Assembly (NCBI GenBank): GCA_018883725.1
Contig: JAHLFN010000058.1
Span: 1 to 40,110, forward strand
Direction of reading: 5' to 3'
Origin: Candidatus Fusobacterium pullicola
GTDB lineage: Bacteria; Fusobacteriota; Fusobacteriia; Fusobacteriales; Fusobacteriaceae
Length of the DNA: 40,110 nucleotides
A model generated the notes under the pieces. The model saw only the letters and a list, made by a program, of their open reading frames with translations, ran no database searches and was not told the origin of the DNA. Position 1 is the stretch's first letter; each line of letters begins with the position of its first letter. Of this stretch, positions 1-40,110 are shown one piece after another. The position numbers and the translations under genes were made by a program.

Positions 1-12
1 TAGAAATTAATT

Positions 13-54
13 AAAATAGGGAGCTTTCAACTTTTGTTGAAGACTCCCTATTTT
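13..54 (-). terminator. Rho-independent terminator of nhaC
   Basis: A long hairpin abuts the nhaC stop codon. The arms at 13-31 and 36-54 pair over 19 positions, with one mismatch and one G-U pair, around a TTTT loop. The outer A/T pairs give T-rich tails on both strands, so it may also stop transcription entering from the left. Confidence 0.8.
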
Positions 55-1350
55 CTATTTTTTAATTCTAATAAAAACTAAAGTAAATATTAAAAGTAGT
101 AATTGATACCAAAGTAGAGGAATCAGATCAAAAGGAGATACCTGTTCATTAGCAAAATTTAAAAGTATCAACATTTGAGCTCCATATGGAAGTAATCCTT
201 GAAAAATACATGAAAATATATCTAAAATAGCTGCACTCTCTTTAGGATCTATATCATATTTTTTAGAGATATTTTTTGCAATGGAACCATTAATAATAAT
301 AGCTACTGTATTGTTTGCTACAGCCATATCTGTTACAGATACAAGAAGTCCTATTCCTAATTTGGCAGTTTTTTTACCAATGATTAATTTTTGAATATGC
401 TCAATTAACCATTGTATACCTCCAGCTTTTGTTGTCATAGCAGCAAGTCCTCCAGAAAGAAGAGAAAGTAAAAAAATCTCATTCATTCCTAAAAAACCAT
501 TGTAAATCTCCTTTGAAAGTGAAAGAAGTGTGAAATCTCCATATATAACTCCTATCAAGCCAGCAACAATAATTCCAAATGTAAGAACTATAAAAACATT
601 TAAACCACTAACAGCCATAATTAAAACGCTTATGTATGGTAAAATTTTCAAAAGACTATAATTTAAAACTTCCATATGAGTAACAACTTTAGAAGTTCCA
701 AAAATAAGTAAAAGTATAATTGTTGTAATAGCGGCAGGAACAGCTATATAGGAATTAACTTTGAATTTATCTTTCATCTCTACCCCTTGAGTACGAGTAG
801 CAGCTATTGTAGTATTAGAGATAATAGAAAGGTTATCTCCAAACATAGCTCCTCCCATAACAGCTGCAAGCATAAGAGGTAGTGAAACACCACTCTTTTC
901 AGCTAGTCCTACAGCAATAGGAGCTATAGAGACAATAGAACCAACAGAAGTTCCTGTAGCTGTTGAGATAAAAGAGGCTACTATGAAAATACTAGGAACT
1001 AAGAACTTAACTGGGATGTATGATAGAGCTAGATTCACTGTAGAATCAACTCCACCCATAGTTTTAGCTACACTGGCAAAGGCACCAGCCAAAAGATAGA
1101 TTATACACATAGTTATAATATCTTGATGCCCACACCCCTCTAAGAATACATGAAACTTTTCTTTTATACTTCCTTTAAAAAGAATAAACGCAGAAATAAT
1201 ACCTATAGATACAGCAATAGGTGAAGGAAGTTGATAAAAGGCCATTGAAACCCCTTGAATTTGTAAAAATATACCTACCCCCAAGTAAAAAAGTACAAAT
1301 ATTAGTAATGGAATCAATCCAATAAAACTACTTCTTTCATTATGTATCAT
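55..1350 (-). CDS. nhaC: NhaC-family Na+/H+ antiporter
   Basis: A polytopic inner-membrane protein of 431 residues with about eleven hydrophobic segments. The central stretch with GTSVGS, then GGAMFGDNLS and ISNTTIAATRTQGVEM, is typical of the NhaC antiporter family, which exchanges internal Na+ for external H+. A longer reading frame begins at 1428. The ATG at 1350 is chosen because GGGAGG lies 8 bases upstream and the family homology starts just after it. It sits downstream of citS on the same strand but is separated by a terminator, so it is probably its own transcript. Next to a Na+-driven citrate importer and a Na+-pumping decarboxylase, a role in the Na+ cycle is a fair inference. The ion could also be coupled to a carboxylate or amine, as in some NhaC relatives (malate/lactate antiporters). 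Confidence 0.85.
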   Translation of the reverse strand: MIHNERSSFIGLIPLLIFVLFYLGVGIFLQIQGVSMAFYQLPSPIAVSIGIISAFILFKGSIKEKFHVFLEGCGHQDIITMCIIYLLAGAFASVAKTMGGVDSTVNLALSYIPVKFLVPSIFIVASFISTATGTSVGSIVSIAPIAVGLAEKSGVSLPLMLAAVMGGAMFGDNLSIISNTTIAATRTQGVEMKDKFKVNSYIAVPAAITTIILLLIFGTSKVVTHMEVLNYSLLKILPYISVLIMAVSGLNVFIVLTFGIIVAGLIGVIYGDFTLLSLSKEIYNGFLGMNEIFLLSLLSGGLAAMTTKAGGIQWLIEHIQKLIIGKKTAKLGIGLLVSVTDMAVANNTVAIIINGSIAKNISKKYDIDPKESAAILDIFSCIFQGLLPYGAQMLILLNFANEQVSPFDLIPLLWYQLLLLIFTLVFIRIKK

Positions 1351-1396
1351 TAAACTAAACCTCCCAAGAAAAATTTTAAAATAAAATTTACTCTTC

Positions 1397-1425
1397 AGTT
1401 TATCATTAAATCCAAAAAAATACAA
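1397..1425 (-). promoter_or_regulatory. Possible sigma-70 promoter of nhaC
   Basis: On the minus strand TTGTAT (1425-1420) and TAAACT (1402-1397) are separated by 17 bases, with TGA before the -10 giving an extended -10. It lies 46 bases upstream of the chosen start. The match is moderate in an AT-rich background. Confidence 0.4.
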
Positions 1426-1457
1426 CAATTGTTTGAAAATTTATTTCAAGATTATAT

Positions 1458-1488
1458 AAAAAAGAGACTGAAAAATAATCAGTCTCTA
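1458..1488 (-). terminator. Rho-independent terminator of citS
   Basis: A perfect 9-bp stem (AGAGACTGA at 1463-1471, TCAGTCTCT at 1479-1487) has a 7-base loop and, on the minus strand, a TTTTT tail. It lies 30 bases past the citS stop and separates citS from nhaC. Confidence 0.8.
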
Positions 1489-1517
1489 GATTAGTATAGA
1501 AAAGGCTTCTATTTAAA

Positions 1518-2867
1518 TTAAGCAAATAATCCGAATATAAAAGATCCAAGTATAAGCATCATAGCTCCTCCAACTCTAGAAGAGATTTGAGCAAAAGACA
1601 TTAAATCCATTCTATGAGCAGCTCCTAATACAGCAACATCTCCAGAACCACCCCTATTAGCCATACAAAGTCCAGCTGTTATAGCAGCTTCGATTGGATA
1701 GAACTTCATTTTTTTAGAAACTACCATAATAAATCCAACAGCACCAAAGACAATGGCTAAAGCAATAACAAGATTACCGAAAGTAATAGAATTAATAATC
1801 TCTTGAACATCAGTACCAAATCCTACTGCTCCCATTAAAACCCAAATAGTATATTTTGAGAAGAATGTTTGCATATTTTTAGCTCCAGCTTTTAATGTAG
1901 GAGGAACAATGTTTAACATATTAAGAATAATACAATATATAACAAGAAAAGCAAGTCTATGCATTTCAAAAGATAAACTTAAAGAGCTCCAAAGCATTGC
2001 TGAAATATGAGAAATCATAAATATAACTCCAGTAAATATTAAAGCAGCAGCAAATTCTTTTTGACTAACTTCTAATTTAATTTCTTCATCTTTAACTACT
2101 TCTTTCCCCTCTTCAATAATTAAATTTCCATTTCCAGTAAGTTTTTGATATTTAGATCCTAATTTATTAAGTAAGGCACCTGTTAAGATAGCAATTACAT
2201 TGGCAACTGTAAGAATAGAAATTGCAAAAGCAAACCATTCACTAGCTGGTCTACCAGTTTTTTGAGCCCACATTTCAGACATTGGAATTGCTCCAGCTCC
2301 AGTTCCACCACCCATTATAGGAAGAACGTAATTCATCATGACATCAAGAGGTTTAATACCAAAAATTAAACCAGCTAAAATTCCACAAACACTAGCCCCT
2401 ATAACTCCGATTATAATGAGTGGAATATATCCAGAGATTGCTTTAAATAAAACATTTCTATTAACAGTTAAAACAGAACCTACAACTAATGCTGGAATAA
2501 AAAGCTCTAGAAAATTAACAGGTTGTTTGTCATAAAATGTAGCAATAGATTTTAAAACAGGTTCAGGTACTAATTTATATGTTCCCATTATAGCTGACAT
2601 AAGGAATACAAGTACGGTACCACCACCGATATAATCATTCCAAAACGGAATTCTATCTCCTATTTCACCAAATAATATACCAAATACTGCTAATACAGTA
2701 AAAATAATTAAAAAATTTGGTCTAATAAAAGCAGAAGTTTTACCACCAAATGGACAGTAAACCGAGAAAATTACTACTAATAGTAAAAAAGAAAATATTG
2801 GTAAAGAAAGACCACTCCATTTACTCTCTTTAAGACTAAAAAGTTCAGAAAAATTTTTCTTAGCCAT
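1518..2867 (-). CDS. citS: Na+:citrate symporter, 2-hydroxycarboxylate transporter family
   Basis: A 449-residue inner-membrane transporter, the usual length for CitS/2HCT proteins. It carries both re-entrant-loop motifs of the family: GGGTGAGAIPMSE near the middle and, near the C terminus, a second copy around LCMANRGGSGDVAVLGA, with the GGxG signatures used for Na+ and substrate binding. The reading frame is open to 3023. The ATG at 2867 is preferred because AAGGAG lies 8 bases before it and the upstream frame has no transporter character. It diverges from the oad-cit operon across a 368-base control region, and its promoter carries GTATAC operators shared with the GntR gene. Citrate is the likely substrate given its neighbours. 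Malate (CimH/MaeN type) is the main alternative. Confidence 0.9.
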   Translation of the reverse strand: MAKKNFSELFSLKESKWSGLSLPIFSFLLLVVIFSVYCPFGGKTSAFIRPNFLIIFTVLAVFGILFGEIGDRIPFWNDYIGGGTVLVFLMSAIMGTYKLVPEPVLKSIATFYDKQPVNFLELFIPALVVGSVLTVNRNVLFKAISGYIPLIIIGVIGASVCGILAGLIFGIKPLDVMMNYVLPIMGGGTGAGAIPMSEMWAQKTGRPASEWFAFAISILTVANVIAILTGALLNKLGSKYQKLTGNGNLIIEEGKEVVKDEEIKLEVSQKEFAAALIFTGVIFMISHISAMLWSSLSLSFEMHRLAFLVIYCIILNMLNIVPPTLKAGAKNMQTFFSKYTIWVLMGAVGFGTDVQEIINSITFGNLVIALAIVFGAVGFIMVVSKKMKFYPIEAAITAGLCMANRGGSGDVAVLGAAHRMDLMSFAQISSRVGGAMMLILGSFIFGLFA

Positions 2868-2966
2868 AGAAACACTCCTTTTTAAATAAAATAGTTTTAT
2901 CCCGTTGAGATTTTGGGAATAAATTTGCATATGGTAATATGCCAAGTTATTATATAGATATAGTAC

Positions 2967-3005
2967 TCTGTATACAAAAATATATCTTATTATACAGTAT
3001 ACATT
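2967..3005. promoter_or_regulatory. Pair of GTATAC operators on the citS promoter
   Basis: Site A is TGTATACA (2969-2976). Site B is AGTATACA (2996-3003). Site B falls between the proposed -35 and -10 of citS and site A lies just downstream of the -10. The core equals that at the oadA promoter and the gntR promoter, and fits the GT-N2-AC half-site pattern bound by FadR-type GntR regulators. Regulator identity is inferred from this sharing. Confidence 0.65.
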
Positions 3006-3016
3006 ATTTTTGTTAA
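2989..3016 (-). promoter_or_regulatory. citS promoter
   Basis: On the minus strand TTAACA (3016-3011) and a perfect TATAAT (2994-2989) are 16 bases apart, about 120 bases upstream of the citS start. The spacer contains an operator core (GTATAC at 2997-3002), which suggests that regulator binding excludes RNA polymerase. Confidence 0.6.
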
Positions 3017-3099
3017 AAGTCAATGTTTTTTTGTTTTATATGCAACCCTATTGATCTAATATAATATTAATACAACGTAAAAAGAGAAAACAAAAGATA

Positions 3100-3128
3100 T
3101 TGACAAATAAAAATATATGTAATATAAT
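3100..3128 (+). promoter_or_regulatory. oadA-citF operon promoter
   Basis: A consensus sigma-70 promoter: TTGACA at 3100-3105, a 17-base spacer and TATAAT at 3123-3128. It predicts a start near 3135 and a leader of about 100 bases before oadA. The GTATAC operator at 3141-3159 lies just downstream of the predicted start, the placement of a repressor site. Confidence 0.8.
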
Positions 3129-3140
3129 CATATTATTATA

Positions 3141-3159
3141 ATTGTATACAATATACAAT
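3141..3159. promoter_or_regulatory. GntR-type operator in the oadA leader
   Basis: ATTGTATACAAT (3141-3152) is a perfect 12-base palindrome. It overlaps a second inverted repeat, TTGTATA-CAA-TATACAA (3142-3158). The TGTATACA core matches the palindrome on the gntR promoter at 11299-11322. Its position, about 6-24 bases past the predicted transcription start, favours repression. Confidence 0.7.
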
Positions 3160-3235
3160 AATAAAAATATAATGTAATTTAAAAGTCAATAAATATTTAA
3201 ATTAAAAGAATTTAAAGAATTAAAGGAGGAAATAG

Positions 3236-4609
3236 ATGAAGTTAAAGATAACAGAGACTTCGCTAAGAGATGGGCATCAGTCTTTAATAGCTACAAGACT
3301 AAAAACTGAAGAAATACTTCCTATTTTAGAAAAAATGGATAATGTAGGATATTATTCATTAGAGGTTTGGGGAGGGGCAACATTTGATGCATGTATTAGA
3401 TTTTTAAATGAAGATCCTTGGGAAAGATTGAGAGCGATAAGAGCTAGGGTAAAAAAAACAAAACTACAAATGTTAATAAGAGGGCAGAACTTATTAGGAT
3501 ATAAACACTATGCTGATGATGTAGTGGAAGAATTTGTAAAGAAATCTATTGAGAATGGAATTGACATAATAAGAGCTTTTGATGCATTAAATGACTATAG
3601 AAATTTAGAAGCTACAATTAAAGCTGTGAAAAAATATAAAGGGCATTGTCAAGGATGTATAGCTTATACAACAAGTGACGTACATACAATAGATTATTAT
3701 GTAAAAAAAGTTTTAGAATTAGAAAAAATGGAAGTAGATTCTGTTTGTATTAAAGATATGGCTGGGATATTGCTTCCAGAAACTGGTGCTGAATTAATAA
3801 AAAGAATAAAAAATGTGACAAAGTTACCAATTGAATTGCATACTCACTGTACAGGAGGAATAGCTGAAATTTTGTATATGAAAGCAATAGAAGCTGGTGT
3901 TGATATAATAGATACAGCAATCTCACCTTTTTCAGGAGGAACAAGTCAACCAGCAACTGAAGTCTTTGCACAATTATTAAAAGGAACAGAGAGAGATCCA
4001 AAACTTAATTTAGAACTATTAGGAGAGATAGCAGACTATTTTAAACCTATAAAAGAAAAATATAGAATTGAAGGAATATTAAATCCAAAAGTTATGGATA
4101 CAGAACCTAAAACATTAGCTTATCAAGTACCAGGTGGAATGTTATCAAATTTAATGTCTCAACTAGAACAGCAAAAAGCTTTAGATAAATATGAAGATGT
4201 TTTAAGAGAAATTCCTAGAGTAAGAAAAGATTTAGGTTATCCACCATTAGTTACACCATTATCACAGATGGTAGGGACGCAAGCTGTATTTAATGTACTT
4301 TTAGGAGAAAGATATAAGGTAGTACCAAAGGAAATAAGAGACTATGTATCTGGATTATATGGAAAGTCTCCAGCACCAATAGATTTAGAAATTCAAAAGA
4401 AAATAATAGGAGATAAAGAACCATTAAAATGTAGACCTGCTGATTTAATAGCTCCAGAAATGGAAAAATTAACAGCTGAGATAAAAGGACTTGCTAAAAC
4501 AACAGAAGATGTGTTGATGTATGCATTATTTCCTGAAAATGCTAAGAAATTTTTAGAAAATAGAGATAAACCTCAAGTAGAAGAGTATGAAATAAATTTA
4601 TTTGTATAG
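3236..4609 (+). CDS. oadA: Oxaloacetate decarboxylase alpha subunit (carboxyltransferase)
   Basis: The cytoplasmic carboxyltransferase subunit, which moves CO2 from oxaloacetate to biotin and releases pyruvate. The 457-residue protein starts with ETSLRDGHQSL, the pyruvate-carboxyltransferase barrel signature. KDMAGILLPETG and ELHTHCTGG supply the metal-binding and catalytic lysine/histidine regions. The C-terminal part has the conserved GGMLSNL and YGKSPAPI segments of the PYC/OAD domain. It stops before any biotin-attachment domain, unlike the roughly 590-residue Klebsiella OadA; biotin is carried by a separate gene at 4949. The start has AAGGAGG 6 bases upstream. It is the first gene of the oad-cit operon. 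Confidence 0.95.
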   Translation: MKLKITETSLRDGHQSLIATRLKTEEILPILEKMDNVGYYSLEVWGGATFDACIRFLNEDPWERLRAIRARVKKTKLQMLIRGQNLLGYKHYADDVVEEFVKKSIENGIDIIRAFDALNDYRNLEATIKAVKKYKGHCQGCIAYTTSDVHTIDYYVKKVLELEKMEVDSVCIKDMAGILLPETGAELIKRIKNVTKLPIELHTHCTGGIAEILYMKAIEAGVDIIDTAISPFSGGTSQPATEVFAQLLKGTERDPKLNLELLGEIADYFKPIKEKYRIEGILNPKVMDTEPKTLAYQVPGGMLSNLMSQLEQQKALDKYEDVLREIPRVRKDLGYPPLVTPLSQMVGTQAVFNVLLGERYKVVPKEIRDYVSGLYGKSPAPIDLEIQKKIIGDKEPLKCRPADLIAPEMEKLTAEIKGLAKTTEDVLMYALFPENAKKFLENRDKPQVEEYEINLFV

Positions 4610-4622
4610 AGGAGGAAGAGTA

Positions 4623-4940
4623 GTGGATATAAATATGAGTTTTTTCCAAGGGCTTCAACTTTCAATAATATCAATGTTAATAGTATTTGGATTACTATAT
4701 GCTATTTCATTAGTATTAAGTGCTTTTAGATTAGTATTTAAAGAAAGTAAAGAGATAAAGGAAATTATAGAAAAAAAAGTTTCTATACCAGTTAAAGAAG
4801 TTGTAAACTCAAAGGGAATAAGTTTTGAAGAGCTGGAAAAGGATCAAGATATGCTAGTGGCCGCAATGGTTGCTTCTATGGAAGCTGCAGGAGAAAATAA
4901 AGTAAATAATTTTAAAATTGTTAAAATAAGACAGATATAG
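4623..4940 (+). CDS. oadG: Oxaloacetate decarboxylase gamma subunit (OadG/OadH type)
   Basis: A small membrane protein of 105 residues with one N-terminal hydrophobic helix (about residues 11-35: LSIISMLIVFGLLYAISLVL) followed by a charged, helical tail, the form of OadG, which assembles and stabilises the decarboxylase complex. A GTG start at 4623 is chosen because AGGAGG ends 7 bases upstream. The frame is also open from a TTG at 4602 inside oadA, and an ATG at 4635 is a weaker alternative. The segment DQDMLVAAMVASMEAA resembles the conserved region of OadG_gamma proteins. In lactic acid bacteria the comparable subunit is called OadH. Confidence 0.8.
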   Translation: MDINMSFFQGLQLSIISMLIVFGLLYAISLVLSAFRLVFKESKEIKEIIEKKVSIPVKEVVNSKGISFEELEKDQDMLVAAMVASMEAAGENKVNNFKIVKIRQI

Positions 4941-4948
4941 GAGGAGAA

Positions 4949-5296
4949 ATGAAAAAGATATATAAAGTAAAAGTCAACGGGAAAGTATATGAGGTAGAAT
5001 TAGAAGAAGTAAAAACAGTAGAGGGAAAAATAGTAACTGAAACAAAAGAGGTAAAAGTAGCTCCAACAATTCCGGTAGCAACAAGTGGAGAAAAAATAGA
5101 AGCACCAATGCCAGGTGTAATAGTTGATATTAAAGTAAAAGTAGGAGATACAGTAAAAGACGGAGATTTAGTAGCAGTTTTAGAAGCTATGAAAATGGAA
5201 ACAGAGATATTTTCTTCAAAAGCAGGAGTAGTATCAGCTATTAATGTTTCTAAAGGATCACAAGTAGAATTAGGAGATGCAATAATAACTTTATAA
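4949..5296 (+). CDS. Biotin carrier subunit of oxaloacetate decarboxylase
   Basis: A 115-residue biotinyl protein. The C-terminal lipoyl/biotinyl domain contains EAMKMETEI, in which the lysine between the methionines is biotinylated. The N-terminal 35 residues (KIYKVKVNGKVYEVELEE) match the start of OadA-tail and glutaconyl-CoA decarboxylase gamma carriers. The two parts are joined by a short linker, PTIPVATSGEK, instead of the long Ala/Pro linker seen in many relatives. It ferries carboxybiotin from OadA to the membrane subunit OadB. It lies 8 bases after oadG with GGAGG ahead. The equivalent in Enterococcus is named OadD; symbol left blank because naming varies. Confidence 0.9.
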   Translation: MKKIYKVKVNGKVYEVELEEVKTVEGKIVTETKEVKVAPTIPVATSGEKIEAPMPGVIVDIKVKVGDTVKDGDLVAVLEAMKMETEIFSSKAGVVSAINVSKGSQVELGDAIITL

Positions 5297-5314
5297 TAAA
5301 AGAGGAGGAAAAAA

Positions 5315-6424
5315 ATGCTTAATATATTGATAGATTTTATAGGAAGCACGGGTTTTTCAGCTTTGACTTATAAAGAGATAATAATGATAATGATATCTTG
5401 TGCATTTCTATATTTAGCAATAAAAAAGGGGTATGAACCATATCTATTAATACCAATAGCAACAGGAATGTTACTAGTAAATTTACCTTTAGCAGAATTA
5501 ATGGATAAAGGGGGATTAATTTATTACTTATATAAAGGAACAGAGCTAGGAATATATCCACCATTGATATTTTTATGTGTAGGAGCTGGAACAGATTTTG
5601 GACCATTGATAGCAAATCCAAAAAGTATATTGTTAGGTGCAGCAGCACAATTAGGAATATTCTTTTCATTTTTAGGAGCAATAGCATTAGGTTTTACAGG
5701 GCCAGAAGCGGCATCAATAGGAATAATAGGGGGAGCAGATGGACCAACAGCTATTTATTTAACTTCTCAATTAGCACCAAACCTATTAGGACCAATAGCT
5801 TTAGCAGCATACTCTTATATGGCATTAGTTCCAATAATACAACCACCAATAATAAGATTGCTTACAACTAAAGAAGAAAGAAAGATAAAGATGGAACAAG
5901 CAAGGGTAGTAACAAAAAATGAAAAAATTGTTTTTCCAATAATTGTAATGGTTTTAGTTTCTTTATTATTACCGAGTGCTGCATCATTGATAGGAATGTT
6001 GATGTTTGGAAATTTAATTAAAGAATCTGGAGTAGTTCCCAAATTAGCAGATACAGCTACAAATACAATGATGTATATGATAACAATAATACTAGGTTTA
6101 ACAGTAGGAGCAAAAGCGAATGCGGAAGCTTTTTTAAATCCACAAACTTTAAAAATAATAGTATTAGGATTAATAGCATTCTCTGTAGGAACAGCTGGGG
6201 GGGTATTATTTGGAAAGATAATGTGTAAATTATCAGGTGGTAAAATAAATCCAATGATAGGAGCAGCAGGAGTATCAGCGGTACCTATGGCAGCAAGAGT
6301 AGTACAAAAAGTTGGACAGGAAGAAAATCCTTCAAATTTCTTATTGATGCATGCTATGGGACCAAATGTAGCAGGAGTAATAGGGTCAGCAGTTGCAGCT
6401 GGAATATTATTAAATGTATTCTAG
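5315..6424 (+). CDS. oadB: Oxaloacetate decarboxylase beta subunit, Na+ pump
   Basis: The integral membrane subunit that decarboxylates carboxybiotin and exports Na+. The 369-residue protein has about nine to eleven hydrophobic segments and the OadB/GcdB/MmdB signatures: [13 protein letters not shown], the essential Asp region [13 protein letters not shown], and [20 protein letters not shown] near the C terminus. It is preceded by GAGGAGG, 18 bases after the biotin carrier gene. Family members acting on oxaloacetate, methylmalonyl-CoA and glutaconyl-CoA are close; the adjoining oadA and citrate lyase genes decide for oxaloacetate. Confidence 0.95.
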
Positions 6425-6500
6425 ATAAAATTTTAAAGTGGAATTTAAATTGATTTTAAGATAAAATAGATAAAAAGTTTGATGATAAGGAGAAATGAAA

Positions 6501-6764
6501 ATGATAGGAGTTTGTGGTAATGAAAAAGACTCTGATGTTATTGTAACTGTAGATTTAAATAATACAGGTATTGAAATAGTAATAGAGTCAAAGTTAAAAA
6601 AAATGTTTGGAAAATTGATGGAAAAAGCAGTAAGAGAAGTTCTTGAAGATATGAAAGTAGAAAATGCAAAAGTTTTAGTTCAAGATTTTGGAGCTCTTGA
6701 CTTTGTAATAAAAGGAAGAACAAGAACTGCAGTAAGAAGAGCAATGGCAGGGGAGGTTAAATAA
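6501..6764 (+). CDS. citD: Citrate lyase acyl carrier (gamma) subunit
   Basis: An 87-residue acyl carrier of citrate lyase, which carries the phosphoribosyl-dephospho-CoA group. NNTGIEIVIES, FGKLMEKAVREVLEDM and the closing DFGALDFVIKGRTRTAVRRA match CitD. Two in-frame ATGs are present. The second (6501) has AAGGAG 8 bases upstream, whereas the first (6495) would leave only 2 bases. In Klebsiella and E. coli the modified serine lies in ESSDV/ESGDV. Here the motif reads KDSDV, so the only nearby serine is one position later; see findings. Its stop overlaps the citE start by one base. Confidence 0.9.
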   Translation: MIGVCGNEKDSDVIVTVDLNNTGIEIVIESKLKKMFGKLMEKAVREVLEDMKVENAKVLVQDFGALDFVIKGRTRTAVRRAMAGEVK

Positions 6765-7645
6765 TGGAAAAAAGAGCAAGAAGAACTATGATGTTTGCAC
6801 CAGCAAATAATCCTAAGATGTTAGTAACAGCTCATCTTTATGGACCAGATTGTGTTTTATTTGACTTAGAAGATGCTGTAAAATATGCTGAGAAAGATGC
6901 TGCAAGAGATCTACTAGCAGAAGCTTTAAAAGTAGTAGATTATGGAGATACAGAGATTTTTGCTAGAATTAATCCTTTAAGTACAGAGTTTGGAAAAGAT
7001 GATGTAAGAGTATTAGTACCAGCAGGACTTAGAAAAATGAGATTGGCTATGTGTGAAAAACCAGAGCAAGTAAAAGAGTTAGATGAATTACTAACTGAAG
7101 TAGAAAAAGAACATGGAATAGAAATAGGAAGTTGTAAAATACAATGTTCATTAGAAACACCATTAGCAATAATGAATGCAGTTAGTATAGCTACTGCTTC
7201 ACCAAGAGTAGTATCAATATCATTTGGTGCTGAAGATTTTACAAGAACTCTTGGAGCTGAGAGAACAAAAGAGGGAAAAGAGATTTTCATGGCAAGAAGT
7301 ATGGTAGTGATGGCAGCTGCAATAGCTGGAGTTGATGCTATAGATACAGTATGGGCAGATTTAGATGATGAAGAAGGATTTAGAGAAGAGGTAAAAACAT
7401 CTTTAAATATGGGGTTTGCAGGTAAATCATGTATACATCCTTCTCAAGTAAAAATAGTACATGAAATTTTTACTCCTTCTAAAGAAGAATTAGAAAAGTC
7501 ATTAGAAATTGTAAAAGCTGCAGAAGCTGCAGATATAAGTAAGGGTGGAGTAATAACTGTTAATGGGAAAATGGTAGATATTCCAGTTATAGCAAAAGCT
7601 GAAAAAGTTGTAAGATTAGCTAAGAGTGCAGGAATGATAAAGTAG
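6764..7645 (+). CDS. citE: Citrate lyase beta subunit (citryl-ACP lyase)
   Basis: A 293-residue TIM-barrel lyase that cleaves citryl-ACP to acetyl-ACP and oxaloacetate. It begins RRTMMFAPANNPKML, followed by FDLEDAV (metal-binding acidic residues), ARINP, the SLETPLAIMNA strand, SFGAEDFTRTLG and GKSCIHPSQV, all standard for CitE and the HpcH/HpaI fold. Length is normal. It is translationally coupled to citD (TAATG overlap) and followed by citF 16 bases on. Confidence 0.97.
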   Translation: MEKRARRTMMFAPANNPKMLVTAHLYGPDCVLFDLEDAVKYAEKDAARDLLAEALKVVDYGDTEIFARINPLSTEFGKDDVRVLVPAGLRKMRLAMCEKPEQVKELDELLTEVEKEHGIEIGSCKIQCSLETPLAIMNAVSIATASPRVVSISFGAEDFTRTLGAERTKEGKEIFMARSMVVMAAAIAGVDAIDTVWADLDDEEGFREEVKTSLNMGFAGKSCIHPSQVKIVHEIFTPSKEELEKSLEIVKAAEAADISKGGVITVNGKMVDIPVIAKAEKVVRLAKSAGMIK

Positions 7646-7661
7646 TTAGGAGGAGAATAAG

Positions 7662-9218
7662 GTGGAAATAAAGACTATGATAAATAAAGTAAATAGAGAA
7701 ATACCTAGTTATATAGAAGGATATGGAGAGGTAAAGCCTTATGAAGGACCTTATGCTACAAAACCAGTTGGAAGAAAATATGCTCCATTAAAATCTTTTT
7801 CAAAACCTGGAGATTCAAAATTATTATCTTCAATTAGAGAAGCTATTGAGAAATGTGAGCTTAAAGATGGAATGACTATCTCTTTTCACCATCATTTAAG
7901 AAATGGAGACTATGTACTTAATATGGTAATGGATGAAATAGCTGCTTTAGGAATAAAAAATATTAATTTAGCTTGTTCATCTTTAACAACAGCACATGAG
8001 CCATTAATTGAGCATATCAGAAGTGAGATTGTAACAGGAATAACAACTTCAGGATTAAGAGGGGAAATAGCAAAAGAGATTTCTAAAAATAATATTTTAG
8101 GAAAGCCTATTATATTTAGAACTCATGGAGGAAGAGCTAGAGCAATTGAAGCTGGAGAGTTAAAAATAGATGTAGCTTTTATAGCAGCACCAGCATGTGA
8201 TAGAATGGGAAATATGAATGGAGCAGAAGGAAAGGCAGCTTTTGGGGCTATGGGATATCCTATGGTAGATGCTCAATATGCAGATAAAGTAGTGGCAATA
8301 ACAGATAATTTAATGCCATTTCCATTAAAAAGAATTAGTATTCCAATGACACAAGTTGATTATGTAGTTGAAGTAGAATCAATCGGAGATCCAGAATTAA
8401 TAGCAACTGGAGCTACCAGAATGACTAAAAATCCACAAGAGTTATTAATTGCTGAAAAAGCTTCTGATGTTTTAATAGCTTCTGGTTATATAAAAAATGG
8501 TTTTTCATTCCAAGCAGGATCTGGAGGATCTTCTTTGGCTGTATGCAAATATTTAAAAGAGTATATGAAAAAAAATAATATAAAAGGTTCGTTTGGAGCT
8601 GGAGGAATAACTTCAACAATGGTAGAGTTATTAGAGGAAGGATATTTTGAAGCTTTATTAGATACTCAAAGTTTTGATAGTGCTACAGCCGATTCATTGG
8701 TAAAAAATCCTGCTCATATTGAAATGTCAGCTTCAATGTATGCTAATCCTCATAATAAGGGATGTAGTGCACATCAATTAGATGTAATGATACTTTCAGC
8801 AACAGAAATAGATACAGATTACAATATAAACTCTTTAACGGGATCAACAGGAATGATTATGGGAGCTATAGGTGGAGCCCCAGATACTGCAGCAGGAGCT
8901 AAATTAACAGTTGTTGTTGCTCCTACTATGAGAAAAAGAATACCAATAATTATAGATAGAGTAACAAATGTGGTAACTCCAGGAGAAACAATAGATGTAT
9001 TAGTAACCGAAAGAGGAATATGTGTAAATCCTAGAAGAAAAGATTTAATAGAAGCGATGGAGTTAGCTGGAATAAAATTAAAAACAATAGAAGAGTTAAA
9101 AGAGGAAGTTGAAAAATTAACTGGTGTACCAGAAAAAACTTCATATCAAGATACTATAGTTGCTGTTATAGAATATAGAGATGGAACAGTAATAGATGTA
9201 ATAAAACAAGTTAAATAG
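7662..9218 (+). CDS. citF: Citrate lyase alpha subunit (citrate:acetyl-ACP transferase)
   Basis: A 518-residue CoA-transferase-like subunit that swaps acetyl for citrate on the carrier thioester. Family segments include SFHHHLRNGDYVLN, GKPIIFRTHGGRARAIEAGE, GNMNGAEGKAAFGAMGYP, FQAGSGGSSLAV and GSTGMIMGAIGGAPDTAAGA. GTG at 7662 is the start, with AGGAGGAG 6 bases before it. It is the last gene before a strong hairpin. The operon has no citC ligase, citX or citG, so activation of citrate lyase must depend on genes outside this window. Confidence 0.97.
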   Translation: MEIKTMINKVNREIPSYIEGYGEVKPYEGPYATKPVGRKYAPLKSFSKPGDSKLLSSIREAIEKCELKDGMTISFHHHLRNGDYVLNMVMDEIAALGIKNINLACSSLTTAHEPLIEHIRSEIVTGITTSGLRGEIAKEISKNNILGKPIIFRTHGGRARAIEAGELKIDVAFIAAPACDRMGNMNGAEGKAAFGAMGYPMVDAQYADKVVAITDNLMPFPLKRISIPMTQVDYVVEVESIGDPELIATGATRMTKNPQELLIAEKASDVLIASGYIKNGFSFQAGSGGSSLAVCKYLKEYMKKNNIKGSFGAGGITSTMVELLEEGYFEALLDTQSFDSATADSLVKNPAHIEMSASMYANPHNKGCSAHQLDVMILSATEIDTDYNINSLTGSTGMIMGAIGGAPDTAAGAKLTVVVAPTMRKRIPIIIDRVTNVVTPGETIDVLVTERGICVNPRRKDLIEAMELAGIKLKTIEELKEEVEKLTGVPEKTSYQDTIVAVIEYRDGTVIDVIKQVK

Positions 9219-9244
9219 AAATTAATTTTTAATTGTGAGATAAG

Positions 9245-9275
9245 GGGGCTGTTACATTTTGTAACTGCCCCTTTT
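9245..9275 (+). terminator. Terminator after citF
   Basis: A 12-bp GC-rich stem (GGGGCTGTTACA / TGTAACTGCCCC) has one T-T mismatch and a TTT loop, followed by TTTT. It ends only 22 bases before the next ATG, so it either separates the transporter gene from the operon or attenuates expression of it. Confidence 0.8.
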
Positions 9276-9296
9276 ATCATATGAATGGGAGAAAAT

Positions 9297-10607
9297 ATGT
9301 TAGTATTTTTATATTTTATTTTGATTTTAGTAATAGGTGGAATTTCATATCAAAAAATAAATGGACATAAAGATTTTTTTATAGCTGGGAAAAATGGAAA
9401 TAGTCTGGAAATAGCAGGAAGTCTATTAGCAACAATATTAGGGAGTTCAGCAATATTAGGAAGTGTAGATTCTGCCTATGAAATTGGTTGGGCTGGAAGT
9501 TGGTTACTTTTGACTGCAGCTTTGGGATTGATGTTACTTTATCCCTTTTTAAAATATATAGCTAAATTTCAAAATTATAATTTATCAGAATTATTAGGAG
9601 ATATTTATGGAATAGAGGTTCAAATTTTAGCTTCATTTGTAATTCCTATTGCTTGGTTAGGAGTTGTATCATCTCAAATTATTGGAGCAGCCAAAATAGT
9701 GATGATTCTAAGTTCAATAAATTATATAGAAGCAGTTATTCTAAGTGGAGGAGTTTTTATAATTTATACTTTTTTGGGAGGGCAGCTCTCTATTATAAAG
9801 ACAGATTTTTTTCAATTGCTATTTATTTTAGCAGGTGTTTTGGGAACTTTTTTCTATATTGGAGAAAATATAAAAGATATAGAAGGATTAGGAATAGTAA
9901 ATGAAAAATTTAATTATTTAGATGTAATGGTTTTGATATTAACATATTCTACTACTTGTCTAGTAGGACCGGATATATATTCTAGATTATTTTGTGCAAA
10001 AGATATAATAGTTATGAAAAAAGCTTTGATTATAACAGTAGCTATTTTAGTACCAATGGCTTTTATTTTGTCTGGAATTGGAATTTATGGAAGAGAAGTT
10101 TTAAATGAAACACATACAGGATTAAAATCTGTATTACTACTTATAGCAGAAAGAAAATTAAATAGAATAACTTCAACTTTTCTTTATTTTGGCTTATTAT
10201 CAGCCGTGATATCTTCTGCAGATACTACTTTGTTAACTGCCTCTTCTTTATTTACTCAGTGTTTTTTCAAAAATTTAAAAAATGAAAGATCCGTGTTAGT
10301 AACAAGATACATGATTATATTTTTAGGAATAATATCGATAGGGATAGCGTTATATTTTAAAAGTATATTAGGTAGTTTGTTACTAGCAATCGCAATATAT
10401 TCAGGAGCATTTATTGTTCCAGCTATATTAGGAATTTTAGGATTTAGAAGTAAGAAAGAGATAGTGATAACAGCTATAATAATTGGAGGAATGTTAGCCT
10501 TTATAGGAAAAATTATAGGTGGAGATAAGGGGAATTATATTTTAATTTTTAGTTTTATTTTAAATTTCGGAATATTATTGATTGGGAAAAAAATAACTAC
10601 TCATTAA
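9297..10607 (+). CDS. Sodium:solute symporter (SSS family), substrate unknown
   Basis: A 436-residue inner-membrane symporter with about 12-13 hydrophobic segments. The early DFFIAGKNGNSLEIAGSLLAT and SSAILGSVDSAYEIGWAGSW match the SSS (PutP/PanF/SglT) fold. The Na2-site helix is visible in SAVISSADTTLLTASSLF. The ATG at 9297 has GGGAG 5 bases ahead; an ATG at 9285 has no ribosome site. No promoter is apparent between the citF hairpin and this gene, so it may be made by read-through from the citrate operon or from an unseen promoter. A carboxylate substrate is possible from context, but nothing in the sequence fixes it. Confidence 0.8.
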   Translation: MLVFLYFILILVIGGISYQKINGHKDFFIAGKNGNSLEIAGSLLATILGSSAILGSVDSAYEIGWAGSWLLLTAALGLMLLYPFLKYIAKFQNYNLSELLGDIYGIEVQILASFVIPIAWLGVVSSQIIGAAKIVMILSSINYIEAVILSGGVFIIYTFLGGQLSIIKTDFFQLLFILAGVLGTFFYIGENIKDIEGLGIVNEKFNYLDVMVLILTYSTTCLVGPDIYSRLFCAKDIIVMKKALIITVAILVPMAFILSGIGIYGREVLNETHTGLKSVLLLIAERKLNRITSTFLYFGLLSAVISSADTTLLTASSLFTQCFFKNLKNERSVLVTRYMIIFLGIISIGIALYFKSILGSLLLAIAIYSGAFIVPAILGILGFRSKKEIVITAIIIGGMLAFIGKIIGGDKGNYILIFSFILNFGILLIGKKITTH

Positions 10608-10627
10608 AATAAAATGAGTAGTTATTT
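10591..10627. terminator. Bidirectional terminator between symporter and gntR
   Basis: A perfect 15-bp stem (10591-10605 with 10613-10627; core AACTACTCATT) has a 7-base loop. A-rich and T-rich ends serve both the plus-strand symporter, whose stop lies in the stem, and the minus-strand gntR gene, which ends at 10630. Confidence 0.8.
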
Positions 10628-10629
10628 CT

Positions 10630-11280
10630 CTAGATAGAATATTTAGAAAGTATAAAATTCATAGATTTTTCTAAATGAACTCTATTTAAATTTATAGCAA
10701 AAGGAAGATCCTTTCTTTTTATTGCTTCTAATATCTCTAAGTGATCTTTAAAAGCTTCTTTTTTTCTTTCAGCATTATCAATAGATATTTTTCTAAATCT
10801 TTTTAAATAAAGGTTTATATTATTGATCATAGCAGTAACTTTAGGCAGATCGGCAATTTCATAAAGAGTTTGATTAAATTCTGTGAATAGCGAAAAAACC
10901 TTTTCGATATTTTTTAGTTCAAAAGCTTTTTTAGTATTTTTTAGGACTTTTTCAAGTTTTTTTATATCTTGAGAGGTTCCTTTTTTTATAATCTCTTCTA
11001 GAATAATTCCCTCTAGTGCTATTCTTATTTTATAAATTTCTGAAATTTCTTCTTTGGTAAAAATTTTTACAATAACACCGCCAGTTGATAAGCTTTCAAC
11101 AAGACCTTCTAATTCAAGCATTCTAATAGCTTCTCTAATAGGAGTTCTACTTATTTGAAATTTATTAGAATATTCAGTTTCTATAATTCTTTCACCTGGT
11201 TGAATAATACCATCTATTATCATCTCTTTTAAAGAATCGTAAACTTTTTCTCTCATAGATTTATTTTTTTCAATTACCAT
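10630..11280 (-). CDS. GntR-family regulator with FCD ligand domain; likely citrate regulon
   Basis: A 216-residue cytoplasmic DNA-binding protein. The N-terminal winged helix (about residues 7-72) includes MIIDGIIQPGERIIETEYSNKFQISRTPIREAIRMLELEGLV in family order, the GntR signature. Residues 80-210 are all helical and fit the FCD effector domain (EIYKIRIALEGIILEEI, then FTEFNQTLYEIAD, and HLEILEAIKRKD). The start at 11280 has AAGGAG 7 bases upstream; the longer open frame from 11325 would run through the operator. Its promoter carries a 24-base palindrome whose core recurs at citS and oadA, so autoregulation and control of citrate genes are inferred. Enterococcal CitO is a GntR regulator with a comparable task, though FCD against UTRA domain type was not checked. 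Confidence 0.9.
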   Translation of the reverse strand: MVIEKNKSMREKVYDSLKEMIIDGIIQPGERIIETEYSNKFQISRTPIREAIRMLELEGLVESLSTGGVIVKIFTKEEISEIYKIRIALEGIILEEIIKKGTSQDIKKLEKVLKNTKKAFELKNIEKVFSLFTEFNQTLYEIADLPKVTAMINNINLYLKRFRKISIDNAERKKEAFKDHLEILEAIKRKDLPFAINLNRVHLEKSMNFILSKYSI

Positions 11281-11298
11281 AAAAAATCTCCTTAAATA

Positions 11299-11322
11299 TT
11301 GTACTATGTATACATAATACAA
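11299..11322. promoter_or_regulatory. Operator palindrome on the gntR promoter
   Basis: A 24-base inverted repeat, TTGTA-C-TATGTA and TACATA-A-TACAA, is symmetric apart from one base pair. Its centre is TGTATACA, as at 2969 and 3143. It covers the -10 element of the gntR promoter, the classical position for autorepression. Confidence 0.75.
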
Positions 11323-11342
11323 CATTTAAGGAGAAAAGTCAA
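11314..11342 (-). promoter_or_regulatory. gntR promoter
   Basis: On the minus strand TTGACT (11342-11337) and TATTAT (11319-11314) are separated by exactly 17 bases. The -35 lies just past the stop codon of the upstream permease gene, giving gntR its own transcript. The -10 is inside the operator. Confidence 0.7.
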
Positions 11343-11344
11343 AC

Positions 11345-12775
11345 CTATCTATTTTGTTGTCTAGCTATTCTAGGGAATATAAATCCTAATCCAATAAGAA
11401 CTATAGGAGTTAAGATATTTAAACTGATTTGGAAAATCCATTCTGAGCTGAATGCCTCAAGGTTTTTAGGGAAGATACCCATTAAACAAGCAAAGGAAGT
11501 AAATGCAAAACACCAAGCTCCAACTAAAGTAGCAACTTTGTCGCTAGCTATAAATTTGAATGTAGCTTTTTCCATAAGTCCTTTATTTCTAATAAATCCT
11601 CTAAGCCCTATATAAGCTAGGAATACCCATAGGTATCTTAATGGCATAACTATAGAGTTAAGATCTAGTAACCAGTTATATAGATTATTCATATCTCCAA
11701 TACCAAGTGCAGGTATTATAATTAAGATTCCAACTAAGATAGCAGTTAATTTATACCCGTTTATAGGAGCTCCATACTCATTAGTTTTAGTAAATGATTG
11801 AGGAATGAAGTTTCTGTCTCCCTCTCCAATTAACATTTTTAGTGGAGCATCTATTGAGAACATAAGAGCAGATATTTGTCCTAATGTGTTAGCTACTGCA
11901 TACAGAATCATTAGAAGATTTCCTACTCCATAGTACTCTCCTAAAAGTTTGAAAGCATAGTATTGCCCATTCATCTTAAGGTCAGCAGGAATATTTCCAC
12001 TGTTGAACATAATACCCATAGCAAGAGATCCAAGTAGAGCTGACATTCCAACAGAAGCAGCAAGTATGATCATTCCTTTAGGGAAGTTTTTACTTGGATT
12101 TTCAACATCTTTAACATATGGAGATATCTTCTCACATCCACCTACTGCAAATACAAGCATAGATATTGTAGTAAAGTATGTAAAATCAAATTTAGGCATA
12201 AAAGTAGCTAAACTCCAATCAGTAGTAGCAGAAGTAGCTCCTACAATTGAAGGTGCTGCAACAGTTAAAAGAATGTAAAGTATTCCCATGAAAAACATAG
12301 ATGTTCCAGCAAGAGCTCCTATTTTTTTCAAAGAGTTAATTCCTTTAGCTGATAGCCATAAGAAAAATAAAAAGATAACAAGTACAATACTTTGTAAGAT
12401 TAAAGGATTGAAGCTTTTAATCATATTTCCATTTTGGAAGAAAACCCAACTTAATGCAACTAGTGCACTTTGAGGTTTTTGAGCAAGATAAGGTATATGT
12501 ACTACCCAGTAAGTCCAACCAGCTAAATAAGCTATTAATGGGCTATAAGTAGATCCAATCCAGCTTGATACTCCTCCACCTTTATTTTCAAATACAGATC
12601 CCATTTCTCCAACCATTAAAGCATATGGTAAGAAATAGAAAGTAAGTATTAACAGCCAAGATACAACAACTGTTAATCCTTGGTTAGCATAGTTATTAAC
12701 AACATTTCCGAATCCCCAAACTACAGTGAATCCCATCATTGCCAATGTACGCCAATTAAGTTTTTTTGTTTCCAT
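11345..12775 (-). CDS. APC-superfamily amino acid permease (YjeM/AGT-like)
   Basis: A 476-residue inner-membrane permease with about 12 hydrophobic segments. The first helix GFTVVWGFGNVVNNYANQG, then VGEMGSVFENKGGGVSSWIG, and VFAVGGCEKISPYVKDVENPSKNFPKG are typical of glutamate/GABA-antiporter-like and YjeM-like APC carriers. AAGGAG lies 10 bases before the ATG. It follows the two-component genes on the same strand after 152 bases that hold an extended -10 promoter and a motif shared with the cstA upstream region. That points to control by the neighbouring LytTR regulator. The substrate, probably an amino acid, cannot be read from the sequence. Confidence 0.82.
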   Translation of the reverse strand: METKKLNWRTLAMMGFTVVWGFGNVVNNYANQGLTVVVSWLLILTFYFLPYALMVGEMGSVFENKGGGVSSWIGSTYSPLIAYLAGWTYWVVHIPYLAQKPQSALVALSWVFFQNGNMIKSFNPLILQSIVLVIFLFFLWLSAKGINSLKKIGALAGTSMFFMGILYILLTVAAPSIVGATSATTDWSLATFMPKFDFTYFTTISMLVFAVGGCEKISPYVKDVENPSKNFPKGMIILAASVGMSALLGSLAMGIMFNSGNIPADLKMNGQYYAFKLLGEYYGVGNLLMILYAVANTLGQISALMFSIDAPLKMLIGEGDRNFIPQSFTKTNEYGAPINGYKLTAILVGILIIIPALGIGDMNNLYNWLLDLNSIVMPLRYLWVFLAYIGLRGFIRNKGLMEKATFKFIASDKVATLVGAWCFAFTSFACLMGIFPKNLEAFSSEWIFQISLNILTPIVLIGLGFIFPRIARQQNR

Positions 12776-12815
12776 CGGTTTTGTTCTCCTTTTTTAAAAA
12801 TTGCAATCACTTGAA

Positions 12816-12824
12816 ATTATACCA
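12816..12824 (-). promoter_or_regulatory. Extended -10 promoter of the APC permease
   Basis: On the minus strand the sequence reads TGGTATAAT, a consensus extended -10 (TG-N-TATAAT), about 40 bases upstream of the permease start. No good -35 is present, which fits an activator-dependent promoter. Confidence 0.5.
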
Positions 12825-12877
12825 TAAAAATAGGAAAAAAATTATAATTTTTTGAAAAAATTTTTAAAAAAATATAA

Positions 12878-12899
12878 AAGTAATAGAAAAATTACACTT
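12878..12899. promoter_or_regulatory. Candidate LytTR-regulator site, copy 1
   Basis: AAGTA-AT-AGAAAAAT-TACACTT forms an imperfect inverted repeat upstream of the APC permease promoter. A near-identical block (AAGTA-GAAAAAAA-TACACTT) occurs at 15405-15424 before cstA. Both are followed by the same 17 bases, AATATAGTAAAATAATA (12905-12921 and 15453-15469). Function is inferred from this sharing on either side of the two-component genes. Confidence 0.4.
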
Positions 12900-12927
12900 T
12901 TGATAATATAGTAAAATAATATTGTAC

Positions 12928-13650
12928 TTATTTAATAACTAAGAGCTCTTTAAACTCTTTGATATTGTTTCTACTTACTGGAACTTTAAATTTTAAATCC
13001 TGTATTTTTAAAATGTACGTTCCATTAAACCAAGGCTCAACCTCTTTAATTTTATCTAAATTGACAATATAGGAGCGATGAGTTCTATAAAATTTATTTT
13101 TGGGTAAAATTTCCTCCCATTTAGATATTTTTAATTTCGAGGTATAGATTTCATCTTTGACATATACTATACTCTCTTTTTCTGCTACCTCAATACAGTA
13201 AATTTCATCAAGAGAAATAACTAACATTTTTTCACTAGAGAATACAGTAACCTTATTAATTTTTTCTACCTCTTTCACTTGAAGAGTTTCTTTTGATGAA
13301 CTTAGGTTATTTAAAACTTCCATTATTCTCTTTTCAGAGTATGGTTTTAAAAGATAATCAAAAGCTTTTATTTCAAAGGCTTCAGCAGCATAATCTCTAT
13401 ATGCTGTGATAAATATTATTTTTAAATTAGGATTTAATTTTATTAGAATTTTTCCTAAGCTCATACCATCCAACTCAGGCATATTTATATCTAAAAAAAC
13501 GACATCAACCTCATGTTCTTGAAGATATTTTAATGAATCTACTGGATTTTCAAATTCTTTTTCTAACGTAATTCCCTTGTGCTTTGAAAGAAAATATTTT
13601 AGTTCCTCTCTAGCAGGAAATTCATCCTCTATAATTACACATCTTAACAT
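12928..13650 (-). CDS. LytTR-family response regulator
   Basis: A 240-residue response regulator. The receiver domain (residues 1-115) has acidic residues in IIEDE, the phospho-acceptor Asp54 in VVFLDINMPELDG, the conserved threonine in IFITAY and the lysine in YLLKPY. Residues about 140-238 form a LytTR DNA-binding domain (SLDEIYCIEVAEKE, KFYRTHRSYIVNLDKIKEV, FKVPVSRNNIKEFKELL). GGAGG stands 5 bases before the ATG. It overlaps the 3' end of the sensor kinase gene by 7 bases, so the two are coupled. The closest well-known parallels are LytR and the pyruvate-responsive BtsR of E. coli. Confidence 0.93.
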   Translation of the reverse strand: MLRCVIIEDEFPAREELKYFLSKHKGITLEKEFENPVDSLKYLQEHEVDVVFLDINMPELDGMSLGKILIKLNPNLKIIFITAYRDYAAEAFEIKAFDYLLKPYSEKRIMEVLNNLSSSKETLQVKEVEKINKVTVFSSEKMLVISLDEIYCIEVAEKESIVYVKDEIYTSKLKISKWEEILPKNKFYRTHRSYIVNLDKIKEVEPWFNGTYILKIQDLKFKVPVSRNNIKEFKELLVIK

Positions 13651-15326
13651 TTTTCCTCCTTGTTAATATTGAAAGATATCCTTGTTCCTTTTTCAAGTTT
13701 CTCTATATTTAAACCCTTTCCATAAAGAATTTTTAAACGGTTATGAACATTTTTTAAGCCTATATTTTTTTCTATCTTATCATCAATACCATCTATAATA
13801 CTTTGGTCTATTCCAATTCCATCATCTTCTATAATTATATTATAACTTTTGTCTTTTTCAATAACAGATATAGTTACAGTTCCTCCTTCTCTTCTTTTTA
13901 GAATACCATGTTTTATACTATTTTCAACAAGAGGTTGAATTATAAGACTTGGAAGTTGGAGAGTGAGAGAAGATTCAGGGATATTGTAAATAGTTTTTAT
14001 TTTATTCCCAAACCTTGCTTTTTCTATATTTATATATGCTTCAACTTGCTGTAATTCTTCATGTAGAGGAAGAAGTTTAGAGAAATTTTCAAGATTATAT
14101 CTCAAATATGTAGAAAGATTTATAATTATCTCCCTTGCCTTATTTGGCTCTATCCTTACAAAAGAAGATATAGTATGAAGAGCATTAAATAAAAAATGTG
14201 GATTTATCTGTGTTTGAAGAGCTTTTAGTTCAGCTTCTTTAGCCATAGATTTAAAGTTTTCTATGTTACTAAGTTCAATCTGAGTAGAAATAAGCATAGA
14301 AAGTCCTTCGGCCAAATATTGTTTTCTAGCTGTAGCACTTTTAGTAGTATCAAAGTATAATTTTAAAGTTCCTGATATTTTTCTTTCCTCCTGAAAAAGA
14401 GGAAGGATAATGCAAGATTTAATATTTTCACTAATATATTGAAAATCAACTAAATCATCTTCATCTTTACCAAGAATAAGGAACTCTCCAGTTTTTAGAA
14501 CTTGTTTAGTAGCCTTACTCTTAATCTTAGAATGATTTAAGACATATTCATCAGAAATGACTGAGCTAGCTATAATATTTTTATCATCAGTAATAATGAC
14601 CATTTTGGCTTCCAAAGCTTCAAGAATTATTTTACAAACTTCATTTAAACTATTTCCTTTTCTGATGTATGGAAGAGATTTGTTAGCTATTTCAAGAGCT
14701 AGTTTAGCTTGTTTTCCAGCTAAAATCTCCTTTTCAGAAATAAGATCTTCTATTATAATAATAACAATAGAGACACCTAAAGCGTTGGCAAGGATCATAG
14801 GAATATATATATTTTTTACAATATCTATGGCAATATTAAAATTATATAAGAAAAAACCAGTGATCAGAATTAAAATCATACTTAAATTTTCAATTAAAAA
14901 TCCACTAATGAATCCATAAATATAGCAATTTTTTTCATTGGTTTTTCTAAAAAAAAGAGTTGTAATAAATCCTCCTATAATAGATGAAATACCACAAGCA
15001 ATTGTTGTTGGACTCTGTGTATCAATGAAAAATCTATGTATCCCAGCAATACAACCAGTTATAATTCCAACTTGAGGTCCTCCTATTATTCCAGCAACTG
15101 CTACTCCAATATTTCTAGTGTTAACAATGGCACCTCTATAATAAATACCAGTATATGTTCCTATTATTGAAAGAAAGGAAAAAAATATTGATAATAAAAT
15201 AATATCAAGTTTTGTATACTCTTTTTTAGTAAAAATATTTCTAGCTCTTTTAAATTTTGTAAAGAAAAAAGCTAAAGCAATTATATATCCAAGATTATTC
15301 AAAAGCCTACTTGTTAGTTCAAACAT
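13644..15326 (-). CDS. LytS-type sensor histidine kinase
   Basis: A 560-residue membrane sensor kinase. Residues about 1-200 hold five to six hydrophobic helices of the 5TM-5TMR_LYT type (GVAVAGIIGGPQVGIITGCIAGIHR is diagnostic in style). A GAF-like domain follows at about 215-345. The kinase core starts with LQTQINPHFLFNALHTISS, whose histidine is the phosphorylation site. The ATPase part shows LVENSIKHGI (N box) and IIIEDDGIGID (G1 box). AGAGGTGA lies 5 bases before the ATG. It is paired with the LytTR regulator downstream and divergent from cstA, the arrangement of LytS/BtsS systems that control CstA-family pyruvate transporters. Pyruvate sensing is inference. Confidence 0.92.
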   Translation of the reverse strand: MFELTSRLLNNLGYIIALAFFFTKFKRARNIFTKKEYTKLDIILLSIFFSFLSIIGTYTGIYYRGAIVNTRNIGVAVAGIIGGPQVGIITGCIAGIHRFFIDTQSPTTIACGISSIIGGFITTLFFRKTNEKNCYIYGFISGFLIENLSMILILITGFFLYNFNIAIDIVKNIYIPMILANALGVSIVIIIIEDLISEKEILAGKQAKLALEIANKSLPYIRKGNSLNEVCKIILEALEAKMVIITDDKNIIASSVISDEYVLNHSKIKSKATKQVLKTGEFLILGKDEDDLVDFQYISENIKSCIILPLFQEERKISGTLKLYFDTTKSATARKQYLAEGLSMLISTQIELSNIENFKSMAKEAELKALQTQINPHFLFNALHTISSFVRIEPNKAREIIINLSTYLRYNLENFSKLLPLHEELQQVEAYINIEKARFGNKIKTIYNIPESSLTLQLPSLIIQPLVENSIKHGILKRREGGTVTISVIEKDKSYNIIIEDDGIGIDQSIIDGIDDKIEKNIGLKNVHNRLKILYGKGLNIEKLEKGTRISFNINKEEKC

Positions 15327-15347
15327 AAAATCACCTCTATTTTGAGA

Positions 15348-15356
15348 ATTATATCA
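15348..15356 (-). promoter_or_regulatory. Extended -10 promoter of the two-component operon
   Basis: On the minus strand TGATATAAT lies 21 bases upstream of the kinase ATG. This is a consensus extended -10, without a clear -35. Confidence 0.5.
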
Positions 15357-15404
15357 TAAAATTGATAAAGAAAAAAGTAAAACAAGGATGAAATTTTGCA
15401 TTTT

Positions 15405-15424
15405 AAGTAGAAAAAAATACACTT
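15405..15424. promoter_or_regulatory. Candidate LytTR-regulator site, copy 2 (cstA)
   Basis: AAGTA-GAAAAAAA-TACACTT resembles the block at 12878-12899, and a shared 17-base tail follows at 15453-15469. The cstA upstream region has no convincing -35 element, so an activator bound here, about 30-50 bases before the likely -10 (TATAGT, 15455-15460), would make sense. Confidence 0.4.
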
Positions 15425-15524
15425 CAGAATAAAAAAGAATAAAAAAATATAAAATATAGTAAAATAATACTATAGAAATAAATACATTCAAAATGTAAAA
15501 AAATATAACAGGAGGATAGGTTTT

Positions 15525-16952
15525 ATGATTAGTTTTATACTTTCAATAATAGCCTTAATATTAGGTTATTTTATCTATGGAAAAATAGTAGAAAGAATAT
15601 TTGGACCAGATGAAAATGCTCTTACTCCAGCAAAAAGATTACAAGATGGAGTAGACTATGTAGAGATGGATGAAAAGAAAACTTTCTTAATTCAATTCTT
15701 AAATATAGCAGGAACAGGACCAATATTTGGAGCTGTTGCAGGAGCTATGTGGGGACCAGCAGCATTTATATGGATCGTATTTGGTTGTATATTTGCGGGA
15801 GCTGTTCATGACTACTTAATAGGAATGATGTCTTTAAGAAAAGATGGAGCTAGTGTTGCAGAATTAGTTGGAGATAATTTAGGAGATAAGGCAAAACAAC
15901 TAATGAGAGTATTTTCAGTAGTACTTTTAATACTTGTAGGGGTTGTATTTATAACAAGTCCGGCTGCAATTTTACATGATTTAGTGAAATCTGTACCAAC
16001 ATTAACATTTGTTGGAATAATAATAGTTTACTATATGGTTGCTACAGTATTACCAATAGATAAAGTAATAGGAAAAATTTATCCAATATTTGGAATCTGT
16101 CTATTAATAATGGCTGTTGGAATAGGAATAGGATTAGTAGTTCAAGGGTATGAAATTCCAGAAATAACATTAAAAAATTATCATCCACAAGGAGTTTCAG
16201 TATTTCCATACTTATGTATTTCTATAGCTTGTGGTGCAATTAGTGGATTCCATGCTACTCAATCTCCAATGATGGCAAGATGTCTTGGAAATGAAAAACA
16301 AGGAAGAAGAGTATTCTATGGAGCTATGATTTCAGAAGGAATAGTTGCACTTATATGGGCAGCAGCAGCAATGTCATTCTTTGGTGGAACTCCAGGACTA
16401 GGAGAGGCACTTGGACAAGGAGGAGCTGCAGTTGTTGTTAATAGAATCTCAAATAGTGTTTTAGGAAAAGTTGGAGGAGCTTTAGCAATATTAGGAGTTG
16501 TAGCATGTCCAATAACTTCAGGAGATACAGCTTTTAGAAGTGCAAGACTTACAATAGCAGATGCAATTGGTTATAAGCAAGGACCAATATTAAATAGATT
16601 TGTAATAGCTATCCCATTATTCGTAGTTGGAGTTGCATTATGTTTTATCGATTTCAATATTCTATGGAGATATTTTAGCTGGTCAAACCAAACTTTAGCT
16701 ACAATAGCTTTATGGGCTGCAACTAAATATCTTGCAAATAATGGTAAAAATTATAAGATTGCTCTTATTCCAGCTATGTTTATGACTGTTGTGGTAACAT
16801 CATATATCATAATAGCCCCAGAAGGATTTGTAAGATTCTTTAAAGGAGTTCCAACTAGTACAGTTGAATTAGTAGGAAATATATCTGGAATAGTATTATC
16901 ACTAATTTGTACAGCAGTTTTTATGAAGTCTTTAAAAAAAGATAATAAGTAA
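15525..16952 (+). CDS. cstA: CstA-family transporter (carbon starvation/pyruvate uptake)
   Basis: A 475-residue inner-membrane protein of the CstA family, members of which import pyruvate or peptides. Family motifs are DGVDYVEMDEKKTFLIQFLNIAGTGPIFGA split over residues 42-71, WGPAAFIWIVFGCIFAGAVHDY, ISGFHATQSPMMARC, and PITSGDTAFRSARLTIAD. It is shorter than the roughly 700-residue E. coli CstA and YjiY/BtsT, lacking their C-terminal extension, as is common in Firmicutes and Fusobacteria. The start at 15525 is preceded by AGGAGG. Together with the divergent LytS/LytT-type pair it resembles the BtsSR-BtsT pyruvate module. Pyruvate is also the product of the oxaloacetate decarboxylase encoded nearby. 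Confidence 0.92.
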   Translation: MISFILSIIALILGYFIYGKIVERIFGPDENALTPAKRLQDGVDYVEMDEKKTFLIQFLNIAGTGPIFGAVAGAMWGPAAFIWIVFGCIFAGAVHDYLIGMMSLRKDGASVAELVGDNLGDKAKQLMRVFSVVLLILVGVVFITSPAAILHDLVKSVPTLTFVGIIIVYYMVATVLPIDKVIGKIYPIFGICLLIMAVGIGIGLVVQGYEIPEITLKNYHPQGVSVFPYLCISIACGAISGFHATQSPMMARCLGNEKQGRRVFYGAMISEGIVALIWAAAAMSFFGGTPGLGEALGQGGAAVVVNRISNSVLGKVGGALAILGVVACPITSGDTAFRSARLTIADAIGYKQGPILNRFVIAIPLFVVGVALCFIDFNILWRYFSWSNQTLATIALWAATKYLANNGKNYKIALIPAMFMTVVVTSYIIIAPEGFVRFFKGVPTSTVELVGNISGIVLSLICTAVFMKSLKKDNK

Positions 16953-16960
16953 TTAAATTA

Positions 16961-17012
16961 AAAAGAGAAAGTGTATTATAAACAATATAAGACATTTTCT
17001 CTTTTATTATTT
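16961..17012. terminator. Terminator between cstA and the convergent small gene
   Basis: A 14-bp stem (AAAAGAGAAAGTGT at 16961-16974 with ACATTTTCTCTTTT at 16992-17005, one G-U pair) has a 17-base loop and a T-rich tail. It lies between two converging genes and can serve both. Confidence 0.65.
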
Positions 17013-17026
17013 TTTATGATTATAAT

Positions 17027-17437
17027 TTAAAGGGATTCAGATATCTCCCATATAAGTTGTTCACGAAGTTCAGAGAATCCTTCTAAAATAGATAGCTTCC
17101 AGTTACTTCCATATAATTTAATTTCAAAATTATCGATCTCATCAGCTATATTTTTTTTAGTAATTTTTTTCTTATCAAATAGAGGTGCTCTTTTCTCTTC
17201 CTTTCCTTCTATAGATATAATTAGCATTCCTTTAGAGTATCCTTTTAGGATAACTTCAGAGGCTCTTTGAGCTTCAGCTTTCTCTATAGCTCTTTCCTTT
17301 CTATTTTCAGCATTTTTTCTTTTATTTTCAGTAAGTCTTCTGAATTTTTTTTCTTCCTCTAGTCTTTTAGCTTTTTTCATTTTTTTATTGATTGAATAAG
17401 CTTTTCCTTTTGGTTTATCTTTACTTATTATCTCCAT
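17027..17437 (-). CDS. Small basic coiled-coil-like protein of unknown function
   Basis: I do not recognise this 136-residue protein. Residues 1-65 are extremely rich in Lys, Arg and Glu (for example KKMKKAKRLEEEKKFRRL) and should form a long charged helix. Residues 66-136 look like a small mixed domain (MLIISIEGKEEKRAPLFDKK, then FEIKLYGSNWKLSILEGF). It has no signal peptide, membrane helix or cysteine. AAGGAG lies 6 bases before the ATG and an extended -10 stands about 40 bases upstream, so it is probably a real, separately transcribed gene. It converges on cstA. A nucleic-acid or ribosome-associated role would fit the charge but is speculative. Confidence 0.7.
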   Translation of the reverse strand: MEIISKDKPKGKAYSINKKMKKAKRLEEEKKFRRLTENKRKNAENRKERAIEKAEAQRASEVILKGYSKGMLIISIEGKEEKRAPLFDKKKITKKNIADEIDNFEIKLYGSNWKLSILEGFSELREQLIWEISESL

Positions 17438-17475
17438 TATTGACTCCTTTATTTAAAAATTTATATACATTATAT

Positions 17476-17484
17476 ATTATAACA
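17476..17484 (-). promoter_or_regulatory. Extended -10 promoter of the small basic protein gene
   Basis: On the minus strand TGTTATAAT is a consensus extended -10, 38 bases before the ATG at 17437. The -35 region is weak (TAGGTA). Confidence 0.45.
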
Positions 17485-17620
17485 TATTTGAAGAAAAATA
17501 CCTATGTTTCAATATTTTTTATCTTAAAATTAGTTAAGAAAAATATAAAATATTTACTAGATTTTTTATAAAAAAAAGTATAAAATATGAAGACACAAAA
17601 ATTTATATTTAGGAGGAAAG

Positions 17621-18952
17621 ATGAGTAGCATCAAGGTAAAGTCATTAGTTTCATTAACAATACCAATATTCTTTGAGTTATTACTTATCACAATAGTGGG
17701 AAATGTAGATACAATAATGTTAGGTTATTATAGTGATAAGGCAGTAGGAGCAGTTGGAGGAATAAGTCAAGTTTTAAATATTCAAAACGTAATATTTGGA
17801 TTTATAAATCTTGCAACAAGTATACTATGTGCTCAATTTATAGGAGCGAGAAATAAGAAAAGAGTTCAAGAGGTAATAACAGTTTCATTGATAGTAAACC
17901 TTCTATTGGGAATTGTAATGGGGGGAATATATTTTATATTTTGGAGATTTATACTAGAAAAAATAAATCTACCTACTGAATTAATAGGTATGGGAAAACT
18001 ATATTTCCAATTAGTTGGAGGATTATGTGTATTTCAAGCTGTCACTTTAACTTGTGGAGCAGTTATGAAAAGTCATGGAAATCCTAAGCAGATGCTATTT
18101 GTTAATATAGGAGTAAATTTATTAAATATTTTTGGAAATGGAGTTTTTATATTTGGATGGTTTGGAGCACCGATTTTAGGACCAACTGGAGTTGGAATAT
18201 CTACAGTTGTATCAAGAGCTATAGGGTGTATAGTTGGATTTATAGTGATGAGTCATTACTGTAATTTTAAATTTAGAAGAAAATTCTTAAAACCTTTCCC
18301 ATTTCATGTGATAAAAAATATTCTTTCTATTGGAATTCCAACAGCTGGAGAAAATTTAGCTTGGAATGTAGGGCAACTTATGATAATGGCAATGGTAAAT
18401 ACAATGGGAACTACAATGATAGCTTCACGTACTTATCTTATGCTAGTAGCAAATTTTGTAATGACATTTTCAATAGCATTAGGACAGGCCACAGCTATAC
18501 AAGTAGGGCAATTAGTAGGAGCGAAGGAGCAAGATGAAGCATATAGAAGATGTTTTAATAGTCTTAAACTCTCAATAGTACTAGCTATTGTTGTAACTTC
18601 TGGAGTAGTTTTATGTAAACATCCAATAATGGGAGTATTTACAGATAATGTAGAGATTTTAGATGCCTCACTTAAGGTTTTTCCTCTTATGATATTACTA
18701 GAGGTAGGAAGAGTTTTTAATATCGTTATTATCAACTCTCTTCATGCAGCTGGAGATATAAAGTTTCCAATGTTTATGGGAATAATATTCATTTTTATAG
18801 TGGCAGTTCCTTTCTCATATATATTTGGATTAAAATTAGGATGGGGATTAGTAGGAATTTGGATAGCTAATGCTGCAGATGAGTGGTGTAGAGGAATAGC
18901 TATGCTTATAAGATGGAAGAGTAAAAAATGGCAAAGTAAAAGCTTTGTGTAA
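17621..18952 (+). CDS. MATE-family multidrug/cation efflux protein
   Basis: A 443-residue inner-membrane exporter with twelve hydrophobic segments in two homologous halves. The MATE pattern is seen in FFELLLITIVGNVDTIMLGYYSDKAVGAVGG, split across the first two helices, and its echo in the second half near NLAWNVGQLMIMAMVNTMGTTMIASR and AIQVGQLVGAKEQDEAYRR. AGGAGG lies 6 bases before the ATG. It is a single-gene unit closed by a strong bidirectional terminator. Members of this family use Na+ or H+ to expel cationic compounds; the actual substrate is not evident. Confidence 0.9.
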   Translation: MSSIKVKSLVSLTIPIFFELLLITIVGNVDTIMLGYYSDKAVGAVGGISQVLNIQNVIFGFINLATSILCAQFIGARNKKRVQEVITVSLIVNLLLGIVMGGIYFIFWRFILEKINLPTELIGMGKLYFQLVGGLCVFQAVTLTCGAVMKSHGNPKQMLFVNIGVNLLNIFGNGVFIFGWFGAPILGPTGVGISTVVSRAIGCIVGFIVMSHYCNFKFRRKFLKPFPFHVIKNILSIGIPTAGENLAWNVGQLMIMAMVNTMGTTMIASRTYLMLVANFVMTFSIALGQATAIQVGQLVGAKEQDEAYRRCFNSLKLSIVLAIVVTSGVVLCKHPIMGVFTDNVEILDASLKVFPLMILLEVGRVFNIVIINSLHAAGDIKFPMFMGIIFIFIVAVPFSYIFGLKLGWGLVGIWIANAADEWCRGIAMLIRWKSKKWQSKSFV

Positions 18953-18962
18953 AATTTATTTT

Positions 18963-19017
18963 AAAAAGTTGATTAACTTAGTATTTTTTCTTTGCTAAGC
19001 TAATCAACTTTTTTTAT
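18963..19017. terminator. Bidirectional terminator, MATE gene / flavoprotein operon
   Basis: A 19-bp stem (18963-18981 with 18995-19013, one mismatch) reads AAAAAGTTGATTA in one arm and TAATCAACTTTTT in the other, around a T-rich loop. T-runs occur in both orientations. It ends both the plus-strand MATE gene and the minus-strand operon that stops at 19032. Confidence 0.85.
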
Positions 19018-19031
19018 AAATTATAAATTTT

Positions 19032-20660
19032 TTAAATTTTTTTAATTATAAATTCATTATTTTCTCTCTTTATTTTTAACTTGAATAAGTTATCAGAAGT
19101 AGTTGGAAAATCCTCTCTATAGTGTGCTCCTCTACTCTCTGTACGAGCTAATATACTCAAAGCTAAAAGTTTTATACTCTCTTCCATGAGATAGATCTCT
19201 AAAGAACCATTTTTAATATTTTTACCAATATTATAATTTTCTCTAATAAATTTCAAATCACTCAATAGGGTATTCACCTTGGCTTCACTTCTAACTATTC
19301 CTAAGTTTTTAGAGGTACTCTCTTTTAATTTTTTAATAGTGTTTTTCCTATCTAAAGTATCATCTTTATCATCTTTACAGATAGATTTTATCCAATCATT
19401 AAAAGAGTTTTCAATCTCTGTTATATTAGTTTTCATCTTTTTACTATTTTTTATATATTTTACAGAGTGAGATACAGCTTTATCTGCAAAGACAAGAGAA
19501 CCTCCCACAGAGTTTCCTCCCAGTCTATTAGCTCCCTCAATTATAGAAGCTACCTCTCCAACAGCATAAAGTCCTTCTACTTCAGTTCTAGCATCAATAT
19601 TAATTTTTATACCACCATTACAACTATGAGCAAAATGATTTATTAGAATTTCATCTTTTAATAGATCGATCCCCATCTCATTTTTGAGCCAGTTAAGATA
19701 TACAGTATAGAATTCCTCCTGATCCTTGTAAAGTTCTTGTGTAAATTTAAGAGCAGCACCATCAGTAGGAAACTTTAAATCAATTAAATGACTTTTAAAA
19801 TCAAAGCTAAATGGAGCATATCCACTTCTTTCTATCCATAAATCCTTCGTTGAATCACTCTCTATTCCAGTTAAGATAAGCTCTCCATTTTTATTATACA
19901 TTCCAGAACAGTATTTAAGGGTATGTTCACCAAATAGAACATTGTATTTAGGTTTTAAAAAAGCTGGAATGAATTGTATAAATTCCATATTTTGTACACT
20001 TGCTCCAGCATCAAGAGCAGCAATATGCCCGATACCATTAATTCCCTCAGGATATAGGCTATCTTTATAGTTGCTAGCTATTCCTCCAGTTGCCAAAATA
20101 ATAACTCTAGATTTAATAAAGATAAAGTTTTGCTTATTTTGAAAAATTGCTCCAACAACCTTGTTATCTATACTTACAATTTTTACTAAGCTAGAATTTT
20201 CTAGAATATTTAGATTATTATTTCTTTTAATTTTTTGTCTCCACTTTGCTTGAGCTTTCTTCCAATTATTGATAAGATAGATATCTCTAGAATATTTAGC
20301 AAAACAAGCTGGTCTAGAATCCTTACGAAGCCAAGGTTCAAATCCTATTTTATTGAGCAGAGGGATATTTTTCTTTATATTTGAGATATAGGTTTTTATA
20401 AGCTCTGGATTTTCCATTCCTTTTCCCATGTTTTCTATATCTTCATAGTATTTTTCATAATCACTCTCATCTTTTGTAACTTGAATTCCCAATGTACCTT
20501 TTAAGGGGAAGTAGCTAGCTCCCCCACAAAGTTTTTTATTAGTTACAAGATATACTTTTTTTCGATTTTTTAAAGCTCTTTCTGTAGCAACTAGTCCAGC
20601 TATTCCTGTACCTATAACTAAAATTTCACATTCCAACACTTTTTTTATTTTTACCTTCAT
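19032..20660 (-). CDS. FAD-dependent oxidoreductase, fumarate reductase/aspartate oxidase type
   Basis: A 542-residue flavoprotein. The N terminus has the dinucleotide fold EILVIGTGIAGLVATERAL, then a second FAD contact in VIILATGGIA. The FAD/active-site end is NGGIKINIDARTEVEGLYAVGEVA followed by GANRLGGNSVGGSLVFADKA, as in FrdA/SdhA/NadB. The C-terminal helical domain ends with ESRGAHYREDFP, the usual FrdA/NadB tail motif. No signal peptide, FMN-binding or heme domain is present and no iron-sulfur partner adjoins, so it is not an obvious respiratory fumarate reductase. It starts 25 bases after the ABC genes on the same strand and probably belongs to the MarR-led operon. The substrate is unknown; a soluble fumarate reductase or an L-aspartate-oxidase-like enzyme are candidates. 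Confidence 0.8.
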   Translation of the reverse strand: MKVKIKKVLECEILVIGTGIAGLVATERALKNRKKVYLVTNKKLCGGASYFPLKGTLGIQVTKDESDYEKYYEDIENMGKGMENPELIKTYISNIKKNIPLLNKIGFEPWLRKDSRPACFAKYSRDIYLINNWKKAQAKWRQKIKRNNNLNILENSSLVKIVSIDNKVVGAIFQNKQNFIFIKSRVIILATGGIASNYKDSLYPEGINGIGHIAALDAGASVQNMEFIQFIPAFLKPKYNVLFGEHTLKYCSGMYNKNGELILTGIESDSTKDLWIERSGYAPFSFDFKSHLIDLKFPTDGAALKFTQELYKDQEEFYTVYLNWLKNEMGIDLLKDEILINHFAHSCNGGIKINIDARTEVEGLYAVGEVASIIEGANRLGGNSVGGSLVFADKAVSHSVKYIKNSKKMKTNITEIENSFNDWIKSICKDDKDDTLDRKNTIKKLKESTSKNLGIVRSEAKVNTLLSDLKFIRENYNIGKNIKNGSLEIYLMEESIKLLALSILARTESRGAHYREDFPTTSDNLFKLKIKRENNEFIIKKI

Positions 20661-20685
20661 ATAGTCACCCTTTTAAATTATTGAA

Positions 20686-22542
20686 TTAATCTAACTCTAT
20701 AGCCCCAGTATAAAGTTGATAGTAAGTTCCTTTTTTCTCAAGTAACTCCTCATGTGTTCCTCTTTCAATGATTCTTCCATGTTCTAATACCATTATAGCA
20801 TCAGAATTTCTAATTGTCGATAATCTATGAGCTATAACAAATACTGTACGACCTTTCATAAGAGCGTCCATACCTTTTTGAACTATAGATTCTGTTCTAG
20901 TATCAATACTAGAAGTAGCTTCATCGAGGATAAGAACAGGTGGATTAGCTATAGCAGCTCTTGCAATAGCAAGAAGTTGGCACTGTCCTTGTGATAACTC
21001 TGTATCTATTCCAGATATTACAGTGTTGTATCCATCAGGTAAAAGTTTTATAAAGTGATCAGCATTGGCTAATTTAGCAGCTTGGTAAACCTCTTCATCA
21101 GTAGCATCCAATTTTCCATAACGGATATTTTCCATTATTGTTCCAGTAAATAGGTGAGTATCTTGTAAAACAACTCCTAAGCTACGACGTAAATCAGCTT
21201 TCTTAATCTTATTAATATTGATACCATCATAACGAATTTTTCCATCAGCTACATCATAAAATCTATTTATTAGATTTGTAATTGTTGTTTTTCCAGCTCC
21301 AGTAGACCCAACAAAAGCAATTTTTTGCCCAGGTTTAGCATATAGATTTAAATTATGTAAAATAATCTTATCAGGATTATAAGCAAATGTCATATCAAAG
21401 AAACGAACATCGCCTTTTAGTTCAGTATATGTAGTAGTTCCATCACCATGTGGATGTTTCCAAGCCCATGTTTGAGTAAACTCTTTACATTCAACAAGCT
21501 CTCCATTTTCATCTCTCTTAGCATTTACAAGTGTTACATAACCGTTATCTACTTCAATTTCTTCATCTAACATATTAAATATTCTTTCAGCTCCAGCTAA
21601 AGCCATAACTATAAAGTTCATTTGTTGAGCAATCATACTAAATGGTTGAGTAAAGCTACGTGTTAATTGTAGAAATGTTGCAATAGTTCCAAGTGTCATA
21701 GTACTAATACCAGTTACAACGAGTAAAGCTCCTATAAAAACTGTTAGTACATAGTGTAGATTACCAATATTTCCCATAATAGGCATCAGTATATTTGCAT
21801 ATTTATTGGCAGCAGTGGCACTTTCAAAAAGTCTTTCGTTTAGTATATCAAAGTCTTGTTTACTCTTTTCTTCGTGACAGAAAACTTTTATAACTTTTTG
21901 TCCTACCATCATCTCTTCTATAAATCCACTTACTTTACTTATTTCTTTTTGTTGTTCAACAAAGTAAGCTCCACTTTTTCCACCTATTTTTTTTATTACT
22001 GTTAACATTAATATAACAATTAAAACAGTAAGAAAAGCAAGAGGAAGATTTAATCCAACCATCAAAATAAATATAGTTACTATAGTAATAAAAGCAGAAA
22101 GAGTTTGTGGGATACTCTGAGTAATCATTTGACGTAAAGTGTCAGTATCATTAGTATAAAGACTCATTACTTCACCATGAGAGTGGGTATCAAAATATCT
22201 AATTGGAAGTTTTTGCATATGGTTAAACATATCATCACGAATACGTTTTAAAACTCCTTGTCCAATATTAACCATCAAACGGTTATAGATATATGTACAG
22301 ATTACTCCTACGGAATAAACACTAGCAAAACTTAAAACCACTTTAGCTAATCCAGAAAAATCTGGATTTTGACTACCGATTAAAGGTGTTATATAGTCAT
22401 CTATTAAAAATAATAAAAATAATGGACCAGCCATTCCAGCCATAGCACTTATAACTATAGCTAAAACAACTATAATGAATTGAAATTTATAAGCACTAGC
22501 TACATACTCCATCAATCTGAAAGCTGTTTTTTTTCTTGCCAT
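20686..22542 (-). CDS. ABC exporter half-transporter with catalytic NBD
   Basis: A 618-residue fusion of a six-helix membrane domain (about 1-330) and a nucleotide-binding domain. Walker A is GSTGAGKTT (near 410), the signature is LSQGQ (near 514), Walker B is VLILDEATSSID with the catalytic Glu (near 540), and the switch is VIAHRLSTI with its His (near 570). An insertion at about 340-375 (WAWKHPHGDG) precedes the NBD and is usual in this heterodimeric subfamily. The gene overlaps the upstream ABC gene by one base (TAATG), so the two are made together as a heterodimer like TM287/288 or BmrCD. These export drugs, lipids or peptides; the cargo here is unknown. Confidence 0.92.
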   Translation of the reverse strand: MARKKTAFRLMEYVASAYKFQFIIVVLAIVISAMAGMAGPLFLLFLIDDYITPLIGSQNPDFSGLAKVVLSFASVYSVGVICTYIYNRLMVNIGQGVLKRIRDDMFNHMQKLPIRYFDTHSHGEVMSLYTNDTDTLRQMITQSIPQTLSAFITIVTIFILMVGLNLPLAFLTVLIVILMLTVIKKIGGKSGAYFVEQQKEISKVSGFIEEMMVGQKVIKVFCHEEKSKQDFDILNERLFESATAANKYANILMPIMGNIGNLHYVLTVFIGALLVVTGISTMTLGTIATFLQLTRSFTQPFSMIAQQMNFIVMALAGAERIFNMLDEEIEVDNGYVTLVNAKRDENGELVECKEFTQTWAWKHPHGDGTTTYTELKGDVRFFDMTFAYNPDKIILHNLNLYAKPGQKIAFVGSTGAGKTTITNLINRFYDVADGKIRYDGININKIKKADLRRSLGVVLQDTHLFTGTIMENIRYGKLDATDEEVYQAAKLANADHFIKLLPDGYNTVISGIDTELSQGQCQLLAIARAAIANPPVLILDEATSSIDTRTESIVQKGMDALMKGRTVFVIAHRLSTIRNSDAIMVLEHGRIIERGTHEELLEKKGTYYQLYTGAIELD

Positions 22543-24269
22543 TATTCTACACCTCCTCTTACTTGAGAATTATAGATCTCTCTATATATGTCATTGGTTT
22601 GTAGTAGCTCTTGAGAAGTTCCAATACCAACGATCTCTCCCTTATCTATAACAATTATTCTATCAGCATCTTCAATAGATGAAATTCTTTGAGCAATTAT
22701 TATTTTTGTAGTTTCAGGAATAAATTCACTGAAAGCTTTTCTCAGAAGAGCATCAGTTTTTGTATCTACAGCACTAGTAGAGTCATCTAAGATAAGGATT
22801 TTTGGTTTTTTTAGAAGAGCTCTAGCTATACATAATCTTTGTTTTTGTCCCCCAGATACATTTGTTCCACCTTGCTCTATATGAGTATCATATTTATTAG
22901 GAAAATTTGATATAAAGTCATGAGCTTGAGCTAATTTACAAGCTTCAATAATCTCTTCATCAGTAGCATTCTCATTTCCCCAACGTAGATTTTCTTTTAT
23001 ACTTCCAGAGAATAAAGTATTTTTTTGTAATACCATAGCAACATTATTTCTAAGAACTTCTAAATCATACTCCCTAACATCTCTTCCAGCTACCTTAACA
23101 ACCCCTTTACTAGCATCATAAAGTCTAGGAATAAGTTGTACTAGAGTACTTTTTGAACTTCCAGTTCCTCCAATAATTCCGATAGTTTCTCCAGATTTAA
23201 TAGATAGATTTATATTTTTTAATACATTTTTATTTTCATCATCAAGATAGCTAAAATCAACATTTTCAAACTCAATACTTCCATTAGTTACAACTTTTAA
23301 AGGATTTGAAGGAGAAACAATATCACTTTCCTCTTTAAAAACAGCTACAATTCTTTTAGCAGAAGATTCAGCAATGATGACTAATACAAATACCATAGAT
23401 ATCATCATTAAACTTGAAAGAATTTGGATAGCATAAACTATCATACTCATAAGCTCCCCAGTAGTCATTACATTAGAAACAATTAATCTAGAAGCTAACC
23501 ACGCTATCATCAAGATAGAGGTATAGACTGAAAATTGCATAAGTGGAGCATTCCAAGCTACTATTTTTTCAGCTGTTTTAAATCTAAAGTAAACATCTTG
23601 AGAGATATCATCAAATTTTTTATTTTCATACTCATTTCTTACATAAGATTTAACTACTCTAATTCCAGAAAGGTTTTCTTGAACTATTTTATTTAATTTA
23701 TCATAAATTTGAAAAACTTTCTCAAAATGTGGGTGAGCTTTTAATATGATGATAAAAAGTCCAGCTCCAAGAATAGGTACTATAATTAAAAATACCATAA
23801 AAAGCTCTCTATTTATTGTAAAAACCATTATAAGGGCAAATATCATCATAAAAGGAGCACGTACTAATGTTCTAATAATCATCTGATAAGCATTTTGAAC
23901 ATTGGTAATATCAGTAGTCATCCTAGTTACTAAACTTGCAGTAGAAAATTTATCAATATTATGAAAAGAAAAATCCTGAATTTTATAGTAAATATCTTTT
24001 CTTAAATTTTTAGCAAATCCAGCAGAAGCTTTAGCAGCAAATTGCCCAGCTAAAACTCCAAAAAGTAGTGAAAACATAGCAGCAATAATTAGAATAATTC
24101 CTAAAGATAGAGTATATTTTAAATCGCTGTTTTTAAGTCCAACATCAATTATTTTAGCCATAAAAAAGGGAATTAGAATCTCTAATAACACTTCAAAACT
24201 GATAAAAAGAGGTGATAAAAGAGCTTCTTTCTTATATTCTCGTATTGATTTCATCAATCTGTTTATCAT
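22542..24269 (-). CDS. ABC exporter half-transporter with degenerate NBD
   Basis: A 575-residue half-transporter with an N-terminal six-helix domain and a C-terminal NBD. Walker A reads GGTGSSKST, the signature VSGGQKQR. Walker B ends ILILDDSTSAVD, with Asp in place of the catalytic Glu, and the switch is IIIAQRISSI, with Gln in place of His. This is the non-catalytic site partner of a heterodimeric exporter. The next gene has consensus Glu and His but an altered signature (LSQGQCQ), completing the asymmetric pair. The ATG has AGGAGG upstream and lies 54 bases after marR, with a palindrome in that gap. Confidence 0.92.
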   Translation of the reverse strand: MINRLMKSIREYKKEALLSPLFISFEVLLEILIPFFMAKIIDVGLKNSDLKYTLSLGIILIIAAMFSLLFGVLAGQFAAKASAGFAKNLRKDIYYKIQDFSFHNIDKFSTASLVTRMTTDITNVQNAYQMIIRTLVRAPFMMIFALIMVFTINRELFMVFLIIVPILGAGLFIIILKAHPHFEKVFQIYDKLNKIVQENLSGIRVVKSYVRNEYENKKFDDISQDVYFRFKTAEKIVAWNAPLMQFSVYTSILMIAWLASRLIVSNVMTTGELMSMIVYAIQILSSLMMISMVFVLVIIAESSAKRIVAVFKEESDIVSPSNPLKVVTNGSIEFENVDFSYLDDENKNVLKNINLSIKSGETIGIIGGTGSSKSTLVQLIPRLYDASKGVVKVAGRDVREYDLEVLRNNVAMVLQKNTLFSGSIKENLRWGNENATDEEIIEACKLAQAHDFISNFPNKYDTHIEQGGTNVSGGQKQRLCIARALLKKPKILILDDSTSAVDTKTDALLRKAFSEFIPETTKIIIAQRISSIEDADRIIVIDKGEIVGIGTSQELLQTNDIYREIYNSQVRGGVE

Positions 24270-24293
24270 ATTTTCCTCCTAATAAAATAAATA

Positions 24294-24309
24294 ACTTAGT
24301 TTCCTAAGT
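24294..24309. promoter_or_regulatory. MarR-type operator between marR and the ABC genes
   Basis: ACTTAG-TTTC-CTAAGT is a perfect 6-bp inverted repeat in the 54-base gap between marR and the first ABC gene. Its half-site resembles that of the repeat at 24777-24790 (TAGTTA/TAACTA), so it may be a second site of the same regulator. Confidence 0.4.
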
Positions 24310-24323
24310 ATTTTTAAAAAAAT

Positions 24324-24743
24324 TTATGATAAATTATTTATCATTTTATCAATAACTTTAAAAAATAGATCGAGTTCTTCTTCTGTAAGTCCAGCCCCTA
24401 ATTTTTTTTCAAAGTTTTTTAAATCTTTTATAACTATCTCTTTATATAATCTAGCTTTTTCAGTAACAATTATTTTTTTTAATCTTCCATCATTAGGCAT
24501 TGGCTTTCGAATGATAAGATTATCTTTTTCCATTTTTTTTAATATCTCTGTAGCTGTAGACGAACGTAGTCCAAGTTCAACTTCAATATCTTTTTGGAAA
24601 AGACTTTCCTCATGTCCTAAAAGAAAATGTAAGACTCTTCCTTCAGCACCAGTTAATTCACTTTTAGAAGCAAACTTATCTATTTCACGATGAATTTTAT
24701 TTGATAGTTTTTTTAATTCACGTCCAATATATTTTTCTTTCAT
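24324..24743 (-). CDS. MarR-family transcriptional regulator of the ABC operon
   Basis: A 139-residue winged-helix protein. LTGAEGRVLHFLLGHEESLFQKDIEVELGLRSSTATEILKKMEKDNLIIRKPMPNDGRLKKIIVTEKA in family order forms the MarR helix-turn-helix and wing, flanked by dimerising helices (N-terminal KLSNKIHREIDKFASK and C-terminal LTEEELDLFFKVIDKMI). It is the first gene of a minus-strand operon with two ABC genes and a flavoprotein, the normal layout of a MarR repressor that senses the exported compound. Its promoter start region overlaps a 6-bp inverted repeat, which suggests autorepression. Confidence 0.92.
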   Translation of the reverse strand: MKEKYIGRELKKLSNKIHREIDKFASKSELTGAEGRVLHFLLGHEESLFQKDIEVELGLRSSTATEILKKMEKDNLIIRKPMPNDGRLKKIIVTEKARLYKEIVIKDLKNFEKKLGAGLTEEELDLFFKVIDKMINNLS

Positions 24744-24776
24744 TAATATATACCACCTCCATTATCTTTAATTACC

Positions 24777-24790
24777 TAGTTACCTAACTA
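24777..24790. promoter_or_regulatory. MarR autoregulatory operator
   Basis: TAGTTA-CC-TAACTA is a perfect 6-bp inverted repeat abutting the -10 of the marR promoter. A direct repeat TTACCTA also runs through it (24773-24786). Binding here would block transcription initiation. Confidence 0.55.
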
Positions 24791-24818
24791 TTTTAAAATA
24801 ATTGATTTTAAAAGTCAA
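24790..24818 (-). promoter_or_regulatory. marR-ABC operon promoter
   Basis: On the minus strand TTGACT (24818-24813) and TAAAAT (24795-24790) are separated by 17 bases, 47 bases before the marR ATG. Confidence 0.65.
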
Positions 24819-24947
24819 GTAAAAAACATCAAATTATCATTATAATAATTTCTTCTCGTTTTGATAGGTGAGTAAAAATTAATGTATAAATTTGTTTGTA
24901 AAATATATAAAAATGCTAAATTAAAGAACATAAAAAAAATTTTTAAA

Positions 24948-24964
24948 TTGGCATAAAAATTGCT
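24948..24964 (+). promoter_or_regulatory. Sigma-54 promoter of ygeX
   Basis: TTGGCAT-AAAAA-TTGCT has GG at 24950-24951 and GC at 24962-24963, exactly 10 bases apart, matching the -24/-12 consensus TGGCAC-N5-TTGC at all but one core base. It lies 44 bases upstream of the ygeX start. A second near-copy precedes ssnA, and a sigma-54 activator gene lies between them. Confidence 0.85.
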
Positions 24965-25008
24965 ATATTAAATAGTGTGAAATAAAAGATGTTAAGGAGG
25001 ATATAATA

Positions 25009-26229
25009 GTGGAATTATTAAAATGGGTACACAATACAAAAAGTAGAGATGTAAACTACCAAAAAGAAAAATTAGTAGGATTTGAAGAGAAAGAGATGAA
25101 GGAAGTTTATGAGTTTCATAAGAGTCTTCCTGGATATAAAGCAACTCCATTAGTAGAATTAGATGAATTAGCAAAATACTATGGTGTACAAAAATTATGG
25201 TTAAAAGATGAATCAAAGAGATTTGGATTAAATGCTTTCAAAGTACTTGGAGGTTCATATGCAATAGGAAAATACCTAAGCCAAAAATTAGGAAAAGATA
25301 TGAGCGAATTACCATTTAATGTACTTGTATCTGATGAAGTAAAAAAACAACTTGGAGATGTAACATTCGTTACTGCAACAGATGGTAACCACGGTAGAGG
25401 AGTAGCTTGGGTAGCTAATAAATTAAGACAAAAATCAGTAGTATATATGCCAAAAGGATCAGCTCAAATGAGATTTGATGCAATAGCTAGAGAGGGAGCA
25501 GATGTATCAATAACTGATTTAAACTATGATGATGCTGTAAGACTTGCTAACAAAGGTGCACAAGAGCATGGATGGATAATGGTTCAAGATACTGCATGGG
25601 ATGGATATGAAGAGATTCCTTTATGGATAATGCAAGGTTATTCAACAATTATCAATGAAATAGTTGAACAATTAGAAGCAGCTAAAGAAGAAAAACCAAC
25701 TCACGTATTCTTACAAGCTGGAGTAGGATCTTTTGCTGGAGCAGTTCAAGGATACTTATCTCACCTATATGGAGATGACAGACCAATAACAATAATTTGT
25801 GAACCACACGGAGCTAACTGTATATATAAATCAATGGAAGCTAATGATGGAAAACCTCATAATGTAACTGGAGATTTAACAACAATAATGGCTGGACTTG
25901 CTTGTGGAGAACCAAATACAATCAGCTGGAAAATCTTAAGAGATAACTCAGATTTCTCTGTATCATGTGATGACTCAATAGCAGCAAGAGGAATGAGAGT
26001 GTTATCTTCACCTCTAGGAAATGACCAAAGAGTAATTTCTGGAGAATCAGGAGCAGTAGGACTTGGATTATTTACAGTATTATCTGAGAAAAAAGAAGAG
26101 TATGCAGAATTAATGAAAGCATTAAAAATAGATGAAAACTCAAGAATCCTATGTATCAGTACAGAGGGAGATACAGACGTAGAAGGATTCAAAAACGTAG
26201 TATGGAATGGAGCTCATCCAAATAAATAA
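25009..26229 (+). CDS. ygeX: Diaminopropionate ammonia-lyase
   Basis: A 406-residue PLP enzyme of fold type II that converts 2,3-diaminopropionate to pyruvate and two ammonia via aminoacrylate. ESKRFGLNAFKVLGGSYA holds the PLP lysine (Lys78), followed by TDGNHGRGVAW (phosphate/cofactor pocket), QAGVGSFAGAVQGYL (glycine-rich loop), EPHGANCIYKS and STEGDTD. Length and motifs match E. coli YgeX (DpaL). GTG at 25009 is the start, with AAGGAGG 8 bases upstream. It heads a sigma-54-driven block with ygeY. In the anaerobic purine route it is the step that releases pyruvate and ammonia. Confidence 0.95.
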   Translation: MELLKWVHNTKSRDVNYQKEKLVGFEEKEMKEVYEFHKSLPGYKATPLVELDELAKYYGVQKLWLKDESKRFGLNAFKVLGGSYAIGKYLSQKLGKDMSELPFNVLVSDEVKKQLGDVTFVTATDGNHGRGVAWVANKLRQKSVVYMPKGSAQMRFDAIAREGADVSITDLNYDDAVRLANKGAQEHGWIMVQDTAWDGYEEIPLWIMQGYSTIINEIVEQLEAAKEEKPTHVFLQAGVGSFAGAVQGYLSHLYGDDRPITIICEPHGANCIYKSMEANDGKPHNVTGDLTTIMAGLACGEPNTISWKILRDNSDFSVSCDDSIAARGMRVLSSPLGNDQRVISGESGAVGLGLFTVLSEKKEEYAELMKALKIDENSRILCISTEGDTDVEGFKNVVWNGAHPNK

Positions 26230-26305
26230 TAGAAAATAAATTTAAATGGTTTAATTATTATTTTTAAGTATTGTAATATTATTATGATAAATTATGGAGG
26301 AAAAA

Positions 26306-27490
26306 ATGTTAACTGAAGCAAGAAAACAACAACTAATAGAAACACTTAGCAACTTAATTCAAAGAAGAAGTTACTCTGGAGAAGAAAAAGAAGTAGTAGA
26401 GTACATGGAAAAAATAATGAAAGAAGTTGGATATGATACTGTTCATATTGATAAATATGGAAATATAATAGGATCAATCAAAGGAAAATATGCGGGACCA
26501 AGAATATTAATGGATGGACATATTGATACAGTTCCAGTAAATGCAGAAAAATGGACAGAAAAACCATTTGGTGGAGAAGTTCATGATGGAAAATTATTCG
26601 GAAGAGGAACTACAGATATGAAAGGTTCTGTATGTGCAATGATGTTAGCAGGGGCTTACTTAGCACAAGACCTTAAAAAAGAATTTGCTGGAGAAATATT
26701 CATGGCTGGAGTAGTTCATGAGGAGTGTTTCGAAGGAGTAGCTGCTAGAGAAATAAGTGAATATGTAAATCCAGATATCGTAATAATAGGAGAAGCTTCT
26801 CAATTAAACCTTAAAATAGGACAAAGAGGAAGAGGAGAAATAGTTGTAGAAACTTTTGGAAAACCAGCTCACTCAGCTAACCCTGAAAAAGGAATAAACG
26901 CAGTTTATAAAATGATGAAAATAGTAGGAGAAATCCAAAAATTACCTATGACTCACCACAAAGATTTAGGATATGGAATCCTTGAGTTAACAGATATTAA
27001 ATCATCTCCATACCCAGGAGCATCAGTAGTACCTGATTACTGTAGAGCAACTTATGACAGAAGACTTTTAGTAGGAGAAACTCCAGAATCAGTTTTAGCT
27101 CCATTACAAGAATTAATCGATAGATTAATGAAAGAAGATGAAACATTAAAAGCTAAAGTTTCTTATGCAGTAGGAAAAGAAATGTGTTGGACAGGAAACG
27201 AAATAACAGGAGAAAGATTCTTCCCAGGATGGTTATTTGATGAGAAAGAAGAATATATCCAAAAAGCAGTAGAAGCATTAAGAGGAATTGGACAAGATCC
27301 AACAATAATGCATTATAACTTCTGTACAAATGGATCTCACTATGGAGGAGAAAAAGGAATAAGAACAATAGGATATGGTCCATCAAAAGAAAATATAGCA
27401 CATACAATAGATGAGTACATAGAATTAGATCAATTATTCAAAGTAACAGAAGGATTCTACGCAATCTTAAAAGCTTACCTATCAAAATAA
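26306..27490 (+). CDS. ygeY: YgeY-type M20 metallohydrolase (selenium/purine locus)
   Basis: A 394-residue zinc-dependent amidohydrolase of the M20 family. MDGHIDTVPV has the first metal His and Asp, GRGTTDMKGS the bridging Asp, HEECFEG the catalytic and metal Glu, and GEAS the next ligand. A dimerisation domain (GQRGRGEIVVETFGKPAHSA) is inserted, and the last ligand His is probably in the segment NFCTNGSHYGG. The ATG at 26306 has GGAGG 5 bases before it; the ATG at 26294 precedes the ribosome site itself. It lies 76 bases after ygeX. In purine-degrading clusters YgeY is placed at hydrolysis of ureido intermediates leading to diaminopropionate; the exact substrate is from the literature, not the sequence. 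Confidence 0.93.
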   Translation: MLTEARKQQLIETLSNLIQRRSYSGEEKEVVEYMEKIMKEVGYDTVHIDKYGNIIGSIKGKYAGPRILMDGHIDTVPVNAEKWTEKPFGGEVHDGKLFGRGTTDMKGSVCAMMLAGAYLAQDLKKEFAGEIFMAGVVHEECFEGVAAREISEYVNPDIVIIGEASQLNLKIGQRGRGEIVVETFGKPAHSANPEKGINAVYKMMKIVGEIQKLPMTHHKDLGYGILELTDIKSSPYPGASVVPDYCRATYDRRLLVGETPESVLAPLQELIDRLMKEDETLKAKVSYAVGKEMCWTGNEITGERFFPGWLFDEKEEYIQKAVEALRGIGQDPTIMHYNFCTNGSHYGGEKGIRTIGYGPSKENIAHTIDEYIELDQLFKVTEGFYAILKAYLSK

Positions 27491-27512
27491 TAATTGAATG
27501 ATAAAAGTATTG

Positions 27513-27533
27513 GTCAGTAATTTACTGATCAGT
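27513..27533. repeat. Overlapping TCAGTA inverted repeats upstream of the amidohydrolase
   Basis: TCAGTAA-T-TTACTGA (27514-27528) overlaps ACTGATCAGT (27524-27533), so three TCAGTA half-sites alternate in orientation within 21 bases. They lie in the 127-base gap between ygeY and the next gene. They could form two exclusive hairpins or be a protein-binding site. There is no T-run directly after, so it is not a plain terminator. Confidence 0.4.
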
Positions 27534-27617
27534 ACTCTTTAATATAACAGGAAAAAAGTTACTTAAATAATTTTAGGTACTAAAAAGGGTAGGTCAAAAA
27601 ATAGAGGAGGAATTTTA

Positions 27618-29207
27618 ATGTCAAAAATTCTAATAAAGAATGGAACAGTTATAGATGGAAGCAGAGGAGCAAGATTCCAAGCTGATGTATTGATAGAAAA
27701 TGAAAGAATAGTTAAGATCGGGAAAATAGATGAGGCAGCAGATAGAGTAATAGATGCAACTGGAAAGATAGTAGCACCTGGATTTATCGATACTCATAGT
27801 CACTCAGATTTAAAAGTTTTAATAGAACCATTTGTTGAACCAAAATTACGTCAAGGAATTACAACAGAAGTATTAGGACAAGATGGAATATCTATGGCTC
27901 CATTACCAAAAGAGTATGTAAGTTCTTGGAGAAAAAACCTAGCTGGATTAGATGGAGACAGTGATGAGTTAGGTTGGGATTGGGAAACTACAGATAATTA
28001 CTTAAAACTAATTGAGGAAAGAGGATGTACTCCAAACGAATCTTATCTAGTACCTCATGGAAATATCAGAATGGAAGCTATGGGATTAGAAGCAAGAGTT
28101 GCTACTGATGAAGAGCTAGAAAAGATGAAAGAGATAACTAGAAGAGAGATGGAGGCTGGGGCAGCAGGGCTTTCAACAGGATTAATATATATCCCATGTG
28201 CATACTCAGATACAAGAGAGATGATAGAGATATGTAAGGTAGCAGCTGAGTATGATAGACCACTTGTAATTCACCAAAGAAGTGAAGCAGATACAATGAT
28301 AGAGTCTATGAATGAAGTAATAACAATAGCAAAAGAGAGTGGAGTAAAGATACACTTCTCTCACTTCAAAATCTGTGGAAAAAATAACTGGCATTTAATA
28401 AAAGATATAGTAGCATTATTAGATAAATGTAAAGAAGAAGGAATAGAAATCTCTTATGACCAATACCCATATGTAGCAGGAAGTACAATGCTAGGAGTAA
28501 TAATTCCACCTTGGGCACATGCAGGAGGAACAGATAAACTAGTAGAAAGATTAGGAAATCCAGCTGATAGAGAGAGAATGAAACATGATATAATCAATGG
28601 AATACCTGGATGGGATAACTTTATAGATTTTGCAGGATTTGATGGAATCTATGTAACATCAGTAAAAACAAAAGCAAATGAAGATTGTATAGGAAAAAAT
28701 CTTATAGAGATAGCAGAGTTAAAGGGAAAAGACAAATTTGATGCAGTATTTGACCTATTAAAAGAGGAAGAAAATGCTGTAGGAATGTATGACTACTATG
28801 GTAAAGATGAGCATGTAGTAACATTCTTAACAAGAGAAGAGAGCAATGTATGTACAGATGGATTACTAGCTGGAAAACCACATCCAAGAGTATATGGTTC
28901 TTTCCCAAGAGTTATAGGAAAATTTGTAAGAGAGATGAAAGCTTTATCGTTAGAGGAAGCAATCTATAAAATGACTCATAAGCCTGCTAAGACATTTAAA
29001 TTAGAAGATAGAGGATTAATTAAAGAGGGATACTTTGCAGATATAGTAATCTTCGATGAAAATACAACAATAGATAAAGGAACATTTGTAGATCCAATTC
29101 AAAATCCAGAAGGAATAAGCCATGTAATGGTAAATGGAGTTCTAGCAATAGATAACTTTGAAGCAACTAAAAAACTTTCTGGAAAAGTATTAAGAATTAA
29201 AAAATAA
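27618..29207 (+). CDS. D-aminoacylase-like amidohydrolase
   Basis: A 529-residue amidohydrolase-superfamily enzyme. DTHSHSD provides metal ligands His60 and His62; His219 (VIHQRSEAD), His249 (FSHFKI) and an Asp in VCTDG follow. HPRVYGSFPRVIGKF near 420-435 and the closing MVNGVLAIDN are typical of N-acyl-D-amino-acid deacylases. The metal-bridging Cys of classical D-aminoacylases (VGNCG) is replaced by Asp89 in LGQDGIS, so the substrate may differ. GAGGAGG lies 7-8 bases before the ATG. It is the third gene after the ygeX sigma-54 promoter and is closed by a terminator. Beside YgeY it may act on a carbamoyl or acyl derivative in the purine pathway, which is inference. Confidence 0.85.
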   Translation: MSKILIKNGTVIDGSRGARFQADVLIENERIVKIGKIDEAADRVIDATGKIVAPGFIDTHSHSDLKVLIEPFVEPKLRQGITTEVLGQDGISMAPLPKEYVSSWRKNLAGLDGDSDELGWDWETTDNYLKLIEERGCTPNESYLVPHGNIRMEAMGLEARVATDEELEKMKEITRREMEAGAAGLSTGLIYIPCAYSDTREMIEICKVAAEYDRPLVIHQRSEADTMIESMNEVITIAKESGVKIHFSHFKICGKNNWHLIKDIVALLDKCKEEGIEISYDQYPYVAGSTMLGVIIPPWAHAGGTDKLVERLGNPADRERMKHDIINGIPGWDNFIDFAGFDGIYVTSVKTKANEDCIGKNLIEIAELKGKDKFDAVFDLLKEEENAVGMYDYYGKDEHVVTFLTREESNVCTDGLLAGKPHPRVYGSFPRVIGKFVREMKALSLEEAIYKMTHKPAKTFKLEDRGLIKEGYFADIVIFDENTTIDKGTFVDPIQNPEGISHVMVNGVLAIDNFEATKKLSGKVLRIKK

Positions 29208-29229
29208 TAATTACCTTTCTCAAATTAAG

Positions 29230-29268
29230 AATCAGGAGTAGTAGAAATTATTACTCTTGATTTTTTTA
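29230..29268 (+). terminator. Terminator after the ygeX-ygeY-amidohydrolase block
   Basis: A 12-bp stem (AATCAGGAGTAG with TTACTCTTGATT, with G-U pairs) has a 9-base loop and a run of seven or more T residues. It separates the first block from the activator gene. Confidence 0.75.
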
Positions 29269-29287
29269 TTTTAATTGTATTAAACTA

Positions 29288-29296
29288 TGTTATAAT
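29288..29296 (+). promoter_or_regulatory. Extended -10 promoter of the activator gene
   Basis: TGTTATAAT is a consensus extended -10, 26 bases upstream of the activator ATG and just past the preceding terminator. The activator is therefore made from a sigma-70 promoter, independent of sigma-54. Confidence 0.55.
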
Positions 29297-29322
29297 ATAG
29301 AAAAATAATTTGAGGTGAAAGT

Positions 29323-31098
29323 ATGTCATTTTTAAAGAAGATACAAAACTATGTAAAAGACTATGCTGAAATAATATCAGATATTTTACAATGTGATGTA
29401 GAGATTGTTGATGAAGATATGGTTAGAATAGCTGGAACTGGACTATATAGCGAAAATATAAATGAACTTTGTAAAGGAACAGTTTATAAACATATATTTG
29501 ATAGTAAAAAAAGTAGAATTTTAATTAATCCTAAAGAGGATGAACTTTGTAAAGAGTGTACTCACAAAAATGATTGTACAGAAACATTAGAAATGGCAGC
29601 TCCGATTTTTTATAAAGATAAAGTAATTGGAGTCATAGGGTTGATATGTTTTACTGAGGAAGATAAAAAGAGATTACTGAAAAATATGGAAACCCACCTA
29701 AAGTTTACAGAGAAAATAGCTGACTTTATTTCTGGAAAAGTTTTTGAAGTAGAAGAAGAGATAGAGAAAAAAGAGATTATGGGAATAATGAAGCAAATTA
29801 TTAATAACTATGATAAGTGTGTATTAGTTATTGATAATGAAGGTAAAATTTTAGATGGTAATGAACAGGCATTAAAGGAATTGAAAATTGAAAGTGGTTT
29901 AAGTTTAGCTTATCAAAAAATTAATATTATTCCTAAGAATGAAGTTTTATTTGGAAAGGATATATTTTCAGCTGAGATAAATAAAGAAAAATATAATTTA
30001 ATAGGAACTTTAATTCCAATAACAGGCTTCTCTAAAAGTGAATATAAGATATTTTTATTTGAAAACTTTAATTATGATAAAAGTAAAGAGAGTATAAAAA
30101 ATAAATATGCCTCAAATAATATATTTTTGGAAGATATAATTAGTAATTCGGAAAAAATGATAAAGTTGAAAGAAAGGATAAAAAAAATATCTAAAACAAA
30201 TTCAACAGTTTTAATAACAGGGGACAGTGGAACAGGAAAAGAATTAATAGCTAGAGCTATCCATAATTGTAGCGAAAGATCTAAACAACCTTTTATTGCT
30301 ATAAATTGTGGAGCTATACCAGAAAATTTATTAGAAAGTGAACTTTTTGGTTATGTTAAAGGAGCTTTTAGTGGAGCAAGTAATGAGGGAAGAATAGGGA
30401 AATTTGAGTTAGCAAATAACGGGGTAATTTTTCTAGATGAAATTGGAGAGATGCCCCTTTTCTTACAGGTGAAGTTACTTAGAGTTTTACAGGATAGAAG
30501 TATTGTAAAGATTGGATCAAATAAATTGATAAATCTTAATATCAGAGTGATAGCTGCTACAAATAAAAATCTTCTAAAATTGGTTAAAGAAGGAAAATTT
30601 AGAGAAGATTTATATTATAGATTAAATGTTATTCCAGTAAAAGTTCCAGCATTAAGAGAAAGAAAGGATGATATTTTATTATTAGGTGAGTACTTAAATA
30701 ATAAATATAGTAAAATTTTAGGAGTGAATAAGATAATCTTAGATGATGAGATAAAAAATATATTTTTAAAACATAATTGGCCAGGAAATGTAAGAGAACT
30801 AGAAAATTGTATAGAGTTTTTATCAAATATGGCTGACGAAAATGGAAATATTGATTCAGATACAAGGGAGTATTTAAAGAAGAATTTAAAGAGTAATAGT
30901 TATTATGAAGAGAAAAATATTATAAAAAGTGAAGAAGATACAGAGGAGATAATAACATTAGAAGAGAGTGAAAAGAGACTAGTAGAAAAGGCTTTAAAAA
31001 TATATGGTTCAGATACAAATGGAAAAAATATTTGTGCTGAAAAATTAGGAATAGGAATAGCAACTTTATATAGAAAGATAGAAAAATATAAATTATAA
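29323..31098 (+). CDS. Sigma-54 enhancer-binding activator with Cys-rich sensor domain
   Basis: A 591-residue NtrC-class activator. Residues about 1-130 are a sensory region with four cysteines at 50, 76, 79 and 85 (LCKECTHKNDC) that could bind an Fe-S cluster or metal. A PAS-like segment follows (about 155-255: CVLVIDNEGKILDGNEQAL). The AAA+ domain has Walker A GDSGTGKE (near 300), GAFSGA (near 347) in place of the usual GAFTGA sigma-54 loop, Walker B FLDEIGEMP (near 370), and NWPGNVRELENCIEF (near 485). A Fis-type helix-turn-helix closes it (ICAEKLGIGIATLYRKIEKY). It lies between two gene blocks that each have a sigma-54 promoter, so it is the probable activator of both. Confidence 0.95.
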   Translation: MSFLKKIQNYVKDYAEIISDILQCDVEIVDEDMVRIAGTGLYSENINELCKGTVYKHIFDSKKSRILINPKEDELCKECTHKNDCTETLEMAAPIFYKDKVIGVIGLICFTEEDKKRLLKNMETHLKFTEKIADFISGKVFEVEEEIEKKEIMGIMKQIINNYDKCVLVIDNEGKILDGNEQALKELKIESGLSLAYQKINIIPKNEVLFGKDIFSAEINKEKYNLIGTLIPITGFSKSEYKIFLFENFNYDKSKESIKNKYASNNIFLEDIISNSEKMIKLKERIKKISKTNSTVLITGDSGTGKELIARAIHNCSERSKQPFIAINCGAIPENLLESELFGYVKGAFSGASNEGRIGKFELANNGVIFLDEIGEMPLFLQVKLLRVLQDRSIVKIGSNKLINLNIRVIAATNKNLLKLVKEGKFREDLYYRLNVIPVKVPALRERKDDILLLGEYLNNKYSKILGVNKIILDDEIKNIFLKHNWPGNVRELENCIEFLSNMADENGNIDSDTREYLKKNLKSNSYYEEKNIIKSEEDTEEIITLEESEKRLVEKALKIYGSDTNGKNICAEKLGIGIATLYRKIEKYKL

Positions 31099-31232
31099 TT
31101 TTATCAAAATGATAGAAAAATTATCATAAAAAAATAACATCAAAAATTATAAAAAAATAGTGAATAAAAAAATGTTTAGAAAATAAAAAAAGTAAAAAAT
31201 AAAATGTTCTAATATTTTTTGAAAAAATAAAA

Positions 31233-31249
31233 GTGCACTAAATATGCAC
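31233..31249. promoter_or_regulatory. Candidate activator (enhancer) site upstream of ssnA
   Basis: GTGCACTAAATATGCAC has inverted 5-bp arms GTGCA/TGCAC around 7 bases. It stands about 70 bases before the ssnA sigma-54 promoter, a usual position for enhancer-binding activators, in otherwise A/T-only sequence. I found no equal copy before ygeX. Confidence 0.45.
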
Positions 31250-31258
31250 GAGCTAAAG

Positions 31259-31294
31259 AAAAAATTACCTGAATAAAACAAGGTAATTTTTTTT
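31259..31294 (+). terminator. Terminator of the activator gene
   Basis: A perfect 12-bp stem (AAAAAATTACCT 31259-31270, AGGTAATTTTTT 31281-31292) has a 10-base loop and a T-run. It ends 5 bases before the sigma-54 promoter of ssnA, insulating that promoter from read-through. Confidence 0.8.
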
Positions 31295-31299
31295 ATTTT

Positions 31300-31317
31300 T
31301 TGGCATAGTAATTGCTT
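31300..31317 (+). promoter_or_regulatory. Sigma-54 promoter of ssnA operon
   Basis: TTGGCAT-AGTAA-TTGCTT has GG and GC 10 bases apart and differs from the ygeX promoter mainly in the spacer. It is 40 bases upstream of the ssnA start. The same core at both blocks argues strongly for common control. Confidence 0.87.
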
Positions 31318-31357
31318 AAATAAATAGAGTAAAGATATTTTATCAGGAGGGATAAAT

Positions 31358-32683
31358 TTGATACTAAAAAATGGAAGAGTAATTACTCAAGATAAAGATA
31401 GACCATATATAGAAAATGGTGCAATAGTTATTAAAGGAAACAAAATAGTTGATGTTGATACTACTGAAAAGATTTTAGGAAAATATTCAAATGATGAGGT
31501 AGTAGATGTTGATGGGAAAGTTATAATGCCTGGATTTATAAATACACATCACCATATATATAGTGCTTTTGCAAGAGGAATGGCTTCATCAGGAAAACCA
31601 AATGAAAATTTCTTAGAAATATTAGAAAACTTATGGTGGAAAATAGATAAAAAATTAACGTTAGAGGATTTAAAATATAGTGCATATACTACATATATAG
31701 ATTGTATAAAAAAGGGAGTAACAACAGTTTTTGATCACAATGCTAGTCCTTTTGCAATTACAGGTAGTTTAGAATCTATAGCGGATGCAGCTAAAGATTT
31801 AGGATTAAGAACATGTCTTTGTTATGAGGTATCTGATAGAGATGGTGAAGAGATAGCAAAGGAAGGAATAGCTGAAAATATTAACTTTATAAAAAAATAT
31901 AATACAGATGAACAAAATATGATAAAGGGAATGTTTGGATTACATGCTTCTTTTACACTATCAGACGAAACTTTAGTAGCTTGTGATAGAGAATTAAAAG
32001 GATTAAATGCTGGGTACCATGTACATGTGGCAGAGGGAATAGATGATTTAGAACAATGTTTAGAAAAACATGGAAAAAGAGTAGTTGAAAGATTAAGAGA
32101 TATGAATATCTTAGGGGATAAAACAATAGCTGTTCACTGTATTCATGTAACAGATGATGAATTAAATATTTTAAAAGATACAGATACTATGGTAGTTCAT
32201 AATCCAGAGTCAAACATGGGAAATGCTGTAGGATGTCAGCCATTCCTAGAGTTACACAAAAAAGGAGTAACAATAGGATTGGGAACAGATGGATATACAA
32301 GTGATATGACAGAGTCTATGAAGGTTGCAAATATAATTCATAAACATGTGAAACAAAATCCTTCAGTAGCTTGGGGAGAAGTTCCTGTATCAATGTTTGA
32401 AAATAATAGAAAAATAGCTCAAAAATATTTTAGTGGGGATCTTGGAGTATTAAAATCAGGAGCATTAGCAGACGTTATAGTAGTAGATTATGATCCGCTT
32501 ACTCCGATGAATGAGAATAATATAAATTCACATATTCTATTTGGCTTTACAGGAAAAGATGTAGTTACAACTATTATAGATGGAAAAGTAGTAATGAAAG
32601 ATAGAGAGCTTGTAGGAATTAATGAAAGAGAGATATTCAAAACTTCAAGAGAAGTAGCAAAGAGATTATGGGATAGAATGTAA
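31358..32683 (+). CDS. ssnA: SsnA-type aminohydrolase (amidohydrolase superfamily)
   Basis: A 441-residue metal-dependent hydrolase related to guanine deaminase, chlorohydrolase and TrzN-type enzymes. Metal ligands are His64 and His66 in NTHHHIY, a His in YHVHVAEG, AVHCIH, and Asp in LGTDGYTSD. The flanking small beta-sandwich is formed by the N terminus (ILKNGRVITQD) and C terminus (IIDGKVVMKDREL). TTG at 31358 is taken as the start, with AGGAGG 7 bases before it. SsnA is a fixed member of selenium-dependent purine hydroxylase clusters. A deaminase or ring-opening step on a purine intermediate is likely; I cannot tell which from sequence. Confidence 0.92.
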   Translation: MILKNGRVITQDKDRPYIENGAIVIKGNKIVDVDTTEKILGKYSNDEVVDVDGKVIMPGFINTHHHIYSAFARGMASSGKPNENFLEILENLWWKIDKKLTLEDLKYSAYTTYIDCIKKGVTTVFDHNASPFAITGSLESIADAAKDLGLRTCLCYEVSDRDGEEIAKEGIAENINFIKKYNTDEQNMIKGMFGLHASFTLSDETLVACDRELKGLNAGYHVHVAEGIDDLEQCLEKHGKRVVERLRDMNILGDKTIAVHCIHVTDDELNILKDTDTMVVHNPESNMGNAVGCQPFLELHKKGVTIGLGTDGYTSDMTESMKVANIIHKHVKQNPSVAWGEVPVSMFENNRKIAQKYFSGDLGVLKSGALADVIVVDYDPLTPMNENNINSHILFGFTGKDVVTTIIDGKVVMKDRELVGINEREIFKTSREVAKRLWDRM

Positions 32684-32700
32684 TTATTTAGGAGGATATT

Positions 32701-34041
32701 ATGAGTACAACTATCATGGAAACACCGAAAGTGGATAAGATATTAAAAATTGGTGATTTGATACTACTAGGGATACAACATATAGCAGCGATGTGTGCTG
32801 GAGCTATGGCAGTACCAATAATTTTGGGAAACTCTTTAGGACTACCACAACAGGAGATTAATCAGCTTGTTAGTGCATCATTTATGATGTCAGGTTTGGG
32901 AACTCTTATTCAAACGTTGGGAATTAAAAATTTCATAGGTTCAAGACTACCAATGATTGAAGGAGTTAGTTTTGCAGGAGTAGCAGCACTATCAGCAATA
33001 GGAATAACATATAGTACTACTGATCCAATGACAGGGTTACAAGTTATGTTTGGAGCTACACTTGTTTCTGGATTATTTTGTTTTTTAATGGCACCAATTT
33101 TTGGAAAGTTATTAAAATTTTTCCCACCATTAGTTTCAGGAGTTGTAGTTACTTCAATGGGATTATCACTTATACCAACAGCTATAAAATGGGCTGGAGG
33201 AGGAATTCCAGGTTCACCTAATTTTGGAAGTTTTCAAAATATAGCTTTAGCTTTAATAACATTAGTGATAATATTAGGAATTCAAAAAGTATCTAAAGGA
33301 TTTTTAGGAAATATTGCCATATTAATAGGAATATTAGCTGGGACAGTAATTTCTATAGTAATGGGAATGGCAGATTTTTCAAATGCAAGTAATGTAGCTT
33401 TAGTGAATATAAATGTACCACTAAGATATGGAATAAAATTTGATATAACAGCAATATTATCATTATTTTTAGTACAACTAGTTATTATGACAGATGCTAC
33501 TGGAAATCAGTTAAACCTTTCAAATATTTGTGGAGTAGATGAGAAAGATTCGAAAAGACTAGTAGCAGGGCTTAGAGGTCATGGGTTATCTTCAATGTTA
33601 GCAGGTATTTTTAATACATTTCCACACTCTCTATTTGGTCAAAATGTAGGAATAGCTGCAATAACAGGAGTTGAAAGTCGTTTTGTAGGAACAGCTGCTG
33701 GAGTTATATTATTACTAATAAGCTTTTTCCCAAAACTAACTACTCTATTTGCTTCAATACCATCACCTGTTTTGGGAGGAGCTGGAATAGTTATGTTTGG
33801 TATAGTTGCTGCTAATGGAATTAGAAGATTAGGAGAAGTAAACTATGTAGGAAATAAAAATCTTATGATTGTTGCTGCTAGTATAGGAATGGCTTTAATT
33901 CCAATTGCAGTTCCAGAGATATTTAAACATTTTCCAGCTTGGGCAAAGATACTTTTCCAAAGTGCTGTTACACTTGGATGTTTAACAGTGTTGATACTTA
34001 ACATAATATTTAATGAACATGGTAAAAAGAGTAAAAAATAA
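32701..34041 (+). CDS. Purine (xanthine/uric acid) permease, NCS2 family
   Basis: A 446-residue inner-membrane carrier with about 14 hydrophobic segments. GIQHIAAMCAGAMAVPIILGNSLGL opens the NCS2 fold in order, and GQNVGIAAITGVESRFVGTAAGVILL is the family's substrate-site Q-N motif. The other substrate-site region reads VIMTDATGNQLNLSN, with Asp where XanQ and UacT have Glu. AGGAGG lies 5 bases before the ATG and ssnA ends 17 bases upstream. Its place in the purine operon, like uacT/xanQ in the E. coli locus, points to urate or xanthine uptake. Uracil is a less likely substrate. Confidence 0.9.
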   Translation: MSTTIMETPKVDKILKIGDLILLGIQHIAAMCAGAMAVPIILGNSLGLPQQEINQLVSASFMMSGLGTLIQTLGIKNFIGSRLPMIEGVSFAGVAALSAIGITYSTTDPMTGLQVMFGATLVSGLFCFLMAPIFGKLLKFFPPLVSGVVVTSMGLSLIPTAIKWAGGGIPGSPNFGSFQNIALALITLVIILGIQKVSKGFLGNIAILIGILAGTVISIVMGMADFSNASNVALVNINVPLRYGIKFDITAILSLFLVQLVIMTDATGNQLNLSNICGVDEKDSKRLVAGLRGHGLSSMLAGIFNTFPHSLFGQNVGIAAITGVESRFVGTAAGVILLLISFFPKLTTLFASIPSPVLGGAGIVMFGIVAANGIRRLGEVNYVGNKNLMIVAASIGMALIPIAVPEIFKHFPAWAKILFQSAVTLGCLTVLILNIIFNEHGKKSKK

Positions 34042-34091
34042 AGATAAAGGATAAAATTAAAATACTTTAAAGGGATTAACAGGAGGAAAAA

Positions 34092-35783
34092 ATGAGAGAT
34101 ATAATGGTACCTATGTCTTTTGAAAAACTAATAAGACAATGTTTGGAAGAATACCAAAATAAAAAATCGTTATTTGACGTAAAGGCAATAGTAAAGGCTG
34201 ACGAAACAAAATCTATGGATTTTTGTGAAAGAGGATTAGAGAGTCCTTTAGGAGTTGCAGCAGGACCTCATACACAATTAGCTCAAAATATAGTAGCTTG
34301 TTATGCTGGAGGAGCTAGATTTATAGAATTAAAAACAGTTCAACGTATGTTTGGAGAAGAATTAGGAATTCAAAAACCTTGTATTCGTGCTAATGACGAA
34401 GGATATAACGTAGAGTGGTCATCAGAGTTACATGCGTTAGAAGCTATGAATGAATATATCAGAGCATGGTTTGCTACTAAAATAGTTGCTAAAGAGTTTG
34501 GATTAGGAAATCCAGATGCTTTCCAATTTAATATGAGCGTTGGATATGACTTAGCTGGAATAAAAACAGAAGCAGTAGATGGATTCTTAAATGGATTAAA
34601 TGATGCTTCAAATACAAAAGTATTCCAAGATTGTAAAAAATATTTACTAGACAATTTACACCTGTTTAAAAATGTAGATGCAGAGTTTATTAATTCAATA
34701 TCTTCTCATGTTTGTAATACAGTAACACTATCAACTATGCATGGATGTCCAGCAGATGAGATAGAAAAAATAGCAGCTTACTTAATAGAGGAGAAAGGAT
34801 TTAATACATTTATTAAATGTAATCCAACTCTTTTAGGATATGATTATGTAAGAAAAATGATGGATGATATGGGATATGATTATCTATCAATAGATAAACA
34901 CCAATTTGAAATAGATTTAAAATTTGATCAAGCAGTAAAAATGATAAATAACCTAATAGCTCTAGCAAAAACAAAAGGTATAAAATTTGGAGTTAAATTA
35001 TGTAATACTATGCCAGTAGATATAAAACATAAAGAATTACCAGGAAATACAATGTATATGTCAGGAAAAAGCTTATATCCACTAGCAATATCTTTAGCTA
35101 AAATATTAGGAGAAGCTATTGGTGAGGAATTAGAAATCTCTTTCTCTGGAGGAGCGGATAAGAACAACATTGATGAAATATTTGAGGCTGGAATATATCC
35201 AATAACTGTATGTACAACACTATTACAACCAATGGGATATGAAAAATTAGCTAAATTATATGAGCAATTACATGCTATAGAATATCCAGCTACTAGAAAA
35301 TTAAATCTTGCTAAGATAAATGAATTAGTAGAAAAAGTTAGAACTGATAAAAACTACTGTAAATCAGAAGCTCAAAGAAAGAAAACAGATGAGCATGTAA
35401 GCTATGAAGGAGTATCTGAAAAGGATAACTTAAAATGTAAAGTACTATGCCAAACATGTATAAGAGTATGTCCTAACAGAGCAAACACATATATAGAATC
35501 ATCAGAAGGAAAAATAATACTTCATATAGACGATTCTTGTAATGAGTGTGGAAACTGTCAATATCTATGTATTCAACCATGTTTACCATACAGAGATAGA
35601 CTTACTTATTTCTCATCTAAAAAGATGATGGAAGAGAGTGAAAATAAAGGAGTTTCTATCCAAGGAGATAAGTATCTAGTACGTCTTGAAAAAGAGATAG
35701 TAGAGTGCAGTTATGATGAACTTTCTGATTTTATGAAATCAGTAGTAGATTCAATTAAGAAAACACATTCATATTTAATTTAA
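34092..35783 (+). CDS. ygfK: YgfK-type reductase subunit, short form without flavin/NAD(P) module
   Basis: A 563-residue cytoplasmic iron-sulfur protein. Residues 1-390 match the first part of YgfK: the opening MRDIMVPMSFEKLI, AAGPHTQLAQNIV, RFIELKTVQ, TLSTMHGCPADEIE, KCNPTLLGY, MYMSGKSLYPLAI and the FSGGAD loop, a dihydropyrimidine/dihydroorotate dehydrogenase-like barrel. The C terminus has two 4Fe-4S motifs: Cys449, 453, 456, 460 and Cys483, 486, 489, 493 (CNECGNCQYLC). E. coli YgfK is about 1030 residues and has between these a GltD-like FAD/NAD(P)H domain. Here about 50 unremarkable residues join the two parts. No frameshift is visible, so this is a natural domain-reduced form that must get electrons from another protein. 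AGGAGG precedes the start. Confidence 0.9.
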   Translation: MRDIMVPMSFEKLIRQCLEEYQNKKSLFDVKAIVKADETKSMDFCERGLESPLGVAAGPHTQLAQNIVACYAGGARFIELKTVQRMFGEELGIQKPCIRANDEGYNVEWSSELHALEAMNEYIRAWFATKIVAKEFGLGNPDAFQFNMSVGYDLAGIKTEAVDGFLNGLNDASNTKVFQDCKKYLLDNLHLFKNVDAEFINSISSHVCNTVTLSTMHGCPADEIEKIAAYLIEEKGFNTFIKCNPTLLGYDYVRKMMDDMGYDYLSIDKHQFEIDLKFDQAVKMINNLIALAKTKGIKFGVKLCNTMPVDIKHKELPGNTMYMSGKSLYPLAISLAKILGEAIGEELEISFSGGADKNNIDEIFEAGIYPITVCTTLLQPMGYEKLAKLYEQLHAIEYPATRKLNLAKINELVEKVRTDKNYCKSEAQRKKTDEHVSYEGVSEKDNLKCKVLCQTCIRVCPNRANTYIESSEGKIILHIDDSCNECGNCQYLCIQPCLPYRDRLTYFSSKKMMEESENKGVSIQGDKYLVRLEKEIVECSYDELSDFMKSVVDSIKKTHSYLI

Positions 35784-35808
35784 TAGATATCCTAAGGAGT
35801 AGAGTGAG

Positions 35809-37176
35809 ATGGAATTACTTTTGAAGAATGCAAATATTGTTACAGATAAAGATACATATATGAGTGATATTTATATAAAAGACGGGATTATAGTTAATAT
35901 AGATAAAGAGCTGAATATACCGAATATAAAAACTGTTGATATAGGGGGAAAATATTTAGTTCCAGGGGGAATAGACGTACATACTCATTTTGATATAGAT
36001 GTAGGAATAGCAAGATCGGCAGATAATTTTTATACAGGAACATTAGCTGCTGCTTGTGGGGGAACAACTACAATAGTGGATCATATGGGGTTTGGTCCAA
36101 AAGGTTGTAACCTACATCATCAATTGAATCTTTATTATGATTTAGCAAAGGATTCTGTAATAGATTATAGCTTTCATGGGGTAATTCAACATATAGATGA
36201 AGATATATTAAAAGAAATTGATGAAATGATAAAAGATGGAATACCTTCATTTAAAGGTTACATGACTTATGGATATAAATTATCTGATATGGAAATGTTA
36301 AAACTTTCAGAGAAGTTAGGAAAATTAGGTGGACTACTTACAGTCCACCCTGAAAATAATGATATGGTAGAGTTTTTAAGAGCAAAACTTGCTAGTGAAG
36401 GAAAATTAGCTCCAATTTATCATGCTAAAAGTAGACCTGATAAGTGTGAAGGAGAAGCGGTTAATAGAATGATAGATTTGACTGCTCAAACTAACTGTCC
36501 ACTTTATATAGTTCATCTTTCATCTAATGAAGCTTTAGAACATATAAAAAGAGCTAAGGATAGAGGACAGGAAGTGTATTCAGAAACTTGTCCACAATAC
36601 TTAGTATTAGATGAAGAGAAATATAGAGAAGAGGATGGAGTAAAATATATATGTAGTCCACCAATAAGAGAAAAAAGTAATCAGGAGAAATTGTGGGAAG
36701 GTATACAGCAAGGATATATTCAAACAATAGCAACTGATCACTGTTCTTTTAACTATAAAATGAAAAAAGAGATGGGAGCAACTGACTTTAGAAAATGTCC
36801 AAATGGCTTACCAGGGGTAGAGACAAGAATGCCTATAATATTTTCTGAAGGGGTATCGAAGGGAAGAATATCAGTTAATAAGTTTGTTGAATTAACAAGT
36901 ACAAACCCAGCTAAACTATTTGGAATGTATCCTAAAAAAGGAAGTATTCAGATAGGAGCAGATGCTGATTTAGTAGTTATAGATCCAAACTTAATAAAAA
37001 AGATAACTGTAGATGATTTACATGAAAATGTAGATTATACATCTTTTGAAGGAATAGAAGTAAAAGGATATCCAGTAATGACAATATCTAGAGGGGAGAT
37101 AATTGTTGAAAACAATAAATTTACTGGAGAAAAGGGAAGAGGAAAATTTATAAAAAGAGAAGCTTTTAAGTTTTAA
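35809..37176 (+). CDS. hydA: Dihydropyrimidinase/hydantoinase-type cyclic amidohydrolase
   Basis: A 455-residue zinc enzyme that opens cyclic amide rings (hydantoins, dihydropyrimidines). GIDVHTHFD gives metal ligands His58 and His60, PSFKGYMTYG the carboxylated lysine (Lys149), LTVHPEN and YIVHLSS the next histidines, and ATDHCSF the catalytic Asp. Length and motif order match HyuA/HydA of the E. coli ygeW-ygeX-ygeY-hyuA locus. It lies 25 bases after ygfK and 14 bases before the dehydrogenase gene. In anaerobic purine breakdown it would open the ring left after YgfK/SsnA action, an assignment from context. Confidence 0.93.
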   Translation: MELLLKNANIVTDKDTYMSDIYIKDGIIVNIDKELNIPNIKTVDIGGKYLVPGGIDVHTHFDIDVGIARSADNFYTGTLAAACGGTTTIVDHMGFGPKGCNLHHQLNLYYDLAKDSVIDYSFHGVIQHIDEDILKEIDEMIKDGIPSFKGYMTYGYKLSDMEMLKLSEKLGKLGGLLTVHPENNDMVEFLRAKLASEGKLAPIYHAKSRPDKCEGEAVNRMIDLTAQTNCPLYIVHLSSNEALEHIKRAKDRGQEVYSETCPQYLVLDEEKYREEDGVKYICSPPIREKSNQEKLWEGIQQGYIQTIATDHCSFNYKMKKEMGATDFRKCPNGLPGVETRMPIIFSEGVSKGRISVNKFVELTSTNPAKLFGMYPKKGSIQIGADADLVVIDPNLIKKITVDDLHENVDYTSFEGIEVKGYPVMTISRGEIIVENNKFTGEKGRGKFIKREAFKF

Positions 37177-37190
37177 AATTGGAGGAAATT

Positions 37191-39758
37191 ATGAGCGAGA
37201 AGTTCAGTTTTGTAGTAAATGGAAAGACAATAGTTACAACAGAAGACGTAAATTTATTGGATTTTTTAAGAGATGATTTAGGACTTATATCTGTTAAAGA
37301 TGGTTGTAAAGAGGGAGCATGTGGAACTTGTACTATTCTTGTAGATGGAAAAGCTATGAAATCTTGTATATTTACAACTAAAAAAGTAGCTGGAAAAGAG
37401 ATTACAACAATAGAGGGATTTACAGCTAGAGAGAAAGAAGTTTTTGCTTATGCATTTACTGAATGTGGAGCTGTACAATGTGGATTCTGTATACCAGGAA
37501 TGGTAGTTGCGGCAAAAGCACTTTTCATGAGAACATTAGACCCTACAAGCGATGAAGTAAAAAAAGCTTTAGTAGGAAATATTTGTAGATGTACTGGATA
37601 TGTAAAAATAGAAGAAGCTATAATGTTAGCAGCTAAATTATTTAGAGAAAATGCACCTGTTCCTCATAGAGAGTGTAAAGGATTAGTAGGAACAAGCGTA
37701 CATAGAGTAGATGCTGAGGCAAAAACTTTAGGAACTGCTAAATATGCAGAAGATTACGTAGTAGAAGGAATGTACTATGGAAGTGCTATAAGAACAAAAT
37801 ATCCAAGAGCTAAAGTTTTATCAATAGATTATTCTGAAGCTTTAAAATTAGATGGAGTACTAGGAGTACTAACAGCTGATGATGTAACTGGAAAGAATAA
37901 TATAGGACACTTAGAGTTCATCTCTGATTGGGACGGATTTATACCAGTTGGTGGAATAACAAGATATATAGGAGATGCAGTAGCATTAGTAGTAGCTAAA
38001 GATAAAAAGACTTTAGCAGAAGCTAAAAAGTTAGTAAAAGTAGAGTTTGAAGAGTTACCTGGACTATTTACTGTTGAAGAAGCAATGGCAGATGGAGCTC
38101 CATTAATTCACAATAAACCAAATAATATTCTAGTAAGAGAACTATTAAAAAGAGGAAACTCTGAAGAAGCTATAAAAAATTCAAAATATGTAGTAACAAA
38201 TACTTACTATACTCCAGCAACTGAGCATGCTTACCTTGAGCCAGAGTGTGCATTAGCTATACCAACAGAAGATGGAGTACAACTATATACATCTAGCCAA
38301 TCAGTATTTGATGAGCAAAGAGAAGTTGCAAGATTTTTAGGAATTGATAAAGAAAAAGTAAGAGTTACTGCAGCTTATGTAGGAGGAGGTTTTGGTGGTA
38401 AAGAGGATATGACTGTTCAACACCATGCTGCTCTTGCTGCTTATGTATTTAAAAAACCAGTACAAGTATTATTAACAAGACAAGAAAGTATAAATATAAG
38501 TACAAAAAGACACGCTATGAAAATAGAGATGACAACAGCTTGTGATGAAAATGGAAAACTTACAGCAATGAAGGCTAAAATCCTTTCAGATACAGGAGCT
38601 TATGCATCACTAGGAGGACCAGTATTACAAAGAGCATGTACACATGCAGCTGGACCATACAACTATCAAAATATAGATATTGAAGGAATAGCAGTATATA
38701 CAAATAATACACCTGGAGGAGCGTTCAGAGGATTTGGAGTTACTCAATCAGCTTTTGCAATAGAAGCAAACATAAACCAATTAGCAGAGATGGTAGGAAT
38801 ATCTCCATGGGAAATTAGATATAGAAATGCAATTAGACCGGGACAAGTACTACCAAACGGACAAATTGCAGATGAGGGAACAGCTTTAGTAGAAACATTA
38901 GAGGCAGTAAAAGATGTTTATGAAAACAATAAGATAGCAGGAATAGCTTGTGCTATGAAAAATGCCGGTATAGGAGTTGGATTACCAGATATAGGAAGAT
39001 GTAGATTAACTATCATCAATGGAGAGGTAAGAGTAAGAACTTCAGCTGCTTGTATAGGTCAAGGTGTGGCTACTGTATGTAAACAAATGGTTTGTGAAAC
39101 TACTGGAGTAGATGCTAAATTAGTAGTAGTAGAAGGACCAGACACACATGTAACTCCTAACTCTGGTACTACAACAGCATCAAGACAAACAGTATTTACA
39201 GGAGAAGCTACAAGACAAGCTGCACTAGCACTTAAGAAAGAGTTAGAAACAAAAACATTAGCAGAATTAGAAGGTTGGGACCACTATGCAGAGTACTCTG
39301 GAATAACAGATAAAATGGGTTCTGATAAGCCAAATCCTGTAAGCCACGTAGCTTATGGATATGCAACTCAAGTAGTTGTATTAGATGAAAGTGGAAAAGT
39401 TACAAAAGTAGCTGCTGCTCATGATGTTGGAAGAGCAATAAATCCAAAGGCATTAGAGGGACAAATTGAAGGTGGAGTTGTAATGGGACTAGGATTTGCA
39501 TTAACAGAAGTTATGCCAATAGTAAAAGGTATACCACAAGTTAAGTTTGGAACTTTAGGACTATTTAGAGCAACAAATGTACCTGAAATAGAAACAACAA
39601 TCGTTGAGAAAAATAAAGTAGAATTAGCATATGGAGCTAAAGGAGTTGGAGAGATAACAGTTATTCCTACAGCACCAGCAGCACAAAATGCTTATTATAA
39701 ATATGATGGAGTATTCAGAACTTCATTACCATTAGAAAAAACAGCGTATAAAAAATAA
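37191..39758 (+). CDS. Selenium-dependent-type xanthine dehydrogenase, fused 2Fe-2S and molybdenum domains
   Basis: An 855-residue purine hydroxylase of the xanthine dehydrogenase family. Residues 1-155 carry two 2Fe-2S clusters: Cys39, 44, 47, 59 (CKEGACGTC) and Cys97, 100, 132, 134 (CGFC, CRC). The molybdopterin part follows from about 170: [26 protein letters not shown] with the substrate Arg, and [10 protein letters not shown] with the catalytic Glu. No FAD domain is present. This fusion is the layout of the selenium-dependent XdhA/XdhD family, in which selenium is a labile ligand of molybdenum, not selenocysteine; no in-frame TGA is seen. ATG 37191 has GGAGG 6 bases ahead, preferred over an in-frame TTG at 37179. 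Selenium dependence is inferred from neighbours. Confidence 0.93.
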
Positions 39759-39780
39759 AAAATTAAAAGGAGATAATAGA

Positions 39781-40110
39781 ATGAATAAAGTAATTTACAC
39801 AGAAAAAGCACCAGCAGCATTAGGACCATACTCACAAGCTATAGAAGCTAATGGAATGTTATTTGTGTCAGGACAAATTCCGTTTGTACCAGAAACAATG
39901 ACATTAGTATCAGATGATGTAAAAGCTCAAACAAGACAATCATTAGAAAATGTAAAAGCGATAGTAGAAGCAGCAGGATACTCAATGAAAAATATAGTAA
40001 AAGCAGGAGTATTTATAAAAGATATGAATGATTTTGCAGCAATAAACGAAGTATACAATGAGTATTTAGGGGATGTAAAACCAGCAAGAGCTTGTGTAGA
40101 AGTAGCAAGA
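39781..40110 (+). CDS. ridA: RidA/YjgF-family enamine deaminase (3' end cut off)
   Basis: The first 110 residues of a RidA-type protein; the frame runs off the window with about 15-20 residues missing. [21 protein letters not shown], split over residues 16-36, the [18 protein letters not shown] helix, and [13 protein letters not shown] and [10 protein letters not shown] are standard, including the Arg (in PAR) that binds the carboxylate of iminoacids. AAAGGAG lies 7 bases before the ATG, 22 bases after the dehydrogenase gene. RidA hydrolyses 2-aminoacrylate to pyruvate and ammonia. YgeX releases aminoacrylate, so its place in this operon is biochemically sensible. Confidence 0.93.

Follow-up and report, generated by a model that had tools for sequence, protein, structure and literature searches.

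A short YgfK in a fusobacterial urate gene cluster lacks the FAD/NAD(P)H module and is probably a ferredoxin-dependent yanthine reductase

The YgfK encoded in the urate gene cluster of Candidatus Fusobacterium pullicola has 563 residues: an N-terminal dehydrogenase-like barrel is joined directly to a C-terminal two-cluster ferredoxin domain, and the central FAD/NAD(P) module of the 1032-aa E. coli K-12 protein is absent. This is the architecture that a sequence-only reading of the DNA had described, with roughly 1030 residues given correctly for E. coli YgfK. Reasoning from the analogous enzymes UacX and PydAc, we conclude that the short YgfK is probably an FMN-dependent, ferredoxin-dependent yanthine reductase of the YgfK lineage. 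The window referred to below is the whole stretch of DNA that was analysed, 40,110 nucleotides, which is the whole of contig JAHLFN010000058.1.

Results

Domain content of the short YgfK

The gene (34092..35783, + strand) is an intact open frame, as the same reading had stated, with an ATG start and no internal stops. A profile search with TIGR03315 (YgfK, 1012 positions) gave 647.6 bits over two stretches, the better of which aligns protein residues 3–430 with profile positions 2–429 and so places the homologous N-terminal barrel; because the score is under the curated full-length cut-off of 835.3 bits, we file the protein as a short-architecture YgfK variant and not as an equivalog. The barrel, which is of the dihydroorotate/dihydropyrimidine dehydrogenase kind, occupies residues 1–430 (34092..35381, +) and contains Cys219 in an STMHGC motif. 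It is followed by a junction (residues 431–448; 35382..35435, +) and by the ferredoxin domain (residues 449–500; 35436..35591, +), which matches PF13237 and whose invariant columns C449-x3-C-x2-C-x3-CP and C483-x2-C-x2-C-x3-C supply a two-[4Fe-4S] set of cysteines (449/453/456/460 and 483/486/489/493).

The junction is the site of the module in long YgfKs. Compared with YgfKs of 1009–1013 aa from the same order, to which the barrel is 48–50% and the C-terminal domain 37–41% identical, the short protein is missing 436 aa between its two domains (residues 439–874 of the long forms); plain MAFFT laid the C-terminal domain against the module, and a spliced alignment was used instead. In the long YgfK of locus L133 the corresponding stretch holds Fer4_20 and Pyr_redox_2, which in GltD-like enzymes make up the cluster and FAD/NAD(P) part. 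A domain search of the 563-aa protein found no match to PF07992 or PF14691, and residues 431–448 hold no remnant of PxxDC, the motif at which the module is entered. A search of plasmids returned only partial, barrel-level matches, annotated as YgfK.

Conservation of the short form

The 563-aa product is also encoded in three further genomes, at 99% identity in another genome of the species, at 94% in a genome of the same genus and at 87% in one from a different genus, and this recurrence excludes an assembly deletion, which the sequence-only reading had named as a way in which it might be wrong. The short YgfK is under purifying selection in these four Fusobacteriaceae genomes: dN/dS against the three relatives is 0.07–0.09, and the few amino-acid changes affect the barrel and the C-terminal domain alike. 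The TIGR03315 score below the cut-off might raise the suspicion of a long YgfK that has decayed or been mis-assembled, but four genomes carry the same form at this low dN/dS, the eight cysteines of the clusters and the STMHGC motif are all retained, and about 60 barrel residues do not vary among 34 YgfKs of the short and long kinds; these observations leave the idea virtually no chance of being correct, and we have ruled it out.

Predicted structure

The short YgfK was modelled by AlphaFold2 from a 34-row alignment (pLDDT 89.9, pTM 0.92), and a fold search with the predicted model gave pig dihydropyrimidine dehydrogenase (DPD) and dihydroorotate dehydrogenases (DHODH) as the best PDB matches, at 11–15% identity and TM-scores of 0.55–0.64 by DHODH length. 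Sequence searches of the PDB returned no match with the single protein and generic ferredoxin matches only with a profile. In the model Cys219 lies between strand 210–213 and helix 221–234, which we take to be where the catalytic cysteine loop of DPD would be. Two other YgfKs, L097 and L074, are without the otherwise constant STxHGC cysteine (they have HGA and HGT), so either the role of this cysteine may be dispensable or the reaction of these two proteins may differ. The short form of a Blautia sp. (L025) does not display the full cysteine motif, which counts against the reading favored here.

The urate gene cluster

The short ygfK gene stands in a cluster that is on the + strand throughout. 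Upstream are genes for the YgeX 2,3-diaminopropionate ammonia-lyase (25009..26229; TIGR03528 above cut-off), the YgeY peptidase-family hydrolase (26294..27490; NF009555 above cut-off), a UacY-like amidohydrolase of the D-aminoacylase family (27618..29207; PF07969, and 770–818 bits to the gene at the same place in UacX clusters), a sigma-54-dependent activator that is likely the cluster regulator (29323..31098; PF00158, PF02954), the aminohydrolase SsnA, which acts with YgfK to open the yanthine ring (31358..32683; NF005540/TIGR03314 above cut-off), and an NCS2 purine permease (32701..34041; TIGR03173 above cut-off). Downstream are a HyuA-type hydantoinase (35809..37176; TIGR02033 above cut-off), an XdhD-type selenium-dependent molybdenum hydroxylase for the conversion of urate to yanthine (37179..39758; TIGR03311, 1403 bits) and a RidA-family protein cut by the contig end (39781..40110; TIGR00004). 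The YgfK neighbourhood of ssnA, xdhD, hyuA, ygeX and ygeY is present, and the cluster encodes the reductive route for urate described by Li et al. 2025, in which XdhD converts urate to yanthine, and YgfK with SsnA converts yanthine to ureidomethyl-hydantoin (PMC12507026). The substrate that we assign to the short YgfK is taken from this pathway as characterised in E. coli and C. difficile; it would thus be yanthine, made from urate by XdhD (PMC12507026), and not urate itself as had been assumed from the sequence.

Three further features of the neighbourhood may be recorded. The activator has a SpoVT_C-type N-terminal domain, and its match to PrdR is confined to the AAA and DNA-binding part. 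A lone 542-aa FAD_binding_2 flavoprotein resembling fumarate reductase or L-aspartate oxidase is encoded at 19032–20660 (− strand), behind two ABC exporter genes. The window was found to contain no YgfM/XdhB-type FAD subunit for XdhD, and among loci with xdhD the presence of such a subunit does not differ clearly between short and long forms (3/16 and 9/57, respectively). The UacY-like hydrolase was found at five of 19 short loci, eight of 10 UacX loci and none of 71 long loci; since the loci are related and many are incomplete, we do not claim that its link with FAD-less reductases is causal.

Relationship to UacX

An FAD-less, presumably ferredoxin-linked yanthine reductase has already been published, in that C. 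difficile has UacX in place of YgfK; methyl viologen was used in its assay and ferredoxin was proposed as the donor (PMC12507026). UacX of Clostridioides difficile resembles the short YgfK in having an FAD-less barrel and a two-cluster ferredoxin domain and in occupying the same cluster slot beside ssnA, and by this likeness the two would share the presumed reaction and donor. By hhalign, UacX and YgfK are distantly homologous (98.2%, E 6e-14), and in both the barrel precedes the ferredoxin domain. Genomes of the M. mangenotii family have UacX (about 374 aa, PF01180), a short YgfK (L129, L130) or a long YgfK (L133) in this one slot, and two of the three were never found together in any of 19 short, 10 UacX and 71 long loci. 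Shared slot, shared architecture and remote homology could mean that the short YgfK is UacX under another name, but this is very improbable: UacX belongs to the PydA/DHODH family, matching PF01180 at 145–156 bits and not TIGR03315; the short YgfK matches TIGR03315 at 648–748 bits and not PF01180 (E 0.01); and the proteins differ in length (374 and 563 aa), with a best BLASTP piece of just 28.9 bits.

Candidate electron donors

E. coli YgfK (PMC12507026) has the barrel, the C-terminal ferredoxin domain and the ssnA/xdhD neighbours in common with the short YgfK, to which it is 42% identical over residues 1–418; it has in addition the Fer4_20-FAD-NAD(P) module, with NAD(P)H as donor, and this module the short protein lacks. 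PydAc of Clostridium chromiireducens is likewise an FMN barrel without FAD/NAD(P)H domains, and it works with reduced ferredoxin or methyl viologen and not with NAD(P)H (PMC7332683). It differs in acting on uracil, in having two ferredoxin domains and in belonging to the PydA family, but it is a ferredoxin-dependent dearomatising reductase, which is what we propose that the short YgfK is. The sequence-only reading had argued that the donor must be another protein, possibly reduced ferredoxin or an unlinked flavoprotein; by analogy with PydAc and UacX, the most plausible donor is a ferredoxin-like one. Both PFOR and RnfC were found, and the cells would therefore be expected to produce reduced ferredoxin; the urate cluster itself contains no ferredoxin gene.

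NAD(P)H might still be the donor if an unlinked GltD-like flavoprotein acted in trans, in the manner of PreT with PreA; a fused NfnAB-type protein could also play this part. The FMN-ferredoxin chain of PreT-PreA has a barrel and a two-cluster ferredoxin domain as in the short YgfK, and its FAD/NAD(P)H module is on another chain (PMC7332683); the two-chain enzyme has a linked partner gene, whereas none was found in any short-form locus. The source genome (99.1% complete) does encode one GltD-like gene, the GltD half of an unlinked NfnAB-type fusion beside thiC, and five other short-form genomes have one to four such genes each. Against a role in trans, no GltD-like gene is within reach of the short YgfK at any short-form locus, which also removes the separate adjacent module gene that the earlier reading had set as a possible refutation; in addition, the GltD-like matches are only 31–36% identical to the YgfK module, the one examined being of the NfnAB type, and no GltD-like gene was present in two short-form MAGs (G101 and G102), for which no completeness is given. 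We consider this route rather unlikely. Slightly less likely again is electron transfer by direct contact with a specific partner, such as a bifurcating [FeFe] hydrogenase, a formate dehydrogenase or XdhD itself. In genome G034 a divergent NuoE/NuoF/[FeFe]-hydrogenase operon (L015:16712-20000) adjoins ssnA of the short-YgfK cluster, and urate breakdown is driven by formate in other bacteria (PMC12507026), but no such operon adjoins the window's cluster and the window has no formate dehydrogenase gene.

Distribution of short and long forms

A scan of 85,000 genomes, from which 80 loci were kept, yielded 14 short and 66 long forms; because similarity to the short query set the order of the list, the short share in it is not a frequency. 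The open frames of these loci fall into two groups, of about 540–640 and 930–1120 aa, with none between about 640 and 930 aa, and short forms were found in Veillonella, Metaclostridioides mangenotii, Clostridium magnum, a Blautia, a Butyricicoccus and various uncultured Bacillota. A better guide to frequency is an evenly drawn sample of the (clostridial) phylum of M. mangenotii, in which 49 of 398 genomes have YgfK and six of the 49 are short (568–581 aa). In the Veillonella family YgfK was found in 18 of 28 genomes, and all 18 are short (564–575 aa). Thus the survey of lengths that the earlier reading had suggested finds the short form to be common, and in one family the only form found, and not an oddity. 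One Lachnospiraceae genome (G103) has two separate clusters (L033 and L158), both of which contain ssnA and a short YgfK of their own (frames of 579 and 627 aa).

Two genomes encode 860-aa YgfKs in intact reading frames (L155:1074-3653 and L156:1218-3797); these keep the FAD-binding motif, but of the NAD(P)H-binding stretch about 150 aa are missing, which suggests that NAD(P)H is dispensable. We found no published description of a short YgfK family in a search that most subscription papers lay outside, and the NCBI YgfK cut-off leaves the short form unnamed.

Evolution of the short form

An AU test rejected the grouping of all short forms in a single clade (p 0.022), a result to be read with caution because of long branches. 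Both L055 and L075 fall among the long forms in the unrooted and in the UacX-rooted tree, L025 does so only in the unrooted tree and L097 only in the rooted one. PxxDC is present in 66 of 69 long forms and in four of 21 short forms (L025, L075, L097 and L160), which fits later excision of the module in those four; it is absent from the window's clade. In the UacX-rooted tree the other short forms branch first and the long forms are nested inside them, an order that is a hint only because the outgroup branch is very long (branches of length 5). The short form may therefore be the older YgfK architecture and the E. coli-type module a later insertion, and the description of the protein as "domain-reduced" may have the direction wrong. 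More tentatively, we can envisage a history in which YgfK began as a ferredoxin-dependent enzyme, acquired the NAD(P)H module once, later, and then had it pared several times, giving the 860-aa forms and the PxxDC-scarred excisions; ferredoxin-driven yanthine reduction would then occur both in short YgfK and in the remotely related UacX lineage, and might be the older mode of the pathway.

Discussion

In the mechanism that we favor, the neighbouring XdhD would first reduce urate to yanthine (2,8-dioxopurine). Reduced ferredoxin, from PFOR and similar enzymes, would charge the C-terminal two-cluster domain of the short YgfK, in place of NAD(P)H acting through an FAD module, and this domain would feed electrons to the protein's own barrel, with its putative FMN, where yanthine would be dearomatised. 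SsnA, HyuA, UacY, YgeY and YgeX would then complete the route to pyruvate and ammonia.

The electron donor sets the energy cost of urate breakdown and determines which bacteria can carry it out, and YgfKs of the long, 860-aa and short kinds, together with UacX, form a natural series in which the question of the donor is directly testable. How gut bacteria break down urate without oxygen is relevant to gout. Since the NCBI YgfK model does not pick up the short form, surveys may under-call urate degraders, Veillonella and relatives of Fusobacterium among them.
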